Source: Aliiglaciecola sp. CAU 1673 (GTDB lineage: Bacteria; Pseudomonadota; Gammaproteobacteria; Enterobacterales; Alteromonadaceae). From it: 64,000 nucleotides of DNA. Location of the stretch: positions 62,001 to 126,000 of the forward strand of contig NZ_JARHUG010000001.1 in the NCBI RefSeq assembly GCF_029223185.1. The letters run 5' to 3'. Made by a program: the position numbers and the translations under genes. The notes under the pieces were generated by a model. That model was not told the DNA's origin. It did not search any database and worked only from the letters and a program-made list of their open reading frames with translations. Of the stretch, positions 1 to 64,000 are shown one piece after another (position 1 is the stretch's first letter; each line of letters opens with the position of its first letter).

Positions 1-259
1 GTGCTTTCTGCTCGCGCAACATCGCAATACGCGGATGTGGCATGACCGTGAAATGATGCTCTATTGTGGGCATGGCATCGGATATTGCGCTGGTCAAGTG
101 GTCACAGAAACCCTGCCCCGCAAGCTCACCGCTGACAATATGAAAGGGTGGGGCGTCGGGAATGGCCCACTGAATGCTTGCCTTCGAATCGACTTCCCTA
201 TCTGGTTGCTGTGCCAGCACGCTGCTCGCTAGTAGCGTCAACAACAGCCAGAAATGCAT
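1..259 (-). CDS. Periplasmic solute-binding-like protein, TIGR02285 type (N-terminal part)
   Basis: Only the first 86 codons are present; the gene continues beyond the left edge. It begins at an ATG with a short hydrophobic signal peptide (MHFWLLLTLLASSVLA, cleavage expected after LA-QQ). The mature start reads IQWAIPDAPPFHI, then a GQGF segment and an HHFTVMPHPR stretch. The W-x-x-x-x-x-PPF start followed by GQG and a conserved R is typical of TIGR02285, a distant branch of the bacterial family 3 solute-binding proteins. Ligand unknown. No ABC permease is visible next to it, so it may be a stand-alone periplasmic sensor or binder. The reading frame is certain from the signal peptide; the family call rests on a short stretch. 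Confidence 0.6.
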   Translation of the reverse strand, partial: MHFWLLLTLLASSVLAQQPDREVDSKASIQWAIPDAPPFHIVSGELAGQGFCDHLTSAISDAMPTIEHHFTVMPHPRIAMLREQKA

Positions 260-476
260 GTCGACCTCAAAACGAAGAGATAGTTGATTTTAATATACGG
301 TAAAAGTGCGTTTGAACCGACTTTTTCTTTACTTTGTCGAAGGGCAGGGGGTTAGGCCTTACTTGTCGCTGCCAAGTTCGATATGCTCAGGCGCTTTTTT
401 TATTGCCATGATCGCTCAAGTGAAATGCTCTGTAGCATGCAGATCATGGTGGATATTCTGTAGTAAGGAATTGCCT

Positions 477-2936
477 ATGAAGACACGCCTGCTCCTCCTC
501 GGTGCGGTTGCGCTTGGTGCTGTTGCGCTAAATGCTTCTGCCGATGCCATTCGCCAGACTAAAGGGGATTTCGAAGATAAATTCCGTCAACTGGATGAAG
601 TGCTGCCCACCGCTAACATATATCGAAATGCTGCCGGAGAGCCCGGTCATCAATATTGGCAGCAGCAAGTGGACTACAAAATTCAGGCACGTCTGGACGA
701 AGACAAACGCCGCTTAAGCGCTGTGCAGCAAATAAGGTATTTCAACAACTCGCCGGATACACTGCGTTATTTGTGGCTGCAACTGGAACAGAATGAGCTT
801 AAAGCGGACTCTATGTCCGAATTGTCCAATGCTTTTGCCGGCATTGGCCGTCGTGGCCCGGCAACTCAAGCGGGCGACGGTGAAACACCGGCCAAGCTGA
901 GCCTGGATGAACTGCGTCGCCAGCAATTTTTGGCCGACAACCAGATGGGCTTTGATATAGCTGAAGTCAAAGACGCCAAAGGCCGCAAACTGAAGGTCAC
1001 AATCGTCGGTACCAATATGCGAGTCGATCTGCTGGAGCCACTAAAATCTGGCCAGCAATTAGACTTTACTCTGAGCTATGCCTTTAACCTGCCGGAAGAA
1101 AATGCGGTTTCGGCTCGGGGCGGCTATGAGCATTTCCCCAAAGACGCCCGTGAAGGTGGCAATGATATTTTTCAGTTAGCCCAGTGGTTCCCACGTTTGC
1201 ATGCTTACACCGATTATGAAGCCTGGACCAATAAGGAGTTCTTGGGACGCGGTGAATTTACCCTGGAGTTCGGTAACTACGAGGTGGAAATTGATGTACC
1301 GGCGGACCATATCGTCGCGGCCACTGGTACCTTGCAAAACGCCGATGCAGTGTTGTCCAGCGAACAGCGTAAACGCTTAAAGCAAGCTGAAACTGCCAAG
1401 CGTCCGGTGTTTGTGGTGACTGAAGAAGAAGCCCTTGAGAACGAAAAAGAAGGCACCAATAAGCGCAAGGTATGGAAATTCAAGGCCGACAAAGTGCGAG
1501 ACTTTGCCTGGGCTTCTTCCCGTAAATTCATGTGGGATGCCCGCGGCTACGCCCAAGGGGGCGATGAGATGCCGCTGGTGATGGCCATGTCTTTTTATCC
1601 TAAGGAAGGTGGCGACCTGTGGAAGAAATACTCCACTGAGTCGGTGATCCACACCATGCAAGTTTACTCCCGTTTCTCCTTCGATTATCCCTATCCGGTG
1701 GCGCAGTCGGTAAACGGTCCGGTGGGCGGTATGGAATATCCGATGATTACCTTTAATGGTCCGCGCACCGAATTACAGGATGATGGCACCCGTACCTATT
1801 CCCAGGCAGAGAAGCGCTATTTGATTGGTGTGGTGATCCATGAAATCGGCCATATTTACTTCCCCATGGTGGTTAACTCGGATGAGCGCCAGTGGACCTG
1901 GATGGATGAGGGGCTAAACAGCTTCCTCGATGGTGTGGCTGGACGTGAGTGGGATCCTGAGATCCCATGGGGGGTAGAGCCGCGAGATATCACTGACTAT
2001 ATGAAATCTACCAATCAAGTGCCGGTGATGACCCAGTCGGACAGCATCCTGCAGTTTGGTCCCAATGCCTATACCAAACCCGCTGCCGCCCTGAATATTC
2101 TGCGCGAAACCATTATGGGCCGTGAGCTGTTTGACTTCGCCTTTAAGGAGTATGCCCGTCGCTGGAAGTACAAGCGTCCAACCCCGGCAGATTTCTTCCG
2201 CACTATGGAAGAGGCCAGTGGCGTGGATTTAGATTGGTTCTGGCGCGGCTGGTTCTACAGCACCGATCATGTGGATATCAGCATCGACAAGATCTACAAG
2301 CTACGCATTGATACCGAGGATCCGGATATCGACTTCGAGCGTCGTCGTTTGGAAGAGAAAAACAAACCTTTATCTTTAACGGTGGAGCGCAACCGCGTTG
2401 AAGGTATCGAACTGTGGGTCGACAAAAACCAGGATCTGGATGACTTCTACGACAAAAACGACCGCTTTACCGTGACCAACAAAGAGCGCAATCAATATCG
2501 CAAGTTCCTGAAAGACCTTGAAGATTGGGAGCGCGAGGCGTTTGAGCGCGCGGTTAAGGAAGATAAAAATTACTACGTGATGGAGTTTTCTAACCTGGGC
2601 GGCTTGGTGATGCCTATTATCCTGCAACTGGACTACACGGACGGTAGCAGTGAGATGATGCGCATCCCTGCCGAGATCTGGCGCCGCAGTCCTAAAGCGG
2701 TGAAGAAATTGATCGTGACAGACAAGGACAAAGAACTGAAGCAGGTTACTGTCGATCCGCGTTGGGAAACCGCCGATGTGGATGTGGAAAACAACCACTA
2801 TCCACGCCAGATCATTCCTTCCCGGGTTGAAGCCTATAAGGCCAAGAAATCGGATGATCTGATTCGTCGTGACATCATGCAGGACATCAAGACCAAGCTG
2901 AAGTCTGACGAGGAAGACAAGAAGGATGACAACTAA
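477..2936 (+). CDS. M1 family metallopeptidase, periplasmic
   Basis: Zinc aminopeptidase of the gluzincin M1 family, 819 residues. The ATG at 477 is preferred over the upstream in-frame start at 306 because it follows TAAGGA and opens a clean signal peptide (MKTRLLLLGAVALGAVALNA-SADA), placing the enzyme in the periplasm. The zinc site is HEIGH at residues 455-459, with the third ligand E478 in WMDEGLN (HExxH-x18-E spacing). The substrate N-terminus motif appears as GGMEY near residue 419 instead of the canonical GAMEN. The last 200 residues are highly charged and rich in lysine and aspartate. It overlaps the next gene by 11 bases, so the two are probably co-translated. Physiological peptide substrates cannot be read from sequence. 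Confidence 0.9.
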   Translation: MKTRLLLLGAVALGAVALNASADAIRQTKGDFEDKFRQLDEVLPTANIYRNAAGEPGHQYWQQQVDYKIQARLDEDKRRLSAVQQIRYFNNSPDTLRYLWLQLEQNELKADSMSELSNAFAGIGRRGPATQAGDGETPAKLSLDELRRQQFLADNQMGFDIAEVKDAKGRKLKVTIVGTNMRVDLLEPLKSGQQLDFTLSYAFNLPEENAVSARGGYEHFPKDAREGGNDIFQLAQWFPRLHAYTDYEAWTNKEFLGRGEFTLEFGNYEVEIDVPADHIVAATGTLQNADAVLSSEQRKRLKQAETAKRPVFVVTEEEALENEKEGTNKRKVWKFKADKVRDFAWASSRKFMWDARGYAQGGDEMPLVMAMSFYPKEGGDLWKKYSTESVIHTMQVYSRFSFDYPYPVAQSVNGPVGGMEYPMITFNGPRTELQDDGTRTYSQAEKRYLIGVVIHEIGHIYFPMVVNSDERQWTWMDEGLNSFLDGVAGREWDPEIPWGVEPRDITDYMKSTNQVPVMTQSDSILQFGPNAYTKPAAALNILRETIMGRELFDFAFKEYARRWKYKRPTPADFFRTMEEASGVDLDWFWRGWFYSTDHVDISIDKIYKLRIDTEDPDIDFERRRLEEKNKPLSLTVERNRVEGIELWVDKNQDLDDFYDKNDRFTVTNKERNQYRKFLKDLEDWEREAFERAVKEDKNYYVMEFSNLGGLVMPIILQLDYTDGSSEMMRIPAEIWRRSPKAVKKLIVTDKDKELKQVTVDPRWETADVDVENNHYPRQIIPSRVEAYKAKKSDDLIRRDIMQDIKTKLKSDEEDKKDDN

Positions 2937-3426
2937 GATGTTAAGGCGGCTATGTGTCTTGATATTAGCTGGCAGCCTTTGGCTGCCGGCGTTCGCCCAT
3001 CAGCAGAAGGCGGCCATCACCAAAGTCTTGTTTAATAGCCGCACCGGGCATATTGAAGTTATGCATCGTTTTTATATGCATGATGCCGAGCATGCGGTGG
3101 GTGAGATTTTCGGCGGCAAAGCCGACATCATGAAATCTGCCGAAACACAGCAGCAGTTTGCCGACTATGTTACCGAGCGCTTCGAGCTACTCCAGCAAGA
3201 CAAGGGGTTGCCTTTGTCGCTGGTGGGCTTTGAACTGGAAGGCAAGTTCTTCTGGGTTTACCAGGAAACTCCTATTCCTGTGGAACTGACAAACCTTTCA
3301 GTGCGCCACAATGCGCTTCGCGATATTTGGCCTAGTCAGGTTAACCTGGTCAATATTGAAGGCCGTGAGGAGCTCAAAAGCCTGACCTTCCATGGCAGCG
3401 CCGAGCTACTAAAAGTCGAGTTTTAA
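2926..3426 (+). CDS. DUF6702 family exported protein
   Basis: Small exported protein of 166 residues matching DUF6702, a family of unknown function. An N-terminal signal peptide (LCVLILAGSLWLPAFAHQ) precedes a compact beta-rich domain that starts with KAAITKVLFNSRTGHIEVMHRFY and ends with LTFHGSAELLKVEF. The ATG at 2926 overlaps the M1 peptidase stop; a second ATG at 2938 lies just past that stop and is an equally possible start. Tight coupling to the peptidase suggests a shared periplasmic role, perhaps as accessory or inhibitor, but nothing in the sequence proves it. The gene ends eight bases before a REP palindrome that can act as its terminator. Confidence 0.75.
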   Translation: MTTKMLRRLCVLILAGSLWLPAFAHQQKAAITKVLFNSRTGHIEVMHRFYMHDAEHAVGEIFGGKADIMKSAETQQQFADYVTERFELLQQDKGLPLSLVGFELEGKFFWVYQETPIPVELTNLSVRHNALRDIWPSQVNLVNIEGREELKSLTFHGSAELLKVEF

Positions 3427-3434
3427 CTCTGGAG

Positions 3435-3487
3435 GGGGTCAGGTCTTGAAATTTGCAGAATTGCTGCAAATTTCAAGACCTGACCCC
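3435..3487. repeat. REP palindrome, copy 1
   Basis: Perfect inverted repeat with two 24-base arms (left arm begins GGGGTCAGGTCTTGAAATTT, right arm is its exact reverse complement) and a 5-base loop AATTG. The same arms bound the RAYT gene at 39667-40582 and form another perfect palindrome at 47634-47685. It is followed at once by a T-run and then by a partial second copy of the right end (TGACCCC followed by T6, 3495-3508), so it probably also terminates transcription of the peptidase/DUF6702 pair. Confidence 0.9.
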
Positions 3488-3506
3488 ATTTTTTTGACCC
3501 CATTTT

Positions 3507-3950
3507 TTAGCTGGGGCCAAAGGTTGGCTCTATGCGTTGTTTTTGATGTTTCGGATTGCCTCTTGCGCTGAGGATGCCGGCTTTTACCGGTTTAGTGAAA
3601 GTGACGACTAACGCCAGTAAGGGTAAAGCGAACAAGGTCGAGAAGACCATGGCACAAAGCGTGTCTAAAAGGATGACGAAGCGTGCCAGGTATAGCCAGC
3701 GGAGGCTAACAGACAACAAAAATAACAGGGAGAAAAGTAAAATCGGCAGCCAGGGTGCCAGAAATTCGCCAGCAGCGTGGGCACTATAGGCGGTGGCTGT
3801 GGGTGTCTTCGAATGGCTGATAAAGCGTATCAGATAGTCAAATAGCTCGGACTCCCCCATCGGCTTGTCGATACCGATAAATACCAGCACCAATACCGAT
3901 AGCGAAAGCAGAAATCTCAGCCAATAGAAAGTCAGAGTGAGCGCGTACAT
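3507..3950 (-). CDS. Hypothetical inner-membrane protein
   Basis: About 147 residues from the ATG at 3950; a TTG at 3980 would add ten. Three or four hydrophobic segments are visible: FLLSLSVLVLVFIG near the N-terminus, FLAPWLPILLFSLLFLLSV in the middle, then FVILLDTLCAMVFSTLFALPLLALVV. A soluble loop with GESELFDYLIRFISHSKTP lies between the first two. I recognise no family. The gene lies convergent to the DUF6702 gene, with the REP palindrome between the two stop codons. The ribosome-binding site is weak, so the start is uncertain. Confidence 0.55.
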   Translation of the reverse strand: MYALTLTFYWLRFLLSLSVLVLVFIGIDKPMGESELFDYLIRFISHSKTPTATAYSAHAAGEFLAPWLPILLFSLLFLLSVSLRWLYLARFVILLDTLCAMVFSTLFALPLLALVVTFTKPVKAGILSARGNPKHQKQRIEPTFGPS

Positions 3951-4165
3951 TTGATGGCCCGGAAGAAGCTTTAAAAGCAAAAGATGCTGGAAATGCGGCG
4001 CAGAAAATATCTCAGAATTGGTCTTTCAGCAAGGATTGTCGTTGGTCAAATCACAGCTGCTACTTTGCCGGTTTTTAGCGTTAACAATCTCCACTACTAA
4101 GTCTTAACTTTTTCATGAAAATCATGAACTAAACTAGATGTTAAATTCAGTAAAAAGGAAAGATT

Positions 4166-4729
4166 ATGCACGCTTTGAGAATGTGTTGGAGCATCTTGCT
4201 TTGTTTTGCGCTGGTGGCTTGTGCATCCATGGGGGATGGCAGCAAGGCCGAGAAGCAGCAGAAGATTTTGTCGATGAAAGAGGAAGTGTTAACCCGGCTT
4301 TTTAAGGAAAAGCCTGATACCCGTGCCCAAATCAATGCCGCTCCAGGCTATGCTGTTTTCAGCAATGCCAATGTTAATTTGATCCTGTTGTCGGCCGGCA
4401 CCGGCTATGGGGTAGTAAAGGATATGCAAAGTGGTAAGCATACCTACATGAACATGGCTGAAGGTGGCGTAGGTTTTGGCCTGGGAGCTAAGGATTATCG
4501 TATTGTCATGGTTTTCCACACTCATGACGCTCTACAACGCTTTATCGACAGCGGTTGGGCTTTCGGAGGGCACGCCGATGCAGCCGCCAAGGCTGCTGAT
4601 AAGGGTGTATCGGCCGAAGCCGAAGCGCAAACCGGTGATGTTACCCTGTATACCCTGACAGAATCCGGGTTAGCCCTTCAAGCGACCGTCAAAGGGGTCA
4701 AATTCTGGGTGGATGAAGCGTTGAACTGA
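4166..4729 (+). CDS. SYLF/Ysc84-domain lipoprotein
   Basis: 187-residue lipoprotein with lipobox LVAC at residues 16-19 (lipidated Cys19). The remainder matches the SYLF (Ysc84) domain, known in eukaryotes as a phosphoinositide- and actin-binding module and found in many bacterial envelope lipoproteins of unknown role. Supporting features are the opening helix with LFKEKPDTRAQINAAPGYAVFSN, the glycine-rich run GTGYGVVKDMQSGKHTYMNMAEGGVGFGLG and the late FWVDEALN. The start ATG follows AAGGAAAG. It stands alone, with its own 140-base upstream region. Confidence 0.85.
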   Translation: MHALRMCWSILLCFALVACASMGDGSKAEKQQKILSMKEEVLTRLFKEKPDTRAQINAAPGYAVFSNANVNLILLSAGTGYGVVKDMQSGKHTYMNMAEGGVGFGLGAKDYRIVMVFHTHDALQRFIDSGWAFGGHADAAAKAADKGVSAEAEAQTGDVTLYTLTESGLALQATVKGVKFWVDEALN

Positions 4730-4828
4730 TGAGCTGAGGGCCTGTAGCTGGGCACATATTATGTCAAATGCTCTTTTTGAATTCCTTTATGGGAATCAGA
4801 AATAGTGGCATAAATCCTGGGCCTTATG

Positions 4829-5587
4829 TTATTCAAAGCTATCAAAGCGCCACTTCTCTTTGAGTTTACGGATAAGTTGAGGGTTCTCGTCCATAAAATG
4901 TCGGAACTCTTCAATGATGTCTTTGTGCTTGAATGAAGCTAAATGCCAGTAACCACTGCCTTGCGGGGCATCCTCAGCAAGTGTGATGGGAGGGCTTTTC
5001 TCTCCCATGATTGCGCGCCAATAGTAATTAGCTATACGGCTATTCATGTAGGCACCGTCAATCCGCTCCCTTATTAACATCAAATAAAGACTGTTGTAAT
5101 CAGTTGCCTCTATAGTACGGATTGTTTTGGCATGAATATCTTCAAAATAAGGGTAGGGCGTGAAACCCAAAGGGACACCCAAGACTTTCAATTTGAGATG
5201 GGCATCTTGTGCATTCTGTTTGAGAACGATTAGACCATCGGTAAATTCCAGCATGGGAGCGTAGGCGATATCCAGTCCTGCTTTCAAGTCCTGCACCCAA
5301 TTAGGATTCTGCGGAAATATCAGCCCCAATTTGCCATCAACAAAATCCTGATCCATGCGCTTTAACGGCAGCACAACATATTCAAAACGATAGGGTTTTC
5401 CGTCCAGGAATGCATCCATGATGTCTCTGCCTAAACCAGAGTAGACTCCCCCTTGATACTGGGAGTATGGGAGAAAATGCGGGTAGTCCTCAACGCCGAC
5501 CGTATAAATCTGCTCATCTGACTTAACATGGGCGCAGAAAAATATGCTGAAAGTTAACAACAGTGAATAGATCGTTGCTGCGTACAT
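4829..5587 (-). CDS. Periplasmic solute-binding protein, family 3-like
   Basis: 252 residues with a signal peptide (MYAATIYSLLLTFSIFFCAH-VKS). The mature protein has the layout of family 3 amino-acid binding proteins: an early beta strand with a ligand-contact segment (VGVEDYPHFLPYSQYQGGVYSGLGRDIMDAF), a hinge region, and a second lobe near TDYNSLYLMLIRERIDGAYMNS. No ABC permease or ATPase gene lies nearby, so it may feed a distant transporter or act as a sensor. Ligand unknown. Same orientation as no close neighbour; probably a single-gene unit. Confidence 0.75.
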   Translation of the reverse strand: MYAATIYSLLLTFSIFFCAHVKSDEQIYTVGVEDYPHFLPYSQYQGGVYSGLGRDIMDAFLDGKPYRFEYVVLPLKRMDQDFVDGKLGLIFPQNPNWVQDLKAGLDIAYAPMLEFTDGLIVLKQNAQDAHLKLKVLGVPLGFTPYPYFEDIHAKTIRTIEATDYNSLYLMLIRERIDGAYMNSRIANYYWRAIMGEKSPPITLAEDAPQGSGYWHLASFKHKDIIEEFRHFMDENPQLIRKLKEKWRFDSFE

Positions 5588-5744
5588 GGATAGAAATCAG
5601 TTGTTGGGGCAAAGATCAGCTTAGTGTGGTTGGACAGCAATTGCTATGTGCTTGCTCAGAAACTGAAGCCTTGGCTACTGAACTGAACTTTTATAGCCTG
5701 CCAGCCTCTATTGTTTACCGCAATGGACTGTCCATCTCTGAATC

Positions 5745-6443
5745 TTGTCAAAATCTCTGTTTTCCAAACATCAACTCGCATTTTTTATTGCCCTGTCGCT
5801 GCTACTGCACGTGTTACTGGCGCTGTGGCTAGCCAGTCAAAACAGTGATGTTACCCCCAACACTGCTAAGCAGCCTGCCATTGTGGCCAGGTTGTATATG
5901 CCCACGCCTCCAGTGACCGTCCCTGAGCCGCTGGAACAGCCAGAGCCTGTGAAAGTCCCGGATAAGAATGACATTGCAGCTACTGATCCTATTACCGAAA
6001 TGCCGGCTGAAGCTCCGCCTGAGCAAGCTCCAGGGCAGCCAACGGAAGTAAGTGAGAAGAGCGCCGTGCCTCAAGAGGAAATCAGGGGGGAGTCCGCCAA
6101 AACGAGAAACACATCTGATAACAACCAGCCCTTTAATCTGAATTCATTAGTCCGGCGACAGCTTGGCAATATGCAACAAATGCAGCGTCAACAACTGGGG
6201 GAGCAAGCCGCCAGAGAATTCCGTCAGCAACAGACCAACCCAATCGGCCATATCCCCGATATTCAGCCAATGCAAAGCGAAGAGGAAACGTTTCTGGAGT
6301 CACAGCGTATCGAGGCGAACTGTGACAACAATGCTAAAGCCGCGATTGCAGGCGTGTTGAGTTTGATGGGAGGGCAAGTGCGTTGCAGTCGTCCACCGGA
6401 TTTCCAGCAGTATATTGACAGGCGACTGAACAAAAACCCCTAG
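5745..6443 (+). CDS. TonB-like proline-rich envelope protein
   Basis: 232 residues, apparently from a TTG start at 5745 with no strong ribosome-binding site. One N-terminal membrane anchor (FFIALSLLLHVLLALWLAS) carries the S-x-x-x-H pattern also seen in TonB. It is followed by a long proline/glutamate-rich spacer (residues 50-110, PEPLEQPEPVKVP type), a glutamine-rich segment (QQMQRQQLGEQAAREFRQQQ) and a short C-terminal region with two cysteines (NCDNN, VRCSRPP). It lacks the usual TonB C-terminal YP motif, so it is not a complete canonical TonB. It may span the periplasm as an energy-transducing or scaffold protein; function unproven. Confidence 0.6.
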   Translation: MSKSLFSKHQLAFFIALSLLLHVLLALWLASQNSDVTPNTAKQPAIVARLYMPTPPVTVPEPLEQPEPVKVPDKNDIAATDPITEMPAEAPPEQAPGQPTEVSEKSAVPQEEIRGESAKTRNTSDNNQPFNLNSLVRRQLGNMQQMQRQQLGEQAAREFRQQQTNPIGHIPDIQPMQSEEETFLESQRIEANCDNNAKAAIAGVLSLMGGQVRCSRPPDFQQYIDRRLNKNP

Positions 6444-6678
6444 CCTCTGATATTGCGCTTATTTCAGTCAGATTCTAAGCAGTAAAAACTGAACTAAAGC
6501 GGGAGTTTAAATTCTGCTTAGGAACGGTCAAAATACAGCGGTTCTCCTCTGGGTGAGCCATGCGAGATATGCTGCCACAAACGGCACTCTCAAGTGAATA
6601 TGATTGCATTTATATTGCATGAAAATGCTGGTAACTTACCGGCCTGTTTTTGACCAGTAATAATCTGGTCATTGGGTA

Positions 6679-6719
6679 GCCGGCGATCCGGCATGTTTGC
6701 CGACGGCAGGAACCGTCGG
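6679..6719 (+). promoter_or_regulatory. Two hairpins in the aspartate-kinase leader
   Basis: Two perfect stem-loops lie just upstream of the kinase start: GCCGG-cgat-CCGGC (6679-6692) and CCGACGG-caggaa-CCGTCGG (6700-6719). The second ends 15 bases before the ATG, close to the GGGGGA ribosome-binding site, and could affect translation. The conserved lysine-riboswitch core was not found. Regulatory role is inference. Confidence 0.35.
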
Positions 6720-6734
6720 TGTTTAGGGGGATAC

Positions 6735-8138
6735 ATGTCTATCAATATCGCCAAGTTCGGGGGGACGAGTGTTGCCAACATTGAGGCAATGCGTCATTGC
6801 GCCCAAATTGTCATTAACAATCCGGCGACCCGGGTCGTAGTGGTGAGTGCCGCTGCCGGGGTGACCAACTATTTGGTGCAGTTGGCCAGCGAAGAGCTGA
6901 CGTCGGATCAGAAAGAAACCATACTCGGCAAAATAGAAACTATCGAATTTGCCATTTTAACCGGGCTAGAAACGCCTTCCCCTGTCAGCATCAAGTTGAA
7001 TGAACTGCTGAGCCTTCTGAGAGAACTGGCGTTCCACGAAGAAATCCTCCACCGACCTGACCTTAAGGACGCTATTTTGTCCTTAGGTGAGCGTATGTCC
7101 TCTTTGCTGTTTGCTGAACTGCTGTGCCAAATGGGCTGTGAAGCAGAGAATTTTGATGCTCGCAATGTAATCAAAACTGATAGTGAGTTTGGTGAAGCCG
7201 AGCCCGACATCGCTTTGATTGGTGAGCAGGCCGGTAAATTAATGAAGCCAGAACTGTCGCGCTGTGTATTGGTCACTCAGGGCTTTATCGGCTCCGACTG
7301 CAATGACAATACCACCACACTGGGGCGCGGCGGTTCAGACTATACGGCGGCATTGCTGGCAGAAGCACTGAATGCCGCTACCTGCGAGATTTGGACCGAT
7401 GTGATCGGTGTGTATACCACCGACCCCCGTATTACCGATAAAGCGCGTCCGCTGCCGGAGTTGAGCTTTGAAGAAGCCGCCGAGATGGCAACCTTTGGCG
7501 CCAAGGTATTGCACCCGGCAACCATGGTACCGGCTGTGCGCAAGAATATCCGTGTATTCGTAGGCTCCAGCCGTGAGCCCAATAAAGGCGGCACCTGGAT
7601 TTCCAGAGACTGTGAGCATGAGCCTCATTACCGGGCCATTACCCGGCGCAAAGATCAGGTGCTGGTGACGGTCAAGACCCCGAATATGCTCTTTGCCTCC
7701 GGATTTTTACAGGAAGTCTTTTCCATCCTGGCCAATCAGCATCTGAGTGTGGATTTGGTGACCACCTCAGAAATTGCGGTGTCGCTGACTATCGACAATC
7801 CCAGTAATTCGGTGCGTTCGACCTTGAATCAGGAAACCATCGGTCGCCTGAAAGAGATCAGCGAAGTCACAGTAGAGCAAGGCTATGACCTGATTACCGT
7901 AGTGGGCAACAATATGCACAGTGCCGCTGGGGTCTCGAGCAAAATTTTTGCTGCCGTAAAGGATTTCAATCTGCGCCTGATTTGCTACGGTGCCAATCCG
8001 CACAATATTTCTTTCCTGGTGAAAGAGAAGGACAGCACGAACGTGGTCAAAGCGCTGCATCAAGACCTGTTTGAGCAGGAGCAAATGCCCAGCCACAGCG
8101 TTGGCTTTAAACGGCATCAACATGCCAATCATGGCTGA
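6735..8138 (+). CDS. lysC: Aspartate kinase (monofunctional, LysC type)
   Basis: Phosphorylates L-aspartate with ATP, the first step toward lysine, threonine, methionine and diaminopimelate. 467 residues from ATG 6735, which follows GGGGGA and gives the classic opening NIAKFGGTSVAN. Kinase motifs: KFGGTS at 7-12, a VVVSAAAGVTNYL segment, GFIGSD and TTLGRGGSDYTAALLA, and the WTDVIGVYTTDPR loop. Two ACT domains follow (from about residue 310: VLVTVKTPNMLFASGF and ITVVGNNMHSAAGVSSKIF). Length and the lack of a homoserine dehydrogenase domain fit the lysine-sensitive LysC class. The aspartyl phosphate product also leads to aspartate semialdehyde, used by the carboxynorspermidine synthase at 21301-22500. 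Single gene with its own terminator. Confidence 0.93.
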   Translation: MSINIAKFGGTSVANIEAMRHCAQIVINNPATRVVVVSAAAGVTNYLVQLASEELTSDQKETILGKIETIEFAILTGLETPSPVSIKLNELLSLLRELAFHEEILHRPDLKDAILSLGERMSSLLFAELLCQMGCEAENFDARNVIKTDSEFGEAEPDIALIGEQAGKLMKPELSRCVLVTQGFIGSDCNDNTTTLGRGGSDYTAALLAEALNAATCEIWTDVIGVYTTDPRITDKARPLPELSFEEAAEMATFGAKVLHPATMVPAVRKNIRVFVGSSREPNKGGTWISRDCEHEPHYRAITRRKDQVLVTVKTPNMLFASGFLQEVFSILANQHLSVDLVTTSEIAVSLTIDNPSNSVRSTLNQETIGRLKEISEVTVEQGYDLITVVGNNMHSAAGVSSKIFAAVKDFNLRLICYGANPHNISFLVKEKDSTNVVKALHQDLFEQEQMPSHSVGFKRHQHANHG

Positions 8139-8160
8139 GTGAATCAAGTGAAGCAAACCA

Positions 8161-8185
8161 GGCCGCTGTATCAAGCGGCCTTTTT
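8161..8185 (+). terminator. Intrinsic terminator of lysC
   Basis: Seven-base-pair stem GGCCGCT / AGCGGCC with loop GTATCA followed by TTTTT, 22 bases after the lysC stop. Confidence 0.9.
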
Positions 8186-8403
8186 ATATGCCGCTTGTCG
8201 GCGTTGGTCCCAAGTAGCCGAAATTGATCGTCAGATTTGTCTCGTTAAGAACCTTATGCGCTTCCTTCATCACATCTTTTTCTGCCGTTAGTGGCGGATT
8301 GTTAGCGTCTCTAGCATCGGCGGACTGCACCCACAGACATTTTCCATGTGAACGGCAGAATCATCGGCCGAGAGATGACAACAATAAACACTGGAGATGT
8401 GAT

Positions 8404-11400
8404 ATGCGAGCAAGGTTCAACAAACACCTCACTGCCATTGCTGTGGCTGCTTCACTTGGCATTGCCCAACCGGTCATTGCCAATACGACGTCCAATATTG
8501 TCGGTACAGTACAGGCCCAAAGCCCTCAGGACTTGATGGTGACAGCCACAGACAAGGCTACCGGCCGAAGCCGTGAAATCAGCATTGATGCTGACGGGGA
8601 GTTTCGCTTTGCCCAACTCCCCCCAGGTCAGTATGTAGTGACCATCAGCCGTAACGGTGCGGTAGTTGCTTCTCAGGATATTCGCCTGAGTCTGGGCAGC
8701 AATGCCAATCCGGTATTCAATCTGATGTCGGCAGATACCGAAGTCATTGAAGTGACAGGCGCCAGGGTGTCCGCGGTGGATCTATCTACCACCGACTCGG
8801 GGCTGGTTATCGGTGAAGTGGAGCTTGACCGTATGCCGGTACCACGCAACCTGACCGGTGTTTCGCTGCTGGCGGCAGGCACCGTCTCCGGCGACTCCAA
8901 TTTTAGCTCGCCCAATGATGGTGGGTTAGCTTCTTTTGGTGGTTCATCGGTTGCCGAGAACTCTTGTTATATCAACGGAATGGAGGTGACAAACACCAGC
9001 CAGGGCTTAGGCTGCGGCTCGGTACCCTTCGAATTTTACAAGGAATTTCAGGTTAAAACCGGGGGCTATTCCGCACAATTCGGCCGTACTACCGGCGGTG
9101 TTATCAATGCCATCACCAAAAGCGGTTCCAATGAATGGGAATTTGCTGCCACGACACTCTATACACCCAAGGCATTAAGAGAAGACGGCCAGGTATCTTA
9201 TGGCGGAGGTGGTGCCAATGGGCCGGTGATTTTCCGCGATACCCGAAATGATGAGTACGGTGAATTTGAGTACACCTTGTCTGCATCAGGTCCCATTATT
9301 GAAGATAAGTTGTTCTTTTACGCTATCGTCAACCCAAGGGATGTTGAGAACAATTTTGCCTTTCAGTCCAGTGCGCGACAGCAGTATTCACCGGACAATC
9401 GCTTTATTAAACGGAATGCCAGTGGTGGTGATAACCTTTTTTGGGGAGCTAAGTTTGACTGGTTTGTCACCGATGATCACAAGCTCAGCCTGTTTGGTTA
9501 TTCAGATCGCAATGACACTACCTCTGAAACCTATCGCTATGACCCCATCACCGAGCAAGTGGGGGACTTACTGGGCACCACCTTGCGTAAGCGGGGCGGT
9601 GACGTCAAAAGCTTAAGCTATGTGGGCAATTTCACCGAGGATTTAACCATTTCTGCATTGGTGGGGGAGATTGAAACCGAGTACACCAATGAGCCGGATA
9701 ACCTTGATTGCCCCTCGGTTGCAGATACGCGAGATATACCGGAAGCGCAGCGGATCAGCAGCTGTGGCACAGGCGGACGCTCTGGCGACAATATCGATAC
9801 CAACACCCAGTATCGTTTTGATGTGGAATATTATGTAGGCGACCATTTGCTTCGTATAGGCTATGACAAGCAGGAGCGCGATACCTTCCACACCACCGAA
9901 GATATCACAGGCCATAACTGGACCTATTCCACCTTACTGCCTAACGCCAGTATCCAGGGTAATAGTGGAGCACTTTATACCAACAATACCGGCGCACCTT
10001 TGGACTATGTTTCCGATCGCATATTCCAGGGAGGTGGTTCCTTTACCACGGATCTCAATGCCTGGTATATCGAAGACGAATGGCAGGTAACCGATAACCT
10101 CAAGCTGAACATCGGTGTGCGCCAGGACGAGTTCATCAACAAGGGCTCCACCGGCAAGACCTTTGTGTCCTTTAAAACCGATGTGGCGCCTCGCCTCGGC
10201 TTTAGCTGGGATCCCACCGGTGCCGGTAACTCAAAGGTCTATGGTACCTGGGGGCGTTACTATCTGCCGGTACCGAATAACACCAACTATCGCGCTGCGG
10301 CCGGTATCAGTGACAGCACCACTTACTATACCTTCAGCGGTAGCGATTCGACGGGTGCGCCAACCGGTCTGACGCCCATCGCTGTGGGCAACAGTACTGT
10401 AGTCAATTCCGTGCCAAACCCGGTGGTGCAGGATATCTTTCTGTCTGAAGAGGCGGAGCCTTTTAGTAAAGATGAGCTGATCTTGGGTTATGAGCAGCAA
10501 CTGAATGATGACATGGCCGTATCGGTGCGGGGTATTCGTCGTGAAGTTGCCACCGGGCTAGATGATTACTGTGGTCCGCTGGCCCCTGTTAACTGCGTGC
10601 TTCTGACACCTGGCAAAGCCAATACCTGGTGGCAGGATGATGATAATGACAGTGTGCCCGATGAGGGTTCTCGCCGCACTTTTAGCGCCGAGGAGATTGG
10701 TCTGCCAGAGGCGAAGAACGAGTACACTGCTATCCAGACCGAATTTAAATACCGGGCCGATGCCCTGCGCTTGAATGTTGGATATACCTGGAGCCGCAGT
10801 GTCGGTAACTTCGAAGGCGCGGTGAAATCCGATATCGGCCAGCGGGATCCGGGAGTAACCCAGGATTTCGATTTCCCGGCCCTGATGGATGGCGCCGAAG
10901 GTTATCAGGCCAATGACAGACGCCATGTATTCAAGTTCTTCGGATCTTATGATGTGACCGAAGATCTGACCCTTGGCTTTAACTCCACCTTGTCCAGCGG
11001 TCGTCCGTTGTCGGCCTTTGGTCAGGGGTATCCGGATCATACGCCGACCATTTACGGCAGCTATGGCGATACCTTCTATCTCTACACCAATCAATGTCCT
11101 GATGCCAACGGCGATGGGCAATGCCAGCAGGACGAGAAGCTGTATACCCGCGTACCGCGCGGTACCCTGGGACGAACTCCATGGACCTTTAACCTGGATC
11201 TTTCGGCAAGCTACAGCTTTGAGCTAAGTGGTGTCGATATGCGCGCCAATCTGAATGTCTATAACATCCTCAATGCCGGCGGCGTGGTTTCACAGAATGA
11301 ACACTACGAAGGCCGTCGTTCAGAGGGCAGTTACAACCCTTACTATGGCGCGGCCTACTACTGGCAAACGCCCAGGTATGTGCAGATTGGAGTTGAGGCC

Positions 11401-11409
11401 AGATTCTAA
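8404..11409 (+). CDS. TonB-dependent receptor, Oar-like, with carboxypeptidase-regulatory domain
   Basis: 1001-residue outer-membrane protein. ATG 8404 is chosen over upstream starts because it opens a signal peptide (MRARFNKHLTAIAVAASLGIA...VIANT). Residues about 30-115 form a carboxypeptidase-regulatory-like beta sandwich (IVGTVQAQSPQDLMVTATDK...FRFAQLPPGQYVVTI). A plug follows (GGSSVAENSCYINGMEVTN, GYSAQFGRTTGGVINAITKSG), then a long barrel ending in VGVEARF-type terminal phenylalanine (YVQIGVEARF). This architecture is typical of Oar-like receptors, often linked to peptide or protein uptake; substrate unknown. One barrel loop is acidic and calcium-site-like (DDDNDSVPDEGS, DANGDGQCQQDE). 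The LytTR/LytS genes downstream are on the same strand but separated by a strong terminator. Confidence 0.9.
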   Translation: MRARFNKHLTAIAVAASLGIAQPVIANTTSNIVGTVQAQSPQDLMVTATDKATGRSREISIDADGEFRFAQLPPGQYVVTISRNGAVVASQDIRLSLGSNANPVFNLMSADTEVIEVTGARVSAVDLSTTDSGLVIGEVELDRMPVPRNLTGVSLLAAGTVSGDSNFSSPNDGGLASFGGSSVAENSCYINGMEVTNTSQGLGCGSVPFEFYKEFQVKTGGYSAQFGRTTGGVINAITKSGSNEWEFAATTLYTPKALREDGQVSYGGGGANGPVIFRDTRNDEYGEFEYTLSASGPIIEDKLFFYAIVNPRDVENNFAFQSSARQQYSPDNRFIKRNASGGDNLFWGAKFDWFVTDDHKLSLFGYSDRNDTTSETYRYDPITEQVGDLLGTTLRKRGGDVKSLSYVGNFTEDLTISALVGEIETEYTNEPDNLDCPSVADTRDIPEAQRISSCGTGGRSGDNIDTNTQYRFDVEYYVGDHLLRIGYDKQERDTFHTTEDITGHNWTYSTLLPNASIQGNSGALYTNNTGAPLDYVSDRIFQGGGSFTTDLNAWYIEDEWQVTDNLKLNIGVRQDEFINKGSTGKTFVSFKTDVAPRLGFSWDPTGAGNSKVYGTWGRYYLPVPNNTNYRAAAGISDSTTYYTFSGSDSTGAPTGLTPIAVGNSTVVNSVPNPVVQDIFLSEEAEPFSKDELILGYEQQLNDDMAVSVRGIRREVATGLDDYCGPLAPVNCVLLTPGKANTWWQDDDNDSVPDEGSRRTFSAEEIGLPEAKNEYTAIQTEFKYRADALRLNVGYTWSRSVGNFEGAVKSDIGQRDPGVTQDFDFPALMDGAEGYQANDRRHVFKFFGSYDVTEDLTLGFNSTLSSGRPLSAFGQGYPDHTPTIYGSYGDTFYLYTNQCPDANGDGQCQQDEKLYTRVPRGTLGRTPWTFNLDLSASYSFELSGVDMRANLNVYNILNAGGVVSQNEHYEGRRSEGSYNPYYGAAYYWQTPRYVQIGVEARF

Positions 11410-11433
11410 GATGCCTCAGCTGTTATAAAAGCA

Positions 11434-11459
11434 AAGGCCGGCATTGACCGGCCTTTTTT
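11434..11459 (+). terminator. Intrinsic terminator of the Oar-like receptor
   Basis: Eight-base-pair stem AAGGCCGG / CCGGCCTT with a six-base loop, then a T-run. It separates the receptor from the signalling genes. Confidence 0.9.
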
Positions 11460-11560
11460 CATCATTTTATCCCTCAATTCCGCATCTCGGCGTAGCGCTT
11501 TTCTGCATTGACCAAGGCAAAGGTAGAGTGTGGTCACAACCAAAGTCCGAGGAGATTAGC

Positions 11561-12325
11561 ATGGTTCGTTGCATGATAGTGGAAGATGAAGCCTTATCCA
11601 GAGAACGCGTTGCTTCGCTGGTAACAAGGCGCCCTGGTTGGGAGTTGGTTTCCCAGGCCCAGGCTTTTGAGGAGGCAAGGGAGCAGTTGCTGAAGTGGCA
11701 GCCGCAGGTCTGTTTTATGGATATCGAAATTATTGGCGGCAGCGGCCTGGAACTGGTCGCCCAACTGCGTCATGAGCTTAGCTGTTATTGGGTGTTCACC
11801 ACCGCCTACAGCCAGCATGCCATCAAGGCATTTGAATATGAAGCCCGGGATTATCTTTTAAAGCCTTATGATGATAGCCGTTTTGACTGCATGATGAACA
11901 AGCTTGAAGCCAGACTTATGTCCGGTAAGACGCTTTTGTCTGAGCAGCACAGCGATACATTGGCCCGACACAATAAGGCTGACTACGTAGACCGTTTAGC
12001 AATTCGCTCTGTAGGGAATATGTATTTTGTGCGGGTTGAAGATATTGTGTGGGTAAAAGGCGCAGGCAACTACCTGGAAATTCATTGCCGCGACAAAGTG
12101 CATTTGTACCGTGAAACCATGTCCAACCTACAGGCATGTTTGGACCCCAACCGGTTTGTGCGGATTCACCGCTGCGCCATGATAAACCTGGACTGTCTGT
12201 GCGCCATTAACAGCGAGCTGGGGCGTTACAGCAATCTTGAAATGAATAATGGTGAAGAAGTCAGGATAGGGCAAAGTTATCGTAAAGCGTTGTTCAGGCA
12301 ACTTGGAATAGAAAATGAGCAGTGA
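11561..12325 (+). CDS. LytTR-family response regulator (first of two)
   Basis: 254 residues from ATG 11561 after GAGGAG. An N-terminal receiver (MIVEDEALSRERV, phosphoacceptor D54 in CFMDIE, lysine in YLLKPYD) is joined to a C-terminal LytTR DNA-binding domain from about residue 140 (LAIRSVGNMYFVRVEDIVWVKGAGNYLEIH ... RIHRCAMINLDCL). LytTR regulators bind direct repeats upstream of targets and are normally phosphorylated by a LytS/YehU-type kinase. The gene overlaps the kinase gene by 11 bases, so the partnership is clear. Targets are unknown; the receptor upstream is one candidate. Confidence 0.93.
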   Translation: MVRCMIVEDEALSRERVASLVTRRPGWELVSQAQAFEEAREQLLKWQPQVCFMDIEIIGGSGLELVAQLRHELSCYWVFTTAYSQHAIKAFEYEARDYLLKPYDDSRFDCMMNKLEARLMSGKTLLSEQHSDTLARHNKADYVDRLAIRSVGNMYFVRVEDIVWVKGAGNYLEIHCRDKVHLYRETMSNLQACLDPNRFVRIHRCAMINLDCLCAINSELGRYSNLEMNNGEEVRIGQSYRKALFRQLGIENEQ

Positions 12326-13445
12326 ATTATCATTCGAAGAGATTTTTCCATCGGAACAGGGGGAAGGGGAGAAGATATCCGGCGCAGCCAAGCCCAACTA
12401 CTGGCTGTTGCAAGGCCTGGGCTGGCTCTTTTACTACCTGGTAATGGCCGTGGACAATATTATTTTCTATGGTGAGTACAATGTTCTGGGGCTGAAGATC
12501 TTGTATGTAACCTTGCCGATTGCGCTGGTGGGTTTTCTTGTCACTCTGCCGATGCGTCATCTTTTTCGCCGTTGCTGGGGATTACCGACCTTATCGCTGG
12601 GGCTGGTGATACTGTTCACCAGCCTGATTGCTTCCTTTCTGTGGGCCATACCCAAAAATATCATCCTGTCCTATCAGTTTGAGGACGAATTCCAGCGTTT
12701 GCTAAATGGTGATCTGGATCCGCTCACCCTCTTTATGAACTTCAGCTTCTCCTTTTTTATCCTGATGGTATGGAGCAGCCTGTATTTCGGCATTAACTAC
12801 CATTTTCGTCTGATAGAAGCCCAGGCGCTGCGCTACCGGGCCGCGAAACTCAGTCATGTGGCGCAGATCCGTATGCTGCGTTACCAGATTAACCCGCATT
12901 TTCTGTTTAATACCCTCAACGCGGTCTCCACTTTAGTAATGCGCGGGGACAAACAACGATGTAACCGCATGCTCAGTCAGCTCGCCACCTTTCTGCGGTT
13001 TTCACTGGATAGCGACCCGGAGAAAAAAATCCCGTTACTTGATGAAATCCAGGCATTGATGCTGTATCTCGACATCGAAAAAACCCGCTTCGGCGAGCGT
13101 TTGCATGTGGAACTGCATGTGGCTCCGCAAACCGAGCAGTGTCGGGTTCCCAGCCTGCTGATACAGCCATTGGTGGAAAACTGTATCAAGCATGCCATCG
13201 CCAAAATGGCCACCGGCGGGAAAATTGTAATTCGCACCTGGCTGGAGCATAACTTGTTACATTTGCAAGTTGCGGACAACGGCCCATTGACGGATCTTAA
13301 TCTCATTAATAACAACGGTGTCGGCTTACAGAATATCATCCAGAGGCTTGAAGTTCTGTATGGCGCCAATCAGCGGTTTGTGGTTGAACAGGTGCGTCCT
13401 CAGGGGTTAAGCGTCACCATAGTCATCCCCAACGAAGGAGAATGA
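12315..13445 (+). CDS. LytS/YehU-type sensor histidine kinase
   Basis: 376-residue inner-membrane kinase of the His_kinase (PF06580) class. Four hydrophobic segments occupy residues 30-165 (for example LLQGLGWLFYYLVMAVDNIIF and FSFFILMVWSSLYFGI), with no large periplasmic sensor domain. The phosphorylation box is LRYQINPHFLFNTLN with H195, followed by LATFLRFSLD. The ATP-binding part shows LIQPLVENCIKHA, DNGP and GVGLQNIIQRL. It overlaps the response regulator before it by 11 bases and the one after it by 4, so all three are one translational unit. Confidence 0.92.
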   Translation: MSSELSFEEIFPSEQGEGEKISGAAKPNYWLLQGLGWLFYYLVMAVDNIIFYGEYNVLGLKILYVTLPIALVGFLVTLPMRHLFRRCWGLPTLSLGLVILFTSLIASFLWAIPKNIILSYQFEDEFQRLLNGDLDPLTLFMNFSFSFFILMVWSSLYFGINYHFRLIEAQALRYRAAKLSHVAQIRMLRYQINPHFLFNTLNAVSTLVMRGDKQRCNRMLSQLATFLRFSLDSDPEKKIPLLDEIQALMLYLDIEKTRFGERLHVELHVAPQTEQCRVPSLLIQPLVENCIKHAIAKMATGGKIVIRTWLEHNLLHLQVADNGPLTDLNLINNNGVGLQNIIQRLEVLYGANQRFVVEQVRPQGLSVTIVIPNEGE

Positions 13446-14263
13446 TGGACAAAGTCAGGGTTTTGATTGTTGACGATGAAGAACTGGCCAGGGAAGGACT
13501 GCAATTGCATCTACAGGATATAGAGGGGGTGGAAGTACTGGCTTGTTGCGCCAATGGTCGTGAAGCCCTTGAGGCCGTTGAGCGCTTAATGCCGGAACTG
13601 CTGCTGGTGGACATCGAAATGCCGCTGATGAATGGCATTGAGCTTGTGGCAGAGATCAATCGCCGTGGCTGGCAGCTGGAAGCCATCTATGTCACTGCTT
13701 TTGACAAGTTTGCCGCCACTGCCTACGGCCAAGGTGTAAAAGACTATCTGCTCAAACCAATAGATGCTGAAAGCGTGAAACAATCTGTTGATGGTTTCAG
13801 ACGCCGTCGTCGGGAGCGCGAGGCGGAAATGCAATTGCAAAAGCTGGAAGGATTGATCCGCCAGCGCACCGGCAAGACTTTGGGTGCGGTGCAATCGCAA
13901 CTGGAAAATGCACCGCTGCGCGATTTGCCCACTCTCAACCCTTATCTGTCACTGAAGAATGGGACGCAATGGTTCCGGATCAAAATTGCAGATATCTGTT
14001 GGGTAGAGGCCGCCGGTGACTTTGTGTGCGTGCATTCGGATAAGGACTCACAAATTGCCCGTCAGACCCTGACCAATATTGCAAGCTTTCTTGACCCGGA
14101 TTGCTTCTGTAGGGTCAGCCGGTCGGCTATTATAAATCTCAATAAATTGGAACAACTAACACCCAATGCAAATGGTGAATATCACGCCCAATTGACCTCG
14201 GGTGCTCTGGTTAAGGTCAGCCGCATTTATAAATCCAATCTTCCTGAGCTGCGCCGCCACTAG
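13442..14263 (+). CDS. LytTR-family response regulator (second of two)
   Basis: 273 residues, starting in the ATGA overlap with the kinase stop. Receiver with VLIVDDEELAREGL, phosphoacceptor D57 in LLLVDIEMP and the lysine in DYLLKPID. A basic coiled linker (FRRRRREREAEMQLQKLEGLIRQ) leads to a C-terminal LytTR domain (YLSLKNGTQWFRIKIADICWVEAAGDFVCVH ... CRVSRSAIINLNKLEQL). Two distinct LytTR regulators sharing one kinase is unusual; this one has a longer linker than the first. Target genes are not evident. Confidence 0.93.
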   Translation: MMDKVRVLIVDDEELAREGLQLHLQDIEGVEVLACCANGREALEAVERLMPELLLVDIEMPLMNGIELVAEINRRGWQLEAIYVTAFDKFAATAYGQGVKDYLLKPIDAESVKQSVDGFRRRRREREAEMQLQKLEGLIRQRTGKTLGAVQSQLENAPLRDLPTLNPYLSLKNGTQWFRIKIADICWVEAAGDFVCVHSDKDSQIARQTLTNIASFLDPDCFCRVSRSAIINLNKLEQLTPNANGEYHAQLTSGALVKVSRIYKSNLPELRRH

Positions 14264-14330
14264 TTTCTTTCTTTAGTAGCTCCCTGGAATGTCCGTGGTT
14301 AAGTAATCCGTCTTAGCTGCAGATTAACCA

Positions 14331-14951
14331 TCAGACAGTGGGCTCCAGAAAGGTGACTTCGCCGGTTTCCAATGAATAATTGGCGCCGACAATCAGCAAA
14401 TCTTCGTTATCGACCATTTGCTCGAGAATGTCAGAGCCGCTTCTGAGCATGTTGGCTGACATCCTCACATTCGCCAGCACCGCCTGATTCACTAATTCAT
14501 CCGGTTTATTGACCAGATCTGTCGAAAGCAGACCTTCTACTGCAGGGCTAATGCGCTTAACAATAGTGCGTAGGTTTTTGGATTGGCTGTCTTTGGGGCG
14601 GCGCAATTGGTCCAGGGTGGCTTTAATGGCACCGCAATGGCTGTGGCCCATCACCACGACCAAACGGGTACCGAATTGCTCGGCGGCAAACTCGACGCTG
14701 CCAATCTGGGTAGGGGCAACAATATTGCCGGCAACCCTGATCACAAACAGATCGCCCAGTCCCTGATCGAAGATCATTTCTACCGGCACCCTGGAGTCCG
14801 AGCAGCCGATAATCACTGCAAAGGGCGTTTGGCTACCGACCATCTCAGCCCGGCGGTTTTGGCTTACCAACGTATCGAGGCTGCGCACGCCAGCGACAAA
14901 ACGCTGGTTACCTTCTTTAAGTCTTTGTAATGCATCTTGTGCGCTGATCAA
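14331..14951 (-). CDS. Beta-class carbonic anhydrase
   Basis: Interconverts carbon dioxide and bicarbonate; cytoplasmic, 206 residues. The zinc ligands and dyad of the beta class are present: C50, D52 and R54 in CSDSR, and H103 and C106 in GHSHCGAI. Other family features are IRVAGNIVAPTQIGSVEFA and the C-terminal GANYSLETGEV. The start is TTG at 14951 behind GGGAGAGGG. It lies convergent to the LytTR regulator and directly downstream of the TetR gene (50-base gap, same strand), so it might be read through from that promoter. Confidence 0.93.
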   Translation of the reverse strand: MISAQDALQRLKEGNQRFVAGVRSLDTLVSQNRRAEMVGSQTPFAVIIGCSDSRVPVEMIFDQGLGDLFVIRVAGNIVAPTQIGSVEFAAEQFGTRLVVVMGHSHCGAIKATLDQLRRPKDSQSKNLRTIVKRISPAVEGLLSTDLVNKPDELVNQAVLANVRMSANMLRSGSDILEQMVDNEDLLIVGANYSLETGEVTFLEPTV

Positions 14952-15001
14952 AACCCTCTCCCGCTGATGAACTCGCGGGACATTCTAGAGAGAAGTGCTG
15001 A

Positions 15002-15583
15002 TCAGGTACATACATTTGCATAGAGTCGCTCAGCAAGTCGGATGAGCACCTCAGGTTGTGGTTGAGTGTGGGCAAAGGTGCGCAATCCGTAAATACCCAT
15101 CACTAAATACTCAGATAGGAAGACCGGATCGCTGTCTTTAGGCAATTCGCCATCGGCAATGGCGGCCTGAAATTGGTGCTGCAAGCTATTTTGCCAGGCT
15201 TTGAGGTGATCGCTGAGAATGTGCTGCACTTCCGGATCTTGTTCGGCAAGCTCGGTGATAGCCTTGGTTAGCAGGCAACTTTGGCTGGTATTGCAAGACA
15301 AACACTCTTGCACCACACCATCTAAATAGTCTTTGAGCTTGGCCAGCACTGGCTTTTTACTTGAAAACACGGTGGCCATTTGCGACGTACGATCGGCGCG
15401 ATATTGCTCCACTGCTGCCAACAACAAACCTTTTTTATTGCCAAATGCGCAGTAGATGGAACCGGGATGCAGTCCTGTTGCCGCCGTCAAATCCTGCATG
15501 CTGGTCTTGTTGTAACCTTTGTGCATAAAAGCGTGCATGGCGCTTCGAAGCACTTGCTGGCGATCGAATTCGGCATTTCTCAT
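15002..15583 (-). CDS. TetR/AcrR family repressor, NemR-like context
   Basis: 193 residues. The N-terminal helix-turn-helix reads VLRSAMHAFMHKGYNKTSMQDLTAATGLHPGSIYCAFGNKKGLL, the standard TetR fold. The ligand domain contains a cysteine cluster (QECLSCNTSQSCLL, three Cys within 11 residues), which could sense electrophiles or oxidants as cysteine does in NemR-type regulators; this is inference. It is divergent from an Old Yellow Enzyme gene, the same partner as in the nemRA system. Three repeated 16-base sites fill the shared promoter region. Confidence 0.88.
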   Translation of the reverse strand: MRNAEFDRQQVLRSAMHAFMHKGYNKTSMQDLTAATGLHPGSIYCAFGNKKGLLLAAVEQYRADRTSQMATVFSSKKPVLAKLKDYLDGVVQECLSCNTSQSCLLTKAITELAEQDPEVQHILSDHLKAWQNSLQHQFQAAIADGELPKDSDPVFLSEYLVMGIYGLRTFAHTQPQPEVLIRLAERLYANVCT

Positions 15584-15629
15584 GAGGACATTCCTGATCC
15601 GGCTATGGCTTGGAACAGTATAAAAGAAC

Positions 15630-15696
15630 TTGAATAAACGTTCAAAAAATATATTGAATGAATGCTCAAGAAATCGTATCTTGAATAAACACTCAA
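15630..15696. promoter_or_regulatory. Three operator-like repeats between TetR and ene-reductase genes
   Basis: Three near-identical 16-mers with a TTGA...TCAA dyad: TTGAATAAACGTTCAA (15630-15645), TTGAATGAATGCTCAA (15654-15669) and TTGAATAAACACTCAA (15681-15696). Centre-to-centre spacing is 24 and 27 bases. The last ends 17 bases before the ene-reductase ATG. They are the expected place for TetR operators controlling both divergent genes. Repeats are seen directly; binding is inferred. Confidence 0.75.
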
Positions 15697-15713
15697 TAAT
15701 CAGTGAGACTCTT

Positions 15714-16757
15714 ATGACAGATATTCTCTTTAGTGCTTATCGGCTAAATGACCAACTGACTCTTAACAATCGCATTCTGATGGCTCCTCTGACCCGCTGT
15801 ATGGCTGATGATGAGTTGGTGCCTACACAAGCCATGGCCGATTACTATGCCAAGCGTGCCGATGCCGGATTGATTGTCAGCGAAGCCACCATTATTCGCC
15901 CGGACGGTCAGGGCTATCCCAACACCCCGGGATTGTTTACAGAGGCACAAATTGAAGGTTGGAAAACAGTAACCTCAGCCGTGCATGCCAAAGGTGGCAA
16001 GATTTTCGCCCAGTTGTGGCATACCGGCCGTGTCGCTCATCCCCATTTTTTCAATGGCTCAGAAGTGTTGTCGGCCTCAGCGACCAGGGTGGAAGGCAGC
16101 GTACCGCGCATGCGTCACCTTGAATATATTCAGGCCAGCGCAGCCACCGAGCTGCAAATCGCTGATTTGGTCAGGGACTACGTGCAGGCCGCAGCCAATG
16201 CATTGGAAGCGGGTTTTGACGGCGTAGAGATCCACGGTGCCAATGGCTATTTGATTGACCAGTTTCTGCACCATGACAGTAACAAACGCACCGACGCTTA
16301 CGGCGGTACGCCGGAGAATATGTCGCGTTTTGCGCTGGAAGTGGTGGATGCCATCGCCTCGCGCATTGGTAAAGAGCGCACTGCTCTGAGAGTCTCCCCC
16401 GGAGCCTACTTCAATATGGCGCCGGACAGTCGTGACAAGGCTGTATTTGACTACTTGCTGTCTGAACTGGAAAACCGCGATCTGGCCTACCTGCATATTG
16501 GTATTTTCGATGACAGCATGGAGTTTGACTATTTGGGCGGACGTGTATCGGCTTACGTGCGCAAACACTACAATAAAACACTGGTAGGCGTGGGTGGTTA
16601 CACCGCCGTTTCGGCAGCGCAAGCGATTGAAGCTGATGCCTTCGATCTTATCGCTATCGGTCGTCCCTTTATCGCCAACCCGGATTTCGTTACCAGGGTG
16701 AAGCAAGATTTGGAGTTGGTGCCGTACAGTGACACCATGCTAGCGACCTTGGATTAA
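15714..16757 (+). CDS. Old Yellow Enzyme family ene-reductase (NemA-like)
   Basis: FMN- and NAD(P)H-dependent reductase of activated alkenes and related electrophiles, 347 residues. ATG 15714 is chosen; the upstream in-frame start at 15630 lies inside the operator repeats. Family motifs: RILMAPLTRCMADDELVPT near the N-terminus, AQLWHTGRVAHP, the substrate-binding pair in EIHGANGYLIDQFLHHDSN (His and Asn), RTDAYGG and the FMN phosphate site DLIAIGRPFIANPD. The divergent TetR gene with its repeats suggests induction by electrophiles. A strong terminator follows. Confidence 0.92.
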   Translation: MTDILFSAYRLNDQLTLNNRILMAPLTRCMADDELVPTQAMADYYAKRADAGLIVSEATIIRPDGQGYPNTPGLFTEAQIEGWKTVTSAVHAKGGKIFAQLWHTGRVAHPHFFNGSEVLSASATRVEGSVPRMRHLEYIQASAATELQIADLVRDYVQAAANALEAGFDGVEIHGANGYLIDQFLHHDSNKRTDAYGGTPENMSRFALEVVDAIASRIGKERTALRVSPGAYFNMAPDSRDKAVFDYLLSELENRDLAYLHIGIFDDSMEFDYLGGRVSAYVRKHYNKTLVGVGGYTAVSAAQAIEADAFDLIAIGRPFIANPDFVTRVKQDLELVPYSDTMLATLD

Positions 16758-16783
16758 TCCAGTCAGTTTGATACTGATATAAA

Positions 16784-16808
16784 ATGCCGCCTTACTGGCG
16801 GCATTTTT
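16784..16808 (+). terminator. Intrinsic terminator of the ene-reductase gene
   Basis: Eight-base-pair stem ATGCCGCC / GGCGGCAT with loop TTACT, followed by a T-run. Confidence 0.9.
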
Positions 16809-16893
16809 GTATAGAGGCGAGCGTTATTCAGCTAAGATTAAGGCCCCTGAGGTAGCGTGATTACTATCAAGTTAAAAAGGATTCGAGGTTCAC

Positions 16894-17529
16894 ATGAAAA
16901 AGACCATTCTGGCAGTTTCTCTTTCAGCATTAGTGCTGGGCGGCTGCGCATCTACGGCCAGCAATACACAAAAAGGGGCTGCCATCGGCGCCGTTGCCGG
17001 TGCCTTGCTGGGTAAAGGCACTGGCGATCATGCCAAGAGCCGCTATGTATGGGGCGCCGCCGTGGGCGCTATTGCCGGTAGTGCCATTGGCGCTTATATG
17101 GACAAACAGGAAAAGGAATTGCGTGATGAGATGGCCAACAGCGGCGTGCAAGTGCACCGTGACGGCGATGAGTTAAGGCTGCAGATGCCAGGAAAGGTCA
17201 CCTTTGCTACCGGTAGTGCCAATATCTCTTCTTCTTTCTATGCGGTATTAGATGACGTAGCTAATGTGCTCAACAAGTATCCCAAGACCACGGTCGTGGT
17301 GGAAGGCCATACCGATGACGTCGGCAGTGCTGAGAGCAACCAGTCTCTGTCAGAAGCCAGAGCCAATGCCGTACGCGGCTATTTGGTCAGTCGCCAGGTG
17401 GATGCGCGTCGCATCACTACCATTGGTATGGGTGAATACCAGCCGGTGGTACCTAACGACAGTGATGCAAACCGCCAGACCAACCGCCGCGTTGAAGTGA
17501 AGATTATTCCCAACAAAGAACAGGGCTAA
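16894..17529 (+). CDS. OmpA-family lipoprotein (YiaD-like)
   Basis: 211-residue outer-membrane lipoprotein. The lipobox LGGC gives lipidated Cys18. A glycine-zipper segment follows (GAAIGAVAGALLGKGTGDH ... GAAVGAIAGSAIGAYMDKQ, residues 28-70), and then a C-terminal OmpA domain with the peptidoglycan-binding signature VVVEGHTDDVGSAESNQSLSEARANAV and the arginine in NRRVEVKI. The domain probably tethers the outer membrane to peptidoglycan. Single gene with ribosome site AAGGATTCGAGG upstream. Confidence 0.92.
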   Translation: MKKTILAVSLSALVLGGCASTASNTQKGAAIGAVAGALLGKGTGDHAKSRYVWGAAVGAIAGSAIGAYMDKQEKELRDEMANSGVQVHRDGDELRLQMPGKVTFATGSANISSSFYAVLDDVANVLNKYPKTTVVVEGHTDDVGSAESNQSLSEARANAVRGYLVSRQVDARRITTIGMGEYQPVVPNDSDANRQTNRRVEVKIIPNKEQG

Positions 17530-17547
17530 TCTTCTGTAAATGTATAA

Positions 17548-17573
17548 AAGCCGCCAATCATTGGCGGCTTTTT
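17548..17573. terminator. Bidirectional terminator
   Basis: Ten-base-pair stem AAGCCGCCAA / TTGGCGGCTT with a three-base loop, T-run to the right and A-run to the left. It lies between the convergent stops of the OmpA lipoprotein and the exported protein at 17575-18339 and can serve both. Confidence 0.9.
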
Positions 17574-17574
17574 G

Positions 17575-18339
17575 CTACTCCATCGACAGCTCTTTATCGT
17601 GTCGGTAAATATTGTAATGACGCTCTTCAAAGTGCGATGCCCATCGCTTGAGCATCTCTTTGGCTTTCTCTTCTGCGCCCATATGTTTGCCCATAAAGGC
17701 TGCAAAGGATTCGGCTGGCGGTGCCATGCTGGCATAGTCGGCATAGGGAACGGCTAAGCTCATAGAACCACCGTTACTCACGCTGGAGGCCCATGCCCAG
17801 TTATAGGGCCAGTTATGTTGTTTGGCCAAATCGCTCATCAGCTTTTTGTCAGCCTCCATTTCCTGCCAATGGCCCATTTTGACCTGATACCAACTTACTC
17901 CCACATAGTTGTATTTGGTGTCTTCAGGCCAATGACTGTTTTGGGTGTCTACCACACTTAAATAATGCTCGTACTTGTGTACTTTGGGATCTACATTTTT
18001 ATTCCAATGTTTCATCGGATCTTTTTCTATGGACCAGTTGCGGTAGCTGTCCAGGTCTTTCCATTGAAAACAGCAGGCTCGAATGACATAGCTATTTAAG
18101 CCATCACCCAAAACCGGCCGGTACACATTCCATTTGCGTGGATCGCCCAGTTTGACACGCTGGGCCATATGTTCCTTAAGTCCTTTTTCAAAAGCATCCT
18201 GCATATCCGCTTTGGGCGTCATCACCCAAACTTCCGCGAGCATTTCAGGAGATTTATCCTGCGCGTGCAGGTAAAAGGGCAGTAAGGCGAGAGAGAGTAA
18301 AAACAGCAAAGGACGAGAGATTGGCTTTCGCTTGTTCAT
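17575..18339 (-). CDS. Exported protein with two ferredoxin-like (dimeric barrel) repeats
   Basis: 254 residues from ATG 18339, which follows GAGGAAATTAAG; a longer in-frame start is less likely. Signal peptide PLLFLLSLALLPFYLHAQ. The mature protein seems to have two similar halves: EVWVMTPKADMQDAFEKGLKEH with the strand SYVIRACCFQWKDLDSYRNW, and VSWYQVKMGHWQEMEADKKL with the strand SMSLAVPYADYASM. This alternation of strand and helix resembles dimeric alpha/beta-barrel (NIPSNAP- or antibiotic-monooxygenase-like) modules. It is unusually rich in tryptophan and lysine. No function is assigned. Confidence 0.65.
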   Translation of the reverse strand: MNKRKPISRPLLFLLSLALLPFYLHAQDKSPEMLAEVWVMTPKADMQDAFEKGLKEHMAQRVKLGDPRKWNVYRPVLGDGLNSYVIRACCFQWKDLDSYRNWSIEKDPMKHWNKNVDPKVHKYEHYLSVVDTQNSHWPEDTKYNYVGVSWYQVKMGHWQEMEADKKLMSDLAKQHNWPYNWAWASSVSNGGSMSLAVPYADYASMAPPAESFAAFMGKHMGAEEKAKEMLKRWASHFEERHYNIYRHDKELSME

Positions 18340-18579
18340 CTTAATTTCCTCTTGATGTTGTTTTTTCCGAGCCCAAAGAGTGCAGCAATGTTGTGGCCCG
18401 ACTTCAAACCCTAGCAAAACGTCCCTGGATTTCCTCTTGGGCTTGCAATTGATGGTGACTAAACTGTAAACACCCCTGTTGTCCAGCCACAGAAAAACTC
18501 TGGTTTCAGGCTGCTGATGACTTCTGCTTTGCTGCCTTTTGCCCTAGCATAGAGAGAGTTTTCCGGAAAAGGGCTGGGA

Positions 18580-19095
18580 GTGGCCGTGTTAAGACTATTT
18601 GTGCTGTGTTTTGGACTGATGTTGGTGACAGGCTGCGCGACTACGGCAGAAAAAGGCTCCGACAAAGTGGCGAGCAAACGCAGTGAAAACCTGGGGGTAA
18701 TGGAAAAGCAAACTTTGCTGAGTCAGTATCCTGCCTTTACCCTGGAGTACCAGAACTATTATCCGTCGCAGGCGGATATTGCAGCCATGGCGGCGTTGCA
18801 AGATAAGGAAATTCTGGTGCTGTTCGGCACCTGGTGTCATGACAGCGAACGGGAAGTACCCAGGCTGTTGAAGTTGATTGATGAATCAGGCGTTAATCTG
18901 CGCAAATTAACTTTGGTGGCAGTGGATATGGATAAGACTGAGCCTGGTAATCTGCATCTGGTGTATGGTTTGCGCTTTACCCCGACAATAATCCTGATTG
19001 AAGACGGACTGGAGGTCGCCCGTATCGTTGAGCGTCCTAATCAATCTATCGCTAAGGATTTCGTGGATGCCTTAACCCAACGCAGAGTGCGTTAG
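18580..19095 (+). CDS. Thioredoxin-like lipoprotein
   Basis: 171 residues from GTG 18580 (or GTG 18586) behind GGGCTGGGAG. The lipobox LVTGC predicts an outer- or inner-membrane lipoprotein. The rest is a thioredoxin fold: strand KEILVLFGTWCHDSEREVPRLLKLI, strand LTLVAVDMDK, cis-proline loop FTPTIILIEDG. The usual CxxC active site is replaced by WCHDS, leaving only one cysteine, so classic dithiol exchange is unlikely; it may act as a one-cysteine redox protein or chaperone. Convergent with the solenoid protein gene. Confidence 0.75.
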   Translation: MAVLRLFVLCFGLMLVTGCATTAEKGSDKVASKRSENLGVMEKQTLLSQYPAFTLEYQNYYPSQADIAAMAALQDKEILVLFGTWCHDSEREVPRLLKLIDESGVNLRKLTLVAVDMDKTEPGNLHLVYGLRFTPTIILIEDGLEVARIVERPNQSIAKDFVDALTQRRVR

Positions 19096-19103
19096 AGGGG
19101 TTT

Positions 19104-19128
19104 GCCAGCCAGCACAAAGCTGGCTGGC
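19104..19128. terminator. Hairpin between convergent genes
   Basis: Perfect nine-base-pair stem GCCAGCCAG / CTGGCTGGC with loop CACAAAG. No long T-run follows on either side, so it is a weak or factor-dependent terminator candidate. Confidence 0.5.
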
Positions 19129-19146
19129 CATTAACCTTGTGATTGC

Positions 19147-19944
19147 CTATTGACCGCTGTAGGCATTACCTTCCCTGATGTTTTTCAGCAGAACTTTTCC
19201 AGAGCCGTCAGCATGCACCACCACTTGCTTTGCGTCATCTACTTCGATGTTACCTGATCCATCCTCCATACTCACCACGCCACCGACAGCACGTACCTGG
19301 ATATTGCCCGAGCCATCCTCAATATCGAGGTTACCGGAGATCGCGTTGATTTCCATATCACCCGAGTTGTCGCGCACTTCTGCATCGCCGGTGACTGAGG
19401 CTAATACAATTTCACCAGAACCGTCGTGAATCGTCACATTGCTGCCAATGCCATAGATATCGAGATCGCCGGAGCCGTCATCCACTCTCAATGTTTTAGC
19501 AATGTTGTGAATGCGGGCATCGCCAGAACCATCATCAATTTTTACTTGTCCGCCGATATTTTCAATGTCCATGCTGCCGGAACCATCGCCAACATACAGA
19601 GACAGGTGATACGGCATCGACACTTGCAGATCCATATGTAAATCATCATGCCGGTTATGACCTTTTGAAAAAAGCCTGGCCTGATCCCCATCTACCTGCA
19701 GTTCAAACCAATAGTCATCTGCATCTATAGGATGGTCCTTTGGACAATAGATACGTACTTTGGCGGTGATTTCAGATAGCGCTTGTACGCCGCGCACCTG
19801 AAGGTCGCCGGCACCGGCATCTATCACCAGTTTTTGCAGTTGCTGTGCAGGGGCAGAAAGCTCTTTGGTTTCCTCTGCACTAAGTGGTGCAACGGCTAAC
19901 AAACCAAGTGATAAGAGCAGAGATGATTTCAATAGAGGAGCCAT
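19147..19944 (-). CDS. Exported beta-solenoid protein (DUF4097-like)
   Basis: 265 residues with a signal peptide (LLLSLGLLAVAPLSA-EE). Residues about 125-255 contain seven or more consecutive 18-residue repeats built on the pattern hydrophobic-x-h-x-DGSG-x-h-x-h (DGSGSM, DGSGDA, DGSGDL, DGSGEI, DNSGDM, DGSGNI, DGSGNI, DGSGKV). This regular period predicts a right-handed beta-solenoid, as in DUF4097 'putative adhesin' proteins. The DGSG turns would stack into an acidic ladder that could bind calcium. One turn carries DNSG. Envelope-associated or secreted; role unknown. Confidence 0.75.
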   Translation of the reverse strand: MAPLLKSSLLLSLGLLAVAPLSAEETKELSAPAQQLQKLVIDAGAGDLQVRGVQALSEITAKVRIYCPKDHPIDADDYWFELQVDGDQARLFSKGHNRHDDLHMDLQVSMPYHLSLYVGDGSGSMDIENIGGQVKIDDGSGDARIHNIAKTLRVDDGSGDLDIYGIGSNVTIHDGSGEIVLASVTGDAEVRDNSGDMEINAISGNLDIEDGSGNIQVRAVGGVVSMEDGSGNIEVDDAKQVVVHADGSGKVLLKNIREGNAYSGQ

Positions 19945-20038
19945 TTCCTATTCCTTGTTGAGAATGCGTTCCTTACTTCGTCGTAAAGTGCGAGGCAAAG
20001 GTTTAAAGTGTCTTAAAATTTTCATCAGTGCAAGAAAA

Positions 20039-20056
20039 AGGCCCCGAATGGGGCCT
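20039..20056 (-). terminator. Intrinsic terminator of nspC (minus strand)
   Basis: Seven-base-pair stem AGGCCCC / GGGGCCT with loop GAAT; the A-run at 20034-20038 is a U-run on the minus-strand transcript. Located just after the decarboxylase stop. Confidence 0.88.
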
Positions 20057-20064
20057 ATTGCAAC

Positions 20065-21201
20065 TTAGGATAAACGACTGCGAAAATCTTCATATTCGAA
20101 CTTTCGCACCAGTTCGAACGTGCCATCTTTGCGAAGAATCCCAATCCCAGGATGTTCTACCCCATTAAAGAAGGTGGTTTTGACCATGGTGTAGTGGATC
20201 ATGTCCTCGAATATTATGCGATCGCCTACTTTGAGTTCATGATCGAAGCTGTAACTGTCGATCACATCCCCGGCCAGACAGGAGTTACCGCCAAGTTTAT
20301 AGGTAAAGGCTTTCTCCTCAGGTTTGCCTGCACCGCGAATAGCTGGGCGATAGGGCATCTCCAGTACATCTGGCATATGTGCGGTGGCAGAGATATCCAA
20401 AATGGCGATGGGGCCCTCATTGTGGACGATATCCACCACTTCGCTAACGAGTGGACCGGTTTGCCAGGCCACGGCCGAGCCCGGCTCAAGGATAATCTCC
20501 AGATCGTATTTTTCGCGGAAGGCTCTCAGGGTCTTAATCAGATGATCCACATCATAGCCCTTACGGGTCATCAGGTGGCCACCGCCCAAGTTCAGCCATT
20601 TTAACTTGGGTAAGTATTTGGCAAAGCGTTTTTCGACCGCAGCCAGGGTACGCTCGGCAGCAAAAGAATCACACTCGCAAAGGTTGTGCACATGGAAACC
20701 TTCGATGGCAGACAAATCTATCCCTTCCAGATCCTTAGCCATCACTCCTAAGCGTGAACCGGGGGCACTAGGGTCATACAGCTCGGTCTCGGCTTCACGA
20801 TGCTCCGGGTTGATACGCAGGCCCATCGAGATACCTGCTGCAGCTACCTGGTCCTTGTAGCGTGCAAACTGAGTCAGGCTGTTAAAGGAAATATGGTTTA
20901 CCAGTTGGCACAACTCGTCGATATCGCCCTGTTTATAAGCCGGGGAATAGGCATGTACTTCCTTGCCCATCTCGAACTTAGCCAGCTTGGCTTCCCAAAC
21001 TGAACTGGCGGTACAACCCTTAAGGTACTGACCCACCAAAGGGAAGGTAGACCACATGGAAAAGCCTTTAAGGGCCAGGATAATAGTGACGCCAGCCTCG
21101 TCCTGCACCCGTTTCATCAGCTGCAGATTGGCTTCCAGTTTGGCTTCCTCACAGACATAGCAAGGCGAGGGAATTTGGGGATTCATAATGGGATCGTTCA
21201 A
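20065..21201 (-). CDS. nspC: Carboxynorspermidine decarboxylase
   Basis: PLP enzyme of the alanine-racemase-fold decarboxylases that converts carboxy(nor)spermidine to (nor)spermidine, about 378 residues. Signatures: PLP lysine in IILALKGFSMW, the HNLCECDSF and LNLGGGHLMT strands, phosphate-binding LEPGSAVAW, and the catalytic cysteine region GNSCLAGDVI. The start is uncertain: TTG 21201 has GAGG nine bases upstream, and ATG 21186 would lose five residues. It follows the synthase gene by about 100 bases on the same strand, and the pair forms the alternative polyamine pathway known from Vibrio. Confidence 0.93.
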   Translation of the reverse strand: MNDPIMNPQIPSPCYVCEEAKLEANLQLMKRVQDEAGVTIILALKGFSMWSTFPLVGQYLKGCTASSVWEAKLAKFEMGKEVHAYSPAYKQGDIDELCQLVNHISFNSLTQFARYKDQVAAAGISMGLRINPEHREAETELYDPSAPGSRLGVMAKDLEGIDLSAIEGFHVHNLCECDSFAAERTLAAVEKRFAKYLPKLKWLNLGGGHLMTRKGYDVDHLIKTLRAFREKYDLEIILEPGSAVAWQTGPLVSEVVDIVHNEGPIAILDISATAHMPDVLEMPYRPAIRGAGKPEEKAFTYKLGGNSCLAGDVIDSYSFDHELKVGDRIIFEDMIHYTMVKTTFFNGVEHPGIGILRKDGTFELVRKFEYEDFRSRLS

Positions 21202-21223
21202 GGCTGCAATCCTCAAAAATTAA

Positions 21224-21294
21224 CCACAGAGTCACAGAGGACACGGAGATAGTCAGACGATTAAAGTCTCTGTGGTCTCCGTGTCTCTGTGGTG
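21224..21294. repeat. CACAGAG-type imperfect palindrome
   Basis: Two arms (21224-21249 and 21267-21294) are reverse complements at about 21 of 26 positions. Each arm is itself built of CACAGAG / CACGGAG direct repeats. It fills the space between the carboxynorspermidine synthase and decarboxylase genes and would form a long hairpin in the shared transcript. Similar CACAGAG-rich intergenic repeats occur scattered in many proteobacterial genomes. Confidence 0.75.
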
Positions 21295-21300
21295 ATGCCC

Positions 21301-22500
21301 TTATTTCTTAAACGGGCTCTCGCATTCAATCACATGCCAGGGCAGGCCGTGCTTGTTGAGCATATCCATGAAAGGATCGGGATCGAACTGTTCCATGTTC
21401 CACACGCCAGGCTTTTTCCAGGTGCCGTTCAGCATCAGGGCGGCGCCAATCATGGCCGGAACGCCAGTGGTGTAGGACACCGCCTGAGCACCTACTTCTT
21501 CGTGGCAGGCATGGTGATCGCAGTTATTGTAGATAAAGATGGTTTTCTCTTTGCCATCCTTGATACCGGTAATGTAGGTACCGATACAAGTCATGCCGCT
21601 ATAGCCTTCGGACAATGACCCCGGATTAGGCAGCACGGCCTTAAGGAATTCCAGAGGCACGATTTGCTGACCCTTGAAATCAATCGGCTTGATACTGGTC
21701 ATGCCGATGCCTTCCAGTACACGCAGGTGGGTCAGATAGGCTTCGCCAAAGGTCATCCAGAAGCGCGCGCGCTTGAGGGTAGGGAAGTGCTTAACCAGAG
21801 ATTCCAACTCTTCGTGGAACATCAGGTAAGAGGCACGCACGCCGATATTCTGATAATCCAGATCTTCACGTACGGACAGCGGATCGGTTTCTTTCCACTC
21901 GCCGTTTTCCCAGTAACGACCACGTTGTGTGATTTCGCGGATATTGATTTCCGGATTGAAGTTGGTAGCAAAGGCTTTACCGTGGTCGCCGCCGTTACAA
22001 TCAACGATATCCAGGTAGTGAATTTCATCGAAATAATGCTTGGACGCATAGGCGGTGTACACGTTGGTCACACCTGGGTCGAAGCCGCTGCCAAGCAATG
22101 CCATCAGGCCGGCCTTTTCGAAGCGCTCCTGATAGGCCCATTGCCAGGAGTATTCAAACTTGGCTTCGTCGATAGGCTCATAGTTGGCCGTATCCAGATA
22201 ATCCACACCAGTTTCCAAGCAGGCATCCATAATCGGCAGATCCTGGTAGGGGAGTGCCAGGTTGACAACGAGCTTAGGTTGAACCTTGCGGATAAGCTCA
22301 GCCACTTGCTTGGCATCATCAGCATCTACGGCGAATACGCCTTTGACCCGGTCGATACCGCATTCTTTCTGCAGTGCTTCACACTTTGACAAGGTGCGGC
22401 TGGCCAGATAAATCTCTTCGAAATGCTCAGGTAAACGCGCGCACTTCTTAACGGTGACTGTGCTGACGCCACCGGCGCCAATAATCAAAACGCGAGACAT
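21301..22500 (-). CDS. Carboxynorspermidine synthase (saccharopine dehydrogenase family)
   Basis: NAD(P)H-dependent reductase that condenses aspartate semialdehyde with a diamine (diaminopropane or putrescine) to carboxynorspermidine or carboxyspermidine; 399 residues. ATG 22500 follows AAGAGGATATT and gives the Rossmann start MSRVLIIGAGGVSTVTVKKC; the longer frame upstream is ignored. Other family features are YLASRTLSKCEAL, VVNLALPYQD, DYLDTANYE and LGSGFDPGVTNVY, with a late TGVPAMIGAALML. Paired with nspC downstream. Which diamine is used cannot be told from sequence. Confidence 0.92.
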   Translation of the reverse strand: MSRVLIIGAGGVSTVTVKKCARLPEHFEEIYLASRTLSKCEALQKECGIDRVKGVFAVDADDAKQVAELIRKVQPKLVVNLALPYQDLPIMDACLETGVDYLDTANYEPIDEAKFEYSWQWAYQERFEKAGLMALLGSGFDPGVTNVYTAYASKHYFDEIHYLDIVDCNGGDHGKAFATNFNPEINIREITQRGRYWENGEWKETDPLSVREDLDYQNIGVRASYLMFHEELESLVKHFPTLKRARFWMTFGEAYLTHLRVLEGIGMTSIKPIDFKGQQIVPLEFLKAVLPNPGSLSEGYSGMTCIGTYITGIKDGKEKTIFIYNNCDHHACHEEVGAQAVSYTTGVPAMIGAALMLNGTWKKPGVWNMEQFDPDPFMDMLNKHGLPWHVIECESPFKK

Positions 22501-22797
22501 AAGGCAATATCCTCTTAAAGTTAATTCTGTGGTCAAGGTGCTGAAGTCATCATCCTTGCCCAAAAAACCAGCCAGAAAAAGGCTAGCTGCGACCGGCCCA
22601 AAAGTGCGGCCGAAAGACAAAACGCTGAATGCTATCAGCTATTGCGTTGCTGGCAAGCCCCAATGCAATACTGGCGCAAATCTTAGTGTAAAGAGCGGCT
22701 TTTAACAGCTAACACAACCACCTTAATGGCCGCTTTTCGCCACACAGCCTAAAGGTTATGATCTCTCTGGTATAAATTTGAGTGACCAGGTGGCCAA

Positions 22798-23952
22798 TTG
22801 CTGATTAACAGCGAGTTGCGTGAACAAAGCGCACGATTTGAAAGATGGATGCTTGAGCAGGCATTACCCCTGTGGGCAGCTAAAGGCGTCGATACCGTCA
22901 GCGGCGGCTGTTTTGAAACCATGCTAGCCACGGGAGAGGCGGATAAAGACGTAGATCGGCGCACCCGGGTACAAGGACGGCAGATGTTTGTGTTCGCCGC
23001 CGCCGCAGAACAAGGCTGGCTTACACAAGGCCGGGAGTTGGTGGAAGGGATACAGGATTATCTTGACCGTTATGCGGGCCATCCGGCGTTACCTGGCGCC
23101 TATGTCTTTAAACTGAATAGTCAGCACCAGCCAGTAGATAGCAAGCTTGATACCTACGATTGTGCGTTCTTCCTGTTAGCCTGGGCTTATCAGTACAAGG
23201 TGTTTGCTGATCCTAAGGCGAGCGCAAGAGCAACCGCACTGATGGCGTTACTGGACAACCAATTTGCCGCCGACAGTGGCGGTTATTTGGAAGGCGATTA
23301 CTCCTCGCCAATCAGGCGGCAAAATCCCCATATGCACCTGTTTGAAGCTTTTTTAGCCTGGTATGAGGCAAGTGGTGAAAAGGTTTGGCTAAAAAGAGCC
23401 GCCAATATACTGGTCTTGTTTAAACGCCATTTTTTTGAGGCCGAAAAAGGCGTGTTATACGAGTATTTCGATGCAGCGCTAAACAAGGCCCAAAGCGCAG
23501 AAGGTGAAGTAGTTGAGCCAGGGCACCTGATGGAATGGGTGTGGCTGCTGCGTGAATATGAACGTTTTAGCGGTGAACCTCTGGATGGTTATTGCAATGC
23601 GTTATATGCAACAGGCCTGAGATTGGGGATGGACAACGAGTGTGGACTGCTGTTCGATGAAATCAACGCCACGGGCCAGGTACTCAAAGTCAGCAAACGG
23701 CTGTGGACGGTGACTGAGCTTATCAAAGCACATCTGGCGCAAGCCAAAGCCGGTAACCTGCAGGCCGAGCAGGCGGCTGCTGAGGCCATCGAAGCACTGT
23801 TTCGATGCCACTTGGGTACGCAAATTCCGGGCTGGTATATCGAGCGGTTGGACAACGAAAACAGACCTGTTGAACAACCGGCACCGGCCACCTCCATGTA
23901 TCATCTGATGATGGCCTGCTTAGAAACGGTAAAATACTGCAAGAAGAAATAG
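22798..23952 (+). CDS. AGE family epimerase/isomerase
   Basis: 384-residue (alpha/alpha)6-barrel sugar isomerase of the N-acylglucosamine 2-epimerase superfamily, which includes mannose isomerases and aldose-ketose isomerases. The start is a TTG at 22798 behind AGGTGG. Conserved segments are the cofactor-independent active-site arginine/histidine regions: RVQGRQMFVFAAAAEQGW, YDCAFFLLAWAYQY, NPHMHLFEAFLAWYE, VEPGHLMEWVWLLREYE and KRLWTVTELIKAHLA, ending in PATSMYHLMMACLE. Whether it acts on mannose, N-acetylmannosamine or another sugar is open. It stands alone upstream of the AbgT gene. Confidence 0.88.
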   Translation: MLINSELREQSARFERWMLEQALPLWAAKGVDTVSGGCFETMLATGEADKDVDRRTRVQGRQMFVFAAAAEQGWLTQGRELVEGIQDYLDRYAGHPALPGAYVFKLNSQHQPVDSKLDTYDCAFFLLAWAYQYKVFADPKASARATALMALLDNQFAADSGGYLEGDYSSPIRRQNPHMHLFEAFLAWYEASGEKVWLKRAANILVLFKRHFFEAEKGVLYEYFDAALNKAQSAEGEVVEPGHLMEWVWLLREYERFSGEPLDGYCNALYATGLRLGMDNECGLLFDEINATGQVLKVSKRLWTVTELIKAHLAQAKAGNLQAEQAAAEAIEALFRCHLGTQIPGWYIERLDNENRPVEQPAPATSMYHLMMACLETVKYCKKK

Positions 23953-24067
23953 CGCTTTATTTTCGCTCATTAGTGAATAGCGCGGAAACCTGACTTTAAC
24001 CTTAGTCTTCGGGTAAACTGCCAAGCGTTTTTCGCCTGACGGCGGGTTTTAATTGTGAGGTATTGTT

Positions 24068-25663
24068 TTGCTGGCAGAAGACACCAAGGATAATCTGGAC
24101 CTTCCTCAGTCTAAGGGCTGGTTCAATCGTTTTCTGGCCACTGTTGAGTGGCTGGGTAATCTGTTACCCCATCCCATTACCCTGTTTGCCTGCTTCGCGC
24201 TGTTTATTGTGCTGTTAAGTGGCGTGTTGGGGTATTTTGAGGTCAGTGTGGCTGATCCCAGGCCCGTTGGAGCTGCCGGTCGTGAAGCTGACGGCATTAT
24301 CGAGGTCATTTCCCTGGTAAGTGCCGAAGGGTTGCAGCGCATTGTCACCGGGCTGGTGACTAACTTTACCGGTTTTGCGCCTTTGGGCACCGTACTGGTG
24401 GCGCTTTTAGGTGTCTCCATTGCAGAGCATTCGGGATTACTATCGGCGGCGATGCGTGGGTTGGTGATGAATGCCTCCCCTCGCATGGTAACGGTGACTG
24501 TGGTATTTGCCGGCGTGGTGTCCAATACCGCCGCTGAACTTGGCTATGTGGTGCTTATCCCGCTTGCAGCCATGATCTTCCATTCCCTTGGGCGTCATCC
24601 GTTGGCCGGCCTGGCCGCGGCTTTTGCCGGGGTATCGGGGGGATACAGTGCCAACCTGTTATTGGGTACCGTAGATCCGCTTTTATCCGGGATCACCGAA
24701 GCGGCAGCCCATATGATCGACCCCGAATACGCTGTGGGCCCGGAAGTGAACTGGTACTTCATGTTTATCAGTACCTTCCTGATTGCCATTTTGGGGGCCT
24801 GGGTCACGGAAAAAATTGTTGAGCCCAGACTTGGCCAATATGATCCCTCTGAGGCTTCTGTCGAGCTGGACAAACAACAGATGGAGCCGCTAACCAGCGA
24901 CGAAAAGCGCGCGCTCAAAGGAGCGGGTTTGGCATTTGCTACTGTGGCAGCCTTGCTGGCGCTGACGGTGGTGCCGGAGTGGGGAATCTTACGCCATCCA
25001 CAAACCGGTGAAGTGGCCGGCTCTCCCTTTCTCAAAGGTATCGTCGCCTTTATTTTTATCAGCTTTGCCATTCCCGGGTTTGTTTACGGCAAACTGGTTG
25101 GTCGCATGCGCTCTGACCGGGACGTGGTCAACGCCATGTCCAAGGGTATGAGCACCATGGGCATGTACATCGTTTTGGTCTTCTTTGCTGCCCAGTTTGT
25201 CGCCTTCTTCAATTGGACCAATCTGGGCACGGTGCTGGCGGTCAAGGGAGCTGCTACATTGCAGGCGCTGGGATTGGACGGTCCTGAAGTCTTTGTGCTC
25301 TTTATCCTGATGTGTGGGGTGGTTAACCTGTCGCTTGGCAGCGCTTCGGCACAGTGGGCGGTCACCGCGCCTATCTTCGTCCCTATGTTGATGCTGGTGG
25401 GCTTTGCCCCTGAGGTGATCCAGGCCGCCTATCGCATCGGCGATTCGGTCACTAACCTGATTACTCCGATGATGAGCTACTTCGGCCTGATCCTGGCCAT
25501 GGCCAGTCGCTATAAGAAAGATATCGGCATCGGCACTCTGGTGGCGACCATGCTGCCCTATTCGATGATCTTTTTCGTCGGCTGGACCCTACTCTTCTAC
25601 CTTTGGGTATTCGTGCTGGGTATGCCGGTAGGGCCGGGCGCCGCTACCTATTATCAGCCCTGA
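24068..25663 (+). CDS. AbgT family transporter
   Basis: 531-residue inner-membrane transporter. It matches AbgT (p-aminobenzoyl-glutamate importer) and its MtrF relative, both of which can also export sulfonamides. About nine to ten membrane segments and two re-entrant hairpins are visible. Family features: NLLPHPITLFACFALFIVLLS, GFAPLGTVLVALLGVSIAE, AGVSGGYSANLLLGTVDPLLSGITE, LSLGSASAQWAVTAPIFVPML and GDSVTNLITPMMSYFGLIL. The start is TTG 24068 with GTGAGG upstream. hemH follows after 25 bases, so the two may be cotranscribed. Confidence 0.92.
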   Translation: MLAEDTKDNLDLPQSKGWFNRFLATVEWLGNLLPHPITLFACFALFIVLLSGVLGYFEVSVADPRPVGAAGREADGIIEVISLVSAEGLQRIVTGLVTNFTGFAPLGTVLVALLGVSIAEHSGLLSAAMRGLVMNASPRMVTVTVVFAGVVSNTAAELGYVVLIPLAAMIFHSLGRHPLAGLAAAFAGVSGGYSANLLLGTVDPLLSGITEAAAHMIDPEYAVGPEVNWYFMFISTFLIAILGAWVTEKIVEPRLGQYDPSEASVELDKQQMEPLTSDEKRALKGAGLAFATVAALLALTVVPEWGILRHPQTGEVAGSPFLKGIVAFIFISFAIPGFVYGKLVGRMRSDRDVVNAMSKGMSTMGMYIVLVFFAAQFVAFFNWTNLGTVLAVKGAATLQALGLDGPEVFVLFILMCGVVNLSLGSASAQWAVTAPIFVPMLMLVGFAPEVIQAAYRIGDSVTNLITPMMSYFGLILAMASRYKKDIGIGTLVATMLPYSMIFFVGWTLLFYLWVFVLGMPVGPGAATYYQP

Positions 25664-25688
25664 ACATAGGGATTTTCGGGAGTCGTTA

Positions 25689-26768
25689 ATGAAGTATCGA
25701 AGCCATGACACATTCAGCCATAGCCAGGCCGATAAAATCGGGGTGCTAATCACCAATTTGGGCACCCCTGATGCGCCTGCGCCCAAGGCGTTGCGTCGTT
25801 ACCTAAAGGAGTTTTTGTGGGATCCCAGGGTAGTGGAAGTTCCCCGACCCCTGTGGTGGCTGATCCTTAACGGCATTATCCTTAATATTCGTCCCCGTCG
25901 CTCGGCCAAAGCCTATGCTGGCGTGTGGACAGAACAAGGATCGCCACTGCTTATCCATACCCAAGCCCAATGCCAGGCGATTCGGAAAAGATTAGTGGAA
26001 AATTGGGGGGATGCTATAGAAGTGGATTTTGCCATGCGCTATGGCAACCCCAGCATCGAAGCAAAGGTGCAAGCAATGCTATGCAAAGGTGTGCGTAAGC
26101 TATTAGTGCTGCCCATGTACCCGCAGTATTGTGCCTCAACTACGGCTTCGACCTTTGATGCATTGTCTGACACGCTAAAACAAACCCGTTGGATGCCCGA
26201 GCTCAGATTTATCACGCAATACCATGACGATCCTGGCTATATCCAGGCCTTGGTGGATAAGATAAAGGCCCATTGGCAGCAGCATGGTAAGGCAGACAAA
26301 TTACTGTTTTCCTACCATGGGATCCCTAAGCGGTACTTATTAAATGGTGATCCCTATCACTGCCAATGCCACAAAACCAGCCGCTTGGTCGCCATCAAAC
26401 TGGGCCTGGCAGAAGGGCAGTATATAACCACCTTTCAGTCACGATTTGGTCGCGAAGAATGGCTCAAGCCTTATACCGATGAAACCCTAAAGGCGCTGCC
26501 GTCCAAAGGGGTGAAATCGGTCCAGGTTGTTTGTCCTGGCTTTAGTGCCGACTGCCTGGAGACCATCGAAGAAATAGGTCAAGAGAACCGCGATTATTTT
26601 CTAGAGGCTGGTGGAAAAGCCTATCAATATATTGATGCGCTGAATGCCGATGAGCAGCATATTGATGCGTTGGTTCACTTGCTTGAGAAAAACCTGCAGG
26701 GCTGGCAGGTAAAGCAGGATCTGGCGCTACGAGAGCAATTGGCTAAAGCGGCTGGCGCGGCTAAATAA
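25689..26768 (+). CDS. hemH: Ferrochelatase
   Basis: Inserts Fe2+ into protoporphyrin IX, the last step of haem synthesis; 359 residues. Motifs: GVLITNLGTPDAP at the start, SAKAYAGVWTEQGSPLL, the catalytic histidine in LLFSYHGIPKRYL, and the acidic metal path in CPGFSADCLETIEEI. Extra cysteines (YHCQCH and SADC) are close to those of the Proteobacteria-type enzyme that may bind an iron-sulfur cluster. It overlaps the minus-strand receiver gene by 8 bases at the 3' end (convergent). Confidence 0.95.
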   Translation: MKYRSHDTFSHSQADKIGVLITNLGTPDAPAPKALRRYLKEFLWDPRVVEVPRPLWWLILNGIILNIRPRRSAKAYAGVWTEQGSPLLIHTQAQCQAIRKRLVENWGDAIEVDFAMRYGNPSIEAKVQAMLCKGVRKLLVLPMYPQYCASTTASTFDALSDTLKQTRWMPELRFITQYHDDPGYIQALVDKIKAHWQQHGKADKLLFSYHGIPKRYLLNGDPYHCQCHKTSRLVAIKLGLAEGQYITTFQSRFGREEWLKPYTDETLKALPSKGVKSVQVVCPGFSADCLETIEEIGQENRDYFLEAGGKAYQYIDALNADEQHIDALVHLLEKNLQGWQVKQDLALREQLAKAAGAAK

Positions 26769-27135
26769 ATTTCTCCACCACCGCTTTGATACGCTGCATA
26801 TTAAAGGGCTTGACGATAAATCCGACAGCCCCTTCGCTGACCGCTTTTTTTACATTATCGGCGGTGCCATGGGCGCTAATCATCACAATTTTGATGTTTT
26901 TATGCAGTGCCCTTAACTCTTGTAGCAGGGTCAAGCCGTCCATGCCCGGCATCTGAATATCCAAAAACACCAAGTCGATATGCTGTTTCTCGTAAAGCAA
27001 CACAGCCTGCTCGGGTGAGTGGGATTCGATGACATTACACTGAAATAAGTTACGCAGGGTGCTGCGCAAAAATGCCCGCACATCGGCGTCATCATCGACT
27101 ACCAACACCGTGAAGCTGGAATGGTTTTTGTCCAC
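26761..27135 (-). CDS. Single-domain response regulator (CheY-like)
   Basis: 124 residues consisting only of a receiver domain: VLVVDDDADVRAFL, phosphoacceptor D59 in LVFLDIQMPGMDG, the threonine/serine switch in VMISAHG and the lysine in GFIVKPFN. The start is GTG 27135. It follows the hybrid kinase by ten bases and is the last gene of a minus-strand signalling operon. It lacks an output domain, so it probably shuttles phosphate or acts by protein contact. Confidence 0.9.
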   Translation of the reverse strand: MDKNHSSFTVLVVDDDADVRAFLRSTLRNLFQCNVIESHSPEQAVLLYEKQHIDLVFLDIQMPGMDGLTLLQELRALHKNIKIVMISAHGTADNVKKAVSEGAVGFIVKPFNMQRIKAVVEKFI

Positions 27136-27145
27136 ATCGACCTCG

Positions 27146-28984
27146 CTAATGTAACTGCTTGCTGGCTGCCATCAGGGCAGCATACAACTCGCCAGCGGCC
27201 TTAAAGTCTGTCACATTTTCCATGCTTTTGGCTAACTGTGTCAGTGTGGCCTGTTCAAACAATGCCGCTGCGCCCTTAAGGGTATGAGCGGCCTGCTGTA
27301 ATTGTGGCAAATCCTGTTGCTGTATGGCTTGTTTTATGGCGTCCAACCTTGCCGGCAGACTGCTGATAAATCTGGCTTTAAGGGCGATCATTTCCTTACT
27401 TGACTGCAAAGGAGGCTTCTCGCCCTGTTCTTCGGGCAAGAGAAATTGTTGCATCAATCGGAAGAAGTGATCCCGCACTATGGGCTTGGCGAGATGCCCT
27501 GCAAAACCTTGTTGCAGATAGCTCTCCACATCGTGGGTCATGGCATTGGCTGTCAGCGCAATAACCGGTGTATCAATGCCTGCTGAACGCAATAAGCGCA
27601 GTGCTTCAGCGCCATTCATCACCGGCATATTAATATCGGTCAGAATTAAATCAAAATGCTCGGCTAAGGATTTTTCCAATAGCTGTGCCCCATCGCTAAC
27701 CTGCGTTACCTGTACGCCTAGGGTTTGCAGCATTCGGCAAACCAGCTCTCTGCCCTCATTGTAATCATCGGCCAACAACACTCTGCCACTGAGTTTGCTG
27801 ACCTTGCTTTTGCCTGCATGTTGTTGGGATATTTTTTGCGGTGAAAGGGGGATAGTTGTTAGCCACTGATTGTCAGGACCTTCGTGCAGATTCATATGAA
27901 ATATAAAACAGCTGCCTTGTCCCTTCTCGCTCAACAGACTGATGTCGCCCCCCAGTTTAAGCGCAAGGTCTTTGGATATAGCTAAGCCCAGTCCCGTTCC
28001 GCCATGAAGGCGGTTCACTGAGGCTTCGGCTTGTGTGAAGGCATCAAAAAGCAAGGTCTGTTGCTCTTTGGCGATGCCTATGCCACTGTCTTTGACCTCG
28101 AAAATCAGGGTCCGCGGCTCGCAGCTGATGCGGATTTGCACAAATCCCTTCTCGGTAAACTTGATCGCGTTGCCGACCAAATTCACCAGAATCTGCTTTA
28201 ATCTGGTTGGATCGGTGATGATTTGTGAGGGCAATGGGAATTGTGGCGAAAGTTGAAATGCCAGCCCCTTTTTAAGGGCTTTATCAGCAAATAGCACCCG
28301 AATTTCTTCCAGCATCCCCATCAGATCTACTGGCAACTTTTCAATTTCCAGTCGGTTGTCTTCAATTTTGGCCAGATCCAGAATGTCATTCAGTAATTCC
28401 AGCAGATGCTTGCCGTTTTGACTGATAGCCGCAAGAGCCTGTTGCTGTTCATCTTCTCTGAATTCCCCGGCGAGAATGGCCTCGGCATAACCAATAACGG
28501 TGGTCAATGGCGTGCGGATTTCATGACTCATATTGGCCAAAAAGCGACTTTTTGCTTCATCGGCTAAGGCCAGCTCCTGAGAAACCTGTTGCAATTTTTG
28601 GCGCTGGTGGATGATTTCCAGCTGCGCATTGACCCTGGCTTTTACCACCTCGGGCGAAAAGGGTTTGGCGATATAATCTTTGGCCCCAAGGCGCAGGCCT
28701 TTTTCTTCATCATGAGCACTGTCCAGACCGGTGACAAAAATAACCGGAATATCTTTAGTGCTGGCATTTGTTTGTAACGCTTTGAGAGTTTCGAAACCGT
28801 CCAGTTCAGGCATGACCACATCAAGCAGTATCAGATCCGGTTTTAGTTTGCAGGCTTTATCCAGCGCCTGATAGCCACTAATGGCCAAGGCAATATCCAT
28901 GTCCTGCCGTAACAGTTCACTTAAAAGCCTGAGATTGGCTTTCTCGTCGTCAACCAGCAAAGCGACGGGGCGATTGGTATCCAT
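27146..28984 (-). CDS. Cytoplasmic hybrid histidine kinase (REC-HK-REC-HPt)
   Basis: 612 residues from ATG 28984; another ATG four codons upstream is possible. Domain order: receiver 1 (ALLVDDEKANLRLL, LILLDVVMPELDG), HisKA with [19 protein letters not shown], an HATPase domain (DPTRLKQILVNLVGNAIKFTE, GTGLGLAIS), receiver 2 (VLLADDYNEGRELV, LILTDINMPVMNG) and a C-terminal HPt domain with AAHTLKGAAALFEQ. No membrane segment. The leading receiver makes it a kinase that can be driven by another phosphorelay, fitting the large kinase and diguanylate cyclase upstream in the same operon. It starts 14 bases after the cyclase stop. Confidence 0.9.
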   Translation of the reverse strand: MDTNRPVALLVDDEKANLRLLSELLRQDMDIALAISGYQALDKACKLKPDLILLDVVMPELDGFETLKALQTNASTKDIPVIFVTGLDSAHDEEKGLRLGAKDYIAKPFSPEVVKARVNAQLEIIHQRQKLQQVSQELALADEAKSRFLANMSHEIRTPLTTVIGYAEAILAGEFREDEQQQALAAISQNGKHLLELLNDILDLAKIEDNRLEIEKLPVDLMGMLEEIRVLFADKALKKGLAFQLSPQFPLPSQIITDPTRLKQILVNLVGNAIKFTEKGFVQIRISCEPRTLIFEVKDSGIGIAKEQQTLLFDAFTQAEASVNRLHGGTGLGLAISKDLALKLGGDISLLSEKGQGSCFIFHMNLHEGPDNQWLTTIPLSPQKISQQHAGKSKVSKLSGRVLLADDYNEGRELVCRMLQTLGVQVTQVSDGAQLLEKSLAEHFDLILTDINMPVMNGAEALRLLRSAGIDTPVIALTANAMTHDVESYLQQGFAGHLAKPIVRDHFFRLMQQFLLPEEQGEKPPLQSSKEMIALKARFISSLPARLDAIKQAIQQQDLPQLQQAAHTLKGAAALFEQATLTQLAKSMENVTDFKAAGELYAALMAASKQLH

Positions 28985-28998
28985 AATTTGAAACATCC

Positions 28999-29982
28999 TT
29001 ATCCATTCCAGACCACCTGGTTTTTCCCCTGGTGTTTTGCCTGGTAAAGCAACTCATCTGCCTTTTTCAGCGCATCTTCTATTCTGTCACCCATCTTGGG
29101 TTGGCAGGTATAGCCCCCCACACTGATGGTCACCGACAACCCTGGCTCCTGCGGTAGCCTGGGTGACATTAGTGACGCGACATGGAGGCGACACGACTCC
29201 ATGATGTCCCGACTGCTTCCGTGGTCAGATGCACACAGTAGCGCCACAAACTCTTCGCCACCATACCTGGCCACCAGGTCTTTTGGACGTCTGAGCTGAG
29301 CGGCAATCACGGCGGCCACTTCCTGCAACAAGATATCGCCGACGGCATGGCCATGGCTGTCGTTAAACTGTTTAAAGTTATCGATATCGATCATCACCAG
29401 GGACAACGCTGATTTTTCCCTGATGGCAGCCAGCCACTCACGGTTGAGGATTTCTTCAAATTTACGGCGATTAGCTAATGAGGTGAGTGGATCAATATTT
29501 GCCAGTTGCTCCAGCATTCGACGTTGCTGCACTAATTCCAGATGCAAACGGATGCGAGCCAGCACAATAGTGCTATGAAAGGGTTTCTGAATGTAGTCAC
29601 GGGCACCAAGCAGCAGGCCTTTTTCTTCATGACGTGAGTCGCCCAGCGCAGTAATGAAAATCACCGGAATAGCACTGGTTGCTTGGTGCTGTTTGAGTTT
29701 GGCAATGACCTCAAAGCCATCCATTTGCGGCATTACCACATCCAGTAAAATCAAATCGGGCAGATATTCGGTAGCCTTACGGATCCCTTGTGGCCCATTT
29801 GCAGCCAGAACGATATCCACCTCTTCACGCAAGATTTCACTGAGGACTTTCAGATTCGCCTTTTCATCATCAATGATAAGTACCCGGGGCTTAACGGCTT
29901 GCAGTGGTGGGTAAGAAGATGCCGGTGGGATGGGCGTTCGACTTATCACCTGGTCGGAGACTTGGTCATGGGAAATGGGCAT
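28999..29982 (-). CDS. Diguanylate cyclase with receiver domain (REC-GGDEF)
   Basis: 327 residues. The receiver (VLIIDDEKANLKVL, LILLDVVMPQMDG, YIQKPFHS) is followed by a GGDEF domain. The active loop is GGEEF, which is catalytically competent in known cyclases. Five residues upstream is RPKD, an intact RxxD inhibitory site for product feedback. DPLTSLANRRKFEEIL and IDIDNFKQFNDSHGHAVGD are also in place. It should make c-di-GMP in response to phosphorylation. Its receiver closely resembles receiver 1 of the kinase downstream (both have DDEKANL and LILLDVVMP), suggesting recent duplication. Confidence 0.93.
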   Translation of the reverse strand: MPISHDQVSDQVISRTPIPPASSYPPLQAVKPRVLIIDDEKANLKVLSEILREEVDIVLAANGPQGIRKATEYLPDLILLDVVMPQMDGFEVIAKLKQHQATSAIPVIFITALGDSRHEEKGLLLGARDYIQKPFHSTIVLARIRLHLELVQQRRMLEQLANIDPLTSLANRRKFEEILNREWLAAIREKSALSLVMIDIDNFKQFNDSHGHAVGDILLQEVAAVIAAQLRRPKDLVARYGGEEFVALLCASDHGSSRDIMESCRLHVASLMSPRLPQEPGLSVTISVGGYTCQPKMGDRIEDALKKADELLYQAKHQGKNQVVWNG

Positions 29983-30043
29983 AAGCGTTCACCCATACCT
30001 CATCAGCAAGGGGGCCGGACCAGGTGCCACAGAGACAGACGCG

Positions 30044-33000
30044 CTATTCATGATGTTGCCTCTGAAGCTCTTCAAGCAACTCGTTGGCAATATGACTTGC
30101 CTGTTCAAACTCAATATCCTGCACTTTTTGGATCATGGTGTTGACTCTGGGTCCGTAGCTTTTCAGGCCGCTTAATTTTTGTAACAGTGGCAGATAGTCT
30201 TCAGCCGATAGATCAGAGCGTAGCAGCAATGGCAGCATTTTTTGCAATGTTTGCATCAATGCCAAGGGGCTGATGTCAATCTCTAGATTGACTTCAACTT
30301 CACCAAATACGCGAGCCAACCCAGAGATTAATTGAGTTAATCGGGCATTGATGTCCTCAAGCAACTCCTTTTGGAAGCTGCCGCCGTCGAGCAGCTGTTC
30401 AAGACGGGCGCAGGCTTTGGACAACGAGAAGGCGCCAATGTACAGGGCGGTAGATTTGAGTGTATGCACATATCTGAATAAGGTCGGCCATTCTTTTTTG
30501 TTGGCCAGGTCGCTAAATTTTTCCGGCGTATGGCGATGTTCTTCCAAAAAGTCTCTAAGCAGACTCATATAGAGTTCCTGCTTACCGCTGAGATTACGCA
30601 GCGCTTTTTTGGCGTCCAGTTCTTCCACTTCTTTAAAGCGCTCAATGTCCAGACTTTGCTCTTTTGCAACGGGTATGCTGGGTGGCAGTGGTTCGCCAGG
30701 CTTCAGGTAATGACTCAGGGTCTTAAACAAGCTGTCTGGATCAAGGGGTTTGCACATATGATCATTCATGCCGGCATCCCGGCTCTTTTGCACATCGCTT
30801 TCCATCACGTGAGCGGTCATGGCAATGACAGGGGTATCCAGCATCAGTTGATTGCGGATAAGCCTGGAGGCCGTCAGGCCATCCATTTCCGGCATCTGAA
30901 TATCCATCAGAATAATGTCGAATTGACCTTCCTGTAATTTTTCTAAGGCCTCAAGTCCGTTTTCGGCCGTGGTTACCTGAATCCCTGAATCTCTCAAAAA
31001 GCCTTCGGCAACCTGGCGGTTAATGGCGTTATCCTCAACCAATAGCAGACGGTAGCGAGAAAAATCCGGCACACTTTCCAACTTTGTTGCAGAGGAACCC
31101 AAGTTTTCCTGGTCTTGGGCAATAACACCCATTAAGGCATCAACCAGAATGGAGAGGTTGATGGGCTTTTCCAAAAACTGTTGGATGATATTGCTGTCGA
31201 TTCGACTGCGAGCCTCCTGACGGTCGTAGGCCGACACCATCAGAATATGAGGTGAGTTGCACAGGGTCAGCGCTTTGATGCGCTTTGAGGTTTCTATTCC
31301 ATCCAGGCCCGGCATCCGCCAATCCATTAAGATCAAGTCATAGGGGCTACCGTCTTCACTAGCGGCGCTCACTAACCTGATGGCTTCCTCGCCATTTTTG
31401 GCTTGATCGCAAGCTATTCCTAATTCGCTGAGCATTTCTGCCAGCACCCGTCTGGCCACCGGCATATCGTCCACCACCAAGGTTTTTAGTTTGGCCAGTT
31501 TGCTGCGATCCAAATTGATAATAGGCAGGGCATGGGTTGATTTTTTGACCTTGATAGTAAAGTGGAAGGTGGAACCTTGTCCTATTTCACTCTCTGCCCA
31601 GATTTTTCCGCCCATCAATTCACAAAGTTGTTTGCAGATGGTTAAGCCTAATCCTGTACCGCCGTACTTGCGGGTCATGGAGTCATCGGCCTGACTAAAG
31701 GGCTGAAAGAGTTTTGCCTGCTGCGCCGGACTCATGCCGATGCCGCTGTCAATGATGCTAAACGCCAGGGTGGTATCGGTTTCGTCTTGTTCCAGGCTTC
31801 TGGCTTTAATGCAGACCACCCCGTGATCGGTAAATTTCACTGCATTGCTAATCAGGTTGACCAGTATCTGTTGGATGCGCAGGGGGTCGCCAATCAGGTT
31901 GGTAGGAATACTGGTTTCCAAATCCGTGACAATTTCGATGCCCTTGCCATGGGCCTTAAGAGCATTGATATTGACTGCCCGTTGCACCAGCCTGGCAATA
32001 GAAAACTGGGTCATCTCCAAGCGCAGTTTATTGGCTTCTACCTTGGAAACATCAAGGATATCGTTGACCAGTCCCAGCAATACCTCCCCCGATTCCTGTA
32101 TTTTTTGCAAGTAATCCTGCTGTTCTTTGTTTAAGGGCGTTTTGGTGGCCAGGCGACTAAGACCAATCACCGCGTTAATGGGGGTGCGAATTTCATGGCT
32201 CATTTTGGCCAAGAAAGATGATTTGGCTTCGGTGGCTTCTTCGGCCTTGGCTTTGGCCTCTACCAGAGCTTTTTCTGCGGTTTTTCTATCGGAAATATCC
32301 TGGGCCACTAATACCAGACTTTTGGCGCTTTCATCTGGGCCGAGCAGTTTAGCTTTGACTTCACACCATAGAAGGTGACCATCTTTATGTCTTAACTTAA
32401 GGTCTGCATGGTAGGGCTCGCCCTGGAAAATTTGTTCATAGGCTTCCTGACGATTGCGTTCAAAATCAGCCTCAGACTCATGAATGATCAGTGTCGATCG
32501 CCCCTCCAATTCTTCCTGGCGATATCCAAATATTTGTTCAAAGCCATTGTTGCAGCGCAGGATTTTGCCATCGCGGATAAAGGCAATACCCGTCATGGCA
32601 TTGTCGAGAATAGCTTGCTGCTCAATCAGGCTGACATGCAGGTCTGCGGTACGCTCCTCGACTTTACGCTCCAGGTTGGTATTTAGCTCGTTGAGGGCAA
32701 CGACTTTCTTTTCTAATTCCTCTGCCAACTGTTTATTTTTGAAGTTAATCAACCTGACTTTTTCCGCCAGTGCAAAGGCCAACAACAAGCTATCTGCTGT
32801 ATTTCCTAACAGCCCCAGTAAGTAAATATTCACATTCAAGCCGGGCAATAAGCCCAGATTCATCAAATTACCCACCATATTCGGTAGCACTACCGAGGCA
32901 AAGGCCAACACAAAGTAGCGGGCTGGTCTAAATCCCCTGCGCCAGGAGAGGATACCTGCGTAAAGCCCGAGGATCAGGATCACACTGGTACCCACTGTCG

Positions 33001-33931
33001 CCAGCAACAGACCCGCTGCCGGGTTGAAAGCCGCAATAGGGGCGCCAACAGCACAGAACAACACATTGCCTTTCAGTATTTTGGTGATGCGTGGGGAGCG
33101 TCTTTGAAGTTGTAAGAATTCAATGGCAAATAAACAGGTGAAGATGGCGCCAAGCAAGTAAGGCGGCATCAGAAACATCGGGAAGTGGCTATGGAAAAGG
33201 TATTCAGGAACGCCAAACACATGGCTCCATCCCCATAAAAAACTGAGGGTGGCCAAGGCGTAGTAAAGATAGAGACGCTCGCCACTACCGAGAAAGATAA
33301 AGAAGTTATAGATACCTAAAGCCAGACAAATGCCAAGGCTTATCAGCATGATCAGATTTTCATGACTGAGGTGGTCCTGCATGCCTTCACTTGGGCCTAC
33401 CAGGACTTTAATAGGTGCGAAGAAATAGTCGCTTTCAAAGAGTATCACCAGGGTTTCTGTGGCGCCTGGGGCGAGTTTAATCTCGCCTCCATAGTGAAAA
33501 TCCAGGCTGTTAGCATGACGATAACCAGAGAGCACTTCTTGAGTGCTTTGTATGGCAAAGCTTTTGATGCGAATGCTGTCTACCACCGAACCATAGGGAT
33601 AGATATACCAGAAGGATTCGTCCGTATCGTTATGCAGGCTGAATACGGCAACGTAGCGGTCGCCGAAATGGTTGGTGGTGCCGTGGGGATGCAGCGAATC
33701 AAGCCAAACCGGCAAGGCTGCCGCGCTGTCGGGAAGTTGTCCTTGGGGGAAGGCGTAATATTCTATTTGGTCCGCCAGATTAACCCTATCCACTTCACTT
33801 AGCTTGAATGCAGGGACTTCGGCAGCGATACACCGAAGTGAAACCACTATCAGTAGTGGCAAGAGTATTAGGTATCTGATCATCCAATTATTTTTGTGCA
33901 CAGCTTGTTCCCGATAAGCAGTGTAAGCCAT
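30044..33931 (-). CDS. 7TMR-DISM hybrid sensor kinase with PAS, two receivers and HPt
   Basis: 1295 residues. After a hydrophobic leader (an internal ATG at 33883 gives the cleaner signal peptide [14 protein letters not shown]), residues about 40-190 form a periplasmic 7TMR-DISMED2 domain, typically a ligand (sugar-like) sensor. Seven membrane helices follow (from [21 protein letters not shown]), then a coiled coil, a PAS domain ([17 protein letters not shown]), HisKA with [20 protein letters not shown], HATPase, two receivers ([13 protein letters not shown] and [13 protein letters not shown]) and an HPt domain ([13 protein letters not shown]). First gene of the signalling run and 35 bases behind a TonB receptor stop, so coupling to that receptor is plausible. 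Confidence 0.9.
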
Positions 33932-33966
33932 TCATTTGGCATTTTTGTTCAGTTGGCTTGGCCACA

Positions 33967-36237
33967 CTAGAAACGGTAATTTACCTCTACCCCCAGCTGC
34001 CTGGCTTCGCCTTTAAAGTCCTGTAGCATGCCAAGTAATCCCATCAAATCAAAGCGCAGATGACTATATTCTTTGTCGGTGATGTTTTTGCCCCATAAGG
34101 CCAAAGTCCAGTCCTCAAACTCATAAGCTATGCGAGCGTTCCAGAGGGTATAGCCGCCTTGCCTGGCATAGGGGTTTTCGTTCTGGTCAAAGTAAAAAGC
34201 CGATTGATAGTCAAAATTCAACTGCAGTTGCAGTTCGCCGTCTGACAGCGGCAATACATAGTCAAAAAAGCCGTTACCATTCCATTTTGAGGTAAATGGC
34301 AGGCGGTTATCGATGATGCGATTGCCGCCGGCATCGACAAACTCTTTCAGTTCGGCTTTGGGCAGGTAACCTATGCCTAACTGGCTTCTGAAAGCCTCGC
34401 TAAGCTGCCATGACATTTCAGCTTCTGCGCCGTAAATGCGCGAACGGCCGACGTTATCCAGCAACTGAATGGGAGGCGCATTAGGGTTGACTGCAGCCTG
34501 ATTCATAAAGACCTGTTGGTCCTGATAGGCGTAGTTAAAGAGGGCAAATTGCAGCATGGCGTTGCGCTTATCCCAATAGGCTCTGCCGCCTACTTCAAAA
34601 GCATTAAGTGATTCGCTGCCATAGTCATTCCGTGCCGCTTCTGCCTGGCTGGTGATAATGGCGCCGTTATAACCACCGCTCTTAAAGCCTCGGGAAAAAC
34701 TGGCATAAGTATTCAGCGAGGGGTGCCAAATATGGTTTATCGCCACTTTTCCCGACCAATTGCTGTCACTTACCACGCCGGGCTCATTCCAGCCTGGAAC
34801 GTTTATACCGGTTTGATCACCCACCGCAGTGGCCACATTTATGGTGCCAATAGCGCGATAGCGGGTTTCCTCATCGGAGTAGCGAAGCCCTACCGACAAG
34901 GTGGTGGCCTCACTTAACTCATAATCCAAATGCGCAAAGGCGGCATTGGCTTTTGTGTCAATTTCGTTGTCATACATAAACTGCGCGGCAAAGCTGAAGA
35001 GCTCGGGGGCGCTGCGAAAATCCCTGAACAGGTCAATAAAGTTGTCCTGCGTGAGGGATTCTCTGAGGTAAAAGACGCCGGCGATAAGGTAGGCATCATC
35101 AAACTGACGGTGGTAGCGAAACTCCTGACTGAACAGGTCTGAATACAGATCCTGACCGCCTTCGGCAAGGCCCGCAGGACTGCCGTCGCTATTAAAGAAA
35201 TGTACGCGGTCCAGCTCGCTATAGCCGGTGACGGAATAAAGTTCGGATTTATCATCGAGGCGATAGCGTAGATTGATATCGGCTCCCAGCGTATCGGAGG
35301 TGTGTGGGCTGTTGTTATTGATATTGTTATTCACCGCCACGTCGTAGAAATTATCTGAGCCGTCATTAAAGCCAAAGGCGTCAGTACACAGGGCAGAACC
35401 TGCTTCTGCGGGAGTGCAAAGCACTGCGGCTTGCCCAGTCACCGGGTTGGCTGGTGTTTTAATTACGCCAATATTACCCACCGGCTTCACAATGCCATCC
35501 CATTGTCCCCAATATACTTTGGCGAACACTTCCAGGTCATCATAGTCGGCCAATATTGACCAGCGAGCTTGGGTTTGACGCATATCAGCCTGTGGTGCAG
35601 GGGCATATAAGTTGTTAACGGAGTAATCGTAGTCACGGTGGCTAACGGCCAGGCGGGTGGCAATATGCTCGTTAACAGGAAGATTCACCGCCCCGTCGAA
35701 CTTCAACAAGTTTTGTTCGCCGACCCCGGCATTGATATAGCCACCAAAGTCATGCTCCGGGCGTTTGCTGTTAATCAGAATGGCGCCGCCGGTGGTATTA
35801 CGACCAAACAGGGTGCCTTGAGGACCACGCAGGATTTCAACGCTCTCCAGATCGTATAAATTCAGGATCAGGCCATTGGCAGAGCCAGGTGCCACACCGT
35901 CCTGATAAAGGCCGATGGGTGAGGTGGTGGAGGTGTTGTAGTCCAGGCTGCCTACGCCACGGATATTAAGGGCCGGCGGTGTGCCTTCGGCAGCGTTTTG
36001 GGTGATCTTGAAATTAACCGTTTGTCCCGACAACTCCGTCGTGTCTTTGATATTCTGCTCAGCCAACGATTCGCCGTCCAGATAGCGAACAGACAAAGCG
36101 ACATCGTCCAGTGATTGTTGATGTTTTTGTGCATTAACCCGGATAACTTCAACACTATCCGAGTCGGCAGCCTGTACCGTCAATGGTTGATACAGAGGCA
36201 GTGAAACCAGACACAGACAAAATCGCGGTATGTGCAT
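33967..36237 (-). CDS. TonB-dependent receptor (FecA/pesticin-receptor type)
   Basis: 756-residue outer-membrane receptor. Signal peptide FCLCLVSLPLYQPLTVQA; plug domain with VEVIRVNAQKHQQSLDDVALSV, ILRGPQGTLFGRNTTGGAILINSKRP and a DYNTSTTSPIGLYQDGV stretch; 22-strand-type barrel ending in QLGVEVNYRF. No secretin/STN signalling domain, so it does not itself signal through an anti-sigma factor. The layout is like receptors for siderophores, vitamins or polysaccharide/lipid compounds in Sphingomonas and Alteromonas (NTTGGAIL plug). Flanked on the same strand by the FAD protein upstream and the sensor kinase downstream; substrate unknown. Confidence 0.9.
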   Translation of the reverse strand: MHIPRFCLCLVSLPLYQPLTVQAADSDSVEVIRVNAQKHQQSLDDVALSVRYLDGESLAEQNIKDTTELSGQTVNFKITQNAAEGTPPALNIRGVGSLDYNTSTTSPIGLYQDGVAPGSANGLILNLYDLESVEILRGPQGTLFGRNTTGGAILINSKRPEHDFGGYINAGVGEQNLLKFDGAVNLPVNEHIATRLAVSHRDYDYSVNNLYAPAPQADMRQTQARWSILADYDDLEVFAKVYWGQWDGIVKPVGNIGVIKTPANPVTGQAAVLCTPAEAGSALCTDAFGFNDGSDNFYDVAVNNNINNNSPHTSDTLGADINLRYRLDDKSELYSVTGYSELDRVHFFNSDGSPAGLAEGGQDLYSDLFSQEFRYHRQFDDAYLIAGVFYLRESLTQDNFIDLFRDFRSAPELFSFAAQFMYDNEIDTKANAAFAHLDYELSEATTLSVGLRYSDEETRYRAIGTINVATAVGDQTGINVPGWNEPGVVSDSNWSGKVAINHIWHPSLNTYASFSRGFKSGGYNGAIITSQAEAARNDYGSESLNAFEVGGRAYWDKRNAMLQFALFNYAYQDQQVFMNQAAVNPNAPPIQLLDNVGRSRIYGAEAEMSWQLSEAFRSQLGIGYLPKAELKEFVDAGGNRIIDNRLPFTSKWNGNGFFDYVLPLSDGELQLQLNFDYQSAFYFDQNENPYARQGGYTLWNARIAYEFEDWTLALWGKNITDKEYSHLRFDLMGLLGMLQDFKGEARQLGVEVNYRF

Positions 36238-36349
36238 TTTTAGCCTTATTATTAGAGTGCAATGCGCATCCTTGCAACTATGGTTTTTGCCGCTATTTTC
36301 TTAGAATTTCAATCTAAAGATCGCGAAATCTATCCCATTTAACCGGTTA

Positions 36350-38539
36350 TTAAAAGTCCTTCTCACCAGCGATGCGTTGTGGATATCCGCTAATTGCCCT
36401 GGAGGTTTGCATGCCCGCCATGGTAGCTGCTTCCACACAACCTGCATTGAGACCCGTTTTGATCCAATCACCGGTAATATACAGATTATCGAAGCCTGCT
36501 TCATGGGTGTCCAAACGGGTTTCGCTGCTATTAACCACTGACAAAACATAATGCTCGGAAGGATCAATATTGGCTCGCCAATACTGGCTGTCAAATCTGC
36601 CTTGTCCTGTTTGCCCATTGGGATCGATCAAAATGGACCAATCAAATTGGCCTTCCCCGGCTACCTTGGGCCACAAATTGTAGATGGCGCCCGTCAGATT
36701 GCTGATGGCATTTTGTTTTACCTGCTCATAGCAACGCTCAGGGAAGGCAAAGTCGGCCGGTGGCGGGAAGTCTTTCATCGGCATGGCGCTACAAAAATAG
36801 GCCACATTTTTAGGCTCCAAGCTGGCCGGCCAGGTCTCTTTATCCAGCAGTTGATCCATCGACGCCCAAGTATCAAAGGGCTCTACAAACCCGCTTAATA
36901 CCGGTTCTTCGCCACTTGGCGGCATACAGCACCAGCCCAATTCGGACAAGCTCTTATCACTCCATACCTGATAAGCCTGGGTAACCACGGTTTTTACCCT
37001 GTCGCTCATGCGTTTGAGCCCCGGGCTTTGCGCCAGCAGGTCTTCGCACAGATAAGGCAAAGAGCCAATGGAAATGCCAAATACCACCAGATCAAAGTCC
37101 TCGCCCTGTCGCAAGGTCTTCTGCGGTAGTGGCTTGTGGAAATGGTTTTGATAAATCTGCGGCCAATTTGTCCAAAAAGATTCCAGGTTGATATTGTTGG
37201 CTTTGAGTAAATCAGCTTGAGCGGGGTCCAGTTGCTCGTAATTGGGTCTGTCCGGCCAGCAGTCAATCGGAATGTCATAGCCTTTAACCGGCACGGGCAC
37301 TAGTGGATTGTAGCCACTTAGTCCTTCTTTGAGAGCCACTTGCTGGGTCATCTTAATGCTATCCACTATGCCGTTGTGGGCTGTCAGCTCCTCAACCTTG
37401 TGGAAAAATTCAAATTTTACCCCGCGCGCCTTAAGCGCCTGATAAAAGGGAGTAAAGATGGTATCGCCCATACCGGCCTGCATCTTCCACATGACCGCGC
37501 CCTTGTAATTAAAGGCAATGCGCATCATGCAGCGAATGATGGTGCCAGCTTCCACATTGGGCTTATTAAAATCGCCGTCTTCATAGGCGAACACCAAATC
37601 GTAAAAACCGCGCACTGGCGCTGAATTGACCGTGTACTTCACGTTGGCACTGTGATCGGTCAGCCACTGCCGGTAGTCCTTGTCATTAATCACGTCAAAG
37701 CCATGCTCGAAGACATCGTCTTCAATCATGCCGATCAGAACGGTCAGGCCCAGGTCCAGCGAAATAAACAGCCGGCGGATATCATCGTTGTCATCCAACC
37801 ATTCACAGAATTCCTGGTTAAGCCACTGGCGTAGTTTCTTAAGCAAACGGTGTATGGCGTGATGGTCGTCTTTATCACGCTTTGAGAGTTGTTTGGGTAA
37901 GGCTTTAAGGAAGGATTCCAAATGTTCGGCGGTATCTTTAACATCATCCACCAATTCCCTGGCTTCCACGCGAATTTTGTTGGCAACCCGCTCAAGCCAG
38001 GACTCATCTTCCTCGTGCTCTTGGGTCGGGAGCCGATTATGGCGGTGGAGCTTGGCTTCCTGACGTAAATCAGTAATGCCCCGTTTTATCCACATAAAGG
38101 CCGTGCGAAACAGATCCCAGATATCCAGCTCATCATCTATCTGTCCGGGCACCAGCTTGTTGGTGGGAAAATCGATAGGCCAGGTTTTCCACTGCTTGTC
38201 GATGTATTCCTGCAGCACAATATAGCTATGGGGTTTAAAGGCATCCTGCCAGGTGCGCATGGGATCACCCTGAGGTCTGTCCAACAGCTGGTACGCTTTT
38301 TTAATGGTATGAAAGGCATTGTCATAGAAGCCAAACCAGATATGCAGGCCGTGTTCCTGGATGCGCTCGGCATAGTCAGGGTTACGACCGCTGGCACCTT
38401 TTCCTCCTAACCGCCAACCCAATTGGTAGACGGTAATATCGTACTTCAGCTGCCAATCTTTCTGATCGGTCAGATAAAAAGCGCTGGTCATGGCGCCAAC
38501 ACCGCCGCCCAATATGGCGATTTTTTGTTTCTTGCTCAT
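36350..38539 (-). CDS. FAD-dependent oxidoreductase, phytoene-desaturase/COG3349-like
   Basis: 729-residue flavoprotein. The N-terminus has a dinucleotide-binding fold (GGGVGAM at 11-17, [13 protein letters not shown] at 41-53), the [12 protein letters not shown] segment near 63-74, and a C-terminal FAD signature ([24 protein letters not shown]). These are hallmarks of the carotenoid desaturase, hydroxysqualene dehydroxylase and COG3349 group. Residues about 175-270 form a long charged insertion ([10 protein letters not shown]...[14 protein letters not shown]...) not seen in simple desaturases. It starts ten bases after the acetoacetate-decarboxylase-like gene, so the two are one operon. Substrate unknown; probably a hydrophobic polyene, lipid or terpenoid. 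Confidence 0.8.
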
Positions 38540-38548
38540 GCGCTGTCC

Positions 38549-39481
38549 TTATTTAATGTCGAGAGCGGCTTCCTGATTAAAATCAAACAGGATGTTGAAA
38601 GGGAGTAAAGGGCGTTGATATCCCAGAGGGATACCGAACATCTTGTCCAGCGGGAACATATCGACCTGATTTAGGGTAAAGGCAAATTCGTGGAAGTAGA
38701 TGCAGCCCGAGTGCACCTTTTGCACCACCGAAGGGGAGTGCAACACATTCTGGTAAAGGGCCTGTGTGGCATCGCCATTGGGCAGCTGTTTAAACAGTAA
38801 TTGGTCTACTTGTGGCCTGAACAGGCCGCCTAGCATCTGCTTGAAAAAAGAAAACTCCATATCGAAGAAGTTCACATCCATGTCTTCCAACAGATCCAGT
38901 CCCTCTTTGACCAAATCAAAAAAGTTTTTAATCGGGCTTTCGCGGTCCTTTTTGACCAGTTTGACGTTAAAAAGCTCACAAGGCGCCATCTTGGTATCCG
39001 GCGAGTAGCGTTGGAATGCATCCAAAGTGATATTGAAAAAGTTGGGTTCACCGCCGATGGCTGGCATCTGGTAGTCGCAAAGGTATTTATTAAATCCCCA
39101 GGTTTCACGCCCGTTAATTAGGGCGTAGACGTTATTCACGCAGATAAAGGCGGGATACCAATACAGGTGTTCGATATCGTCACCGTCCATACGTGCCACC
39201 GGGATCCAGACAATCACATCGGTTTCCTGGAAATAGCCCTGATCTGCCCAAGGCTCAGTAGTGGGTTTGATGTTTTCGATATCGGTAAAGGTCAGCATGC
39301 AATAGGGCGAAATAGCCTTGAAGTTCAAGCCATTAACCTGACCGATGGTGTCATCGAGAAAGGTTTGAATGGTGCTGCTGCAGCCTTTGATAAAGAAACC
39401 GTACATATTGGCATTAAGCATTCTGCACGGAGGCTGTGCAATCACACTGCCAGGGAACTGGGCGTAGGGTAGGGCGGCCAT
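38549..39481 (-). CDS. Acetoacetate-decarboxylase-like protein
   Basis: 310 residues with the acetoacetate decarboxylase (ADC) fold signature NGRETWGFNKY at 123-133. This is the family position of the Schiff-base lysine dyad: the first lysine is kept (K132), but the second, which lowers its pKa in the classical enzyme, is Y133. Other blocks are DVIVWIPVARMDG, YPAFICVNNVYALI and a late HSGCIYFHEFAF. Cysteines are scattered and there is no signal peptide. A true acetoacetate decarboxylase is unlikely; ADC-like proteins include other decarboxylases/aldolases and hydrophobic-ligand enzymes. It lies directly upstream of the FAD protein. Confidence 0.75.
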   Translation of the reverse strand: MAALPYAQFPGSVIAQPPCRMLNANMYGFFIKGCSSTIQTFLDDTIGQVNGLNFKAISPYCMLTFTDIENIKPTTEPWADQGYFQETDVIVWIPVARMDGDDIEHLYWYPAFICVNNVYALINGRETWGFNKYLCDYQMPAIGGEPNFFNITLDAFQRYSPDTKMAPCELFNVKLVKKDRESPIKNFFDLVKEGLDLLEDMDVNFFDMEFSFFKQMLGGLFRPQVDQLLFKQLPNGDATQALYQNVLHSPSVVQKVHSGCIYFHEFAFTLNQVDMFPLDKMFGIPLGYQRPLLPFNILFDFNQEAALDIK

Positions 39482-39649
39482 TTTCTCTCCTTTTTTCTTA
39501 ATCCAAGGGCAGACACCGATAGCTCAGTTAAGCACCAGTCTCGGTGTTGTCAAACCAACCTCACAGAAGAAACACATCTAAAGCAATCACGCAGATAATT
39601 GATTTATAAATATTAATAGTTTCCTCTAAGCATAAAGAGGTAAAAAATA

Positions 39650-39667
39650 TTGTCATCTTTTCTTTTG
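39650..39667 (+). pseudogene. Detached original 5' end of the binding-protein gene
   Basis: AGAGG (39636-39640) is followed nine bases later by TTG TCA TCT TTT CTT TTG, in the same reading frame as the binding protein at 40559-41674. Removing the 915-916 bases of the RAYT element joins these codons to AAG TTG TTT TTG and restores a typical signal peptide (MSSFLLKLFLLVLLFLPS). This fragment now runs into a stop inside the element. Strong inference from frame and fit. Confidence 0.7.
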
Positions 39668-40582
39668 GGGTCAGGTCTTGAATTTTGCAGAAACTAGGGT
39701 GCCAGCTAGGCTTAGCTCATTAGATCAAGAAGAGAGAATAAATGAGTCGTCCTTTACGAGTGGAGTATCCTGGCGCGCTGTACCATGTCACCTCCAGGGG
39801 CAATGATCAGCAGGCTATTTACCGGCAGGATGCCGATTATCAAAGATTTATTCAGTTGCTTGAGGATGTATGTAAGCGGTTTAACTGGCGTATCTATGCC
39901 TACTGCCTGATGCCAAATCACTATCATCTTCTGGTGGAAACACCAGAGGCTAATTTGTCCCGGGGAATGCGCCAATTGAACGGGGTCTATACACAAAAGT
40001 TTAATCGGGTTCATAAGCGGGTTGGTCACCTGTTTCAGGGGCGTTTCAAAGCGATTCTGGTAGACAAAGACAGCTATTTGTTGGAGCTAAGTCGCTATAT
40101 TGTGCTTAATCCGGTGCGTGCAAATGGCCTTGCAAATTCACCTGAGGAGTGGCCCTGGAGCAGCTACCGGGCCATGATAGGGGAGGCGGAGCCGCAGCCA
40201 TGGTTGGTGGCTACACCCTTACTTGAGCATTTCCATAAAAAAACTAAAAAAGCCATTAAGAAGTATCAGGCCTTTGTAGCTGAAGGTGTGGGCGTGCAGG
40301 TGTGGGACAAGCTACAGTCGCAAATCTTTCTCGGCAGTAAAGACTTTATACAGCAGCATAAGCAAGGGGTGGCTGATGAGATTCTGCCGGAGGTGCCGGC
40401 TGCCCAGCGCCGACCACCGGCAAAACCTTTGCAGGAATATGTAGCGGCTGATAATAGTGCCAAAGCAAACATGGCAAAGGCTTATCTGAGTGGGGCCTAT
40501 ACGATGAAGCAGATAGCCGATGCCTTTGATGTTCATTACTCTACCGTGAGTCGCGCCGTTGCAAATTTCAAGACCTGACCCC
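39667..40582 (+). mobile_element. RAYT element bounded by inverted REP halves
   Basis: The left end (39667-39690) matches the REP arm at 23 of 24 bases. The right end (40559-40582) is its inverted counterpart, also 23 of 24. Between them lies one gene, the RAYT. The ends match the two perfect REP palindromes elsewhere in the window (3435-3487 and 47634-47685). The element separates six codons of a signal peptide from the rest of the same gene, so its insertion point can be read to the base. Confidence 0.85.
39742..40578 (+). CDS. REP-associated tyrosine transposase (RAYT, Y1_Tnp)
   Basis: 278-residue single-strand DNA nuclease of the HUH/Y1 family that recognises REP hairpins. Features: RPLRVEYPGALYHVTSRGND at the N-terminus, HUH motif in CLMPNHYHLLVETP, LFQGRFKAILVDKDSYLLELSRYIVLNPVRAN holding the catalytic tyrosine (YIVLNPVRA), and WPWSSYRAMIG. 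The C-terminal helix-turn-helix segment (YTMKQIADAFDVHYSTVSRAV) is a DNA-binding addition seen in some RAYTs. ATG 39742 follows AAGAGAGAA. The stop codon TGA sits within the right REP arm. The gene is intact and may be active. Confidence 0.92.
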   Translation: MSRPLRVEYPGALYHVTSRGNDQQAIYRQDADYQRFIQLLEDVCKRFNWRIYAYCLMPNHYHLLVETPEANLSRGMRQLNGVYTQKFNRVHKRVGHLFQGRFKAILVDKDSYLLELSRYIVLNPVRANGLANSPEEWPWSSYRAMIGEAEPQPWLVATPLLEHFHKKTKKAIKKYQAFVAEGVGVQVWDKLQSQIFLGSKDFIQQHKQGVADEILPEVPAAQRRPPAKPLQEYVAADNSAKANMAKAYLSGAYTMKQIADAFDVHYSTVSRAVANFKT

Positions 40583-41674
40583 AAGTTGTTTTTGTTGGTG
40601 TTGCTATTCTTGCCGTCTTTGGTGTGGGCGTCACCACCGATGCGGGTGATATTTGTTAATCCCGGTAGTGAGGATCCTGGTGTGACCGGACCTTTTTGGT
40701 CTCAGGTCAGTGCTTTTATGCAGGAAGCCGCCAAGGATTTGGGGGTGGAGCTGCAAATTGAATACGCCAACCGCGACAGATTATTGATGGTTGCTTTGGT
40801 GGAAAAGGCCATGGCATCGCCGGCCGATTATCTGCTACTGGTTAATGAAAATAGCGTCTTGGACGCACTGACACCGGCCCTGGAAAAACAACAACGCCAC
40901 TATTTCTTGTTCAACAATGGTCTGGATAAAACGACCGACACCTCAAACCTGAATTACTACCTAGGCGAGCTCAGTGCCGATTTGGCGGCAAGTGGCTATG
41001 GTATGGTGAAGGATATGATGGCGCTGGTTAAGACCCGTCCAGCCACTTTGCTGGCCTTACATGGCGATCAGCGTTCACTGTCTTCTCAGTTAAGGGCTGA
41101 TGGGTTGCTTCGGGGGCTCAGAGAGTTCTCAGGTGATCTAACCCTGCTACATCAAGAGCATGCACATTGGTCTGAGGAGCAGGCCTATACCAAGGCCTTT
41201 GCATTTTTTAGCCGGTTTGGCAGGGTGGATATGGTGTGGGCTGCCAATGATGCGATCGCCTATGGAGCGATGCATGCCGCTAAAGATGCAGGACTTAATA
41301 TGGGGACTGAAATCTTTTTTGCTGGCATTAACTGGGATCCCACACCTGACTATGCGCCAGCAAACTATATCAGCTACGGTGGGCATATGTTGTTAGGTGC
41401 CTTTGCGTTGGTGTTGCTGGACAGTCACCATAGTGGGCGGTATGCGTTGGATAACCACTACAAGCAACAGCTTGCAGTTTCGGTCAGTAATCATACACAG
41501 ACCGCCAAACATCTAACTCAGCTGATTAGCAGCGGACAGATTGGTCAGTTGGACTTTCGGCAGTTAAGTCCCAGATTTACCGATAACCCGAAGCCAATGT
41601 GTTTGCAAGCGTTGGTATCCACAGCTGCAAAATCCACTGCAATGCCAGGTCAGTCTAAAGTTTCAAAAAAATAG
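40559..41674 (+). CDS. Sugar-type periplasmic binding protein with REP-derived N-terminus
   Basis: 371 residues of the periplasmic-binding-protein (LacI/ribose-binding, PF13407-like) fold: PPMRVIFVNPGSEDPGVTGPFWSQVSAFMQEAAKDLGVELQ, then a second lobe with ATLLALHGD and VDMVWAANDAIAYGAMHAAKDAG. The present open frame starts at TTG 40559, the first base of the right REP arm, so residues 1-8 (MQISRPDP) come from the transposon. The following KLFLLVLLFLPSLVWA still makes a plausible signal peptide. It overlaps the RAYT stop by 20 bases, so translation may now depend on RAYT readthrough or coupling. No ABC permease is near. Expression is uncertain. Confidence 0.7.
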   Translation: MQISRPDPKLFLLVLLFLPSLVWASPPMRVIFVNPGSEDPGVTGPFWSQVSAFMQEAAKDLGVELQIEYANRDRLLMVALVEKAMASPADYLLLVNENSVLDALTPALEKQQRHYFLFNNGLDKTTDTSNLNYYLGELSADLAASGYGMVKDMMALVKTRPATLLALHGDQRSLSSQLRADGLLRGLREFSGDLTLLHQEHAHWSEEQAYTKAFAFFSRFGRVDMVWAANDAIAYGAMHAAKDAGLNMGTEIFFAGINWDPTPDYAPANYISYGGHMLLGAFALVLLDSHHSGRYALDNHYKQQLAVSVSNHTQTAKHLTQLISSGQIGQLDFRQLSPRFTDNPKPMCLQALVSTAAKSTAMPGQSKVSKK

Positions 41675-42456
41675 ATTTCCTGCAGCAGGGTACGCAGCCG
41701 ACCGTCCTCTCGCATTTCAACCAGCTTCTCGTTGATCTTGTCAAAAGCGGCTTGGTGCAGTGGGTGACAAATAATATTGTCGTTTATCACCAATGGCGCA
41801 AACGCCGGGTCGTAAGGGAAATGTCGTTCGAGGCCCAATGACCGGTAAGCTCTGATCACATCCGGATAGAATATAAGCGCCTTCCTGATCCTGCTTAGTT
41901 GCAGCATTTTTATATTCTGCTCTTCCGAGTCCACGTAGTAGATCTCACCGGCACGAGCCATCATCGCCTTAATGGTCTCATTGGTGGGGCCGCCCCGTAT
42001 AATGCCGATGGCGTCTTGCTGACTAATATCTTCAACGCGGCTGGCAACCGGTGTGCCCGGTTTTGACACCACACGCACCAATGCCTGATTAATGGGAGCA
42101 CTGCTGAGGTAATCCATTTGGGCAAGTGCCGGCTTTAATTCATCGAAGGTATCTTCACCGGGACTATAGCAGGCAAATTTACCCTGCACGAAGCCCAGCT
42201 TGGCCCTTGCCATGGGCATAACAATAATTTCGTACTGTGCGGCTAAGCCAGTTTCCAGCAAGATTTGGCTAAGAAGATTATGGTAAACGCCATTGTCGGG
42301 CCTACCTTCGGCGTCCAGGGTGCCAGGTTGATTGAACAATGAAACAAGCTGGCCCGCCGCGATAATATGCTTGCCGCCATTCTCACTGTGGGCTTGGCCG
42401 CACAGCATAAGTGCCATCAGCCACAAGCCCGCTTTGCGTTTCCATTTATGGGTCAA
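41650..42456 (-). CDS. Periplasmic solute-binding protein, family 3-like
   Basis: 268 residues from TTG 42456, which has GGAG six bases upstream; an upstream TTG at 42474 has none. A basic n-region and hydrophobic core (THKWKRKAGLWLMALMLCGQAHS) form the signal peptide. The mature part resembles family 3 binders (GVYHNLLSQILLETGLAAQYEIIVMPMARAKLGFVQGK; IGIIRGGPTNETIKAMMA). No transporter partners. Its 3' end overlaps the convergent sugar-binding protein gene by 25 bases. Ligand unknown. Confidence 0.75.
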   Translation of the reverse strand: MTHKWKRKAGLWLMALMLCGQAHSENGGKHIIAAGQLVSLFNQPGTLDAEGRPDNGVYHNLLSQILLETGLAAQYEIIVMPMARAKLGFVQGKFACYSPGEDTFDELKPALAQMDYLSSAPINQALVRVVSKPGTPVASRVEDISQQDAIGIIRGGPTNETIKAMMARAGEIYYVDSEEQNIKMLQLSRIRKALIFYPDVIRAYRSLGLERHFPYDPAFAPLVINDNIICHPLHQAAFDKINEKLVEMREDGRLRTLLQEIYFFETLD

Positions 42457-42573
42457 GATTGGCTCCAGCAGCAAATATATGAGGCCCAGGCACGAACACT
42501 ACATTTATGCATATTAAATCGCCGGCTTGCCAGTGGATAGGAGCAAATATTGTTGCCACTTTGTCGCTGCTAT

Positions 42574-44580
42574 CTACAAACGATAATCCAACGACAGATA
42601 AACAGAGCGTGGAAGACCGACAAAATAGCGATACTGGCCAAAACCAATATCGGCACGTTCGGCATAGTCTGTATCCAACAGGTTCAGTACTCGAAGGCCG
42701 AACCGCCATTGGCGATCCAACGCGCAACTGGCGCGCAGATTAAGCACATCATGGCCTGGATAATCGGCACTATTTTGTGGGTCGAGGTAATAACGTCCCA
42801 TGTGCTGCCATTCCAGTTCGAGTTGTTTCCCGGTGGCCGGTTGCCAGTCCAGGCGCATATTCCACATTTGCCTGGGAGCAGTATCAATATCATTGCCTCG
42901 AATGCTCTCTTCGCCGAGGTTGAGATCGTTGGCATAACGGTGCTTGGCAAAGGTACCATCTGCGCTTAGCTGCCACTGCGCGTTTAGCGCCAGGGTAAAA
43001 CTCAATTCCAATCCGTGGTGGCGGGTTTGTCCGTTATCCACGTTTTGTCTGTCACTGTCCTGGAAAATATGGTTACGCTTATTCATGGCAAAGGCACTGA
43101 GATCCATATTCAGCGAGGCAAATTGCGCGCGCCAGCCAAGTTCAACGCTGTCCAGTTGTTCAGTGTCTAAGCTGGCCAGTACTTGTCCACTTTGCAATCG
43201 AAACAGTTCGCTGGTTTGTGGTGCCCGAAAGCCGCGGCTGAGATTGGCATACAGTTGGTCGCTGCTATCTAGATAGTGAACTACTCCCAGGCTGGGGGAG
43301 AGACTCTTGAAATCGGGTTTCTGGCTAACGGGCCGATAAAAACGGCATTTGCTGACTTCTGGCGCGCAAGCACTGCCTGCGGGCACCAAGGTTTGATAAT
43401 CGTATTGCTGATAGTCGTAACGCAGCGCTGCGTTGAGCTGCCATTGTTCTGAAGGTCGCCAGCGCAAACCGGCAAAAGGGGACAGATTGCGTGCAATTAC
43501 CTGATAGTCATAGTGGCTGCCCTTTGGCAATGCAGGACTAAAGGACTCGGCTTGGATCTCTTTCAACCAACCATCTGTCCATTCCATATCCATACCCGCT
43601 AACCAGGATATTGTGTTCGTAGCGCCAAATAATTGCGTCTGCAGTCCCGCACTTTTATGGCCGTTTTCTTCGGTTGGTTGCCAGGGCACAAAGTGTTGCA
43701 GAAAGGCCATACGCTGGGCCCGCAAAAAGGGGGTCATCTGTAGCGTAACGCCATTATCCATTTGATATTGGATATTGGACTGTGTGCGCCAGGACCACGC
43801 ATCCCGGTAGGCCTCAGGATTGGCATTCTGACGACGTAAGTTTTCGTCTTTATAGGTATCTTTTCCTTCAATGTAACCGGCCGTTTCCTGGTTCAGGTTA
43901 GTAAAGGACATCAGACTCTTTACCTGCCATTGGCCGCTATGCCAGCCATGCACCAGGTTCAATTTTTGCTGGTCGTAACCTGAATCTGCCTGATAACCGC
44001 CGTCATGAGCCAGATTGCCGTATACCAGGATTTGCTCGTTGCCCGCACTGAACTTGACCCTTGCATATTGATTGGGACCTCCCTCAAGAGCCAAAGATGC
44101 GGCGCCAGCATCTGGCAAATCGGGACTTAATATGTGGATGGTGCCATGCACTGCATTGGAGCCATATAATGCGCTGTGTGGGCCACGGAGCACCTCTATA
44201 GCGCCGGCCTGCTCAGTGTTCACTTCGAACAGTTGGTTGGCGTTGCAAAAACCACTGGAGCGGGTAGGAATGCCATCTTCCAGCACCAAAAATGCCCCGC
44301 ATGAACCGGCGCCGGTCAACACCGGGGAACGAATGGCCGTCAAATGTTCCTGACCGTTGCCGCGACTTACCCAAGCACCAGGGACTCTGGACAGGGTTTC
44401 GCTGATATGAATTTGACCAAGCAGGGACAGTTCTTCTTGCTCAAGGCGAGTCAGGCTGAGGGAAAGTTGCTCCTGCGGCTGTGACTGACGGCTGGCAGTG
44501 ACGCTGATGCGTTCTATTTCATTAGCATAAAGGGAGCTGGCGCTAAGCAGGGCGATCGAGGCCAAGAGTCTGAAAGTCAT
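42574..44580 (-). CDS. TonB-dependent receptor, probably iron-siderophore uptake
   Basis: 668 residues with a signal peptide (LLASIALLSASSLYA-NE) and a TonB box region (ERISVTASRQSQ). The plug carries GSCGAFLVLEDGIPTRSSGFCNANQLFEVN and IEVLRGPHSALYGSNAVHGTIHIL, and the barrel ends with VYLSLDYRL. The CGAF/GFCN cysteine pair in the plug is distinctive. Upstream at 44783-44801 is a strong Fur-box-like sequence overlapping a promoter, and the neighbouring gene on the other side is an iron permease, so an iron-complex substrate is likely. Which siderophore is not evident. Confidence 0.88.
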   Translation of the reverse strand: MTFRLLASIALLSASSLYANEIERISVTASRQSQPQEQLSLSLTRLEQEELSLLGQIHISETLSRVPGAWVSRGNGQEHLTAIRSPVLTGAGSCGAFLVLEDGIPTRSSGFCNANQLFEVNTEQAGAIEVLRGPHSALYGSNAVHGTIHILSPDLPDAGAASLALEGGPNQYARVKFSAGNEQILVYGNLAHDGGYQADSGYDQQKLNLVHGWHSGQWQVKSLMSFTNLNQETAGYIEGKDTYKDENLRRQNANPEAYRDAWSWRTQSNIQYQMDNGVTLQMTPFLRAQRMAFLQHFVPWQPTEENGHKSAGLQTQLFGATNTISWLAGMDMEWTDGWLKEIQAESFSPALPKGSHYDYQVIARNLSPFAGLRWRPSEQWQLNAALRYDYQQYDYQTLVPAGSACAPEVSKCRFYRPVSQKPDFKSLSPSLGVVHYLDSSDQLYANLSRGFRAPQTSELFRLQSGQVLASLDTEQLDSVELGWRAQFASLNMDLSAFAMNKRNHIFQDSDRQNVDNGQTRHHGLELSFTLALNAQWQLSADGTFAKHRYANDLNLGEESIRGNDIDTAPRQMWNMRLDWQPATGKQLELEWQHMGRYYLDPQNSADYPGHDVLNLRASCALDRQWRFGLRVLNLLDTDYAERADIGFGQYRYFVGLPRSVYLSLDYRL

Positions 44581-44676
44581 AGAAAAAACATTGGGTAATC
44601 AGTGGGGCAAAGGATACCTAAATCAAGCCTTTGGCCCAAGGCATGTTGTCGTGCAGCTTAGTTTATTGTTTTCAGA

Positions 44677-44708
44677 TAAAAAAGGGGCGGGCCACGGAGA
44701 GCCCGCCC
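44677..44708 (-). terminator. Strong intrinsic terminator upstream of the receptor (minus strand)
   Basis: Perfect eight-base-pair GC stem GGGCGGGC / GCCCGCCC with an eight-base loop; the adjoining A-run (44678-44683) is a U-run in the minus-strand RNA. It lies between the Fur-controlled promoter and the receptor start at 44580. Confidence 0.9.
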
Positions 44709-44769
44709 TAATACCAAACCTGTGGTTGGTAAGCCCAAAGAAGACCAGTAGACTCGGGCTGTAGTGCGA
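44678..44769 (-). ncRNA. Candidate Fur-regulated small RNA or attenuated leader
   Basis: From the inferred start near 44769, a transcript of about 92 bases would end at the terminator. It would contain a hairpin TACCAA / TTGGTA with an eight-base loop, and a longer AGCCC / GGGCT pairing before it. No open reading frame of note. Promoter, Fur box and terminator are arranged as in RyhB- or PrrF-type small RNAs, although no sequence similarity to them was seen. Alternatively it is the leader of the receptor 100 bases downstream, with conditional termination. Confidence 0.45.
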
Positions 44770-44774
44770 GAGTT

Positions 44775-44803
44775 AATTTAGTGCAAATGATAACTATTAT
44801 CAA
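44775..44803 (-). promoter_or_regulatory. Sigma-70 promoter with overlapping Fur box
   Basis: On the minus strand: -35 TTGATA (44803-44798), 17-base spacer, -10 TAAATT (44780-44775). The Fur-like site (44783-44801, top strand GCAAATGATAACTATTATC) matches the 19-base Fur consensus at 15 positions and covers the spacer and most of the -35. Iron-dependent repression is inferred. Confidence 0.75.
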
Positions 44804-44915
44804 CAATTAATTTGAAACTTGTTGGGTAGTTAGTTAACCAATTGATATATAAGAATTAATCTCGCGTTAAATAAAGGGGGGACAGAGTTCCACTGTCCAT
44901 CTGGCCGGAAGCAGG

Positions 44916-45284
44916 CTACTTAGGTGCTATCAATACTTGGCCGCTCAGTGGTTTGCTGGACGGCACAGCGACGACATCCTTAATTTCAGTGCGCCCTGGG
45001 CTTACCATTAATCTCTCCAGCCTTGCCGCAATCATGTCTTGCCCGGCGTCGGCTGCAAAATAGGCCACCGGCTCGTCATTGCAATGCAGATTGCGGGCTA
45101 TGTAGGTCAGCTTATAGCCAGATTGATCGACAGCGGTGATAAAGCCAATAGTATTTTGGGTAACGGCGCTGACACAGAGTCGGCTGGCTACGGACTGATC
45201 GGCTGCTTCATAGGTGGCCGCCTGGGACATCAGGGGGGCAGCCATGAGTGTGGTGGCAATCGCCAAAGTACGGTAGTTGAACAT
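44916..45284 (-). CDS. DUF3718 family exported protein
   Basis: 122 residues with a signal peptide (LAIATTLMAAPLMSQAATY). Matches DUF3718, a small exported family of unknown function in marine gammaproteobacteria. It has two cysteines (RLCVSAV and LHCNDEPV) likely to pair as a disulfide. ATG 45284 follows GAGGGATTCATC. It is on the same strand as the iron receptor, but the Fur-box promoter lies between them, so it is probably a separate unit. Confidence 0.75.
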   Translation of the reverse strand: MFNYRTLAIATTLMAAPLMSQAATYEAADQSVASRLCVSAVTQNTIGFITAVDQSGYKLTYIARNLHCNDEPVAYFAADAGQDMIAARLERLMVSPGRTEIKDVVAVPSSKPLSGQVLIAPK

Positions 45285-45754
45285 GATGAATCCCTCGTTT
45301 GCGTTAGGGGCGTTGTGCCCAGATTAAGTGTCGCGTGCCCAGGGAAATATGTTGTAAATGACCGGTGAGCAGACGTAACAGCCTTTAAAGGCCGTGACAT
45401 CTTTGTGGCAAGATATTGATTTACGGATGATTAATCGCACATAAAAAAGATTCGGCCAGTGGACGATTTACACCTATAAATAACGCACCATGGTAATTGA
45501 GGAACTCAAAATCCGTCGTTTTGTGCGCATTTCCTGCATTTTTTATCCGCTAGCAGCCATGCTTAGGGCGAAGAGGCACCTGTAGGTTTCTGATCACAGA
45601 AAATGCCGACGATCAGAAGGCAACTGTGCATTAAGTCAGCGGTTGCTGTGTGTCTGTGAATGTTTACTAATCCTATTGAATTGTTGGTTCAGGTTGTTCA
45701 CAAGAACTCCAAGTGCGATAATAAACGCAAATTATTCTTAGTTGTAAATGTGAT
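45285..45754. other. Intergenic region, 470 bases, between divergent genes
   Basis: Serves as the divergent upstream region of the DUF3718 gene and the FTR1 gene. Apart from the promoter at 45694-45722 I see no convincing gene or RNA; the sequence is AT-rich without a clear hairpin-plus-T-run. Confidence 0.6.
45694..45722 (+). promoter_or_regulatory. Sigma-70-like promoter of the FTR1 gene
   Basis: TTGTTC (45694-45699), 17-base spacer, GATAAT (45717-45722), 32 bases before the FTR1 ATG. A weak Fur-like half site overlaps the -10, but the match to the full consensus is poor. Confidence 0.55.
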
Positions 45755-47623
45755 ATGAACCGAGTCATCACCAAGCTGTTACTGATAGCCACGATGCTGC
45801 TGCCTATCGGATTACACGCCGCCCAGCAGGGGCCTGAACGTATTTTGCACCTGTTGGCGTATGTGGGGGTGGACTACCCAATGACCGTGGCTGACGGCAG
45901 AGTGGTGGATGAAGGGGAATATGCCGAACAGGTCGAGTTTGCAAGGGTTGCCGAAGAAATTCTGTTGCAGTTACCCAGGGTAGACACCAGCGATACCTTG
46001 TTAAATCAGATTAACACTCTGCAACTGGCTATTGCACAGAAGCAGCAGGGCAGCGATATCAAAGCGCTGACCGGTGAGATCAGTAAGACCCTTACCCAGG
46101 CCTACAACATCAAGCTCAGCCCCAGAAAGGCTCCCAGACCAGATTCAGTCGCTCAACTCTATCAGGCGCAATGCGCCATGTGCCACGGCAGCACCGGGCT
46201 AGGTGATGGTATTGCCGGGCAAGGCATGGAGCCGGCACCGGCAAACTTCCATGATCGCGAACGCATGAGCGAACTGAGTCTGTTTGGTTTATACAACACC
46301 ATCACCCTGGGTGTTGAAGGTACAGGTATGGCCTCTTATGCACAGTCGCTAAACGATGATCAGCGCTGGGCGTTAGCTGCTTTTGTGGCTGGTTATGTGA
46401 CCGATACCCCGGTTGATGCCGTGGCTTCTCCCTTTAGCCTGGATGAGTTGGCCACGATGACGCCTAATCAGGTTGCTGCTGATGGTCGCGATGTCGACGC
46501 ATTTGTGCAACTGCGTGCACACCCAGATCAAATCCTTTCATCCGGTCCAGACCCCTTGGCGTTTGCGCAAATGACATTGCAGAAGTCATGGCAGGCGGCT
46601 GAGGCTGGCGATCGGGAGTTAGCCTACGAGTTGTCCATCAATGCCTATCTGGAAGGCTTTGAATTGACTGAATCCGGCCTACGCAACCTCGATGCGCCGC
46701 TGACCAGGCATATTGAAAAATCCATGTTTGCCTACCGCGATGGTCTGCGCTCTGGATTACCACAAGCACAATTGGAGAGTCTCTATCAGGCCGCCATGCA
46801 AGGTCTGGAACAAGCGGCTCTGTCCTTGGGGCAAGGGGAGCTTTCTCCCTGGTTAAGTTTTGTCGCATCGCTGATTATTCTGCTTCGTGAAGGATTGGAA
46901 GCCATTTTGGTACTGGCGGCCATTTTTGCTTTCCTGAGTCGTGCTGGCGCTACACAAAGCCTGAAATACGTGCATGGCGGCTGGATGGCGGCCCTGGGGC
47001 TTGGTCTTGTCACCTGGCTGGTGGCGAGCTTTGTGTTAGATATCTCCGGTGCCAGTCGGGAAATTACCGAAGGGGTAGCGGCACTGGTGGCCATGGTGGT
47101 GCTGTTATGGGTCGGAATCTGGATGCATTCAAAGGCCCATGCCAATTCCTGGCAGGATTACATCAAGCAAAAACTCTCGGCCAGCCTTAGCTCTGGACAA
47201 AACTGGGGTTTTGCGTTGCTGGCCTTTATCGCCGTATATCGTGAGATCTTTGAGATTGTGCTTTTCTACCAAACACTTTGGTTGCAGGCTGGTGAAACCG
47301 GACATAGCGCAGTGTTGTGGGGGGTATTGGTCGCCCTGGTAGGGTTGGGGCTGCTCGGCTGGGCCATATTCAAAGCGGCAATGCGCTTGCCTGTAGCAGG
47401 CTTCTTTAAGGTCAATGCAGTGATTATGTTTGTGTTGGCATTGATATTTGCTGGTCGCGGTATCGCCGCATTGCAGGAAATGGGGGCGCTGGCAAGCAAA
47501 CCTCTGAATATGCCATCTGTTGAGTGGCTGGGTTTGTACGCCGACGGCATGACCCTGGCCACCCAAGGTGCCATCCTTGCGCTGATTGCCCTGATGGTGT
47601 GGCTGCAACGCAAACCGCAATAA
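45755..47623 (+). CDS. Cytochrome c / FTR1 fusion iron permease
   Basis: 622 residues. After a signal peptide, residues about 125-215 form a c-type cytochrome domain with one haem site (CAMCHGS) and an axial methionine candidate in GTGMASYA. A helical periplasmic segment follows. The C-terminal half (from about 360) is a seven-helix FTR1 permease with the two iron-binding REXXE motifs: REGLE in LIILLREGLEAILVLAAIFAF and REIFE in AVYREIFEIVLFY. It imports ferric iron after oxidation of ferrous iron; the attached cytochrome may pass electrons. Single gene, followed by REP copy 2. Confidence 0.92.
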   Translation: MNRVITKLLLIATMLLPIGLHAAQQGPERILHLLAYVGVDYPMTVADGRVVDEGEYAEQVEFARVAEEILLQLPRVDTSDTLLNQINTLQLAIAQKQQGSDIKALTGEISKTLTQAYNIKLSPRKAPRPDSVAQLYQAQCAMCHGSTGLGDGIAGQGMEPAPANFHDRERMSELSLFGLYNTITLGVEGTGMASYAQSLNDDQRWALAAFVAGYVTDTPVDAVASPFSLDELATMTPNQVAADGRDVDAFVQLRAHPDQILSSGPDPLAFAQMTLQKSWQAAEAGDRELAYELSINAYLEGFELTESGLRNLDAPLTRHIEKSMFAYRDGLRSGLPQAQLESLYQAAMQGLEQAALSLGQGELSPWLSFVASLIILLREGLEAILVLAAIFAFLSRAGATQSLKYVHGGWMAALGLGLVTWLVASFVLDISGASREITEGVAALVAMVVLLWVGIWMHSKAHANSWQDYIKQKLSASLSSGQNWGFALLAFIAVYREIFEIVLFYQTLWLQAGETGHSAVLWGVLVALVGLGLLGWAIFKAAMRLPVAGFFKVNAVIMFVLALIFAGRGIAALQEMGALASKPLNMPSVEWLGLYADGMTLATQGAILALIALMVWLQRKPQ

Positions 47624-47633
47624 CTTTCCTTTT

Positions 47634-47685
47634 GGGGTCAGGTCTTGAAATTTGCAGAACTCTGCAAATTTCAAGACCTGACCCC
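47634..47685. repeat. REP palindrome, copy 2
   Basis: Perfect 24-base-pair inverted repeat with loop AACT, identical in both arms to the copy at 3435-3487. It sits between convergent stops (FTR1 permease 10 bases upstream, outer-membrane protein 4 bases downstream), a typical REP site, and can act as a bidirectional terminator. Confidence 0.9.
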
Positions 47686-47689
47686 CATT

Positions 47690-48622
47690 CTATAAGTTGC
47701 TGAATTTGTACTGCAGGCCCAGTTGCAGGCGGTTAGTTTTACTTTCCTGATATCGCTCGATTTTGGCAAACCAGCTTAACGCGCTTTTGGGGCTGAACTT
47801 GCCTTTCAGTTCCGCGGCCAGGGCGTAACCGGTGTCGAGGAAGTCTTCGGTTAACTCAGCTCTTAAACCTAAGTCTTCATCAGTGTGGCTAACGTGGGCA
47901 AAGAGCTGGGTTTTTTGTCCCCATAGATCAAGGTTCTTACCCAGACTGACTAAAACTTTTAATCTGTTGCTGTCCAGCTTATCGATGACTTCCACCGCGT
48001 AGATGGTATCTTTGTCGGTGCGATGGCGCAGTTCACCACGCACGTAGTTGCTGCCAGTCATTCTCTCCAGGCTGATCTCATAGCCGGTTCTGGGGCTGAG
48101 TCGCCCGGAATACTCCATTTCAAAGTAATTGAAGTTCTCAAACGCCTGAAATGCATTGGGGTCGTCCACATGGGCCAACTCTCCCGCCACCAGTTCCAGT
48201 CTGCCATCGGAGAGGGGAAGTACATGGCGAAGCCCGGTGATCCAGCCATGTTGGGAAAGACCGGTAGACGCCACATCACCTTTGTAGGTTGGAATCACCC
48301 CCACTTCGGTCTTGCCTTCGCCTTGTTGGTAACGCAAATACAGACGACGCAGATAGAAATGGTCGCTATTGCCGTCATCCACTGTGTTATAGCTTGACGA
48401 AAAGGCATTACCGGTTACGGCAAAGGCATGCACACTCCAGTTGTCATCGAATTGATACTGTGGATAGAAGCGCAGACGATATTGGGCTCGCGAATCTCTC
48501 TCTGTGCGCTTGTCCGCGCGGCTGGAAAAATCCCATTTGGCGCCAAAACCATGCTCATCGGCTGCCACGGGCTGGCATGGCAGTATGAAAAGCAGACAGA
48601 AAAATAGTCGAACGTTATGCAA
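47690..48622 (-). CDS. Outer-membrane beta-barrel protein, porin-like
   Basis: About 310 residues. The TTG at 48622 has GGAG five bases upstream and starts a signal peptide (HNVRLFFCLLFILPCQPVAA); a GTG at 48628 or longer forms are possible. The mature protein alternates polar and aromatic residues (YRLRFYPQYQFDDNWSVHAFAVTG; FYLRRLYLRYQQGEGKTEVGVIP) and ends LQLGLQYKFSNL. This pattern suggests about 14-16 amphipathic strands, i.e. a small porin or DcaP/alginate-type barrel. No family was recognised. It ends with L rather than the usual F. Confidence 0.65.
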   Translation of the reverse strand: MHNVRLFFCLLFILPCQPVAADEHGFGAKWDFSSRADKRTERDSRAQYRLRFYPQYQFDDNWSVHAFAVTGNAFSSSYNTVDDGNSDHFYLRRLYLRYQQGEGKTEVGVIPTYKGDVASTGLSQHGWITGLRHVLPLSDGRLELVAGELAHVDDPNAFQAFENFNYFEMEYSGRLSPRTGYEISLERMTGSNYVRGELRHRTDKDTIYAVEVIDKLDSNRLKVLVSLGKNLDLWGQKTQLFAHVSHTDEDLGLRAELTEDFLDTGYALAAELKGKFSPKSALSWFAKIERYQESKTNRLQLGLQYKFSNL

Positions 48623-48801
48623 AATCACTCCATTTACCTGGTAACAACCAAAGTATTTTTTGTCTTTGATTTTTATAAGATTATCGTCGATTTTTAAGAT
48701 GAGATCCTTATCGACAAGTGAGGCATGCCAATGTTCCATTGCCTACTTCTGCGAATCAGTAAGATCTATAATGTAAATACTAGCCCAGTTGGGGAATGCT
48801 C

Positions 48802-49632
48802 ATGTTTCGCGTCCTGCTCATTTGCCTTTTTCTGACCAGTGGATACGCCGGTGCCGACAGCACATCGTTGCAAGAATCGATGACGCCATTACCCAAGTTA
48901 ACTATCCTCACCGAAGATTACGGTCCTTTTAATTATTTGGATACGGGCGAGCTTAAGGGGTTTTCTTCTGAGTTGGTGCGCATGATCTTAACCGATCTGG
49001 GAAGTGATATATCCCAGCACGATATGCAGGTCATGCCTTGGGCACGGGCCTATCAGATAGCGCTGGTCAGGCCCAATACCCTGATTTACACCATCACCCA
49101 TACCGAGCAGCGAGATATGCTGTTTAGGTGGGTGGGGCCCTTGCTGTCCACCCGCGTGGTGATAGTCGCCAAGAAAGATAAAGGCCTGAGAGGTAAGAGC
49201 TTTGAGGAACTACAACAGCATCCTGTGGGGGCCATTCGGGACGATGTGGGCGAGCAGTTGCTGGTGGAACAAGGTTTTCCCCTAGAGCGCATCGTGAGTA
49301 ACAGTAATCCCTTGTATATGGTTGAAATGTTGAACAAAGATCGCATCGATGCCCTGGCCCATGGGGAGATTGCCAGTAACTGGTATTTGTTGAAGTCAGG
49401 ACAAAGCCTGGATGATTTTGAAGTGGTTTATACGCTCAAAGAATCTCACCAGTATCTGGCTTTCAATCGCAATACGTCAAAAGCGCTGGTTGATCTGGTG
49501 CAGGAAGCCTTTATGCGGATAAAGCTTTCGCCACGATATGAGGCGCTGATGGCCAAATATCCGGCCATATCACATCGTTTTAGCAGTAGTCGACAACGTT
49601 CTGCAGCAGAGGCGATAGCTGTCCAACGCTAA
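48802..49632 (+). CDS. Periplasmic solute-binding protein, family 3-like
   Basis: 276 residues from ATG 48802, which has GGGGAA at good spacing; the ATG at 48796 lies too close to it. Signal peptide FRVLLICLFLTSGYAGA-DS. The binding lobes are recognisable: LTILTEDYGPFNYLDTGELKGFSSELVRMIL, then a ligand-contact TRVVIVAKKD and a second lobe VGAIRDDVGEQLLVEQG. No partner transporter. Together with the copies at 1-259, 4829-5587 and 41650-42456 it belongs to a set of orphan binding proteins in this stretch. Ligand unknown. Confidence 0.78.
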   Translation: MFRVLLICLFLTSGYAGADSTSLQESMTPLPKLTILTEDYGPFNYLDTGELKGFSSELVRMILTDLGSDISQHDMQVMPWARAYQIALVRPNTLIYTITHTEQRDMLFRWVGPLLSTRVVIVAKKDKGLRGKSFEELQQHPVGAIRDDVGEQLLVEQGFPLERIVSNSNPLYMVEMLNKDRIDALAHGEIASNWYLLKSGQSLDDFEVVYTLKESHQYLAFNRNTSKALVDLVQEAFMRIKLSPRYEALMAKYPAISHRFSSSRQRSAAEAIAVQR

Positions 49633-49744
49633 AGTTTTCCTCTGCTTATGAAATAAGCGGACGACAGATTAATAGTAAGATTCAATTTACCAAACAAGGA
49701 TTTACTGCTATCTAACAGGCAAGCACAAGAACTTGATACAGAAG

Positions 49745-51037
49745 ATGCCAAGAGCTGCCCTCGTCTCCCTGTCCTCTCCCCTTCTTAGCCTGGTGGTGTA
49801 TTCCATTGGTCACGGCATGATGACCACGCTGCTGACTTTACGGATGGCCGAAGAAATGGTCTCGGTACAATGGATTGGTGCGGTATCGGCCTCCTATTTT
49901 GCCGGCTTGCTGGTAGGCTCTTTCGTTAACAGCAAGGTGATTCTGCGGGTAGGACATGTGCGGGCCTATGCCGCCTACGCGTCGTTACTCTGTAGCCTGG
50001 CTTTGCTCTATGGTTTGGTTTTCGACCCTATGGTGTGGATGGGGCTGCGCTTGCTTGGTGGTTTCGCCGCAGGCGGTCTGTTTGTAGTGATCGAGTCATG
50101 GATCATGGTCAGTGCTCCGGTCAAGCTGCGTGGCCGCATAATGGCCATCTACATGGTGCTCTTTTACGCGGCCATGGCCAGCGGTCAGATGCTGCTAAAA
50201 CATGTGGACATCATGGTGCTGGTACCTTTTGCTTTGTCGGCGTTGGCGGCCTCTTTGTCGGTGATCCCGCTGATGTTATCCAAAGTGGATATGCCGCAAA
50301 TCACCCGCCATGAAAAGCTGTCTGTATTCACACTGATGAAGTTAACCCCTACCGGGGTGATGAGCTGCTTTGTGTCAGGCCTTTATCTCAGCGTTGCCTA
50401 TGGTCTGCTACCGCTTTTTTTCGCGCAAGTGGGATACAACGTCGAGGATATTGCCAACATGATGGCGGTCATGATCATCGGTGGCATGTGTTTGCAATAT
50501 CCCCTGGGAAGGCTTTCCGACCGTCTGGACAGGCGCATAGTCTTGGTCGGCCTGTTTGTCAGCACGCTAGTTATCAGTCTGATGTTTGTACTTTTTGGCG
50601 TGGAGGATTTCCCGCTTTTTACCAGCATTTTGGTATTTATGCTGGGGGGCACTATTTTCGCCATCTATCCTATCAGTTTGAGCCAGGCCTGTGATGAGCT
50701 GCCCACAAGCCAGGTGATCTCCGGCAATCAGGGCTTGCTGCTGGTGTACAGCATCGGTGCCATGATAGGACCGCTGTTGGCGCCGTTGTTCCTGATGATG
50801 CTAGGCGCCAGTGGCATGTTCAGCTACTTCGGTTTAATGGCTTTGCTGACCCTGTCATTCCTTTATTGGCGCCTGTCAGTGCGTCCTGCTGTGCCTTTGG
50901 AAGCACATCGAGCGTTCTCGGCTTCTACTCCCAACACTCCGGTGATGGCCGAATTGGACCCCCGTGCAGAAGGCGCTGCACAAGAGACAATCGCAACTGC
51001 GCGCGAAGAAGAACAGGTCGATACTTTGCAGCGTTGA
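49745..51037 (+). CDS. MFS transporter (YcaD-like)
   Basis: 430-residue inner-membrane major-facilitator protein with twelve predicted helices and MFS loop residues (GRLSDRLDRR, GRIMAIYMVLFY). The layout, with an early GHGMMTTLLTLRMAEE and FVVIESWIMVSAP, is that of the YcaD-like branch, mostly of unknown substrate. ATG 49745 is preferred over TTG 49733. The C-terminal 50 residues are a long hydrophilic tail (ASTPNTPVMAELDPRAEG...), cytoplasmic. Confidence 0.85.
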   Translation: MPRAALVSLSSPLLSLVVYSIGHGMMTTLLTLRMAEEMVSVQWIGAVSASYFAGLLVGSFVNSKVILRVGHVRAYAAYASLLCSLALLYGLVFDPMVWMGLRLLGGFAAGGLFVVIESWIMVSAPVKLRGRIMAIYMVLFYAAMASGQMLLKHVDIMVLVPFALSALAASLSVIPLMLSKVDMPQITRHEKLSVFTLMKLTPTGVMSCFVSGLYLSVAYGLLPLFFAQVGYNVEDIANMMAVMIIGGMCLQYPLGRLSDRLDRRIVLVGLFVSTLVISLMFVLFGVEDFPLFTSILVFMLGGTIFAIYPISLSQACDELPTSQVISGNQGLLLVYSIGAMIGPLLAPLFLMMLGASGMFSYFGLMALLTLSFLYWRLSVRPAVPLEAHRAFSASTPNTPVMAELDPRAEGAAQETIATAREEEQVDTLQR

Positions 51038-51131
51038 TACCCTGGTATGGCCACAGGGCCGCAAATAGGGATGGCATGGATGCTATGATCTTGTTTCAGT
51101 ATTGCATGCATTCTGAAAAAGAGAATTCCTT

Positions 51132-52094
51132 ATGAAAAACATTGTTAGCAGATCCTTGGTCATGTCTTCGCTGGTTGGCTTCCTGACGGCGTGTGGTGGT
51201 GGCTCAGGCTCTGACACTGGCTCCCTGACACCGCCGCCTGCTCCTGCACCCACTTCCACAACCTTTTCCTTAGGTGTATCCGATGCGCCGGTTGATGATG
51301 CTTTGGCTGTGGTTGTCTACTTTGATGAGGTTGAACTGATTGGTAATGCCGATCCTATTCGCTTTACCGTGAGTGACGGCAACGGCGGACCAAGAATGGT
51401 GGATTTATTGACGGTGCAGGGCAGCAACTTTGCCAGCTTGGTAAGCAATGAGGAAATTCCACTCGGCGAATATACACAGCTTCGGTTGTCTGTCACTGAC
51501 GCTTCCTATATCGAGATGGAGCAGGGGACCTTTCCCCTGAAAGTGCCCAGTGGCGAACTTAAGCTTGATGGCTTTACCGCCCTTGCCAATGTGACTGCTG
51601 CCTATACTGTGGAGTTTGTTCTTCGAAAGTCATTGGTTGATCCTAAAGGACAACCCTCGATTTTCCTGAAACCCAGGGGTGTCAGGCTGGTGGCTAACGC
51701 CGAAGTGGGGGTGTTGGAAGGCACAGTCGCTGAATCCCTGGTTCTGGACCCCAGTTGCAGTGAAAAAGCCGACCCGCTTGAAGGTAATGCTATTTATTTA
51801 TTCGAGGGTACCGGGCTAGGTTTCACCAACTTAGGTGATGATGCGGACGCTCCGGTCGACCCAAATGAGATATCCCCCTTCTCGGTGGCAGAGGTGAAGT
51901 ACAATGAAGACTCCGCCAGCTATCAATATCAGATGGGTTATGTACCTCAAGGCTCGTACACCTTGGCCTTCACTTGTCATGCGGCGGTGGATGAGCCTGA
52001 AACTGACGAGGGTACCGAACAGGGATTTGCGTTCCTAACGGCTAAAGAGGCAAACGTTAGCGCACAGCAGACCACTGTCGTGGACTTTCCGTAA
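51132..52094 (+). CDS. DUF4382-domain lipoprotein
   Basis: 320-residue lipoprotein with lipobox LTAC (Cys21) followed by a glycine/serine and proline-rich linker (GGGSGSDTGSLTPPPAPAPTS). Residues about 45-190 match DUF4382, an extracellular beta-sandwich domain: TFSLGVSDAPVDDALAVVVYFDEVEL ... MVDLLTVQGSNFASLVSNEEIPLGEYTQLRLSV. A second acidic beta domain follows with one cysteine pair. Function unknown; such proteins occur on the surface of marine bacteria. Confidence 0.85.
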   Translation: MKNIVSRSLVMSSLVGFLTACGGGSGSDTGSLTPPPAPAPTSTTFSLGVSDAPVDDALAVVVYFDEVELIGNADPIRFTVSDGNGGPRMVDLLTVQGSNFASLVSNEEIPLGEYTQLRLSVTDASYIEMEQGTFPLKVPSGELKLDGFTALANVTAAYTVEFVLRKSLVDPKGQPSIFLKPRGVRLVANAEVGVLEGTVAESLVLDPSCSEKADPLEGNAIYLFEGTGLGFTNLGDDADAPVDPNEISPFSVAEVKYNEDSASYQYQMGYVPQGSYTLAFTCHAAVDEPETDEGTEQGFAFLTAKEANVSAQQTTVVDFP

Positions 52095-52226
52095 AGCCGA
52101 TGGCGCACCGGTGCCTCGCTGGTGCACCTTCCTTGGATGAGACAAAATCCATAATTGCGCAAAAACCGCCGATCCAAATGTTCTCTTGAACGTATCGGAG
52201 CCAAATCATTTTTTTCGGTTTGAGTG

Positions 52227-52775
52227 ATGCAAATTTATCGTTATCTATTGGTATTCCTCGTTTTCGGGCTTTTATCCGCCTGTACCAGCCCCCCCAAAGG
52301 TGTGCAGCCAGTGACTGGATTCGAGCTTAATCGCTATCTTGGCAAGTGGTATGAAATTGCCCGCCTGGATCACTCCTTTGAGCGGGGATTGTCCCATATA
52401 CAAGCTAATTACAGTCTGAGGGATGACGGTGGCGTTAAGGTCATTAACCTAGGTTGGGATACAGAAAAAGGGCAGTGGCGGGAGGCCGAAGGCAAGGCCT
52501 ATTTTGTCGATGATAAGGACACTGGCCATCTCAAAGTGTCCTTTTTTGGCCCTTTCTATGGCGCCTATGTGATCTTGGCTTTGGATAAAGTGAATTATCA
52601 GTATGCCCTGGTCAGCGGTCCCGACAGGGACTATCTATGGATTTTGGCACGCACGCCACAGTTGGAGAAGGCTGTTGTCGACCAGTTGCTGGATGCTGCC
52701 AAGTCAGCCGGCTTTGCAACAGAAAACTTAATTTGGGTTGATCACAGTGTGACAAAGGCCGTAAAGGAGTCGTAG
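52227..52775 (+). CDS. blc: Bacterial lipocalin (Blc)
   Basis: 182-residue outer-membrane lipoprotein of the lipocalin fold. The lipobox LLSAC is followed by the hallmark strand-A motif GFELNRYLGKWYEIARLDHSFERGLSHIQANYSL. The second lipocalin signature is in YVILALDKVNYQYALVSGPDRDYLWILAR, and the C-terminal helix is in TPQLEKAVVDQLLDAAKSAGF. It probably binds lysophospholipids or other envelope lipids under stress. ATG 52227 or the GTG three bases before it. Its stop codon abuts the convergent sensor-kinase stop. Confidence 0.93.
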   Translation: MQIYRYLLVFLVFGLLSACTSPPKGVQPVTGFELNRYLGKWYEIARLDHSFERGLSHIQANYSLRDDGGVKVINLGWDTEKGQWREAEGKAYFVDDKDTGHLKVSFFGPFYGAYVILALDKVNYQYALVSGPDRDYLWILARTPQLEKAVVDQLLDAAKSAGFATENLIWVDHSVTKAVKES

Positions 52776-55700
52776 TCACTGATTGTCAGACAGGCCTTGC
52801 AGGATGGTTTCCAACTGGACTAGCGCCTCCTGATATTGGAAGTTGTCCAACTGCTCTTTCAACAGCGCTGCTTGCTCTTTGAAACTTGCCTGTAGCGCCT
52901 CTACCAGCTCAGATTTGAGAGTCTCATCCACAATTTGCGCAGTTCTCAGAAGCGTTCTTACCTCGTTGATCACGTCCCGCAAAGGGCGGGTTGGTGCAGT
53001 CGCTGACGTGGTTTTTTCAGTGCCCAACAGGGCGACCACGGCAGCTGTTTTGTCCAATTGCGCAATCACAGATTCCAGCCGCCATATTCCTTCGGCTTTC
53101 AACTTGCCCTCGGCCTCGGCTGCTTGATCGGCCAGCGTCATTGCGCCAATAGTGGCGGCAGATCCCTTCAAGGTATGTAGTTGGCGGATGGTCTCTTCAG
53201 CGTCAGCTTGGCCGCTTGTGAGGGTCTCTTTGGTGTTGTGCAGATCCTCGGCAAAACGTTGTAATAGTTTTCTCAGTAATGTCCAGTTTCCACCCAGTCG
53301 TTGTGCTGCAGCTTCTAAGTCAAAGCCCGGTAACGAGAAGGCCTCTTCGCTTGTCTCCGACAGCTTATTTTCGGCAGCATTGTCATTATGTGGAAGCCAA
53401 CGCAGCAACTCGTCGGCGAGTTTTACCACATCGATAGGCTTGGAAATATGCCCGTTCATTCCGCAGGCTTCGGTTTGCTTCTTATCTGAGAGCATGGCGG
53501 CAGCAGTCATCGCCAGAATGGGGATATCCTTACCCTTGTCGGTAGCTCTTATGGTTCGGGTAGCATCGAAGCCGTCCATTACCGGCATTTGCAGATCCAT
53601 CAGGATCAGATCGAAGTCAGCTTGCGCAAACTGCTCTACGGCTTCTGCACCGTTTTGCGCCACTTCCGCTGTTAATCCCAAGGCAACCAACATATCGTGT
53701 CCGACTATCTGATTGACGGGATTGTCCTCTACCAACAGGATCCTGGCCCCTTGCACCGGCTTTAGCATGGCTCTCACCTCTTTGAGATCTGAGGTGCCGG
53801 ATGTGCTGGTGGATATTTGCCCGCTTTGCAGCTCATACAAGGCATTTTGCATTTGTGAGATCAAGATAGGCTTTTCCAGTATCAGGCAGGAAGGCAGTTC
53901 TTTAGCAGCAGCTCGGGCGCTTTCCTTGCCAAAGGCGGTCATCATTATCAGTTTGGCTTGTTGATGTGCCTTTTGAGCCAGAATTTGTCTGCCTAGCTCG
54001 AGTCCCTCAATATCCGGCAGTTTCCAATCCAGCAGCAGTAGTTCAAAGGGAGTATTGGCTTTTTCAGCCTGAATGATGGCGGCCATTGCTTCCTCGCCAG
54101 ATGCGGCAACCTGGGTTTGAAAATGCATGCTTTTCAGCATATTAACCAATAAGTCACGATATTCGGGCAAATCATCGACAATCAATGTACGCAGTGGCTG
54201 GATGTTGTGTTTGTCTCCTTCAATCGGGTGTTTTGCCGCAGACAAAGGCAGGTCCAGGGTAAAAACAGAGCCTTGGTTTAGCTTGCTGCGGACATCAATA
54301 TCACCGCCCATCAAAGTGGCCAGATGTTTGGAAACGGTCAGACCTAAACCGGTGCCGCCAAATTGGCGGGTAATGGAGCTATCTGCCTGCTCGAAGGGTT
54401 GAAACAGCTTTCGCACCGTGCCTTCTGTCATGCCAATGCCGGTATCTGACACGTTGATGCCCAGTGCAATATTGTCTCCATCAACCTTCTCTTTGATACC
54501 GATGCGCACATAGCCCTGCTCGGTAAATTTAATTGCGTTGCTTAACAGATTGGTCAGTATTTGGCTGATACGCAGGCTGTCGCCATGGTAATAACGGGTC
54601 AGATTTGGCTGACTGTCGACGATAAGCTCTATCTGTTTTTCTTCTGCTTTGAGTGAGAACAGATTGGTACAGCCCCGCAAGACGTCCTCAATGTCGAAAT
54701 CGCTCTCATAAAGTTCCAGTTTATTGGCTTCTATTTTCGAGTAGTCCAGGATGTCATTGAGGATATTAAGCAATGCCTGAGAAGAGCCTTGTACTCTTTT
54801 CAGGTAGGAAAGTTGTTGAGGATCGAGTGGGGTGTTGAGCACCAATTGTGTCAGCCCAAGTATGGCATTCATGGGGGTGCGTATTTCATGACTCATATTG
54901 GCCAGGAAGTCGGATTTGTACTGACTGGTCTTACGCAGAGCCTCTTCTACCGCTTTACGTGTGCTGATATCACGAATAATCATCAGGATACGGTCACGAG
55001 GAATATTGGCCAGGCGGGCTTCCAGGTAACGTTGAGCGCCATCGGCATCGGTTAGTTCGCACTCAACCTGGCATATCAGCTTTGGATCTTGCTGTAAGGA
55101 GATAATGGCGTTTTTGATTTGTCTGACCATGCTGGCCGGAAAAATGGCGTCTATGGGTTTGCGGTTAATGTCATTGGCACTGCAATTCAACAAATTCTGC
55201 TCGGCGGCCCGATAGTCCTCGATAGTGCCAAGGTTATCTATCCAGAAATACATATCGTCGAAGGTTTTACAGATCGCTTCCAGATTGACAGTCTTTTCTT
55301 CCAGCTCCTGTTTGCGTTTCAATTCTTTCGTGATGTCTTCGGATATTCCGAGTATATAACGGGCATGGCCGGCAGAATCCCTGACCGTTGTTTTGCGTGT
55401 ATGTAAATAACGCATGCCTTGTGGGGTCTTTAATGATTCTTTGGGAATATCGACGATATTGTTTGTCGTCAGGGCTTGTTGGTCGGTTTCTTCAGCAGCT
55501 TTGGCTTCAGCATTAGAAAATAAATCGACAGCTTGCTTACCCTTGTATTGACTGGGGGTGAGACCGAGCAGCGTTTCGCCTTGTTTGTTTAACTCAACAA
55601 ACTTTAGTGAGTCGGCGTCTTTAACAAACACCATTAGCGGCAAATTGTCCAAGATGGACCGCAGGAAAGTCTGGCTGTCGTTTAATTCGATGGTGCGAGC

Positions 55701-57245
55701 CCTCACCTCCTTCTCTACATGCAGAGCTCTGCTGGCCAGATTGATCATATACGCCACCAAAAGGCCGACCAGCCCCATACCCGCAGAGAGGGTTAGCCAT
55801 AATCTGCTGAAGAAAAAATCAAATACATACGGGGCTTGCAGCCAGGTTTGAATCTGCCATTCTCTTTGTGCAATGGTTAACTCCACACGCTGCTTAAACG
55901 CCAGCTGCTCAAACTCACGTCCAGCGATATCAGCTGGCCAGGCAAATAGGTTATCTTGTGATTCGCTGTCTGTTACGCGAAAGCCTACCCTTGATGGGTC
56001 AAGGATATTGGTGATATCTGCGAAGATGGGGTCTAGCAAGAAAACACCGGACACCAAGTCTGGCCTTGTTCCCGGCTGCAAAGGCAAATAGATTATGAAT
56101 GATGACTCTTGTCTATCGGATTGCACCAGCTGTAACGGCGGCGTTGCTGCCGCTTGTTCAGTCTCAATCGCGCGTTGGATGGTCGCCCGGCGATCAGGCT
56201 CTGAATAAAGGTCAAAGCCAAGAGCGGCTTGGTTAGTGGCCTGGGGCTCAATAAAATATACTGGATAATAAATGTCTTTCTGTGGGCTGATCCGCAACTC
56301 ACCATCGACCCTATTTTTGAAGTGAAATTGTGGCACTTCCTGCCTGGCAAGTTCTTCCCAGGCTAAACGCTCATCAGCAGGCACTGCGGGTATCCATGAC
56401 AGAGCCTTTATGAATTGGTGATGCTCCAGGGTGATACTGGTAAATTTGGCAAATGCTTCACGACTCACCGTTTGCTCTGCATCGAAATAGGCTTTCAATG
56501 CCACCAACACATCTGTATACACCGACAGTTGGCTTTCCAAATTTTGCTTTAGGTTTTGCGTTCTTTGAGTCAAAAGCCGATCAAGCTCTTCCTCTGCACT
56601 ACGCAGATCTGTTTGGTAAAGTGAAACTAGGGCGGCCAGTAACAGCAAGAAAGAGCATGTTGTGATCAGCTTTTCTCGCAGACCAAAGAACCCCCGGCTA
56701 AAGACCAGAAGCAGAAGTGGGGCAAAGACGAAAACACCCAGGCTATCTCCAGCCCACCATGTCAACCAGCTCCAAAATAACTGCTCCTGCGGCACAATGT
56801 TCATAGCATATAAGAACAGGTGACCATTGCTGGCGGATACAAGGGACGAGACCAGCCCCCCGAACACAATTAGCTTTAAAAGGAAAACAGTGTCCCACAG
56901 TTGAATGATGTGATGATTGCGTCTGCCAGTAATCAATAATCTGGCAATCCAAGCTTGAATGCTCGAGCCTATCGCTATGCCACCGGCCAAAACAAAGGTC
57001 ATGCCATCAATGTCAGAGGCGATGTTTTGCCAGGAAATAAACAGGTTGATGGCCAATGAACCTAAAAACACGCCAATGCACAGATGGGTACCGCGTGCGA
57101 TCACACCTGCCACAGCCACCCCCGCCGCCGGCCAAATAGCGGTGGAGTATCCTGGCGGAATGGAGAGAAATAAGCTGAGACGCGCAGCAATAAAATAGGC
57201 CAGCGCCATCAACAGTATTTCCAACAGGATCTTTCTCTTTTTCAT
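52776..57245 (-). CDS. MASE1-CHASE hybrid sensor kinase with PAS, two receivers and HPt
   Basis: 1489 residues, one of the longest genes here. ATG 57245 (MKKRKILLEILL) is preferred over an upstream TTG. Order: MASE1 membrane sensor (residues 1-210, about eight helices), CHASE ligand domain (about 230-480, with LSWIPAVPADERLAWEELARQEVP), a further helix, two PAS domains (ILDNLPLMVFVKDADSLKF and FDDMYFWIDNLGTIEDY), HisKA with [20 protein letters not shown], HATPase, receiver 1 (LLLLDWKLPDIEG), receiver 2 (LILMDLQMPVMDG) and HPt (LHTLKGSAATIG). The CHASE domain often senses small molecules such as cytokinin-like compounds or peptides. Unlinked to a dedicated regulator. Confidence 0.92.
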   Translation of the reverse strand: MKKRKILLEILLMALAYFIAARLSLFLSIPPGYSTAIWPAAGVAVAGVIARGTHLCIGVFLGSLAINLFISWQNIASDIDGMTFVLAGGIAIGSSIQAWIARLLITGRRNHHIIQLWDTVFLLKLIVFGGLVSSLVSASNGHLFLYAMNIVPQEQLFWSWLTWWAGDSLGVFVFAPLLLLVFSRGFFGLREKLITTCSFLLLLAALVSLYQTDLRSAEEELDRLLTQRTQNLKQNLESQLSVYTDVLVALKAYFDAEQTVSREAFAKFTSITLEHHQFIKALSWIPAVPADERLAWEELARQEVPQFHFKNRVDGELRISPQKDIYYPVYFIEPQATNQAALGFDLYSEPDRRATIQRAIETEQAAATPPLQLVQSDRQESSFIIYLPLQPGTRPDLVSGVFLLDPIFADITNILDPSRVGFRVTDSESQDNLFAWPADIAGREFEQLAFKQRVELTIAQREWQIQTWLQAPYVFDFFFSRLWLTLSAGMGLVGLLVAYMINLASRALHVEKEVRARTIELNDSQTFLRSILDNLPLMVFVKDADSLKFVELNKQGETLLGLTPSQYKGKQAVDLFSNAEAKAAEETDQQALTTNNIVDIPKESLKTPQGMRYLHTRKTTVRDSAGHARYILGISEDITKELKRKQELEEKTVNLEAICKTFDDMYFWIDNLGTIEDYRAAEQNLLNCSANDINRKPIDAIFPASMVRQIKNAIISLQQDPKLICQVECELTDADGAQRYLEARLANIPRDRILMIIRDISTRKAVEEALRKTSQYKSDFLANMSHEIRTPMNAILGLTQLVLNTPLDPQQLSYLKRVQGSSQALLNILNDILDYSKIEANKLELYESDFDIEDVLRGCTNLFSLKAEEKQIELIVDSQPNLTRYYHGDSLRISQILTNLLSNAIKFTEQGYVRIGIKEKVDGDNIALGINVSDTGIGMTEGTVRKLFQPFEQADSSITRQFGGTGLGLTVSKHLATLMGGDIDVRSKLNQGSVFTLDLPLSAAKHPIEGDKHNIQPLRTLIVDDLPEYRDLLVNMLKSMHFQTQVAASGEEAMAAIIQAEKANTPFELLLLDWKLPDIEGLELGRQILAQKAHQQAKLIMMTAFGKESARAAAKELPSCLILEKPILISQMQNALYELQSGQISTSTSGTSDLKEVRAMLKPVQGARILLVEDNPVNQIVGHDMLVALGLTAEVAQNGAEAVEQFAQADFDLILMDLQMPVMDGFDATRTIRATDKGKDIPILAMTAAAMLSDKKQTEACGMNGHISKPIDVVKLADELLRWLPHNDNAAENKLSETSEEAFSLPGFDLEAAAQRLGGNWTLLRKLLQRFAEDLHNTKETLTSGQADAEETIRQLHTLKGSAATIGAMTLADQAAEAEGKLKAEGIWRLESVIAQLDKTAAVVALLGTEKTTSATAPTRPLRDVINEVRTLLRTAQIVDETLKSELVEALQASFKEQAALLKEQLDNFQYQEALVQLETILQGLSDNQ

Positions 57246-57361
57246 TGGCTTAGGTGTATGCCTTTGGCAATCCAATGATAAACATACACCATAGATTCTG
57301 AATACGATCTCCTCTGTGGACGAAATCTACTAAATTTTCCTATCTTTTTGATTTGTAGGGG

Positions 57362-58360
57362 TTAGTAATATCGCAAGTCGCGTACCTTGCCCCAAAACAC
57401 CCGGTAAGAAAACGCGGTGTAGGCAAGGATACAAGGCACCACCACTATCGCCCCCACCAAAATAAAGCGCAGCGACTCCGGTGCGCTGGCAGCCTGCCAG
57501 ATATCCAGTTGTCCCGGCACTATATAGGGGAAGAAACTCACTGCCAGACCCTGGAAGCAGAACAGGAAGATAAACAACGCAATCATAAAGGGCACCCAAC
57601 AACCGGCGTCATCGGCAAGGGGCAGGCGTTTAAGTACCAGATGGCAAAGCACAAACAAACAAAAGCACACAAAAGGAATCGGCCAGATAAACAAGGCGAA
57701 GGGCAGGCTGATCCAGCGGTCCAGTACCCCAGGGTTGATCAACGGGTTAACCAGACATACGGCCAGCACACCGGCGAAACACATCCAACTGGTTTTACGT
57801 GCCCAATAAACGGCTTTGATCTGCAATTCACCGTCGGTTTTCATCACCAGCCAGCAGGCGCCGATAAAAGCGTAGGCCGCGGTCACACCGATACCGCTTA
57901 ACAGTGAAAAGAGCGTGGCCGCCAGGCTGTGCTCGAAGCCCATGATATAGCTGCCCAGCATCACCCCTTGCATAAAGGCGGTGAGGATAGAGCCGAACTT
58001 AAAGACTTTGTCCCACAACGCTTTTTTCGTGAAAGCCACTTTGGCGCGAAAATCAAACGCCACACCACGCATAATCAGGCCGAAGAGCATAAAAGTGGCG
58101 GGCAGGTAAAGTTCGCGCAGCACCAGGCTATGGGCGCTGGGAAAAGCGATCAGTAGCAGCCCGACGGCCAGCACCAACCAGGTTTCATTGGCGTCCCAGA
58201 ACGGCCCGATGGAAGCGATCATCTGATCTTTACGTGACTCGTGGCCCAAGGGCAGTAGTATGCCCACTCCCAGGTCATAGCCGTCCAAAATGGCGTAGAG
58301 TAATACGGCCAGGCCCATCAGGCCGACGAAGATAATCGGCAAGGTTGCATCGCTGATCAT
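57362..58360 (-). CDS. cydB: Cytochrome bd oxidase subunit II (CIO type)
   Basis: 332-residue, eight- to nine-helix quinol oxidase subunit. Family marks: the N-terminal VLLYAILDGYDLGVGILLPL, a WDANETWLVLAVGLLLIAFPSAHSLVLRELYLPATFMLFGLIMRGVAFDFR block and the C-terminal LAYTAFSYRVFWGKV. It overlaps cydA by four bases (ATGA). Short length fits the cyanide-insensitive branch. No cydX-like small subunit gene was found after it. Confidence 0.95.
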   Translation of the reverse strand: MISDATLPIIFVGLMGLAVLLYAILDGYDLGVGILLPLGHESRKDQMIASIGPFWDANETWLVLAVGLLLIAFPSAHSLVLRELYLPATFMLFGLIMRGVAFDFRAKVAFTKKALWDKVFKFGSILTAFMQGVMLGSYIMGFEHSLAATLFSLLSGIGVTAAYAFIGACWLVMKTDGELQIKAVYWARKTSWMCFAGVLAVCLVNPLINPGVLDRWISLPFALFIWPIPFVCFCLFVLCHLVLKRLPLADDAGCWVPFMIALFIFLFCFQGLAVSFFPYIVPGQLDIWQAASAPESLRFILVGAIVVVPCILAYTAFSYRVFWGKVRDLRYY

Positions 58361-59712
58361 GCCTGAACTCCCATAGGTTGTGAGAAGGGGTTTTCCCCGG
58401 GCTGATATTCTTCGATTTCCACCGCTTTTCTGGCCAGTAGAAACAGGGTGTGCAAATAGGCACCAAGCAGCACCACATACAATGTGATGTACAAACAGAA
58501 GGTTAACAGCACATTGCCTGGTGCAATGCCGGTGACGGCATCGGCGGTCCTGAGCACACCGCTAACCAGATAGGGCTGGCGGCCGACTTCGGTGACATAC
58601 CAACCAGCCAGAGTGGCAATCCAGCCGGAGAATGTCATGGCCATCACGGCTTTTAGCAGCCAAGACGGCAATTGGCCCTGGCGCAGCAAGCTCCAGCTAC
58701 CCAACCAGGCGGTGAGCAGCATCAACATGCCCACACCCACCATAATCCTAAAGCCATAGAACACAGGTTTAACCGGCGGATGTTCACCGATAAATTCATT
58801 CAGCCCGCGAATTTCGCCGTTGGGATCGTGGGTGAGGATAATGCTGGCCATATTCGGAATGGGTATTTCGAAGTGATTGGTGCGCGCTTTCTCATCGGGC
58901 ACGGCAAACAGCAGCAGCGGTGCGCCTTTTTCAGTGTCCCAAACCCCTTCCATGGCCGCGACTTTCTGCGGTTGATGTTCAAAGGTATTCAGACCGTGCA
59001 TATCCCCCACCAGCACTTGTAATGGGGCCAGCACCGCCGCCAGGACCAGCGCGGTTTTCAGGGCCAGACGCGGCGCATGTTTGGCGTCACCACGATGAAT
59101 ACGATAGGCCGACAGGCCGGCCATCAAAAACGACGCGGTCAGACCGGAAGCCAGCAGGGTATGAGTGAAACGGTAAGGGAAGGAGGGGTTAAAGATTACT
59201 GCCCACCAATCGGTGACATAGGCCACACCGTCAATCAGCTTGAAACCATCCGGGGTTTGCATCCAGGAATTGAGGGCCAAGATCCAAAAGGCAGAGAGAC
59301 TTGTGCCGATGGCCACTAAGAGGGTCGAAAGGGTGTGTACCCAGCCCGGCACCCGTTGTTGGCCGAATAGCATAATACCGAGGAATGTGGCTTCCAGGAA
59401 AAACGCGGTCAGCACCTCATAGCCCAGCAAGGGGCCGGCGATATTGCCGACTTTTTCCATGTAGCCCGGCCAGTTGGTGCCGAATTGGAAAGACATAGTA
59501 ATGCCGCTGACCACGCCAAGGGCAAAGGTCAGGGCGAAAATCTTGACCCAGAAGCGATAAGCCCGCATCCATACCGGCTGCTTGGAAATATCAAAGCGGA
59601 TCTTGAAATAACACAGCAGCCAGCACAGGGCGATGCTGATGCTGGGAAACAGGATATGGAAGCTGATATTGGCGGCAAATTGCAGCCGGGATAACAGGAG
59701 TACGTCGTCCAT
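58357..59712 (-). CDS. cydA: Cytochrome bd oxidase subunit I (CIO type, short Q-loop)
   Basis: 451 residues; oxidises quinol and reduces oxygen to water without pumping protons. Haem and proton-path residues are in NISFHILFPSISIALC (His18), GYEVLTAFFLEATFLGIMLFG (paired glutamates), YRFTHTLLASG (His) and the GWYVTEVGRQPYLVSG signature. At 451 residues it lacks the long Q-loop insert of Escherichia coli CydA, as in CIO enzymes of Pseudomonas. ATG 59712 follows GGAGATC. The operon is led by the GbsR/MarR gene 100 bases upstream. Confidence 0.95.
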   Translation of the reverse strand: MDDVLLLSRLQFAANISFHILFPSISIALCWLLCYFKIRFDISKQPVWMRAYRFWVKIFALTFALGVVSGITMSFQFGTNWPGYMEKVGNIAGPLLGYEVLTAFFLEATFLGIMLFGQQRVPGWVHTLSTLLVAIGTSLSAFWILALNSWMQTPDGFKLIDGVAYVTDWWAVIFNPSFPYRFTHTLLASGLTASFLMAGLSAYRIHRGDAKHAPRLALKTALVLAAVLAPLQVLVGDMHGLNTFEHQPQKVAAMEGVWDTEKGAPLLLFAVPDEKARTNHFEIPIPNMASIILTHDPNGEIRGLNEFIGEHPPVKPVFYGFRIMVGVGMLMLLTAWLGSWSLLRQGQLPSWLLKAVMAMTFSGWIATLAGWYVTEVGRQPYLVSGVLRTADAVTGIAPGNVLLTFCLYITLYVVLLGAYLHTLFLLARKAVEIEEYQPGENPFSQPMGVQA

Positions 59713-59812
59713 CAGGATCTCCGCAGGATGCCGGGCAGGGCAAGGTGGGCCATTCGCCCGGGATTTTAAATCTTGTCCAGGTCTGTCGGCGGCTTTTGGC
59801 TAAGCCGACTAT

Positions 59813-60370
59813 TTAGGCGCTGTCTTTATCTTTGCCCAGGAATTTGTCTTTCATATCCAATACCTTACCCACCCCTGAACTGAGTTTTAGTAGGGTGTTA
59901 AGGTTATCCGGGCTTAAGCGCTGCAGTTCATTGGTCCACTGCGTGACGGCTTCGAGCAGGTCGTGAATTTCCTGCAATTTATCCTGAGCATGACGCTCAT
60001 GCTCATTGGCAGGGGCATCCAGCAACATATCCCGCAGCAGCGATAACGTGGGGTCAATTTCCCGCTTGCGGCGCTCTTCCATAACCTTTTTGGCCATATC
60101 CCAGATACTGCCAACGGCGCGAAAGTAATCTTTGCGATCACCCTGCTGGTGTTGGACTTGTACCAGCTGCCAGGACTGCAGCTCTTTAAGGCCCATGCTC
60201 ACATTACCGCGGGAGATATTCAGGGTTTCCGCCATATCCATGGCGGTCAAAGGCTCCGGACTTACCACCAGCAGGGCATACATCTGCCCTACGGTGCGAT
60301 TAAAGCCCCAACGGCTACCCATCTCACCGAAGTGCATCACAAAGGAGGTCAACATAGGGGTCAGTTTCAT
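59813..60370 (-). CDS. GbsR/MarR family transcriptional regulator
   Basis: 185 residues. A winged helix-turn-helix occupies residues about 25-90 (LTAMDMAETLNISRGNVSMGLKELQSWQLVQVQHQQGDRKDYFRA), as in the GbsR/YvaV family, and a helical dimer domain follows. These regulators often respond to redox, osmolytes or membrane stress. Directly upstream of cydAB on the same strand, so it probably controls that oxidase and itself. The promoter region has a 20-base palindrome-like site and a second inverted copy (60383-60446). Confidence 0.88.
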   Translation of the reverse strand: MKLTPMLTSFVMHFGEMGSRWGFNRTVGQMYALLVVSPEPLTAMDMAETLNISRGNVSMGLKELQSWQLVQVQHQQGDRKDYFRAVGSIWDMAKKVMEERRKREIDPTLSLLRDMLLDAPANEHERHAQDKLQEIHDLLEAVTQWTNELQRLSPDNLNTLLKLSSGVGKVLDMKDKFLGKDKDSA

Positions 60371-60382
60371 GTCTTTTCATAA

Positions 60383-60446
60383 GTTTCAGAAATTATTGAA
60401 ACATTAAATCCTTTTATTGATCTGGTGCAAGGACTTTCAATAATTT
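60383..60446. promoter_or_regulatory. Operator-like inverted repeats of the GbsR/MarR regulator
   Basis: The sequence GTTTCAGAAATTATTGAAAC (60383-60402) is a 20-base imperfect palindrome (16 of 20 positions symmetric). Twelve of its bases (AAATTATTGAAA, 60390-60401) recur exactly inverted as TTTCAATAATTT at 60435-60446. The pair lies 12 to 76 bases before the regulator's ATG, so it is likely its own operator. Binding is inferred. Confidence 0.6.
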
Positions 60447-60620
60447 TTTGTGGCTTCTCAGGACGGTTGTCATGGGCTTTTCACAGTTTGCCATGATTGC
60501 AGCTGCTTGATGACCATGGGAAAGTCATGCTGATTAATAATGGTGAGGTGAGGATCTTAAGGTCTGCACTTTGGGTAGGGAGACACAGTATTTACCGGTC
60601 ATACCGAGGCGCTAGTGCAC

Positions 60621-60752
60621 ATGATTGAGCGCGGACAATTTTTCCCTGAGGAACTTGAAAAAATCCAAGCATCAGTGAATGCAAAGCGTTTATCCTGCCT
60701 TGTGTCTACAGGCTTGGTTAGCTGTACCCTTCTCCCAGATGATGTATTCTAG
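60621..60752 (+). pseudogene. Possible short peptide or gene remnant
   Basis: 43 codons from ATG 60621 to TAG 60752 (MIERGQFFPEELEKIQAS ... LLPDDVF). A GAGG lies 11 bases upstream. The sequence looks like coding DNA at the start but no family is recognised, and it may be a truncated leftover. Confidence 0.2.
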
Positions 60753-60823
60753 CTGGGTCAGAAAGAAACCATTGGCTACCACTTGCCAAGCAGAGTAGCG
60801 GGCCAGGGAGGGGAAATTTAAAA

Positions 60824-61243
60824 ATGTCTGAACAGAACATCACTGACGATCATAAGCGCCTTCCCCATTACCAGAACCTCATTTTTCATCATGTAGGCAT
60901 TCCCGTCAAATGTGGCCTGCCGGCAGAGAGCTATAACGCCCAGCAACAGATGAAAGCCGTCGGTTATTTCGACTCCCCCTATGCAGTCGAATGGATGGAG
61001 TTTGATGAGGACTGCGAGTTGCCCGACATCATCCAGACTCAACCCCATATTGCTTTTGTGGTTGATGACCTGGCGGCCGCTATCCGTGGACGAGAATTGG
61101 TGCTGGCTCCCAGTAGTCCCGCCGAGGGTGTAACAGTCGCCTTTGTGTTGGAGGGGCGAGACTTAGTGGAGTTTTTGCAATTCGATAAACCTGAACAGGA
61201 AGTCTGGCCTCATTCCCAAAAGTTTATGCTGAAATGTCTTTGA
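60824..61243 (+). CDS. VOC-superfamily (glyoxalase-like) protein
   Basis: 139 residues with the vicinal-oxygen-chelate pattern: LIFHHVGIPV with the first metal-ligand histidine position, PYAVEWMEFDEDCELPDI, HIAFVVDDLAAAIRGRELV and a terminal FVLEGRDLVEFLQFD holding the expected glutamate. This matches small metal-dependent isomerase, dioxygenase or resistance proteins. Substrate unknown. The ribosome site GGGAGGGG is ten bases upstream. Single gene. Confidence 0.75.
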   Translation: MSEQNITDDHKRLPHYQNLIFHHVGIPVKCGLPAESYNAQQQMKAVGYFDSPYAVEWMEFDEDCELPDIIQTQPHIAFVVDDLAAAIRGRELVLAPSSPAEGVTVAFVLEGRDLVEFLQFDKPEQEVWPHSQKFMLKCL

Positions 61244-61334
61244 ATCATCTTCGATGGCTCAAGAATAGGAAGTCGCCAATGCAATGGAACAAATTGGGAC
61301 CGGAATTGATGATTATCGACTACCCCAAGATGAG

Positions 61335-61661
61335 CTAATCGCGGATTACATAAACAAAAGCGCTGACGGTATTTCCCGTCAGAAGCTGCACACTGGTTTC
61401 TACTCGTTGGTAGCTACTGCCTTCAAACTTATCCAGTGCTGGCCAGTATTGAATGAGACGTTCTGAACTGAAAAGCTCACCTTTTACCGTTTGTCCGTTG
61501 GGGTTAAGGATCAGGCCAGGAAAGACGATATCCCTGCCAAAACGCAATTCCACTAATTGGCCCTGAACTTTGGCCGGTTGCCAGCTACCTCGCAAGTGGC
61601 TCAGCACATGTTCATTGGCCTGGCCCTGACGCAGACTACCGTACACAAAAAGTCTATGCAT
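61335..61661 (-). CDS. Gamma-glutamylcyclotransferase-like protein
   Basis: 108 residues of the GGCT/BtrG fold. The substrate-binding loop is FVYGSLRQGQANE at the N-terminus, and the catalytic glutamate is in LDKFEGSSYQRVE. Domains of this size cleave gamma-glutamyl amines or peptides by cyclisation to 5-oxoproline. It precedes the ChaB-like gene region on the same strand but is separated by 36 bases. Confidence 0.85.
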   Translation of the reverse strand: MHRLFVYGSLRQGQANEHVLSHLRGSWQPAKVQGQLVELRFGRDIVFPGLILNPNGQTVKGELFSSERLIQYWPALDKFEGSSYQRVETSVQLLTGNTVSAFVYVIRD

Positions 61662-61698
61662 AACGGTACTATTCCTCTATTTGAGGGGGCGATAAGTG

Positions 61699-61926
61699 TT
61701 ACTTTTTTACCCACTTACCGTTTTCGCGCTGGCGGTAGTGGTCTTTTATTTCCCGCCAGGCGGCCATATGGGACAGTTCTTCCCTTGTGTAGTCCTTATC
61801 TCTTTTTTCCTCATCTTCATATTTGTCCCAGGCCAGGTTGAAAGCCACACGATAGAGTTCCTGTCCCTCAGGTGGTAAGTCGTCCTGAATGTAGTCTGGT
61901 AAATGGGCACAATCTACATATGACAT
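61699..61926 (-). CDS. ChaB-family protein
   Basis: 75-residue protein matching ChaB: LPDYIQDDLPPEGQELYRVAFNLAWDKYEDEEKRDKDYTREELSHMAAWREIKDHYRQ, with the short tail GKWVKK. ChaB was named as a regulator of the ChaA cation antiporter, but its biochemical role is not settled. ATG 61926 follows GGAGGTTC. It lies upstream of the gamma-glutamylcyclotransferase gene on the same strand, with a 37-base gap. Confidence 0.85.
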   Translation of the reverse strand: MSYVDCAHLPDYIQDDLPPEGQELYRVAFNLAWDKYEDEEKRDKDYTREELSHMAAWREIKDHYRQRENGKWVKK

Positions 61927-62033
61927 ATGAACCTCCAAAGAGCTTCTTCGTTATTAGACTGCACTAATAGTGAGCCATAAATAGTTATAGCAGGCTCTTG
62001 GCCAGGCTCAACTGGCTTAGGAGATGAAGCTGC

Positions 62034-64000
62034 ATGGCTTTCTACGGAGCATGTCGTTATCCTCAAAACCACCTTCCCCATGCCGTGTTTTCTTTTATTG
62101 ATTTGACTGGCCGCTCTTCGAATATGCTTTGGGCTGGATTAGAATCACCTAAAGACCTATTCAGCGCCTTCAATTTGATCATTTTTCGTTTCAGACAGTT
62201 TGCGTTTTCTCCCGACGATGGCATATTGAAGGGACCTGAGGGGCAAGTCAGGTTGCGCCCGAAAACCGCTGAATTGCTGACAATTCTATTGCAAAGTCAG
62301 GGGCAAATTGTCACCAAGCAGCTGCTCTTTGAACAACTTTGGCCCCATACCCATGTTACCGAGCATACCTTGTCACAGAGCATTAGAGATCTGCGGGTGG
62401 TGCTTGGCGACAATCCCAAAGCCCCTCTGTTTATTCAAACCTTGCCCAAGCGAGGGTTTCGGTGGTTGGTCGAGGTCGACGCCAGTGACATCGAAAGAAA
62501 CAGCCCAGTACAGACGCTAACCGCTTCGCGCCACCCTGTCAGTCTTTGGTTTAGAGCAGCACTGCTTTGCCTGCTGTTATTCGGTCTATGGGCTGTCATT
62601 GTTTTTCGCCCAGCGCAAGACAAGCCAGTTAGTCAGGCCGATCAACTTAGATTGGCCATATTGCCGACCATCAATGCCACCGGAGACCAGCAGCTGGATT
62701 GGGTGCGCTTAGGATTCAGTCGTTGGTTGGCACAGGAGGTGGCTCGCTCTGAATCGGTCCAGGTAATGGATTCATACCATCTGCCAAACAAAGCGCTGCG
62801 AAATACAGACTTGCATCCCATCTCCACAAGCAATGTTGGCGATATGCTGCAGGTGCTTGAGGCTGATGCGCTAGTGCAAATGCGATTGGAAGGGGCTGAA
62901 CAAGGATATCGCCTATATTACTTTTGGTCTGCAAACCGGCACGATCAGCTCTCCGGGGAGGGGGTCATTCACTTTCCAGAACTGCCTGCAGATTTGGCCA
63001 AGTTCGCTGTGCATATCCTGCGAAACGTCCTGCAAGACCCCAGCATATTGCTTACTTCAGCCCCCCCTAAAGACGCTGAAGCAACACAGGATTTGGCCAA
63101 AGGTGTCTTCGCTTACAACAGTGAAAGCCTGAACCTGGCCAAAGGCTATTTTGAGGCGGCGTTGATCCGTCAACCACAGTTTTCTCAGGCAACTCTTATG
63201 ATAGCCAAGACCTTATTCAGAATGGGGCAGTGGCACGATAGTCTGACGTATCTTAATTCGTTGTCGGCGCTACCCGCTGATGATGAGGACTATTTATCCG
63301 GGCAGATCCTGCGGGCCCGTATGGAAATTCGCCAAGGAAAATTTCAGGCTGCAGAGCATCGCCTTGGCAGCGTGAAGGCGGCAGCAGAGCTGTCCGGTAA
63401 TAATATGCTGCTTTCTGAATGCCTGTGGGCGTTGGGAGAACTGCGCGGTAGACAAGGGCGTTGGCAAGAGGAGCAGCGTCTTTTGCAACAAGTGAAGACT
63501 CTTAATGCTGAAGGGCAGAACGCCGGGTTGCTCTACCAAGGGTTGCTTAACTACGCCAAGCTGGACAGTCCCGGCATTTCCGGCCCTGACATTATCAGTG
63601 ATCTGCAAAGCGCCATGGTCTATTTCCGCCGCTGGCAGCAGAAAGCCGGGGAAGTCGCTACCCTGCACGCCTTGGGCAGTAAAGGCGAATTGCCGATAAA
63701 GGAGCGAATTGATTATCACCACGCCGCGCTTGGCGGTTATCGGCAGATGGGTGACTTGCTGGGCGAAGCTGACACCTTAAGGTCACTTGCCTGGCTGTAT
63801 TTGCAGATGTTTGAACCGCAACAGGCACAACAGCATGCTTCGGCCGCACTGGCGCTTCATAACCAAATGGGCGCCATGTCAGATGTTGCGCAGGATCGTT
63901 TTTACCTTGGCTTTGCCTATCTGGATACCGGCTCCAGACGTGGAGACGTTTACGATGGGGCAATGCTGTCATTGGCCCAGCAGCAGTTGCAGCTTGCTGT
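62034..64000 (+). CDS. CadC-like membrane transcriptional regulator with TPR tail (partial)
   Basis: Open to the right edge of the window, so only the first 655 or so codons are seen. A winged-helix Trans_reg_C DNA-binding domain lies at FRQFAFSPDDGIL ... LRPKTAELLTILLQSQGQIVTKQLLFEQLWP ... VTEHTLSQSIRDLRVVLGDNPKAPLFIQTLPKRGFRW. One membrane helix follows (FRAALLCLLLFGLWAVIVF), then a long periplasmic part of TPR-like helices (YFEAALIRQPQFSQATLMIAKTLFRMGQW). The start is uncertain: ATG 62034 has GGAG ten bases upstream, while ATG 62124 would shorten the unusual N-terminus. ToxR/CadC-type regulators transmit an envelope signal directly to DNA. Confidence 0.8.
   Translation, partial: MAFYGACRYPQNHLPHAVFSFIDLTGRSSNMLWAGLESPKDLFSAFNLIIFRFRQFAFSPDDGILKGPEGQVRLRPKTAELLTILLQSQGQIVTKQLLFEQLWPHTHVTEHTLSQSIRDLRVVLGDNPKAPLFIQTLPKRGFRWLVEVDASDIERNSPVQTLTASRHPVSLWFRAALLCLLLFGLWAVIVFRPAQDKPVSQADQLRLAILPTINATGDQQLDWVRLGFSRWLAQEVARSESVQVMDSYHLPNKALRNTDLHPISTSNVGDMLQVLEADALVQMRLEGAEQGYRLYYFWSANRHDQLSGEGVIHFPELPADLAKFAVHILRNVLQDPSILLTSAPPKDAEATQDLAKGVFAYNSESLNLAKGYFEAALIRQPQFSQATLMIAKTLFRMGQWHDSLTYLNSLSALPADDEDYLSGQILRARMEIRQGKFQAAEHRLGSVKAAAELSGNNMLLSECLWALGELRGRQGRWQEEQRLLQQVKTLNAEGQNAGLLYQGLLNYAKLDSPGISGPDIISDLQSAMVYFRRWQQKAGEVATLHALGSKGELPIKERIDYHHAALGGYRQMGDLLGEADTLRSLAWLYLQMFEPQQAQQHASAALALHNQMGAMSDVAQDRFYLGFAYLDTGSRRGDVYDGAMLSLAQQQLQLA

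Follow-up and report, generated by a model that had tools for sequence, protein, structure and literature searches.

RyhB of the Enterobacterales, with a length near 90 nt and a terminator, is reported in Vibrio and Shewanella too, and dependence on Hfq is common, albeit not universal, among Fur-repressed iron-sparing small RNAs. RyhB is described as a Fur-repressed small RNA that lowers iron-containing proteins (PMC9410917, PMC8891985). In one account, prrF and ryhB have undergone duplication in certain species, IsrR of Staphylococcus is characterised as iron-sparing (narG among its targets, no RyhB orthologue), and IsrR, RyhB, PrrF, MrsI and FsrA are said to share targets without sharing sequence (PMC9410917). 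Family-restricted Fur-type RNAs have also been described, among them HrrF (Pasteurellaceae) and NrrF (Neisseria), the latter acting on sdhA and sdhC (PMC4144887). BrrF of Burkholderia cenocepacia, presented as a Fur-type RNA with no similarity to known ones, was predicted to pair with sdhC and was needed for the sdhC drop under iron depletion (PMC7377471).

Here, we describe a locus within a 64-kb stretch of DNA (the window; 64,000 nucleotides, whose genome is referred to as G000) for which our best reading, made from sequence, is a new small RNA family, to all appearance under Fur control and iron-sparing, that is distinct from RyhB and from all Rfam families tested. Since relatives carry the RNA gene in unrelated neighbourhoods, we consider it probably the Alteromonadaceae's own version of the iron-saving RyhB. 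The likeness to RyhB lies in Fur repression, the lowering of iron proteins and a size of about 90 nt with a terminator (all predicted on the side of the new RNA), while the difference lies in the lack of a sequence or model match and in a seed that sits in a hairpin loop. PrrF1/2 of Pseudomonas are likewise Fur-repressed iron-sparing RNAs, the role predicted here, and one relative (G001) similarly has two copies; in contrast to them, 12 member loci of the new family match no Rfam model up to E 1. BrrF, as far as its description goes, is encoded downstream of hemP and lacks a stem-loop at its terminal U residues, whereas the new RNA ends in a terminator hairpin and is found at a different site. 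HrrF and NrrF belong to other lineages and are set apart by description, not by alignment. IsrR, also compared by description, shares narG as a target (predicted here in three species) and differs in being Gram-positive.

Comparison with known RNA families

None of 4227 Rfam models placed the locus in a family (best match SorY, E 0.24, 18.8 bits against the 111 needed), and the whole window gave no match at the gathering cut-offs; with the member loci equally silent, a known Rfam family was rejected as its identity. The RyhB model (RF00057) exceeded its cut-off in 0 of 59 genomes of the family (three sub-threshold matches fell in other genera), gave no match up to E 0.01 in G000 and, at the locus, none even with the limit raised to E 10. 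The first-pass annotation had noted no primary-sequence match to RyhB, which the model search bears out, and had called the arrangement RyhB/PrrF-type, a label that holds for the predicted function and fails for sequence relation, of which none was found. The RNA is not named in the covered titles and abstracts on iron small RNAs of Alteromonadaceae or Bowmanella, a coverage outside which most subscription journals lie.

Organization of the locus

The features of the locus are collected in Table 1 (coordinates are positions in the window).

Table 1. Features of the putative small RNA gene and its neighbours in the 64-kb window
Feature	Position	Strand	Remarks
Fur box GCAAATGATAACTATTATC (+ strand letters)	44783..44801	.	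15/19 to GATAATGATAATCATTATC
-35 box TTGATA	44798..44803	-	promoter scan, alignment of relatives
-10 box TAAATT	44775..44780	-	17-bp spacer to -35
Putative small RNA gene, ~91 nt	44678..44768	-	5' end inferred from -10 box, 3' end from U run
Conserved 5' element GCACUAC	44761..44767	-	same in 9/9 close homologues
Hairpin 1, 8 bp in G000, presents seed loop	44732..44760	-	stem with compensatory changes
Predicted seed UACUGGUCUU	44741..44750	-	perfect complement of sdhC AAGACCAGTA, codons 4-8
Hairpin 2 ACCAA..UUGGU	44712..44731	-	fold
Intrinsic terminator	44678..44708	-	stem 44708-44685; C; U6 44683-44678
TonB-dependent receptor, 668 aa, neighbour, outside RNA gene	42574..44580	-	
DUF3718 protein, 122 aa, upstream neighbour	44916..45284	-	

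The Fur box claimed by the first-pass annotation to overlie the promoter was recovered and is the best match within the window, scored against GATAATGATAATCATTATC, which we take to be the consensus. Matches of at least 15 occurred 7 times in 4 Mb of first-order Markov sequence (both strands), or about 0.1 per 64 kb by chance. Upstream of the 10 scored units the best Fur-box matches reached 12-16 of 19, and the 30 more broadly sampled units (see below) behaved likewise. The promoter boxes, too, lie on the minus strand where they had been placed; their description as near-ideal did not survive scoring (only 9/12, with 8 promoter-like matches in the region against 7.8 expected from shuffles). As promoter-like matches stay at shuffle level, the promoter rests on conservation and not on its score: TAAATT with the 17-bp spacing recurs in two of the three Lacimicrobium units, the remaining one having TAAAGT. 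The GC-rich terminator, expected some 90 bases on, was found as a stem of nine pairs (eight of them G-C) followed by C and six U. Thus, as predicted from sequence, the locus combines two marks of Fur-repressed iron-sparing small RNAs, i.e. a Fur box covering a sigma-70-like promoter and an apparently autonomous gene with its own terminator.

RNA structure and covariation

The predicted RNA folds into three hairpins (-35.5 kcal/mol, z = -2.55). The conservation search with covariance analysis proposed by the first-pass annotation for 44678-44769 had a positive outcome: the unit is conserved as a block and its stems covary. Over 10 aligned homologues, 97.6% of cells are paired and 8 of 17 pairs changed on both sides, values that lean towards the model because the alignment was fitted to it; not one of 500 shuffles equalled the observed values on any of five measures, and every slid version of the structure (paired at 21-60%) did worse than the unslid one. 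Compensatory changes preserve the fold of hairpin 1, whose loop UACUGGUCUU stays conserved. In the nine close homologues GCACUAC, the loop GUYUACUGGUCUU and the terminator-loop YUCUCC are constant and the stems vary, and hairpin 2 has a counterpart in the three Lacimicrobium units and is missing from the other four Bowmanella units.

As a separate observation, pairing of the terminator-loop YUCUCC (9/9 close homologues; 44685-44708) with the Shine-Dalgarno letters GGAGA is conceivable, and letters resembling it occur in some units of genera g5 and g10 (L135, L139, L141, L145); this loop is a possible second pairing region.

Distribution within the Alteromonadaceae

A 251-base region compared with 59 relatives recovered, besides G000, one whole related unit (in G004) and two shorter matches (G004, G048) confined to the promoter and Fur-box part. 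By pattern search and by reading the stretches upstream of the relatives' receptors, we found the unit in each of the five genomes sampled from Bowmanella, the genus of the window, and in all three from its sister genus Lacimicrobium. Applied to 84,980 species, each represented by a single genome, the core pattern matched six contigs, belonging to Bowmanella dokdonensis, B. yangjiangensis, B. denitrificans, B. pacifica, Lacimicrobium sp. SS2-24 and L. alkaliphilum. Among 196 genomes of the family, a first exact pattern matched six, three of them real (G000, G001, G004) and three rejected as lying in coding-like sequence; a looser one gave 28 matches in 23 genomes, from which 16 matches in 11 genomes were kept and 12 rejected by eye.

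Two models of the full unit (R1 and R2) reach close homologues only. R1 matched 10 of the 196 family genomes, one of which (G088, E 0.0086) was dismissed as false on inspection by eye; new among the matches were G009, which belongs to another genus, and, in G001, a second and divergent copy. This second copy (L068:1500-1580) lies 3.6 kb upstream of the first, has its own Fur box and a different terminator, and of the conserved letters keeps GUUUACUGGUCU only. Across 394 genomes of the order (some of which belong to the family), R2 matched six, namely G000 and five judged false by eye, and a pattern matched nine, of which G000 and G080 are real and seven were judged chance by eye (one of these with a 14/19 Fur-like match); outside the family nothing convincing was found among them.

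A broader model of Fur box, promoter and hairpin 1 (R3, built from 12 sequences) returned 56 matches in 45 of the 196 family genomes at E <=0.05. After reading by eye we kept 30, distributed over 29 genomes and 11 of 52 genera, and rejected 26 (mostly Fur boxes in front of protein genes), so that 167 of the 196 genomes are without an accepted member. We stress that hairpin 1 is present in all 30 kept units partly by construction, because it entered the selection. The distant members were accepted on weak R3 scores (E 1.8e-5 to 0.018 per genome) together with reading by eye. Among these 18 units, a 5' UGCCUG was seen by eye in 15, GGUC occurs in or beside the hairpin-1 loop in all (on stems of varied sequence), and a terminator-like hairpin in most; they are likely, albeit not proven, to be homologous to the Bowmanella unit.

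Complementarity to sdhC

We chose sdhC as the target to test because known iron small RNAs (BrrF, NrrF) act on it. A gene with the Sdh_cyt domain, taken as sdhC, is present in all 15 carrier genomes searched (in G000 on contig 33, outside the window) and typically starts GTG AAA AAA CAA AGA CCA GTA AAT. The exposed loop UACUGGUCUU is perfectly complementary to codons 4-8 over 10-13 nt in 11 of the 15 genomes (13 nt in G009, 11 in seven genomes, and 10 in G000, G080 and G074), and over 6-7 nt in four more distant genera (G165 7, G187 7, G172 6, G064 6 nt; in G187 the reported run lies at the start codon, and GACCAGT is also 7). An exposed stretch complementary to an iron-enzyme mRNA near its start codon is a further mark of the iron-sparing class, which by sequence the loop shows over 10-13 nt in these 11 genomes and over only 6-7 nt in the other four. 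Shuffled loops equalled the observed length in <=0.7% of cases in the first 11 genomes and in 6-19% in the last four. Of 305 pooled control start regions, taken from frames of 150 codons or more, the longest complements were 8 or 9 nt and none equalled the observed length in the first 11 genomes; in the last four it was reached by 12 (G165), 12 (G187), 63 (G172) and 34 (G064).

By plain duplex energy, computed over stem and loop in 11 of the 15 genomes, sdhC did not stand out: of 342 controls, those as good numbered 16 in G000, 6 in G001, 18 in G004, 27 in G139, 0 in G009, 67 in G080, 17 in G074, 33 in G165, 187 in G187, 72 in G172 and 54 in G064. Conservation of the target alone is no evidence, since these codons are also constrained by the protein (KQRPVN). 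In a single case, G064 (genus g61), both sides changed in step, the RNA reading CGGGUC and sdhC GACCCG against CUGGUC and GACCAG in the other members.

We reason that the locus encodes a Fur-repressed, trans-acting, iron-sparing small RNA that pairs with sdhC through the loop of hairpin 1, a reading to which we assign a probability of roughly 0.83. With iron present, Fe-Fur would sit on the promoter and silence it; with iron absent, sigma-70 polymerase would make the RNA of about 91 nt, stopping at its own terminator. Hairpin 1 would then expose the loop, which, possibly with the aid of Hfq, would pair in the cell with codons 4-8 of the sdhC mRNA (and, in some species, with the 5' leader of the narG mRNA and that of a cytochrome c mRNA), and pairing would block translation or open the mRNA to decay, whereby iron would be saved. 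Such a molecule would be a candidate small RNA for a family in which none of the 59 genomes searched exceeded the RyhB cut-off, and would help in understanding iron limitation among these bacteria, most of which are marine. Its seed is exposed, its predicted main target is specified and 29 genomes carry it for comparison; it would also permit a direct test of how seeds follow their target.

The alternative that survives best accepts a real iron-regulated RNA and lets it act otherwise (as a protein-binding RNA, or on targets that do not include sdhC), the sdhC match then stemming from conserved codons. The weak match in 4 of the 15 genomes and the indecisive duplex energies agree with it, as does the conservation of the terminator loop and of the 5' GCACUAC, which have no known partner; set against the long perfect complement of an exposed loop in 11 of 15 genomes, reached by 0 of 305 controls, it appears unlikely to us.

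Other occurrences of the complementary 10-mer

The 10-mer AAGACCAGTA was searched in 11 carrier genomes, with all occurrences read in nine of them (those of G080 and G074 not in full). In the nine it occurs 97 times (9 in the RNA gene, 9 in sdhC and 79 elsewhere), and because a reversed 10-mer was even commoner (131 times), we regard most occurrences as chance. Ten of the 79 lie on the sense strand near a credible start (within ~50 bases before or 30 after), and seven of these ten precede narG (G001, G002 and G003, 35-36 bases upstream of the ATG), a cytochrome c gene (the same three genomes, 42 bases upstream) or a cytochrome b561 gene (G139, 23 bases upstream). In G112, another lies 24 bases upstream of a gene whose rubrerythrin-like match is weak, and the last two, in G003 and G004, fall at starts coding KKTS. 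Four sites were left uncounted because the small frames to which they stand at -56 to +39 overlie long antisense ones, and true later starts could be missed because frames began at the first start codon. The exact 10-mer was not found at narG or the cytochrome c gene in G000.

The 10-mer is also held by an element, AAC.TCGCTGATAAGACCAGTATTTT.CTGAGA, about 158 bases upstream of aroQ in all eight Bowmanella and Lacimicrobium genomes (L239, L287, L229, L246, L278, L267, L252, L262; aroQ domain confirmed for L262). It was set aside as a target, being far from the start codon and, in our impression, operator-like.

Gene neighbourhoods and the TonB-dependent receptor

The RNA gene lies between fumC and a gene for a MipA-like outer-membrane protein in G001 and G004 (in the latter with its own Fur box and terminator, fumC being divergent), between an ilvE-like gene for a class IV aminotransferase and that MipA-like gene in G002 and G003, and between divergent rplM-rpsI and a tetrapyrrole-methylase-type gene in G139, G112 and G078 (domains assigned by Pfam from one copy each; fumC from G004, the MipA orthologue from G002). 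Among the Bowmanella and Lacimicrobium genomes compared and G009, it abuts the TonB-dependent receptor in G000 only, where the receptor ATG (44580) follows on the same strand 97 bases past the U run. The first-pass annotation had an iron receptor starting 100 bases after the terminator; the distance agrees, while the iron specificity is at most putative, as the protein has TonB plug and barrel domains and stays below the cut-off of all 23 NCBIfam models that it touched, which leaves it with no substrate assigned. Other genes intervene in all seven close relatives, where the receptor orthologue is found on the same strand 4.5-9.4 kb further downstream, and in G009 the two are ~374 kb apart on one contig.

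A dual function in G000, whereby a leaky terminator of the autonomous small RNA gene would put the receptor under Fur through the small RNA promoter, is suggested by the adjacency on one strand and by a scan that found no sigma-70-like promoter between RNA gene and receptor in the window; the adjacency, however, is confined to one genome and the terminator is strong, which makes it improbable. Broader, and likewise tentative, is the picture of a new iron-sparing family spread through a large part of the Alteromonadaceae, in which seed loop and sdhC start region evolved together (strict pairing of 10-13 nt in one branch, the double change in g61) and whose G000 copy maybe brings the TonB receptor under Fur by leaky termination.

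The small-RNA reading and the receptor-leader reading between which the first-pass annotation had hesitated fared differently. An attenuated leader, with a Fur promoter serving the receptor and conditional read-through of the terminator, would account for the short distance in G000, for the missing intervening promoter and for RNA gene and receptor sharing one strand within 10 kb in all eight Bowmanella and Lacimicrobium genomes. Yet a fixed position before the regulated gene was found in 0 of the 7 close relatives, and within 220 bases upstream of the start codons used (misplaced in the case of G004) no Fur box of at least 13/19 precedes any of 8 receptor genes. Moreover, the best-conserved parts are the terminator and the loop complementary to sdhC, and in a fold of 44768-44560 the terminator was kept with the downstream sequence, an anti-terminator not being favoured. 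The leader was hence rejected on synteny and is very unlikely; as judged from its conservation in other neighbourhoods, its compensating stems and its sdhC-complementary loop, the unit is a stand-alone small RNA gene. That Fur box, promoter-like sequence and terminator came together by chance with no RNA gene between them, as promoter matches at shuffle level might suggest, is scarcely credible given that 29 of 196 family genomes repeat this order together with the loop and that the stems of the close set covary.

Additional observations

In several genera of the Alteromonadaceae, a small protein of the form M..xFLCPxHRxW is encoded directly behind Fur-box-like sites (L004:1577-2017, L142, L152-L156, L159; variant in L169); Pfam gives no match for the L004 copy, which stands beside a ferritin-like (Dps-type) gene. 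Within the window itself, positions 45755-47623 (+) encode an FTR1/EfeU-type iron permease and an N-terminal cytochrome c domain in one protein.
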